Assembly (NCBI GenBank): GCA_938036585.1
Contig: CALHQN010000005.1
Span: 1-17,560 of the forward strand
Direction of reading: 5' to 3'
DNA from: an uncultured Campylobacter sp.
Lineage (GTDB): Bacteria; Campylobacterota; Campylobacteria; Campylobacterales; Campylobacteraceae
DNA length: 17,560 nt
Numbering within the stretch: position 1 is the first letter of the stretch; the number at the start of each line of letters is the position of its first letter. The translations under genes were made by a program, and so were the position numbers. Below, piece by piece: positions 1 through 17,560 of the stretch. The notes below the pieces were generated by a model, which was given only the letters and a program-made list of their open reading frames with translations, had not been told where the DNA came from and did not search any database.

Positions 1-197
1 TCCTCTTTGGGCAAAATTCTGTTTTCTTTGAGGCAATAGCCCTGCTTGTATTTGTTGTAGTCGGAAGTAGAAACGACGGCAAAGCCTCGTGAAGTGGAGT
101 AATCGGGCACGATGCGGATAAATACGGCGCAGAGTATTATTATAAGAAGCAACGCGCCCGCCAGGGCTTTAAATTTAATAGACTTATAAAATTTCAT
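1..197 (-). CDS. Unknown membrane-anchored or exported protein, paralogue of the neighbouring gene (3' part outside window)
   Basis: Only the first 65 codons are inside the window; the frame is open to the left edge. The N-terminus has a short Lys-rich start followed by a hydrophobic segment at about residues 11-30, fitting a signal anchor or uncleaved signal peptide, so the rest is probably periplasmic. It aligns closely with the start of the 275-residue protein at 393-1220: both share IRIVPDYSTS just after the hydrophobic segment and GYCLKENRIL near residue 55. The two genes are therefore tandem duplicates. The ATG at 195-197 overlaps the stop codon of the 49-codon ORF upstream (ATGA), suggesting coupled translation. 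I do not recognise the family. Tandem diverged copies of small exported proteins are common in immunity or surface-protein arrays, but nothing here proves such a role. Confidence 0.75.
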   Translation of the reverse strand, partial: MKFYKSIKFKALAGALLLIIILCAVFIRIVPDYSTSRGFAVVSTSDYNKYKQGYCLKENRILPKE

Positions 198-343
198 ATC
201 AGTCCTTTTCTATCCATCCATTCGTTAGAGGCTAATTCTTTCAGACCAGGAGGAGTTTTCTTTCCCCACAAATAATAACTCAATATATCGGCTCCATAAT
301 TACCCTCTAATTCTAATCTCAAATCAGTTTCTTTTTTGCTCAT
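194..343 (-). CDS. Small hypothetical protein, 49 residues
   Basis: A short ORF lies between the two tandem paralogues. It starts with ATG at 341-343, preceded by AAGGG six bases upstream, and ends in a TGA that overlaps the ATG of the next gene (ATGA). The placement and ribosome binding site argue for real translation even though the ORF is short. The product is soluble-looking, starts MSKKETDLRLELEG, and is acidic at first and basic at the end; it has no signal peptide or membrane segment. I recognise no family. It could be an independent small gene, a leader that couples translation of the paralogue, or the surviving 3' end of a longer gene lost during the duplication. Confidence 0.5.
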   Translation of the reverse strand: MSKKETDLRLELEGNYGADILSYYLWGKKTPPGLKELASNEWMDRKGLI

Positions 344-392
344 CTCTTACCCTTTTTCGGTTACATTCGTTAAGATAAAATTTCAACTAACT

Positions 393-1220
393 TTATCCAC
401 CGTGAATCCACATATCCAGCTCCTGTTCCGCTGGAGCTTTGATATCAAAATTTATATTTCCGCAATTATCGTATGAGAATTTACGTCGCAGATTTTTCAT
501 ATGGGTATAAGCCAAGACTTCGTTAAGGCTTTCTAAGTTCTCATATCCGTTTTTTATTCGTATTAAATTTTCTTTGCTTTTGATTTTTGTTAAATCTTCT
601 TTATTGTTAAGCTCGATATACCAACTTATATAACCAGGTCTGGCATAATTCACAAAAAATTGATTTTCTTTAATTAAAAATGATTTTTCTAAAAACATTT
701 TTCCGTTATGAAATGGATTTTTCTCTTCCGATAAGATAATAGGCTGTCTAAAGCCCAAAATTTCATCCTTATATACAAAATATTTTGATAGATCGGAGAT
801 ATCTATTTGCGTCTTGTCTTTTATCTCATAATCAAAACTCTTTCTGTCGGTATTTTCAACCAAAAAATCAAACCAGTTTTCTTCATTGAAATCGCCGATT
901 AGATAGAGCTTGGAGATGCGCGTCGTATAAAAACTATGGCCGAAAATTTTTATATCGTGCTCATCGATAATGGTATTTCGCAGAACCTCATAGTCGTGAT
1001 ATCTTTTAAAATAATTTGTAGCGGCATTTTGAAGTAGTTCTTCGTTGCTCAGAATTCTATTCTCTTTTAGACAATATCCCTTTTGATATTTGTAATAGCT
1101 AAAAATATTAACTATGCAGGAGCCCTGCGAAGTGGAGTAATCCGGCACGATGCGGATAAACAGGGCGCAGAAAAGTAGCGCCGCGGCTAGGATTTTAAAT
1201 TTAAGTTTGTGAAATTTCAT
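393..1220 (-). CDS. Unknown membrane-anchored or exported protein, 275 residues
   Basis: The ORF is complete, with ATG at 1218-1220 preceded by AAAGGAT at a good distance. Residues 1-9 are basic and about 10-24 are hydrophobic, which fits a signal peptide or N-terminal anchor; the remaining ~250 residues are polar, aromatic-rich and Lys/Asn/Ile-rich, and probably periplasmic. There are only a few Cys (residues ~18, 35, 49 and one near the C-terminus). No catalytic motif is visible. The N-terminal ~65 residues match the partial gene at the left edge, so this is the first copy of a tandem pair. The DNA is much more AT-rich than the nos and ABC genes, which hints at horizontal acquisition. The family is not recognised, and no function is proposed. 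Confidence 0.75.
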   Translation of the reverse strand: MKFHKLKFKILAAALLFCALFIRIVPDYSTSQGSCIVNIFSYYKYQKGYCLKENRILSNEELLQNAATNYFKRYHDYEVLRNTIIDEHDIKIFGHSFYTTRISKLYLIGDFNEENWFDFLVENTDRKSFDYEIKDKTQIDISDLSKYFVYKDEILGFRQPIILSEEKNPFHNGKMFLEKSFLIKENQFFVNYARPGYISWYIELNNKEDLTKIKSKENLIRIKNGYENLESLNEVLAYTHMKNLRRKFSYDNCGNINFDIKAPAEQELDMWIHGG

Positions 1221-1592
1221 AACGATCCTTTAAATGCCGCCAGCGAAGCAAACGCACACCTGGCCGCTGCGTTAAATTTATACCTTCGCTCCGCGTTCAT
1301 TACTCTGAGCTTTTAAATTCGAGATAAATTTTAGCGACGCTCAAAGTTTTCTGCCTAGCGCCAAAACCTCTTTGCATCGCTAAATTTCATATCCCGCGCT
1401 AGCCAATTTTAAATCGCCGCAACATTTAAATTTTTGGTTCTCGCGACGCTTAAATTTTCCCAGGCACGGCGCGTAAAATTCAGCGGCGCGGCGAAAGAGG
1501 GGTCTGTCTCGCAAAGCGGTGCTGCATAAAATTTAACCGCATCGCAAAAGCTACTCCGCTCCGTAAAATTTAACCGCGAGCGCCAAAGCTCG
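1221..1592. other. Non-coding spacer, 372 bp
   Basis: I see no credible gene on either strand. The stretch mixes GC-rich pieces with repeated AAATTT words. A 14-bp word, TAAAATTTAACCGC, occurs twice (1527-1540 and 1564-1577). Immediately after the stop codon of the DUF4139 gene, the minus-strand RNA can form a short CGAGC/GCTCG stem (1577-1592) with a 6-nt loop. It is too weak, and too poor in following T residues, to call a terminator confidently. Confidence 0.5.
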
Positions 1593-3029
1593 TTACTTCT
1601 TCGGCTTGCTTAGCTCATAGCCGAAGTGGATCTTTTTGCTCTCGCCCGGCTTTAGCTCAAAGTCCCAGCTAAGTAGTCCATCCTTGCCGAGGCTGCTCTG
1701 CTCGGGCGAGTTTTTCAGCGCGACCTTTACGTCTTCATGCGTCGAAACGGGCGCTCGCTCTTGCAAAACCACGTTCCACGCGCGCTTGGAGCTATTTTTG
1801 ATCTCGTAATCCCAAGCCATGGAATTTTTGCTTTCGCCGCCGAAAAAGGAGTTTTTCGTGAAGTTGTTCGCCTGCTCTTTTTTGACTTCGATCAGACTAT
1901 TTTTACCTAGATATGCCGTAGCCTCGGAGTTTGCGGCAAAGCCTAGATGCACGAGCCCGATCTGCACGCCGTCGAGCTTTATTAGCGTTTTGCTCTCCTC
2001 TATGCTTCTTTCGGGGCTAAATTTAGCCCGCACGTAAGCAGCCTCGCTGCCGTAGCCGTCGATGAGCAGATCAAATTTCGCATCCAGACTCTGTTTATCG
2101 AAGCTAAACTCGCCCGCTTCGTCCGCCTTGAGGCTTACGCCGCTAATTTTCCACACCTTTGAGAGCGAACTTTCGATATTCGAGCCCGTCCTTGCGTACG
2201 ACGATCTTGCCTCCGCCGCAGGCGCCCTCTGCATATCCGCCACCTCTAGCATCACGTCCTTTTTATAAGCCGCCGCGGGCGCCGGCTTTCTAGGCTCGCC
2301 CTCGTACCACGGGTAAAAGGGCTGCGGCGCGGTCTGCGAGGAGTACTCGTAAGGATACAGCGCGATCGTCAAATTCGCTAGCTCGGCGTTTAGCGGATTT
2401 TGCACCGAGAGCTTTTGCGCGACCTCGATTTTGCCGCTCGCAAGATCGGCAGAGAGCTCGTTGTGCGTGTAGGCGCTTACGTCAACGGGGTAATTGATCT
2501 TAACGAAGCTCGGATCGCAGCCAAAGTTCGCGTTTAAGCGGCGTTCGTTTTTGATCCGGTATTTTGAAATTCGCTCTTTGAGCTTTACGATCTGCTCGTC
2601 CGTCTTTGAAATTTCGCCCGCTACGAGTAAGACCTCGTCGTAAATTTTTTGCGAATCCGCCTTTAGGCTTGCCAGGCTTCTATCTTTTAAGCTCGCAAAA
2701 TCGCTTAAAAAGCGCTGCTGCGCCTTAAGCGCGACCAGGCGGTCGTTTAGCTCGCGCAAGCTCTTTTCGTCCGCCTCTTTTTTGGCGAATTCCGCGTTTT
2801 TCACGGGCTCGCTCTCCTCCAAAGACAATTCGCGCACTTCGCAAGAGCCCACAATCTCGATGCTGCGGATATCCAAGTACTCCGGCACGTTCACGCTGAA
2901 GTTTGATTTTTGCGCGCCGAAGTTTTGGTGCAAGAAGGCGGAGTTCGCGTAGATCTCAAGGCTATTTTCCTGCGCGCTCAAATTTACGGCAAGCGCCGCA
3001 GCTGCGCTTAAAAGAACTATTTTTTTCAT
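1593..3029 (-). CDS. Exported DUF4139 (mucoidy-inhibitor-like) protein
   Basis: A 478-residue protein with a clear Sec signal peptide (MKKIVLLSAAAALAVNLSAQ, cleavage near residue 20). Residues ~70-165 are charged and heptad-like, consistent with a coiled coil. The middle (~190-245) carries a beta-rich segment ending in a Pro/aromatic stretch (QPFYPWYEG). Residues ~290-478 have the look of a DUF4139 domain: alternating strands, then DYEIKNSS and a final LSWDFELKPGESKKIHFGYE, a typical end for this family. It is probably periplasmic; the molecular role of DUF4139/MuiA-like proteins is poorly defined. The start is well supported by AAGGAG five bases before the ATG. It stands alone, with spacers of 372 and 559 bp on either side, so it is probably a monocistronic unit. 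Confidence 0.75.
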   Translation of the reverse strand: MKKIVLLSAAAALAVNLSAQENSLEIYANSAFLHQNFGAQKSNFSVNVPEYLDIRSIEIVGSCEVRELSLEESEPVKNAEFAKKEADEKSLRELNDRLVALKAQQRFLSDFASLKDRSLASLKADSQKIYDEVLLVAGEISKTDEQIVKLKERISKYRIKNERRLNANFGCDPSFVKINYPVDVSAYTHNELSADLASGKIEVAQKLSVQNPLNAELANLTIALYPYEYSSQTAPQPFYPWYEGEPRKPAPAAAYKKDVMLEVADMQRAPAAEARSSYARTGSNIESSLSKVWKISGVSLKADEAGEFSFDKQSLDAKFDLLIDGYGSEAAYVRAKFSPERSIEESKTLIKLDGVQIGLVHLGFAANSEATAYLGKNSLIEVKKEQANNFTKNSFFGGESKNSMAWDYEIKNSSKRAWNVVLQERAPVSTHEDVKVALKNSPEQSSLGKDGLLSWDFELKPGESKKIHFGYELSKPKK

Positions 3030-3588
3030 TTTTACTCCTTAAAAATTTTACGTAATTGTAACGATAAATTTTGATTTTTATGCTTAAAATTCGGAACGAA
3101 TTTTAAAATTCCGGCCCCACCGCCCGCTTTGAAATTTCAAAATTTCGTCGCCGTAAAAACTCCGCCGCGGGCGCTAAAATTTTATCGCTGCTAGCGCCTG
3201 CAAACACTTTCACTATCGCGACCAAACCGATAAAATTTTAAATTTAAGAAGCTTCTATATTTAAGGACAAGCTGTGCTCGTCCGCGAAGTTAAACCGATA
3301 AAAATGCAGGCGTTAGCCTGCCGTAACTTTAGCGGGGCGTGGGGCAGAGCCCCGCTCGCAGGCTCGGACTTTCAAGGAAACATCAGCATCGCTCGCGCTT
3401 CGCTTGTTTTGTTTGAGCCGAAAAGTCAAACTAATAAATTTTAAAATTTTGCGTAGCAAAATTTCTGACTATCTTTCGCGGAGACTTCACAAGCGTCTTA
3501 ACGCTTGCTTGTATTGCTCCGCTCAGGTGCAGGGAGTGCTTGCACTCCCGCTCGCAAGGACGAGCTTGGCTCGTCCGCGAAGTAAAGA
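3030..3588. other. Non-coding spacer, 559 bp, with a hairpin cluster
   Basis: No convincing gene is present; the short plus-strand reading frame at 3404-3592 is made largely of the palindromic repeats. The part next to the DUF4139 gene (about 3030-3250) is AT-rich and carries AAATTT words, and must hold the promoter of that gene, although I cannot fix a clear -10/-35 pair. From about 3265 to 3580 the spacer holds a series of short perfect inverted repeats, listed separately. Confidence 0.5.
3265..3576. repeat. Cluster of short palindromic (hairpin) repeats
   Basis: Six inverted repeats lie within about 310 bp. 3265-3283 is GGACAAGC/GCTCGTCC with one mismatch. 3306-3321 is GCAGGC-gtta-GCCTGC. 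3331-3356 has AGCGGGGC/GCCCCGCT arms. 3490-3507 is CAAGCGT-ctta-ACGCTTG. 3532-3549 is GGGAGTGC-tt-GCACTCCC. 3558-3576 is GGACGAGC-ttg-GCTCGTCC. The first and last are diverged copies of one element, as both continue with GCGAAGT and then A-rich DNA. None is followed by a T-run on the minus strand, so they are not classical terminators. The last sits 12 bp beyond the stop codon of the ABC ATPase gene and could end or protect that mRNA. Confidence 0.6.
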
Positions 3589-4365
3589 CTAGAATGGATA
3601 CGTCAAGCAACAGACGCGACCGACCTTTTCGTTGTAGCTGACGTCGAGCTTCAGATCGTATAGTTTGCTTAAAATTTCGCTCTTTATGATCTGCTCGGCC
3701 TTGCCGTATGCGACCTCGCCGCCGCCTTTTACGAGCGCGACGTATCCGCCTAAAAGCAGCGCGAAGTCCGGATTGTGCGTGGCTAAAACGACGGTGTAGC
3801 CGTTTTTTAAAAGCTCCTTCGTGGCGCGGAGGAATTTGTATTGGTTGGCAAAGTCTAACGCCGAGGTCGGCTCGTCGAAGATCACGATCTTAGGCTCGCT
3901 GCAAAGTGCGCGCGCGATAGACGCCATCTGCCTCTGGCCGCCGCTTAGGCGCGTGATGATCTTGTCTTTTAGGTGCCAAATTTCAAGCATTTTCATGTAG
4001 CGCTGCGCGAGTTTGTAGTCGTTTTCGCTCGGCTGCGAAAAGATCCCGATATGCGCCGTGCGCCCCATCAGGACGTATTCGAAGACGCTGTAGTCGTACT
4101 CGCAGACCTCGCTTTGCGAGACGTAGCCGATGATCTCGGCGCGCCCTTTGGCGCTGAGGCTCGTCATATCCTTGCCGTCGATTGAAATTTTACCGCGCAG
4201 AGGCTCAAGCGTGCCGCTGATTAAATTTAAAAGCGTCGATTTGCCCGCGCCGTTTTGCCCCAAAATCGTCAGCATCGCGCCCGCTTCGAGGTGTAAATTT
4301 ACGTCGTGCAGCGTCAGAGGAGCGGATTTTACGTAGCCGAAGTCTAAGCTCTCAACCCTAACCAT
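3589..4365 (-). CDS. ABC transporter ATPase, iron-chelate/cofactor importer type (FecE-like)
   Basis: A 258-residue ATP-binding subunit that would sit on the cytoplasmic face of the membrane and drive import through the permease encoded just upstream. Motifs are complete: Walker A GQNGAGKS (36-43), Q-loop Gln84, signature LSGGQ (140-144), Walker B VIFDEP (161-166), D-loop SALD (168-171) and switch His197. The layout GYVSQSE, then YDYSVFEYVLMGR, is typical of the FecE/FepC/BtuD group that energises uptake of siderophores, haem or corrinoids. Its ATG lies inside the last codons of the permease gene (8-bp overlap), so the two are translationally coupled. The substrate cannot be read from the sequence, and no periplasmic binding protein or TonB-dependent receptor is in the window. 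Confidence 0.85.
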   Translation of the reverse strand: MVRVESLDFGYVKSAPLTLHDVNLHLEAGAMLTILGQNGAGKSTLLNLISGTLEPLRGKISIDGKDMTSLSAKGRAEIIGYVSQSEVCEYDYSVFEYVLMGRTAHIGIFSQPSENDYKLAQRYMKMLEIWHLKDKIITRLSGGQRQMASIARALCSEPKIVIFDEPTSALDFANQYKFLRATKELLKNGYTVVLATHNPDFALLLGGYVALVKGGGEVAYGKAEQIIKSEILSKLYDLKLDVSYNEKVGRVCCLTYPF

Positions 4366-5350
4366 TTAGCTTCCTTTTGTTTTTAAGCAGGATGAATATA
4401 AAAAATAGCGTGCCGATAAAGCCCGTAAGCACCCCTAACGGGATCTCGCTTTGATTTATGCTGCGCGCTACGTCATCTACGATGAGTACGAAGATCGCGC
4501 TTAAAAATATGCTCGCGGGGATCGCTTTGGTGTTGCTCACGCCCACGATCATGCGCGTTAGATGCGGCATCAAAAGCCCCACCCACGCGACTATGCCGCT
4601 GATACACACGCTGCTTGCGGTTAGCAGCGTTGCACAGACGATGATGATGCCCCGCTCCAGCACGACGTTTACGCCGAGCTTCGCCGCGGTCGCATCGCCC
4701 ATGGATAGGACGTTTATGCGGTAGCTCATCAGCACCAAGATAGCGATACAAACCCCCATCACCGGCGCTATCATCGCTAGCACGGAGGGGTCGACCTTCG
4801 CGAGGCTTCCTAGCTGCCAATACACGATGTCTGCAAGCTTCGTCTCGGGATCTGCCATAAATTTTAAAAATCCGATCAGCGCGCCCATCAGACCGCTTAC
4901 GATGATGCCCGCAAGCACGAGCATTATGGTGGCGCTGGAACGCAGCGCGCGCGTGATCAGAAGCGTAATGCAAACCGCCGCAAGCCCGAAAACAAAGGCG
5001 AAAAGCTGGATCAAAAGGATATTTAGATCAAGCAGGATGGCGATCGCCGCGCCTACGCAAGCTCCGGCGCTGACGCCTAAGAGATCGGGCGAGACGAGCT
5101 GGTTTTTAAAGACGCCCTGATACGCCGTACCGCTGATGCCTAAAGCCGCGCCCACGAGCACCGCGGCGATGATACGCGGCAGGCGCACCTGCATGATCAC
5201 GTTGTGTACGTTTTGCGCTACTTCGCCGCCGCTAAGCGCTTTTAGCACCTCGGTGATGCTTAGTCCGAAGCGCCCTATACAAAGCGATATCGCAATAGTC
5301 GCGATTGTCGCCAGTATCAGCAGCACGAGCATAAATTTAAAATTTTTCAT
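4358..5350 (-). CDS. ABC transporter permease, FecCD family
   Basis: A 330-residue, strongly hydrophobic protein with about 8-10 membrane segments, the usual length for FecCD/BtuC-type permeases. Family hallmarks are RLPRIIAAVLVGAALGISG (about residues 56-74) followed by YQGVFKNQLVSPDLLGVSAGA-like residues, GLLMPHLTR (about 258-266), which is the coupling region that contacts the ATPase, and EIPLGVLTGFIGTLFF near the C-terminus. It would form the homodimeric pore for an iron-siderophore, haem or corrinoid complex. The start ATG at 5348-5350 has a purine-rich AAGGGAAGG just upstream. It overlaps the ATPase gene by 8 bp. A binding-protein gene normally accompanies this pair but is absent here; it may be encoded elsewhere. 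Confidence 0.85.
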   Translation of the reverse strand: MKNFKFMLVLLILATIATIAISLCIGRFGLSITEVLKALSGGEVAQNVHNVIMQVRLPRIIAAVLVGAALGISGTAYQGVFKNQLVSPDLLGVSAGACVGAAIAILLDLNILLIQLFAFVFGLAAVCITLLITRALRSSATIMLVLAGIIVSGLMGALIGFLKFMADPETKLADIVYWQLGSLAKVDPSVLAMIAPVMGVCIAILVLMSYRINVLSMGDATAAKLGVNVVLERGIIIVCATLLTASSVCISGIVAWVGLLMPHLTRMIVGVSNTKAIPASIFLSAIFVLIVDDVARSINQSEIPLGVLTGFIGTLFFIFILLKNKRKLNG

Positions 5351-6197
5351 ACCTTCCCTTGCTTTAAATTTTTATCTTTTGCCTTAAATTTAATCTTTGG
5401 AATTTCGCTTTATCGAAACCCGTTTAAAATTTCGCCTTCTAGCTCGCGGGCGAAAGACTTGCAGCATCGCTTGAGCCGCTTTCGCGCCGCTTGCTTTGCC
5501 GATAAAAGCGCAAATAGCCGCAAAGCGCGCAAAATTTATTTTTGTAAATGAGCTTTAAGCCTAGGCGTGATTTTAGCGCAAATCAAATTAAAATATATTG
5601 ATACAACATAGCAAATTATAAGGGGTTTCGGCGCCCAAATTTTTGCAGACGCAGCGCAGCAGGATGGCGCCGGCGGAGAGATCTGGACGCATATATAGGA
5701 AAAGGGGCGGACGCTTCAAAGCAAGGACGGTGCAAGCGCCGAGGCAAGGTATCCGAGACGAAAGACGGGGCGATCAAGGACGGCAAAATGCGCCGTGCGG
5801 GCAGGCTAAAATGCGAGCAAATGCGATCGATGCAAAACGCATCCCTCCTGCATAAACGACAAAGGCGCGCCTATCGCGAGTTGGTCTTGAAATTTGAGCC
5901 GCGAATTCGGTGTCGTTAAATTTAACGCCGCAAATTTAAGATCGTAAATTTTAACGGCACGGCTCTTAAAAGACCTTGGTTGCGCTACGCCGTCATTGCA
6001 AGCCGCTGAAATTTAACGTTTTTTACAAACAAGTGCTTATGCGAAAAACTAAATTTAACCCCGTGAGCTTTATAAATTTAGCGACCCATAAAAAGCAAAA
6101 TCTGAACAGAGCAAGCTTTGTTTAAATTTAGCGTCATTCGCAAAGTGTAAATTTTCGGCTCCATAGCTTTGCAAACTACCCAAATTTAACGTCGTCG
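5351..6197. other. Non-coding spacer, 847 bp, between the nos operon and the ABC importer
   Basis: No credible complete gene. The flanks (5351-5560 and 5880-6197) are AAATTT-rich filler with about 16 RAATTY words, including the perfect 14-bp palindrome CGTTAAATTTAACG at 5914-5927. The central 5640-5875 block is different: purine-rich on the plus strand and without RAATTY words. It has a 70-codon open plus-strand frame (5643-5855) that resembles nothing I recognise, and I do not call it a gene. An AT-rich island at about 5577-5623 is the best place for the promoter of the ABC pair. Confidence 0.5.
5592..5620 (-). promoter_or_regulatory. Possible promoter/operator for the ABC importer pair
   Basis: This lies in the AT-rich island of the spacer, about 245 bp before the permease ATG. 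The minus strand has a perfect TATAAT at 5615-5620 and a TATTTT-like box at 5592-5597. Between them lies a near-palindrome, ATATTG-ATA-CAACAT on the plus strand (5595-5609), whose arms match in five of six positions. No good -35 element is visible, which is not unusual for Campylobacter vegetative promoters. The long leader it would imply and the lack of a recognisable Fur or Crp/FNR consensus keep this tentative. Confidence 0.25.
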
Positions 6198-6836
6198 CTA
6201 TCTTAGATAATCGATCAGTCTGGCGGAGATTTCGCGAAACTGTAAAATTTTATGCCCCTTTTTCTCGCGCATGAAGTCCTGCGCGTCGCGTAGTCTCGCA
6301 AACGTGATGAGATCGTCGCCTCTGGCGCTTTGCAGCACGCTGCCAAAAACATAAAACGCGTCCTGTGCCCGCAAAATTTCGCCGCTTGCGTAATCGGTAA
6401 CGTAAAGTTCCGCACCGCCGAAATTCGCGCCCGTAGAATTTGCCTCGCCGAAATTGCCGCTAGCAGGATTTTTGCTCATCAAATTTTCCTCTGCGGAAGC
6501 CGCGCCGTTATTGCCGCTCAAATTTTTACCCTCGAAAAAATATGCAAACATCGCCTTGGGCGAAGCAAACGCTAGCGCGCTGCCGTCTTTGAGCCTTGCA
6601 TAGGCGCGAAATTCAGGGTGCGCGCTAGTATCGATGCCGTATTTGGCGCAGGTAAGATTTACGTCTTTAAGCCACGCAGGCTCGCGCACGTTTTTAAAAT
6701 TCTGCACCGAGTCGGAGCCCGTATTATCAGGCGTGCCTAAATTTTGCGCCGAGCCGGAGCTCTGAGCCGCGGAATTTTGCATCTCCACTGCGCCGCAAAG
6801 CGCTATAAATGCCGCCAAAATGAGTGGAAATTTCAC
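6198..6836 (-). CDS. Second NosL-like protein lacking the usual metal ligands
   Basis: A 212-residue exported protein at the end of the nos operon. It starts with GTG at 6834-6836, overlapping the nosY stop (GTGA) and preceded by AAGGA. Residues 1-16 look like a Sec signal peptide; the Cys14 context (IALC) is a poor lipobox. The NosL-like core is visible: RLKDGSALAFASPKAMFAYF (81-100) corresponds to the GKNHYFDDIGCLVDFM part of canonical NosL, and 144-205 (YVTDYASGEI, AFYVFGS, ITFARLRDAQDFM, ILQFREI) fits the second half. The copper-binding C-x2-C-x-M motif is absent; the only mature Cys is Cys63. Two Asn/Ser/Gly-rich linkers (about 20-48 and 103-142) carry RAATTY words. It probably assists NosL or NosY in maturation; the exact role is unknown. 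Confidence 0.65.
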   Translation of the reverse strand: MKFPLILAAFIALCGAVEMQNSAAQSSGSAQNLGTPDNTGSDSVQNFKNVREPAWLKDVNLTCAKYGIDTSAHPEFRAYARLKDGSALAFASPKAMFAYFFEGKNLSGNNGAASAEENLMSKNPASGNFGEANSTGANFGGAELYVTDYASGEILRAQDAFYVFGSVLQSARGDDLITFARLRDAQDFMREKKGHKILQFREISARLIDYLR

Positions 6837-7660
6837 GCCAAATCCTTCGATCTAAAGATAAAATAGCCCAAAATCAGGCTCGCTGCGCCCAGCGCAATCG
6901 GATAGAGCAGCGAAAAGGCGATGAAAAGCCCGCGCCCGAAGTGGTCTAGGATAAAATACGCCGTCGTGCCGATGACCGCAAGATCGGGATCAAACAGGCT
7001 GATGGCGGCAATGCGGAAGTCCTCCATCGGGTTTGCTAGGGCGATCGCAAAGATCAAATTTTCGTTCACGCCCGTTTTTGCGAGCAGTCCGATCAGCACG
7101 AGATCCAAAAACGCAAGGCAGAAAAGCCAGACGAAAAACGCGAGCCCAAGCCCCATCTCTTGGCTTTTTGAGACTGCGCAGATCAAAAATGCGATCCCTA
7201 AAAACGCCGCGCACAAGCTAAAAAGCAACCCCGTATAAAGCAGGCAGATCGCCCACGGAATGCCCGTGCCTTTGATCGCGCCCCAAACGATCGCAAGCAG
7301 CAGCGACAAAAATATCGGCACGAAGACTCCAAATAGCCTTCCTAGCGCCTTGCCGTAATAATACTGCGCCTGCGAGATCGGGAAGCTTAGCAGGTATTCT
7401 AAGATATTTAGGTCGCGGTCGGCTAGGATCGCCTTGCTGGTGGTGACGAGCACGAAGACGGGCAGGATGATGATGCAGATCTGAATAAACAGCAGCAGCA
7501 GTCGCGAAAGCCCGCTGAAACCGAGCACGCGCGAGTCGGTCACCCCCGTGATAAAAAACGCCGCCACGAGCCCGCTAAAGATCAGCAGATAGAGCAAAAA
7601 CCAGCGCGAGCGGAAGGACTCTTTGATATCCAAAGCGGCGATGGTGAGTAAATTTTTCAT
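6833..7660 (-). CDS. nosY: NosY, permease of the NosDFY maturation ABC transporter
   Basis: A 275-residue membrane protein with about six transmembrane helices (roughly residues 17-38, 53-73, 107-128, 136-165, 173-196 and 247-269). It has the family motif region ILEYLLSFPISQAQYYYGKA (about 85-104), in which an E-x-LLS-x-P loop precedes the helix that couples to the ATPase, and NPMEDFR near residue 212. With NosF and NosD it forms the ABC system required for assembly of the CuZ site of N2O reductase in the periplasm. The start ATG has AAAGGAAAAG directly upstream. It is separated from the nosF-nosL part of the operon by 658 bp, which is unusual because nosF and nosY are normally adjacent. The last base pairs overlap the second NosL-like gene. 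Confidence 0.9.
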   Translation of the reverse strand: MKNLLTIAALDIKESFRSRWFLLYLLIFSGLVAAFFITGVTDSRVLGFSGLSRLLLLFIQICIIILPVFVLVTTSKAILADRDLNILEYLLSFPISQAQYYYGKALGRLFGVFVPIFLSLLLAIVWGAIKGTGIPWAICLLYTGLLFSLCAAFLGIAFLICAVSKSQEMGLGLAFFVWLFCLAFLDLVLIGLLAKTGVNENLIFAIALANPMEDFRIAAISLFDPDLAVIGTTAYFILDHFGRGLFIAFSLLYPIALGAASLILGYFIFRSKDLA

Positions 7661-7800
7661 TCTTTTCCTTTATTGCGCCTCGGTGCGCTTTTAAATTTAG
7701 ATTTCTCGCGCGGCTTAAATGCGCCGCCCGTCTTTAAATTTTAGCCTCGTTTTGCAGCGCGGATTTCGCGGCCTTAAATTTTGCCCGTATAGCGTTTAAA

Positions 7801-7828
7801 CAAGCGGCAAAATTTTATCCGCCGCTTG
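7801..7828. repeat. 8-bp perfect inverted repeat (hairpin) upstream of nosY
   Basis: The arms CAAGCGGC (7801-7808) and GCCGCTTG (7821-7828) pair perfectly around a 12-nt A/T-rich loop that contains AAAATTTT. In the minus-strand transcript the stem is followed by only three U residues before the sequence turns mixed, so it would be a weak intrinsic terminator at best. It lies about 140 bp before the nosY start codon and could be a processing or stability element. Confidence 0.45.
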
Positions 7829-7879
7829 CGATTGCGGCTCGCGCATAAATTTTAAATTTACGGCTCGCTTGCGGCGCCT

Positions 7880-7899
7880 GCAAATAGCGCGCTATTTGC
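7880..7899. repeat. Perfect 20-bp palindrome between nosL and nosY
   Basis: The half-site GCAAATAGCG is followed directly by its exact reverse complement CGCTATTTGC. As RNA it can form an 8-bp stem with a CGCG loop; as DNA it is a symmetrical site that a dimeric regulator could bind. It is not followed by a T-run. It is one of the longest exact palindromes I noticed in the window. Confidence 0.5.
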
Positions 7900-8318
7900 C
7901 GCCCGCTATCCGTCATCTGCCGCAGTTTTAAAATTTAGCCGTTTAACGGAACTGCTTAAATTTCAGCTTCGTAAAATTTCAAAAACGGGGCGTATTCCGC
8001 GGCATAAAATTTAAAATTCTAAAAATCTCGAAGCGACAAATTCCGCACTGGATAAATTTTAAATTTACGGCGAAATTTTAAGCTAGCGCGTCCATGTAAA
8101 TTTTAATTCGGCAGAACGAAATCTCGCGCCGTGCGTTAAATTTAGCCGTATCGCGAGATAAATTTCACTACCGTTAGGCGCCAGACTTTGCCTCGCGCCG
8201 AAGTTGCAAAGTAAAATTTCATCTCGTCTGCTCTCGTTTACGGCGGCGCGCTGAAATTCAGGCTTTAAATTTAGTGCAAAACGAAGCCCCTTAAAATTTC
8301 GTCTTAGCCAAAGCGTCC

Positions 8319-8573
8319 TTAATGCGAGTGCCCTGAAGGCATATCGTGCGCTGCACCGCCGCTTTCGTGCATATCGTGCGGTGAGCCTTGAGGATGTGCC
8401 GTGCTGCCTGCATCGCCGCCGCCCATATCATGCTTAGGCCCGCTCATGCCGTGCTCTGCGGAGTGAGGGTCTTTCATGCCGCCCATATCGCCATGACCGT
8501 GCATATTTCCCATATTGCCGTGCGCATCGCGACCCATATCGCCCATTCCCATGCCGTGCGAGCCGCCGCCTGC
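8319..8573 (-). repeat. Degenerate repeats encoding the NosL His/Met tail
   Basis: On the plus strand this 3' third of nosL is built from short recurring words such as GCCCATATC, GCATATCGTGC and CCCAT, which on the coding strand give GAT-ATG-GGC and CAC-GAT-ATG type codon runs (Asp-Met-Gly, His-Asp-Met). The repetition is imperfect, as expected for a tail that grew by small duplications and then drifted. Confidence 0.5.
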
Positions 8574-8990
8574 TTTAAGCGCCGCGACTACTTGATCGAA
8601 GCTGAAGTCTTGCTTGCCCTCTTGCTTGTTTTTAAACGCGCCCCAGCCGAACGACATAGGGGTTTTAAAGCCCTTGTAAAAATGCGCCGTGCGTGCGTCG
8701 ATAAACTCGCCGTTGCCGCTAGCGTCATTGATGTAAATTTTGGCGTCCTTCAGCCAGTTTAGTTTGTCGTTGGTAACCATAAAATCCACCAAGCAGCCGA
8801 TGTCGTCGAAGTAGTGGTTTTTGCCGTCCACGCGCACATCGACGCTGAAGCGGTTGTCGCTGATCGCCATCTGGCAGTGCTCGCACACGTCTCTGTCGTA
8901 GTGGATGTTGCCGTAGTCCTTCTCGTCGCCGCAGCCTAAAAACGTAAGCGCAATAAGTGCGCAAAGTAAAGCTTTAAACATTTTTGTCAT
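8319..8990 (-). CDS. nosL: NosL copper-chaperone lipoprotein with a His/Met-rich C-terminal tail
   Basis: A 223-residue lipoprotein. The signal peptide ends in FLGC, with Cys20 as the lipidated residue. The NosL domain follows: C36-x2-C39-x-M41, then the conserved GKNHYFDDIGCLVDFM (57-71) and NDASGNGEFIDARTAHFY (88-105). NosL binds Cu(I) and delivers copper to apo-NosZ in the periplasm. Residues 141-223 are unusual: a Gly-rich, disordered-looking tail with 13 His and 11 Met, many as GM, HGH, HDM or HxH, ending in HSH. It probably binds additional copper. The ATG at 8988-8990 has GGAGGA upstream and overlaps nosF by 17 bp; Met4 is a less likely alternative start. The gene sits between nosF and nosY, not at the end of the cluster. 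Confidence 0.92.
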   Translation of the reverse strand: MTKMFKALLCALIALTFLGCGDEKDYGNIHYDRDVCEHCQMAISDNRFSVDVRVDGKNHYFDDIGCLVDFMVTNDKLNWLKDAKIYINDASGNGEFIDARTAHFYKGFKTPMSFGWGAFKNKQEGKQDFSFDQVVAALKAGGGSHGMGMGDMGRDAHGNMGNMHGHGDMGGMKDPHSAEHGMSGPKHDMGGGDAGSTAHPQGSPHDMHESGGAAHDMPSGHSH

Positions 8991-9612
8991 CTACGATCCT
9001 CCCTAGATCCATTGAAATCATTCTTTTTACCAGCCCTCCCACTTCCTCGAGCCTATGCGAGATAAAGATCAAGCTCTTATCTTTTGCGTGGTTGTGCAAA
9101 AGCGTCTTAAAACGCTCGCGTGCGCTCGGATCGAGATTGGCGGTCGGTTCGTCGAAAATCATCGCCTTGCTAGCTCTGCCGAATGCTAGCGCAATTAAGA
9201 ATTTCTGCTTCATACCGCCGGATAGCTTATGAAAGGGTTTGTTTAAATTTGAACTCAGATCAAGCTCCATTTCACCGCAAAATTTTACTATATCCGCTCT
9301 GCTTGCGTCCGCCGTGCGCTCGGCGAAGTAGATGAGCTCATTTAGGCTCAGCTTAAGCGGCGGCGGGGTTTGCGGCACGAAGCTGATACCGCGTAGCGCG
9401 CGGCTGCGCTGCTTAAATGAATCAAATCCATCGATAGCGACGCTGCCGCTTGTGGGTATGTATTCGCCTAAAATCGTCCGCATCAGCGAGCTTTTGCCCG
9501 CGCCGTTTTGCCCGACGAAAAGCACTTGCTCGCCGTCCGCGATATTTAGATCGATATCTTTTAAAACGAATTGATTTGCGAATTTCTTGCTTACGTTTTT
9601 AATCTCTATCAT
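8974..9612 (-). CDS. nosF: NosF, ATPase of the NosDFY maturation ABC transporter
   Basis: A 212-residue cytoplasmic ATPase, short compared with proteobacterial NosF (about 300 residues) but of the minimal single-domain size. Motifs are complete: Walker A GQNGAGKS (34-41), Q-loop Gln81 in VPQTPPP, signature LSGGM (130-134), Walker B MIFDEP (151-156), D-loop ANLD and switch His186. It energises NosY/NosD for CuZ assembly. It lies 8 bp after nosH, with its AAGGA ribosome site overlapping the nosH stop codon. It overlaps nosL by 17 bp. I chose the ATG at 9610-9612 because it leads directly into the usual MIEIKNVSKKF start of ABC ATPases. Confidence 0.9.
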   Translation of the reverse strand: MIEIKNVSKKFANQFVLKDIDLNIADGEQVLFVGQNGAGKSSLMRTILGEYIPTSGSVAIDGFDSFKQRSRALRGISFVPQTPPPLKLSLNELIYFAERTADASRADIVKFCGEMELDLSSNLNKPFHKLSGGMKQKFLIALAFGRASKAMIFDEPTANLDPSARERFKTLLHNHAKDKSLIFISHRLEEVGGLVKRMISMDLGRIVDDKNV

Positions 9613-9620
9613 AGGCTTCC

Positions 9621-10523
9621 TTAGATCATATCTTTTAGCTTATTGCCGATACTCAGTGCGTCTTGATGACACACGTCGATACAGCGTCCGCATAGCGTGC
9701 AGTCGATCCCTTTTAGCATAAATTTGCTCTTATCGCCCAGGTTTTCGGATGCCTTTTTTTTGGTAATATCCAGTACGTGCGAGACGAAGCAGACGTCTTG
9801 GCAAACGCCGCAGTGATCGCACCTGCTCTTATCCCAAGTAATCTTGCTAAGGCTTGCTTTCGCCGCAAGCGAATAGGTGCTGCCTAGCGGGCATAGGTGC
9901 GTGCACCACGCCCGTCTGCTAAAAAATACTTCGAGCAAAAACACAAAAACGATCCAAAGCCCTGCGAGCGAAAAGCCGTAGATGATGAGGCGCGACAAAA
10001 TTCCGACTACGTTAAAAATTTCAAAAACGAGCAGATCCGTAATCGCGCTTAGCAGCAAAAACACCGCCCAGATCGCATATCGCATACCGCGAGGCAGGGC
10101 GCGCTCCTTGATGACGTGCTTAGCGATTAGCGTATTATGCAGCTTTTCGCCGATCTCGCTAAGCGCTCCGTAAGGACAGATCCACGAGCAAAACGCCTTG
10201 CCGCCCGCGATGAAATAAAACAGCAAAATGGTGCCCGAGCCGATAAGTAAATTTATCGGCAGATCCTTGTGTGCGGCGATCACCTCAAGGGTGGCAAAGG
10301 GATCTGCTAGGTGAAAGCCAAGTATCCGCGAGCCGCTGATGTCGCCTTCTAAAATTTGAATATCGGCGCGAAAGGAAAGCACGAAAAGCAGATGCACCAA
10401 AAATACCATGGCGTAGCGCAGCGCCCGAATGCTGGGGCGCAGTTTGCCGCTTTTATTTTTAAGAGCGAAGGTCGAGAAAAAGCTCGTATTTTTGATCGTG
10501 CATCGCGAATTATATTTATCCAA
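9621..10523 (-). CDS. nosH: NosH, membrane polyferredoxin (NapH-like)
   Basis: A 300-residue integral membrane Fe-S protein. It has about four or five transmembrane segments (roughly 37-51, 91-107, 150-178, 180-201), two cytoplasmic CxxxCP motifs (C112-SWI-CP and C207-THL-CP) and two C-terminal 4Fe-4S ferredoxin motifs (C235-C238-C241-C245 and C275-C278-C281-C285). With NosG it is proposed to form a menaquinol dehydrogenase that feeds electrons to NosZ via cytochromes c, as NapGH does for periplasmic nitrate reductase. The start is TTG at 10521-10523, three bases after the nosC2 stop. The next in-frame ATG (residue 39) would cut into the first membrane helix, and the N-terminus from TTG has the expected NosH look, so TTG is preferred. 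Confidence 0.92.
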   Translation of the reverse strand: MDKYNSRCTIKNTSFFSTFALKNKSGKLRPSIRALRYAMVFLVHLLFVLSFRADIQILEGDISGSRILGFHLADPFATLEVIAAHKDLPINLLIGSGTILLFYFIAGGKAFCSWICPYGALSEIGEKLHNTLIAKHVIKERALPRGMRYAIWAVFLLLSAITDLLVFEIFNVVGILSRLIIYGFSLAGLWIVFVFLLEVFFSRRAWCTHLCPLGSTYSLAAKASLSKITWDKSRCDHCGVCQDVCFVSHVLDITKKKASENLGDKSKFMLKGIDCTLCGRCIDVCHQDALSIGNKLKDMI

Positions 10524-10526
10524 GAC

Positions 10527-10976
10527 TTACTCTTTAAATTTTGAAATTTCATCCGCGAGCTTATCTAGGCTCTCGTCGCTTACGTTGGTTAAAAGTCCGC
10601 TCATCAGGCTGTTTTTGATCTTACCCGCTTTATAATCTTTGAGGCTTGCTAAAATTTGATCCTTGCTCTTGCCGCCGATCGGCGGAGCGATCTTGCCGCG
10701 TCCGTCGTCGCCGTGGCAAGGCGCACAGCTTACCAGATATGAGCTGCTTACCTCAAAGTCGCGCTCTTTGACGCTCTGCTGCAAAATTTTAATATTTTTT
10801 ACGTCCTTATCGTCGATAAGATCGACGCTTTTGCTCTGCGGCGCTGGTTTTGTTTGTGCCTGCGGCTTAGCCTGCTCCTGTTTCGGCGCGCCGGAACCGC
10901 CCGAGCTTGCCATAAAGATCATCAGCGCGATCAGCGCTACACCCAGAATCAAAGCTAAAATTTTACCCGGTTTCAT
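10527..10976 (-). CDS. nosC2: NosC2, membrane-anchored monohaem cytochrome c
   Basis: A 149-residue cytochrome c. Residues ~5-22 form a hydrophobic N-terminal anchor or signal; 30-50 are a Lys/Pro/Gln-rich linker. The haem-binding motif is C84-AP-C87-H88, followed by GDDGRGKIAPPIGGKS, and Met125 is the likely sixth ligand. It is expected to shuttle electrons in the periplasm between the NosGH quinol dehydrogenase and the cytochrome domain of NosZ. The start ATG overlaps the nosC1 stop (ATGA), and the gene lies 3 bp before nosH. Confidence 0.9.
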   Translation of the reverse strand: MKPGKILALILGVALIALMIFMASSGGSGAPKQEQAKPQAQTKPAPQSKSVDLIDDKDVKNIKILQQSVKERDFEVSSSYLVSCAPCHGDDGRGKIAPPIGGKSKDQILASLKDYKAGKIKNSLMSGLLTNVSDESLDKLADEISKFKE

Positions 10977-11620
10977 TTCTGCTCCTTAAATTGTTGATTG
11001 AACTCGTAAATTTCTTTCGCCATCGTCTCTATCTGCTGCTCGCTCATTCCGTTTACGAGCTGCACCATAAGAGGATTGGGTTTTTCTTTGAACTTGTATT
11101 TTTTTATCATATCCACGATCTGCGTGTCGGTTTTATCCAGAAGCGAAGGACCGATGATGCCGTTGGCGTAGTCGTCGTGGCACGCCGAGCAGCGCAGGAT
11201 AAAGTCCCTGCCCAGGCGCTTTTTCATCAGGTCGAAATTTAGCTTTTCGTATTGGTTTTTGATGCTTGAATACGCCACGATATTTTTGGTCGTTTCATTC
11301 ACGTCGCCGTTTAGATTAAAATTTACCATTCGCTCGCCGTAAAAATCGTAGCTTACGAACTTATCGTCCCGCTTTGGCGCTTCGCCGCTTTTGACGGTGA
11401 TGCGGGGCCTAGCGGCGGAGCTTTGCTCCGCGCTCTGCGATGCGGAATTTGAACTCGCGGAATTCTGATCCGCAGAATTTTGCCCTGCGGAGCCTTGCGA
11501 AACGGAATTTTGCCCTGTGGAATTTGCAGCGGCGGAGCTTGAATCGCCGTCATCTCCGCAGCCGCACAGCAAAAGCGCCGCAGCTAGCGAGCAGATGTAG
11601 AATTTAATGGAGCTTTTCAT
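10973..11620 (-). CDS. nosC1: NosC1, monohaem cytochrome c lipoprotein
   Basis: A 215-residue cytochrome c. The signal peptide ends in a lipobox-like LCGC with Cys21 as the probable lipidated residue. Residues ~25-70 form an Asn/Ser/Gln/Ala linker containing five Asn-Ser pairs. The haem motif is C144-SA-C147-H148, with Met185 or Met192 as possible axial ligand. It works with NosC2 in electron transfer to NosZ on the outer face of the cytoplasmic membrane. Its ATG overlaps the nosG stop (4 bp) and its stop overlaps the nosC2 start (4 bp), showing tight coupling. The linker is written by a 15-bp-period DNA repeat, described separately. Length is increased by this linker compared with a minimal cytochrome domain. 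Confidence 0.9.
   Translation of the reverse strand: MKSSIKFYICSLAAALLLCGCGDDGDSSSAAANSTGQNSVSQGSAGQNSADQNSASSNSASQSAEQSSAARPRITVKSGEAPKRDDKFVSYDFYGERMVNFNLNGDVNETTKNIVAYSSIKNQYEKLNFDLMKKRLGRDFILRCSACHDDYANGIIGPSLLDKTDTQIVDMIKKYKFKEKPNPLMVQLVNGMSEQQIETMAKEIYEFNQQFKEQK
11445..11525 (-). repeat. 15-bp-period repeat with a GAATT core inside nosC1
   Basis: Five words of the RAATTY type start at 11445, 11460, 11475, 11505 and 11520, so spacings are 15, 15, 30 and 15 bp. Each word is in the same codon phase and gives Asn-Ser (AAT-TCN) on the coding strand, producing pentapeptide-like repeats such as Q-N-S-A-D in the NosC1 linker. Confidence 0.7.
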
Positions 11621-12441
11621 TGTTTTCCTTCATAGACTGATTTATAATCCGCCCGCGGGAGTATCTCGATGATACGCGCTGGGCAGAGCTCGGCGCACGC
11701 GCCGCAGCCGACGCACTCGCTACGGATCTGCGGGGCGAAATATTCATTCGCTTTTATCATCGCGATGGCGTCGAGCGGCTGCGGGTAAGGGCACAGCGAC
11801 GCGCATAGATCACAGACCTTGCCCTCTTTCGCAGCCAGCGCTGAGTTTAACTCGCGCTCCTGCTCGGTCTTGGCGGGCTTTAGACGCAGATCGCTAGACT
11901 TTAAAGTCTGCCCGCGATACGCCAAACAGGCGTCTAAATTTTTAATCACGGCGATACCCATCGCAACCTTTTTAGGCTCGTTAGTCTCGTGGCTGAGCGC
12001 GCCGCTTGGACAGGCGAGCACGCAAGGAAGCGCGCCGCAAAGATAGCAGCCTCGCTCTTTGGCGTCGATAACGGGAGTGCCGATATCAAAAAGATGGGTA
12101 ATATCCAGCAGATAGATGCTGTGATAGGGGCAGACCTGTACGCATTGGCCGCACTTGATACAGCTACTGCGGAAGCCGCGCTCCGCCAGCGCTCCCGGCG
12201 GGCGCAGATATAAAGAGGTGGAATCCCCGCTAGAATTTTTTGCGGAATTTTGTTTTATGGAATTCGGCGCAGAATTTTGCTCCGCAGAATTTACGGAATT
12301 TGACGCGCCGGAATTCTGCGCTTCGCCGCCCGTAAAATTTACGGAATTTGTGGAATTCTCATCCGCAAATAAGCTCGCTGCCCCTAGCGCCCCAAGCGCT
12401 CCGCCAAGTAGTTTTATCGTTTCGCGTCTATTCTTTATCAT
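11617..12441 (-). CDS. nosG: NosG, periplasmic 4Fe-4S ferredoxin (NapG-like), Tat substrate
   Basis: A 274-residue protein with a twin-arginine-like signal (N-R5-R6-ETIK, then a hydrophobic LLGGALGALGAASLFA), fitting export of a folded Fe-S protein. Four cysteine clusters follow: C94-C97-C100-C104, C132-C135-C140-C144, C210-C213-C217 and C243-C246-C249-C253. NosG should sit on the periplasmic side of NosH and take part in menaquinol oxidation. Between signal and first cluster (about 28-74) lies an Asn/Ser-rich insertion with ten Asn-Ser or Asn-Phe pairs. Both ends overlap neighbours by 4 bp (nosD upstream, nosC1 downstream). Confidence 0.9.
   Translation of the reverse strand: MIKNRRETIKLLGGALGALGAASLFADENSTNSVNFTGGEAQNSGASNSVNSAEQNSAPNSIKQNSAKNSSGDSTSLYLRPPGALAERGFRSSCIKCGQCVQVCPYHSIYLLDITHLFDIGTPVIDAKERGCYLCGALPCVLACPSGALSHETNEPKKVAMGIAVIKNLDACLAYRGQTLKSSDLRLKPAKTEQERELNSALAAKEGKVCDLCASLCPYPQPLDAIAMIKANEYFAPQIRSECVGCGACAELCPARIIEILPRADYKSVYEGKQ
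12233..12358 (-). repeat. In-phase cluster of ten RAATTY words inside nosG
   Basis: GAATTT, GAATTC or AAATTT start at 12233, 12245, 12260, 12272, 12287, 12296, 12311, 12335, 12344 and 12353. All spacings (9, 12, 15 or 24 bp) are multiples of three, so every copy is in the same codon phase and encodes Asn-Ser, or Asn-Phe once. They make up the low-complexity linker between the Tat signal and the first Fe-S cluster of NosG. Confidence 0.8.
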
Positions 12442-13643
12442 TGCCTCATCCTAGGTTTTGGATCTTTCAATAGTAGCTCGGGCTCTGAAAACGGAGCTAG
12501 CTTGGAGATGAAATTTAAAAGCGCGATCCCGCTGGAGCCGTAGAAAAATCGCACGCTAGGCTTATGCGCCCAAAGCCTATCCGCGTAGGCGTATGCTGCG
12601 TAGCTCACATCGCCGTAGCCGTCGCCGTCGCGGTCAAATCCGTCGTAATCGTCGAAGTAGTTGCCGATCCATTCATTTTCCAAAAGCTTGGATTGCGGGG
12701 TATCGTTTAGCGCGATCTCCATATTGCCTTTAAATTTGTTGTCTTTAAAGATGCTTTTTAGCTGCGTAGCGTGGAATTGCACGCCGATGCTGTTGTATTG
12801 CACGTCGTTACGCTCAAAAACATTCGTGCTGCCAGGCTGATACGGAGACTGATCCAGATAAAATCCGCGGGCGTTGTAGATGACTTTATTGTCGGTGATC
12901 GTAAAATTTGAACTATCCTTCATACCGATACCTACGCCGTAAGCGCCGTCTGCGTTGCGTACGACGTTGCGTCTGGCGATATTGTCGCTCGAATACATAA
13001 AAAATAATCCCACGGTGTTGCCGTCGTAGTAGTTATCCTCCACGACGTTGTGCCCGGAGTTCATAAAGTGCAATGAATAACGGCAGCTGTGGCCTTTATT
13101 GCCTGCGACGAGATTGCCGTTTGAGAAGTAAAAAACGGTGTCGCGGACGTTGTGGACGTCGTTATTTAAAATTTTATTGGCGTTGGAATACCAAAGCTTT
13201 ATGCCGTCGCCTTTGAAACTCGTGCGGTAGGCGTTGCTCGAAATTTCATTGCCCTCGATCGTTACGTCGTTTGCCTTGCTTAGCACGACGCCGTAGAGCA
13301 CGTCTTTGATGAGATTATTTTTTATGATTGCGCCGTTTACGTCGCTTACGTTGATGCCCGCATCCTCGCTAAGATGCTCGAAGCCTCCGTTTTGAATCGT
13401 TAAATTTTTGATCGTAACGTGCGAAGCGCGGACGCGGATCACCGTTCCGTTGTGATCGCCTATGATCACGGCGGAGCGGTCTAGCCCGTCGATAGTAAGG
13501 GGTTTATCGATTAAAACGTTGCCGTGGTACTCACCCGCGGCTAGTTCGATAATATCGCCCGCTTTTGCGCTATCGATCGCGTCTTGAAGCTCGCCCGCGC
13601 CTAGAATTAGGGCGAGCGAGAATGCAAGAAAGAAAAGCTTCAT
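12438..13643 (-). CDS. nosD: NosD, periplasmic beta-helix maturation protein
   Basis: A 401-residue exported protein with a Sec signal (cleavage near residue 16, LGAG-EL). The body is a right-handed beta-helix of PbH1/CASH type: repeated turns such as VTIKNLTIQNGG, IIKNNLIKDV, VTIEGNEISSNAY, NKILNNDVHNV, NVVEDNYYDGNTVG and FTITDNKVIYN, spaced about 22-25 residues apart. The end contains GNYFDDYDGFDRDGDGYGD (about residues 330-348), the acidic segment typical of NosD. NosD is the periplasmic part of the NosDFY complex needed for CuZ assembly. It overlaps nosB and nosG by 4 bp each. Its length fits the family. Confidence 0.93.
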   Translation of the reverse strand: MKLFFLAFSLALILGAGELQDAIDSAKAGDIIELAAGEYHGNVLIDKPLTIDGLDRSAVIIGDHNGTVIRVRASHVTIKNLTIQNGGFEHLSEDAGINVSDVNGAIIKNNLIKDVLYGVVLSKANDVTIEGNEISSNAYRTSFKGDGIKLWYSNANKILNNDVHNVRDTVFYFSNGNLVAGNKGHSCRYSLHFMNSGHNVVEDNYYDGNTVGLFFMYSSDNIARRNVVRNADGAYGVGIGMKDSSNFTITDNKVIYNARGFYLDQSPYQPGSTNVFERNDVQYNSIGVQFHATQLKSIFKDNKFKGNMEIALNDTPQSKLLENEWIGNYFDDYDGFDRDGDGYGDVSYAAYAYADRLWAHKPSVRFFYGSSGIALLNFISKLAPFSEPELLLKDPKPRMRQ

Positions 13644-14416
13644 CTATACTCTCGTAGAAATTTTTTCTTAGAAAATAGCGCTAGTGCCGATAGTAGCGAT
13701 AGGGCTAACATCAGCCAAAAGCCGAGAGCGGGATATGAATGGGTAGTAAAATGCGCCACGCTGCCGTCGCCGAACGCCGTAGGCATAAAAGGTTTGATCT
13801 TAAATGCGCCCCAATCCTGCAGGTTGTGCCCGAACCAATAGAGCCAACCCACGTAGCAACCGATGAAGATAAGCGGCGCAATGATCGGCAGTATCATAAG
13901 CAGGGTCTGCCCCTTGCCGTCGTAGTATAAAAACGCAAGTATCCCTAGCGTCGCGATTATGAGATAATACGGCGATAGAGAGTGCTCGAGCGTGCCGCCG
14001 CGCCAGACGGGATACATTCCTATATAGTGGTTTAGCGTGTTCATCTCGCCAATATCGCCGCTAAAGCCGTCAACGTGGACGTAGAGCGGAATTCCGTCGG
14101 GAAAAGCCTCTTTGGGATAGTTCGGCGCTTCGAGTGAAATTTTCCACACGGGAATGCTAGGAGCACCCACTTCAAATTTATGCTCTATCATCGCGCCCAG
14201 GTCGTTTTTAACGTCGTTAGGGATGAGGTGGTTTTTATATGAGGATTTTGTGTATAAATTCCATATCGGAGCGGCGTAGGATGGTAGCTGCTCGGCGCTT
14301 GTTACCTCGCCGGAGATAATCTTTCCTTGAAGCCTAAAAAATCCGAGCGACGGAATCGTAAAGGCGATCGTCATAATAAGCAGCGCTAAAATCGCGTAAA
14401 TTTTATATTTTGGCAT
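13640..14416 (-). CDS. nosB: NosB, membrane protein of the clade II nos cluster
   Basis: A 258-residue protein with hydrophobic helices at about residues 7-26, 149-165, 171-196 and 231-247, and a periplasmic-looking loop (about 30-145) between the first two. Its position directly after nosZ, its size and its topology match NosB, which is characteristic of clade II (non-denitrifier type) nos clusters such as that of Wolinella. Its function is not settled; a role in electron transfer or NosZ maturation has been suggested. The ATG is preceded by AAAGGAG at an ideal distance. A hairpin separates it from nosZ, and it overlaps nosD by 4 bp. Confidence 0.85.
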   Translation of the reverse strand: MPKYKIYAILALLIMTIAFTIPSLGFFRLQGKIISGEVTSAEQLPSYAAPIWNLYTKSSYKNHLIPNDVKNDLGAMIEHKFEVGAPSIPVWKISLEAPNYPKEAFPDGIPLYVHVDGFSGDIGEMNTLNHYIGMYPVWRGGTLEHSLSPYYLIIATLGILAFLYYDGKGQTLLMILPIIAPLIFIGCYVGWLYWFGHNLQDWGAFKIKPFMPTAFGDGSVAHFTTHSYPALGFWLMLALSLLSALALFSKKKFLREYR

Positions 14417-14433
14417 TTTGTCTCCTTTCCAAG

Positions 14434-14451
14434 CTCCCCCGAAAGGGGGAG
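14434..14451 (-). promoter_or_regulatory. GC-rich hairpin between nosZ and nosB
   Basis: A perfect 7-bp stem, CTCCCCC/GGGGGAG, with a 4-nt loop (GAAA on the plus strand, TTTC in the transcript). It starts 3 nt after the nosZ stop codon and ends 17 nt before the nosB ATG, just ahead of the nosB ribosome site. It has no U-tract, so it is not an intrinsic terminator. Its position fits a 3' stabiliser or processing stop that keeps nosZ mRNA more abundant than the accessory genes, or a structure that tempers nosB translation. Confidence 0.65.
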
Positions 14452-14454
14452 GAT

Positions 14455-17046
14455 TTAGTTAAGACCGGCGTTTTCGTCTATCCATTTTAGATATTCGATG
14501 ATATCTTTGATCTCGTCGTCTTTCATATGCTGATTAGGCATTCTTAAATTGAAGTAATTGATCATAGCCTTGACATAGTCGTCTTCGTAGAATTTAGCCG
14601 GATCTTTGATGAAATCGGCTACCCACTTCTCGCCGTTTTCGTGGCGAAGTAGTACGCCCGTTAGATCAGGGCCAGAGCTTACTTGACCGATTACGTGGCA
14701 GCCGTTGCAGCCCCCGCGTAGATAGGCTTTTTCGCCCTTAGACGCAGCCTCACTCATAGGGGTGGAGAGCTCGCGGATTAGGTTATTTTTAGCGCGAAGT
14801 CCGACGTCCGCGGTCTTGACTAGATACTGCCAAATTTGACCCTCCCAAAGTATCGCGCCGTTCATATCGCCCGCTTTTACCGCGGCGTCCGCTTTAGCTT
14901 TGGTCTCGGGAATTTTGCCGTATTGATCCAGCGCGTCATCGACTAAAGCCTTGACCTTAGGATATTTCTCGTAGTTTTTCTCTTTTAAGAATTTAACGAC
15001 TGATTGAATAACGTCGTCGGTGGCTTTATTCGTAGCTACTACCTTGTCGTATTCGGCTTTTAGAGCCTCAGGGCTAAGAGCTTTTAGCATAGATGCTTTG
15101 GCCGATTCATATTTTTTGTTCGGATCTTTTACATATAGGTAGCCGAACATCTCAAGGTGTAGCGCAGAGCAGAATTCCGTACAGTAGAAAGGAAATACGC
15201 CTTCGCGATCCGCGATGAAATTTACGCTCGCGGTCTTACCTGGCTCAAGCGACATATGCACGTTGTAATTATCGACCGTAAAGCCGTGGGTCTCGTCCTC
15301 GGCACGCTCTAAATTTGTCATATAGATCGTTACGTTATCGTCCTTATTAACCTCGATATGCTCAGGGTTGATATGGCTGCGGATCGCAGTAGCATAGACT
15401 TTTACGTTTTTGCCGTCGCGCTCAATTCGCTCTTGACCCGCTAGCGTCATAGAAGGGTGCGGCTTTCCGGTGCGCGAGTTCGTACCCATAGTATAGGTAG
15501 GCGCCGTGTGAAGCTTGCTCGCAGCGATCGAGACGACGTCGTGCGGCTCGCCAAGACCGATAGGAAGATCGTAAATCATCTCCATTTTAGGTCCCGTGAT
15601 GTCGATCAGCTGGTGATTTTGCGGATGAAGCGGTCCGATAGGATTAAATCTATCGATCGAAAGCTTATCCAGCGCGATTACGTATTTGCCGACCGGTTTA
15701 GAGGATTTACCCTCCATGGAATCGAGGTGACCGATATTGTAGTGGACGTTGATTCTATCTAAAACCTTTAGCGTCTTGTAGTTCCATTTTACGATCTGGC
15801 TATCGACGTAAAGCGACGTATAGATTATGCCGTCTTGCGAATCGAAGGTGTTGTGAAGAGGTCCAAGACCAAGTTCCGCTTGTCCGTGAAGCGTCTTTTG
15901 CATATCTAGGATCGGAATTCCGTATGGGTCTTTGCCCGTAAATTCCTTCTTATCGATTAGCTCTTTGATCTTTTTGAAATCATAAACGCTAGCGTGGGTA
16001 TCGAGTTTGCCGCCGATGATAATGTAGCGGCCATCCGGGCTAACGTCCACGCCGTGAGGAGATTTGGCCTCTGGGATCAAAAACAAAGCGCCCGCTTTTA
16101 CCGCAGCGTCTATCGTAACTACTCTGTGGCCGTTTACGATCTTATAGTTTTTGCTGTCTTGCGCAAGCTTTTCTAAAATTTGCCAGTTGTAAACATGCAA
16201 GTAGTCGGTGTCGTTGCGGCTCATACCCGCTTCCATCGGAGGAAGACCCTTTTCGATACCGCCAGTGTACATTTCGGAGTTAAAGCTGTTGGTAAACGCC
16301 CAGCCGAAGCTCTCGCCCTTACCCGCGTCGCTTAGATCTTGCATATATGGAGGAAGCTCAAGTGAGAAAGATTTGCTCTCGTCGATCCTGCCTTTGTCGT
16401 AGTCGAATTTCCATAGCGTTACCGCGCCGCGATAGACCGCCTGATACTCTTCGATCGGGTGCCAATCGTTATCAAGAGGGGTCGCGTACTGGCTTGCTTC
16501 GATGACGTACTCGGTATTAGGCGTGACGAAAGAGCCGCCGTGTTCGCTTTTAATCACCGGATTTACCACTATTTGAGTGGTTTCGAAATCTTTTAAATTT
16601 ATAACCGCCAAGCGCGGATTTGCCTTGTCGTTGATGAAGAGATAATCGCCCACGTACTCGCCGTTTTTCTCGCTGAAATTCGGGTGGTGGGTGTCGCCCC
16701 AGGTGATCTGTTTGCCATTAATGGCACCTTCTTTTAAAACCGCCTTACTCTCCTCGTCAAAGCCGTATCCCTGCCAAGGCTCCGGAGTAAATACGCCGAT
16801 ATATTTGTAGATCCTCATCGACGGTACGCCGTAAACCAGCACCTGTCCGCTTTGACCGCCGGAGGAGAACACCATATAATCGTCCTTCCTGCCGGTCGGC
16901 TGATAGGTCTTAGCGGCCGCCAAAACGTCCTTCTCGCTTAAATTTCGCTCCTTCATCACGCGCTCTAGCTCGCTATCTGCGGCACACAGGGCGCTTGCGG
17001 CGAACAAAACCGAGCCTAAAAGCACGGGTTTGATACATGTAAGCAT
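14455..17046 (-). CDS. nosZ: NosZ, clade II nitrous oxide reductase with C-terminal cytochrome c domain
   Basis: An 863-residue enzyme that reduces N2O to N2 in the periplasm. The N-terminus is a Sec-type signal (cleavage near residue 22, ALCA), with no twin arginine, as in clade II. A seven-bladed beta-propeller follows with the seven CuZ histidines in conserved contexts: DTH120-H121P, SEH169GG, SPH331GVD, GPLH398N, IGH439LD and EPH502D. The CuA cupredoxin domain has H587 and C622-TEF-C626-SAL-H630-LE-M633. After a helical linker (about 645-765), a monohaem cytochrome c domain carries C780-NG-C783-H784, with Met836 as probable axial ligand. This fusion is typical of Wolinella/Campylobacter NosZ and takes electrons from NosC1/NosC2. 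AAGGAAAT precedes the ATG at 17044-17046. The gene follows the upstream gene by 13 bp. Confidence 0.98.
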   Translation of the reverse strand: MLTCIKPVLLGSVLFAASALCAADSELERVMKERNLSEKDVLAAAKTYQPTGRKDDYMVFSSGGQSGQVLVYGVPSMRIYKYIGVFTPEPWQGYGFDEESKAVLKEGAINGKQITWGDTHHPNFSEKNGEYVGDYLFINDKANPRLAVINLKDFETTQIVVNPVIKSEHGGSFVTPNTEYVIEASQYATPLDNDWHPIEEYQAVYRGAVTLWKFDYDKGRIDESKSFSLELPPYMQDLSDAGKGESFGWAFTNSFNSEMYTGGIEKGLPPMEAGMSRNDTDYLHVYNWQILEKLAQDSKNYKIVNGHRVVTIDAAVKAGALFLIPEAKSPHGVDVSPDGRYIIIGGKLDTHASVYDFKKIKELIDKKEFTGKDPYGIPILDMQKTLHGQAELGLGPLHNTFDSQDGIIYTSLYVDSQIVKWNYKTLKVLDRINVHYNIGHLDSMEGKSSKPVGKYVIALDKLSIDRFNPIGPLHPQNHQLIDITGPKMEMIYDLPIGLGEPHDVVSIAASKLHTAPTYTMGTNSRTGKPHPSMTLAGQERIERDGKNVKVYATAIRSHINPEHIEVNKDDNVTIYMTNLERAEDETHGFTVDNYNVHMSLEPGKTASVNFIADREGVFPFYCTEFCSALHLEMFGYLYVKDPNKKYESAKASMLKALSPEALKAEYDKVVATNKATDDVIQSVVKFLKEKNYEKYPKVKALVDDALDQYGKIPETKAKADAAVKAGDMNGAILWEGQIWQYLVKTADVGLRAKNNLIRELSTPMSEAASKGEKAYLRGGCNGCHVIGQVSSGPDLTGVLLRHENGEKWVADFIKDPAKFYEDDYVKAMINYFNLRMPNQHMKDDEIKDIIEYLKWIDENAGLN

Positions 17047-17059
17047 GTAATTTCCTTTC

Positions 17060-17560
17060 TTAAAATTTGTAAATTTTCCCCGATCTGTCGATCACAATGA
17101 CGGAATTTCCGTCCGCATACATCGCTAAAAATTCGCTCTTTAAATCCAATTCCTCCTTTACGTCCTTTTTCGTATTTTTATAAATTTTATCTCGCGTCGC
17201 GATAAATTGCGTATCTCCTACGCATACGATAGCCTTGATCCAAGAGCCCAAGCTCTTTTTCTCACCGCTTTTTAAATTTATAAAATTTCCGTCTATGTCG
17301 CCCAGATACAGCGTCTCGCCGCTGTCGCAATACGAAAGAGCCGTACCGATGGAGCTTTGTTTAAATTCTTTGATCAAATTTAGATCCTTATCAAAACAGC
17401 GAACGCTCTTGCTCCAGCCTGCAAGACAAAGCCCCTCCGCGCTAAAGCTAAGCGCGTTTATCCTGCCGTAGCCGAGCGAAATTTTACGCGGCTCACTCAC
17501 AGCGGGTTCAAATTTAATCAATTCGTTTTTATTTATCAAAGCGTAAATCGCGCCCTCGGC
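17060..17560 (-). CDS. WD40/beta-propeller-like protein, C-terminal part (5' end outside window)
   Basis: The reading frame is open through the right edge, with AEGAIYALINKNELI encoded upstream of the first possible TTG at 17537-17539, so the true start is beyond the window. About 167 residues are visible. They show repeated beta-propeller-like units of 35-40 residues: INALSFSAEGLCLAGWSKSV, GTALSYCDSGETLYLGDIDG and SVIVIDRSGKIYKF. No catalytic residues are visible. The closest familiar idea is NapL-like WD40 protein of epsilonproteobacterial nap clusters; that link is inference. The stop codon is 13 bp before nosZ, so it is probably co-transcribed and may serve nos electron transfer or maturation. 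The operon promoter therefore lies outside the window. Confidence 0.6.
   Translation of the reverse strand, partial: AEGAIYALINKNELIKFEPAVSEPRKISLGYGRINALSFSAEGLCLAGWSKSVRCFDKDLNLIKEFKQSSIGTALSYCDSGETLYLGDIDGNFINLKSGEKKSLGSWIKAIVCVGDTQFIATRDKIYKNTKKDVKEELDLKSEFLAMYADGNSVIVIDRSGKIYKF

Follow-up and report, generated by a model that had tools for sequence, protein, structure and literature searches.

The DNA word RAATTY in a linker of a Campylobacter nos cluster and its excess across related genomes

The locus and its features

The window, by which we mean the whole analysed stretch of 17,560 nucleotides from an uncultured Campylobacter sp., carries a nos (nitrous oxide reduction) gene cluster in which curated models recognise Sec-dependent NosZ, NosD, and a NapH-type ferredoxin above their cut-offs (Table 1). 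The closest genome compared, G071, which we take to be Campylobacter gracilis, is a single contig of 2,281,652 bp that aligns with the window over 10.7 kb at 91%, with a NosG identity of 89%. Two close relatives of NosG that bear a name, P0003 and P0009, are labelled 'uncultured Campylobacter sp.'. A search for near-identical DNA in plasmids found none, and no relatives of NosG were confirmed in viral contigs. The cytochrome-like protein next to NosG may be lipoprotein-like, judging by the motif near its N-terminus. Elsewhere in the window, the ORF at 8319-8990, which holds one RAATTY word (8735), ends in a Met/His-rich C-terminal tail that is perhaps metal-binding.

Table 1. Features of the window with their coordinates, strand, and basis
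Feature	Coordinates	Strand	Basis
NosG-like ferredoxin (NapG/MauM-type 4Fe-4S protein), linker at residues 29-70	11617..12441	-	Fer4 families of Pfam above cut-off; NapG and MauM/NapG models of NCBIfam below it
Ten RAATTY words in one codon phase, read as nine Asn-Ser and one Asn-Phe	12233..12358	-	Word scan, codon reading, shuffles
Two 21-nt copies (12282-12302 and 12330-12350), 90% alike, inside the NosG linker	12282..12350	no strand	Sign of local duplication
Second RAATTY cluster, five words spelling the Asn-Ser linker of protein 10973-11620	11445..11525	-	Word scan, codon reading
Cytochrome-like protein with NS-rich linker, LLLCGCG near N-terminus	10973..11620	-	Pfam: no match; c551 weak, under cut-off
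RAATTY-rich spacer, 22 words over about 0.6 kb	7693..8299	no strand	Word scan
Sec-dependent nitrous-oxide reductase NosZ (context)	14455..17046	-	TIGR04246 over cut-off
NosD (context)	12438..13643	-	TIGR04247 over cut-off

The NosG linker

The linker of NosG is placed between a twin-arginine N-terminus (a putative Tat signal) and the first CxxCxxC. A word scan confirmed the claim of an earlier, sequence-only reading that ten RAATTY words stand here in one codon phase: they start at 12233, 12245, 12260, 12272, 12287, 12296, 12311, 12335, 12344, and 12353, every spacing between them is a multiple of three, and on the plus strand they read GAATTT (six), GAATTC (three), and AAATTT (one). Its further claim that each word yields Asn-Ser or Asn-Phe was borne out by the codons, Asn being written AAT, the next codon TC.. 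or TT.., and the preceding codon ending in A or G.

When the codons of NosG were shuffled synonymously within the gene, the linker held 4.06 words on average and 8 at most, and drawing its codons from the usage of the window ORFs or of the G071 sample gave 2.01 and 2.07 words, respectively; 0 of 5000 trials reached ten under any of the three schemes. All ten of its Asn-Ser/Asn-Phe pairs are spelled by RAATTY, as against 14 of 30 outside the window's three NS/NF-rich segments (Fisher p = 0.003). Throughout this study, ORFs are mechanical (at least 100 aa, longest first), and some of those in word-rich spacers may be spurious. Across the window and a 400-kb sample of G071, the NosG linker is the densest cluster in any such ORF, four other ORF spots hold nine words, and six spots outside mechanical ORFs hold 10 or 11.

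The sequence-only reading had also raised the question of whether the insert belongs to one lineage, and the alignment of orthologues came out on that side: seven close relatives have NS-rich linkers of varying length, and seven more distant ones (P0011, P0014, P0015, P0017, P0018, P0092, and P0103) are without it, so that the insert looks lineage-specific. The linker of the G071 orthologue has seven RAATTY words, some of them at other places than in the window. Two relatives, P0007 and P0008, have the Fe-S part in common with the window NosG and an unrelated N-terminus and linker, and the switch near the linker end suggests recombination at that point. The structure model of NosG, with 11 sequences, was poor (mean pLDDT 34).

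A genome-wide excess of the word

A baseline of about one RAATTY per kb, as the sequence-only reading had assumed, holds for random sequence of 50% GC and fails for this genome: the window has 176 words, or 10.0/kb, where dinucleotide shuffles average 53, and sequence outside its ORFs of at least 100 aa has 22/kb. We rejected the random 50% GC null as too lenient and used within-gene synonymous shuffling instead. Twenty stretches of 20 kb from G071 have 9.8 words/kb, with 17/kb outside the ORFs, and the 361 ORFs hold 2510 words against about 1106 expected (O/E 2.27, z = 79). The count that the earlier reading had proposed is thus, in this sample of G071, far above expectation under a codon-preserving null. 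By reading frame, 850, 827, and 833 words were observed against 612, 180, and 314 expected.

In G071, Asn is written AAT in 88% of cases before Phe and in 31% before non-Ser codons that start with G, and a purine precedes AAT|TY in 89% of cases as against about 60% otherwise. When AATT is sorted by its flanks, the four R..Y words are all above the synonymous null and every other flank is below it. When 32 classes of palindromic hexamers are ranked, RAATTY comes out on top in each of the five genomes examined that bear the CtsM-like methyltransferase treated below, tenth in a pool of nine family genomes that lack it, and fourteenth in a 20-genome pool of the order. Against Markov models, the O/E in G071 is 1.40 at order 3 and 1.04 at order 4; the latter absorbs the excess, as it should if the 5-mers inside RAATTY are raised too, and we counted this result neither way.

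Conservation of the word and its flanks points clearly in neither direction. Between the window and the corresponding G071 stretch (L111), a comparison of word and flank identity put class conservation of RAATTY at 93.2%, the top of 13 classes with at least 20 sites, but this class-level contrast vanished against a control of AT hexamers, per-base identity being 0.954 for both. The flanks of RAATTY have an identity of 0.878-0.891 against 0.911 overall, and those of the controls 0.898-0.903 (AT hexamers), 0.902-0.919 (YTTAAR), 0.889-0.914 (RAGCTY), and 0.923-0.935 (RATATY).

In this C. gracilis-like bacterium, and likewise in the majority of Campylobacter genomes sampled, RAATTY is loaded throughout the genome. 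The earlier proposal of selection for, or spread of, the word with the linker tolerating it is supported in substance, with the amendment that the linker is a local maximum of a genome-wide signal and not a case of isolated spread.

Linkers spelled by the word

We defined an NS/NF-rich segment as one with five or more NS or NF pairs in 40 aa, and found 17 in 322 kb of G071 ORFs; the genomes G055, G036, G126, and G070 (66-85 kb each) have 0, 0, 0, and 1. Within the G071 segments, RAATTY spells 61 of 68 NS and 31 of 33 NF pairs, in support of the earlier reading; outside them, the figures are 161 of 381 and 256 of 349.

A second, order-blind selection, which took polar low-complexity segments of 40 aa with at least four Asn, avoids choosing on residue order. 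It returned 20 segments in 337 kb of G071 and the window together, and in these the order of residues is strongly uneven: NS outnumbers SN by 76 to 14 (p = 2e-11), NF outnumbers FN by 22 to 6, and the counts are 38 vs 5 for QN and NQ, 23 vs 2 for KN and NK, and 27 vs 11 for EN and NE. Ala and Asn are balanced at 12 vs 12, and there is little asymmetry in GN and NG (12 vs 9) or DN and ND (3 vs 6). Every codon for Gln, Lys, and Glu has A or G in third position, so that the choice of residue ahead of Asn follows RAATTY too. The word spells 66 of the 76 NS pairs. A pool of other CtsM-bearing genomes gave 5 segments in 455 kb, with NS 6 vs SN 8 and RAATTY in one of the six NS; G055, G036, G126, and G070 gave 1, 1, 0, and 4 segments, with 3 NS and 4 SN in total. 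Genomes without CtsM gave one segment in 225 kb, and the order pool none in 350 kb.

The excess over codon and composition nulls, together with the fixed residue order and codons, indicates that it was the DNA word and not the peptide that accumulated, and we are highly confident that the word wrote the NosG linker. An Asn-rich linker with six NS/NF pairs and a RAATTY cluster is also found in the G071 ORF at L111 16577-17245, which is syntenic with the NosL-like window ORF at 6198-6836.

A CtsM-like methyltransferase and its distribution

Methylation-dependent DNA discrimination through CtsM and RAATTY in Campylobacter jejuni was reportedly described by Beauchamp et al. in 2017. According to excerpts of published work, the enzyme for RAATTY is Cj0208 (M.CjeNI) in C. 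jejuni and the homologue of Cj0208 in C. coli (PMC4889913, PMC4687069), and one C. coli RAATTY gene is 1095 bp long (PMC8627207); the C. jejuni enzyme carries a D12-class annotation (PMC4294202), and the word is almost fully methylated in both species (PMC4294202, PMC4687069). In the genomes studied here, a D12 family of 360-370 aa matches Pfam PF02086 and carries the source names 'DNA adenine methylase', 'DNA modification methylase', and 'EcoRI methylase'. Its class, size, and names suggest that this family is CtsM.

A profile built from seven members detected a CtsM-grade orthologue, with a best E of at most 3.1e-78, in 133 of the 153 genomes of the family, a count that includes G086 with a broken frame, G064 with one internal stop, and partial matches in G063 and G125. 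The remaining 20 comprise 10 with a weak match (at most 156 bits) and 10 with none at E 1e-20. The CtsM homologue for which the sequence-only reading had suggested looking is present in G071 as a CtsM-like gene (C1:466512-467618, 488 bits). Among 328 genomes drawn evenly from the order, 35 have matches above 400 bits, and all 35 belong to the 133. Two orthologue-grade CtsM-like copies (659 and 524 bits) are found in G048. A partial CtsM-like match of 312 bits in another genome of the order, G184, stands beside a strong depletion of RAATTY (L272 and L273; 13 observed vs 41 expected), as if the word were restricted there. Each of the 12 genomes tested for a ComEC-family match, G071 among them, has one, irrespective of CtsM.

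We compared the word with the methyltransferase in 38 of the 133 CtsM-bearing genomes (400 kb of G071, 80-100 kb of five, and 8-40 kb of the rest), in 20 CtsM-less family genomes (3-40 kb), and in 20 other genomes of the order (20 kb each); the CtsM-less G141 and G147 were dropped for expected counts below 5, and G086 and G184 were kept apart. Against the synonymous null, median O/E is 1.54 with CtsM (above 1.1 in 32 of 38), 0.95 in CtsM-less family genomes (3 of 18), and 0.85 in the other order genomes (4 of 20). The Mann-Whitney values for CtsM-bearing genomes vs the two other sets (p = 4e-6 and 1e-7) are descriptive, with kinship not removed; the word may have been inherited together with CtsM as a single trait, and the genomes are therefore not independent.

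With CtsM, the density of RAATTY (median 7.8/kb, range 3.5-13.2) does not drop as GC rises (rho 0.16), and O/E climbs with GC (rho 0.62), as though the density were maintained, whereas without CtsM density drops with GC (rho -0.56). Outside ORFs of 60 aa or more, AATT has R..Y flanks in 81% of cases in G071, 55-85% in G055, G036, G126, and G070, and 60% in the pooled other enriched genomes, compared with 50% in the six exceptions described below, 34-35% in CtsM-less genomes, and 27% in two phages. These Campylobacter phages, CP220 and NCTC12673, have RAATTY O/E values of 0.76 and 0.62 in the ORFs of 40-kb stretches, which agrees with the 3-4 RAATTY sites/kb given for phages in an excerpt of PMC4889913; these two phages are an imperfect control for the mutation bias of the host because they replicate with their own T4-like machinery. 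Across the genomes sampled, RAATTY enrichment goes with the CtsM-like methyltransferase.

Exceptions and a longer form of the word

In most species sampled, AAATTT is the main carrier of the signal. GAATTT/AAATTC is raised as well in G071 (1.63) and several other genomes, and GAATTC in ORFs is rarely above expectation, with small counts, and is below it in G036 (3 vs 10.6) and G055 (5 vs 8.2).

Six CtsM-bearing genomes are not above an O/E of 1.1, namely G013, G014, and G130-G133. The spacers of G013 and G014 have 18 and 20 GAATTC/kb, or 162 together against 11.8 expected at order 2, and 176 of 181 GAATTC in the two genomes have R..Y flanks. In their ORFs, GAATTC is the top 6-mer palindrome (24 vs 6.8 expected) and AAATTT is below expectation (34 vs 53). 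The excess of GAATTC with R..Y flanks means that these two genomes use RGAATTCY, a subset of RAATTY, and this loading rules them out as plain exceptions. In a tree of 17 rows without G014, the methyltransferases of G013 and G071 come out as sisters (support 97/93). Some of these spacers (L274, L284-L286) contain dense GGAATTCTAGAATTCC-like arrays, with 64 GAATTC in 3.5 kb and 98 in 5.0 kb, and TCTAGA is also raised in the spacers of both genomes (100 vs 19.5).

In G130-G133, a search for a loaded word of the RAATTY kind found none, and RAATTY O/E is 0.79-1.04 despite a CtsM-grade orthologue. The G130 methyltransferase groups with those of G093, G095, G111, and G114 (support 100/99), apart from those of G131-G133, and a recent acquisition is therefore possible. 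G131 C1 holds two orthologue-grade CtsM-like copies (574 and 556 bits) in the absence of RAATTY enrichment. Conversely, the ctsM frame of G086 is broken (C1:185232-186315, two overlapping partial matches with internal stops) and its RAATTY O/E is still 1.55, which fits a recent loss of ctsM and proves nothing.

Uptake of self-DNA and alternative explanations

Uptake in C. jejuni is stated to be confined to DNA that CtsM has methylated at RAATTY (excerpts of PMC10046745 and PMC8468864). We hypothesize that CtsM would likewise methylate RAATTY, at the second A of the AA step, in the species studied here and that its uptake machine would, by analogy with C. jejuni, prefer DNA with methylated RAATTY. 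Transformation would then spread the word, and selection or drive would keep it where harm is least, such that loosely constrained linkers, e.g. residues 29-70 of NosG, would fill until they are largely RAATTY-encoded Asn-Ser and Asn-Phe. Methylation-dependent uptake of self-DNA is probably the force behind the word, and we assign a probability of roughly 0.6 to the reading in which RAATTY is loaded under such uptake and permissive linkers fill with Asn-Ser/Asn-Phe. Counting against it are the absence of a loaded word in G130-G133, the persistence of the word in G086, the dominance of AAATTT in several species, the possible joint inheritance of CtsM and the word, ComEC-family matches in genomes with and without CtsM alike, and a per-base identity of the word no different from that of AT hexamers. 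We see an even chance for a broader proposition, namely that Campylobacter has a methylation-read uptake language on RAATTY, kept at about 8-10/kb in many species whatever their GC, whose forms have diverged (AAATTT for the most part, RGAATTCY in G013/G014, and a broad RAATTY in the C. gracilis lineage), with the polar linkers of the C. gracilis lineage rewritten and an uptake signal thereby acting as a force of protein evolution.

A different origin would be a structural or mutational bias of the chromosome to A-tracts (AnTn without a TpA step), which would raise AAATTT and fill unconstrained linkers with no role in uptake. Because AAATTT carries nearly all of the signal in several species, such a preference could mimic loading; the prominence of AAATTT in most species sampled, the rise of TAAATT and AAAATT, and an identity of RAATTY no higher than that of AT hexamers are all in keeping with it. 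Against it stand the raised GAATTT/AAATTC in G071 and several others, the loading in G013/G014 of GAATTC, which is not an A-tract, the lack of any rise in most CtsM-less family genomes, most order relatives, and the two Campylobacter phages, and a density that with CtsM does not fall with GC. We regard this bias as an unlikely explanation.

RAATTY could also be kept for another role of its methylation, in strand choice during mismatch repair, in replication, or in gene control. The conservation of the methyltransferase and the nearly complete methylation of the word in the C. jejuni and C. coli excerpts cited above would suit such a role, but linker clusters and tight spacer arrays would seem to have no obvious use in repair or control, and the role reported for C. 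jejuni in the excerpt of PMC10046745 is discrimination in uptake, which together make this a distinctly improbable account.

Slippage or short duplications may instead have multiplied a few RAATTY units within the NosG linker, with no pressure on the word. The two 21-nt copies, several 12-nt near-repeats within the linker, and the differing linker length among NosG relatives attest that short duplications helped to build this linker, and their role as a contributor stands. As the sole cause they are refuted and hardly credible: Tandem Repeats Finder reported no array over 12233-12358 at a score of at least 30, spacer codons vary while RAATTY stays, and the excess extends across the genome and all three frames. 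Polar periplasmic linkers often contain Asn and Ser, and those described here are polar and presumably periplasmic, but protein-level selection for such linkers, with RAATTY as a by-product of codon usage, has next to no probability, a protein-first origin being ruled out by the asymmetry of residue order (NS over SN, QN over NQ) and by the codon spelling, seen in the order-blind NS pairs and in the failure of every codon shuffle to reach ten words.

Relation to known systems

The closest known system to the self-DNA uptake proposed here is the CtsM/RAATTY system of C. jejuni, which has the same word in the same genus and a D12-class adenine methyltransferase with an orthologue in G071. As far as the printed excerpts go, that system covers C. 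jejuni and C. coli; our observations differ in concerning an excess in many species, linkers of the C. gracilis lineage, and the RGAATTCY form in two genomes. Within the partial literature surveyed, to which the primary C. jejuni paper does not belong, we found no report of a genus-wide RAATTY excess, of linker spelling, or of the RGAATTCY form; the excess in C. jejuni may already be in print.

Excerpts of earlier papers describe abundant uptake words in Neisseriaceae and Pasteurellaceae (PMC7811141), lineage dialects among words of the DUS/USS kind (PMC3630211), and, in Neisseria and Haemophilus, words that are conserved and sit at sites slightly more tolerant of change (PMC2397512). RAATTY resembles the DUS of Neisseriaceae and the USS of Pasteurellaceae as a short word in large excess with lineage forms, and perhaps in its siting at permissive places. 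It differs in being shorter, palindromic, present at about 10/kb, and read through methylation in C. jejuni, and in dominating whole linkers here. If our reading is true, Campylobacter would be a further case of an uptake word, one read through methylation and varying in form from lineage to lineage, and drive could be tested directly against selection. Moreover, the linkers would be a clean example of a DNA-level signal that dictates protein sequence.

Restriction sites are usually avoided in genomes. The CtsM-like family shares its PF02086 match with type II D12-class modification methyltransferases, and the difference from these is that RAATTY is enriched here and not avoided. Other palindromes behave in their own ways: the ORFs of G071 (L111-L130) strongly avoid YGGCCR (O/E 0.22), YGTACR (0.30), and RTTAAY (0.38), perhaps as a trace of past restriction, and RAGCTY is up 1.3-2.1-fold over the synonymous null in all seven ranked sets, with and without CtsM.
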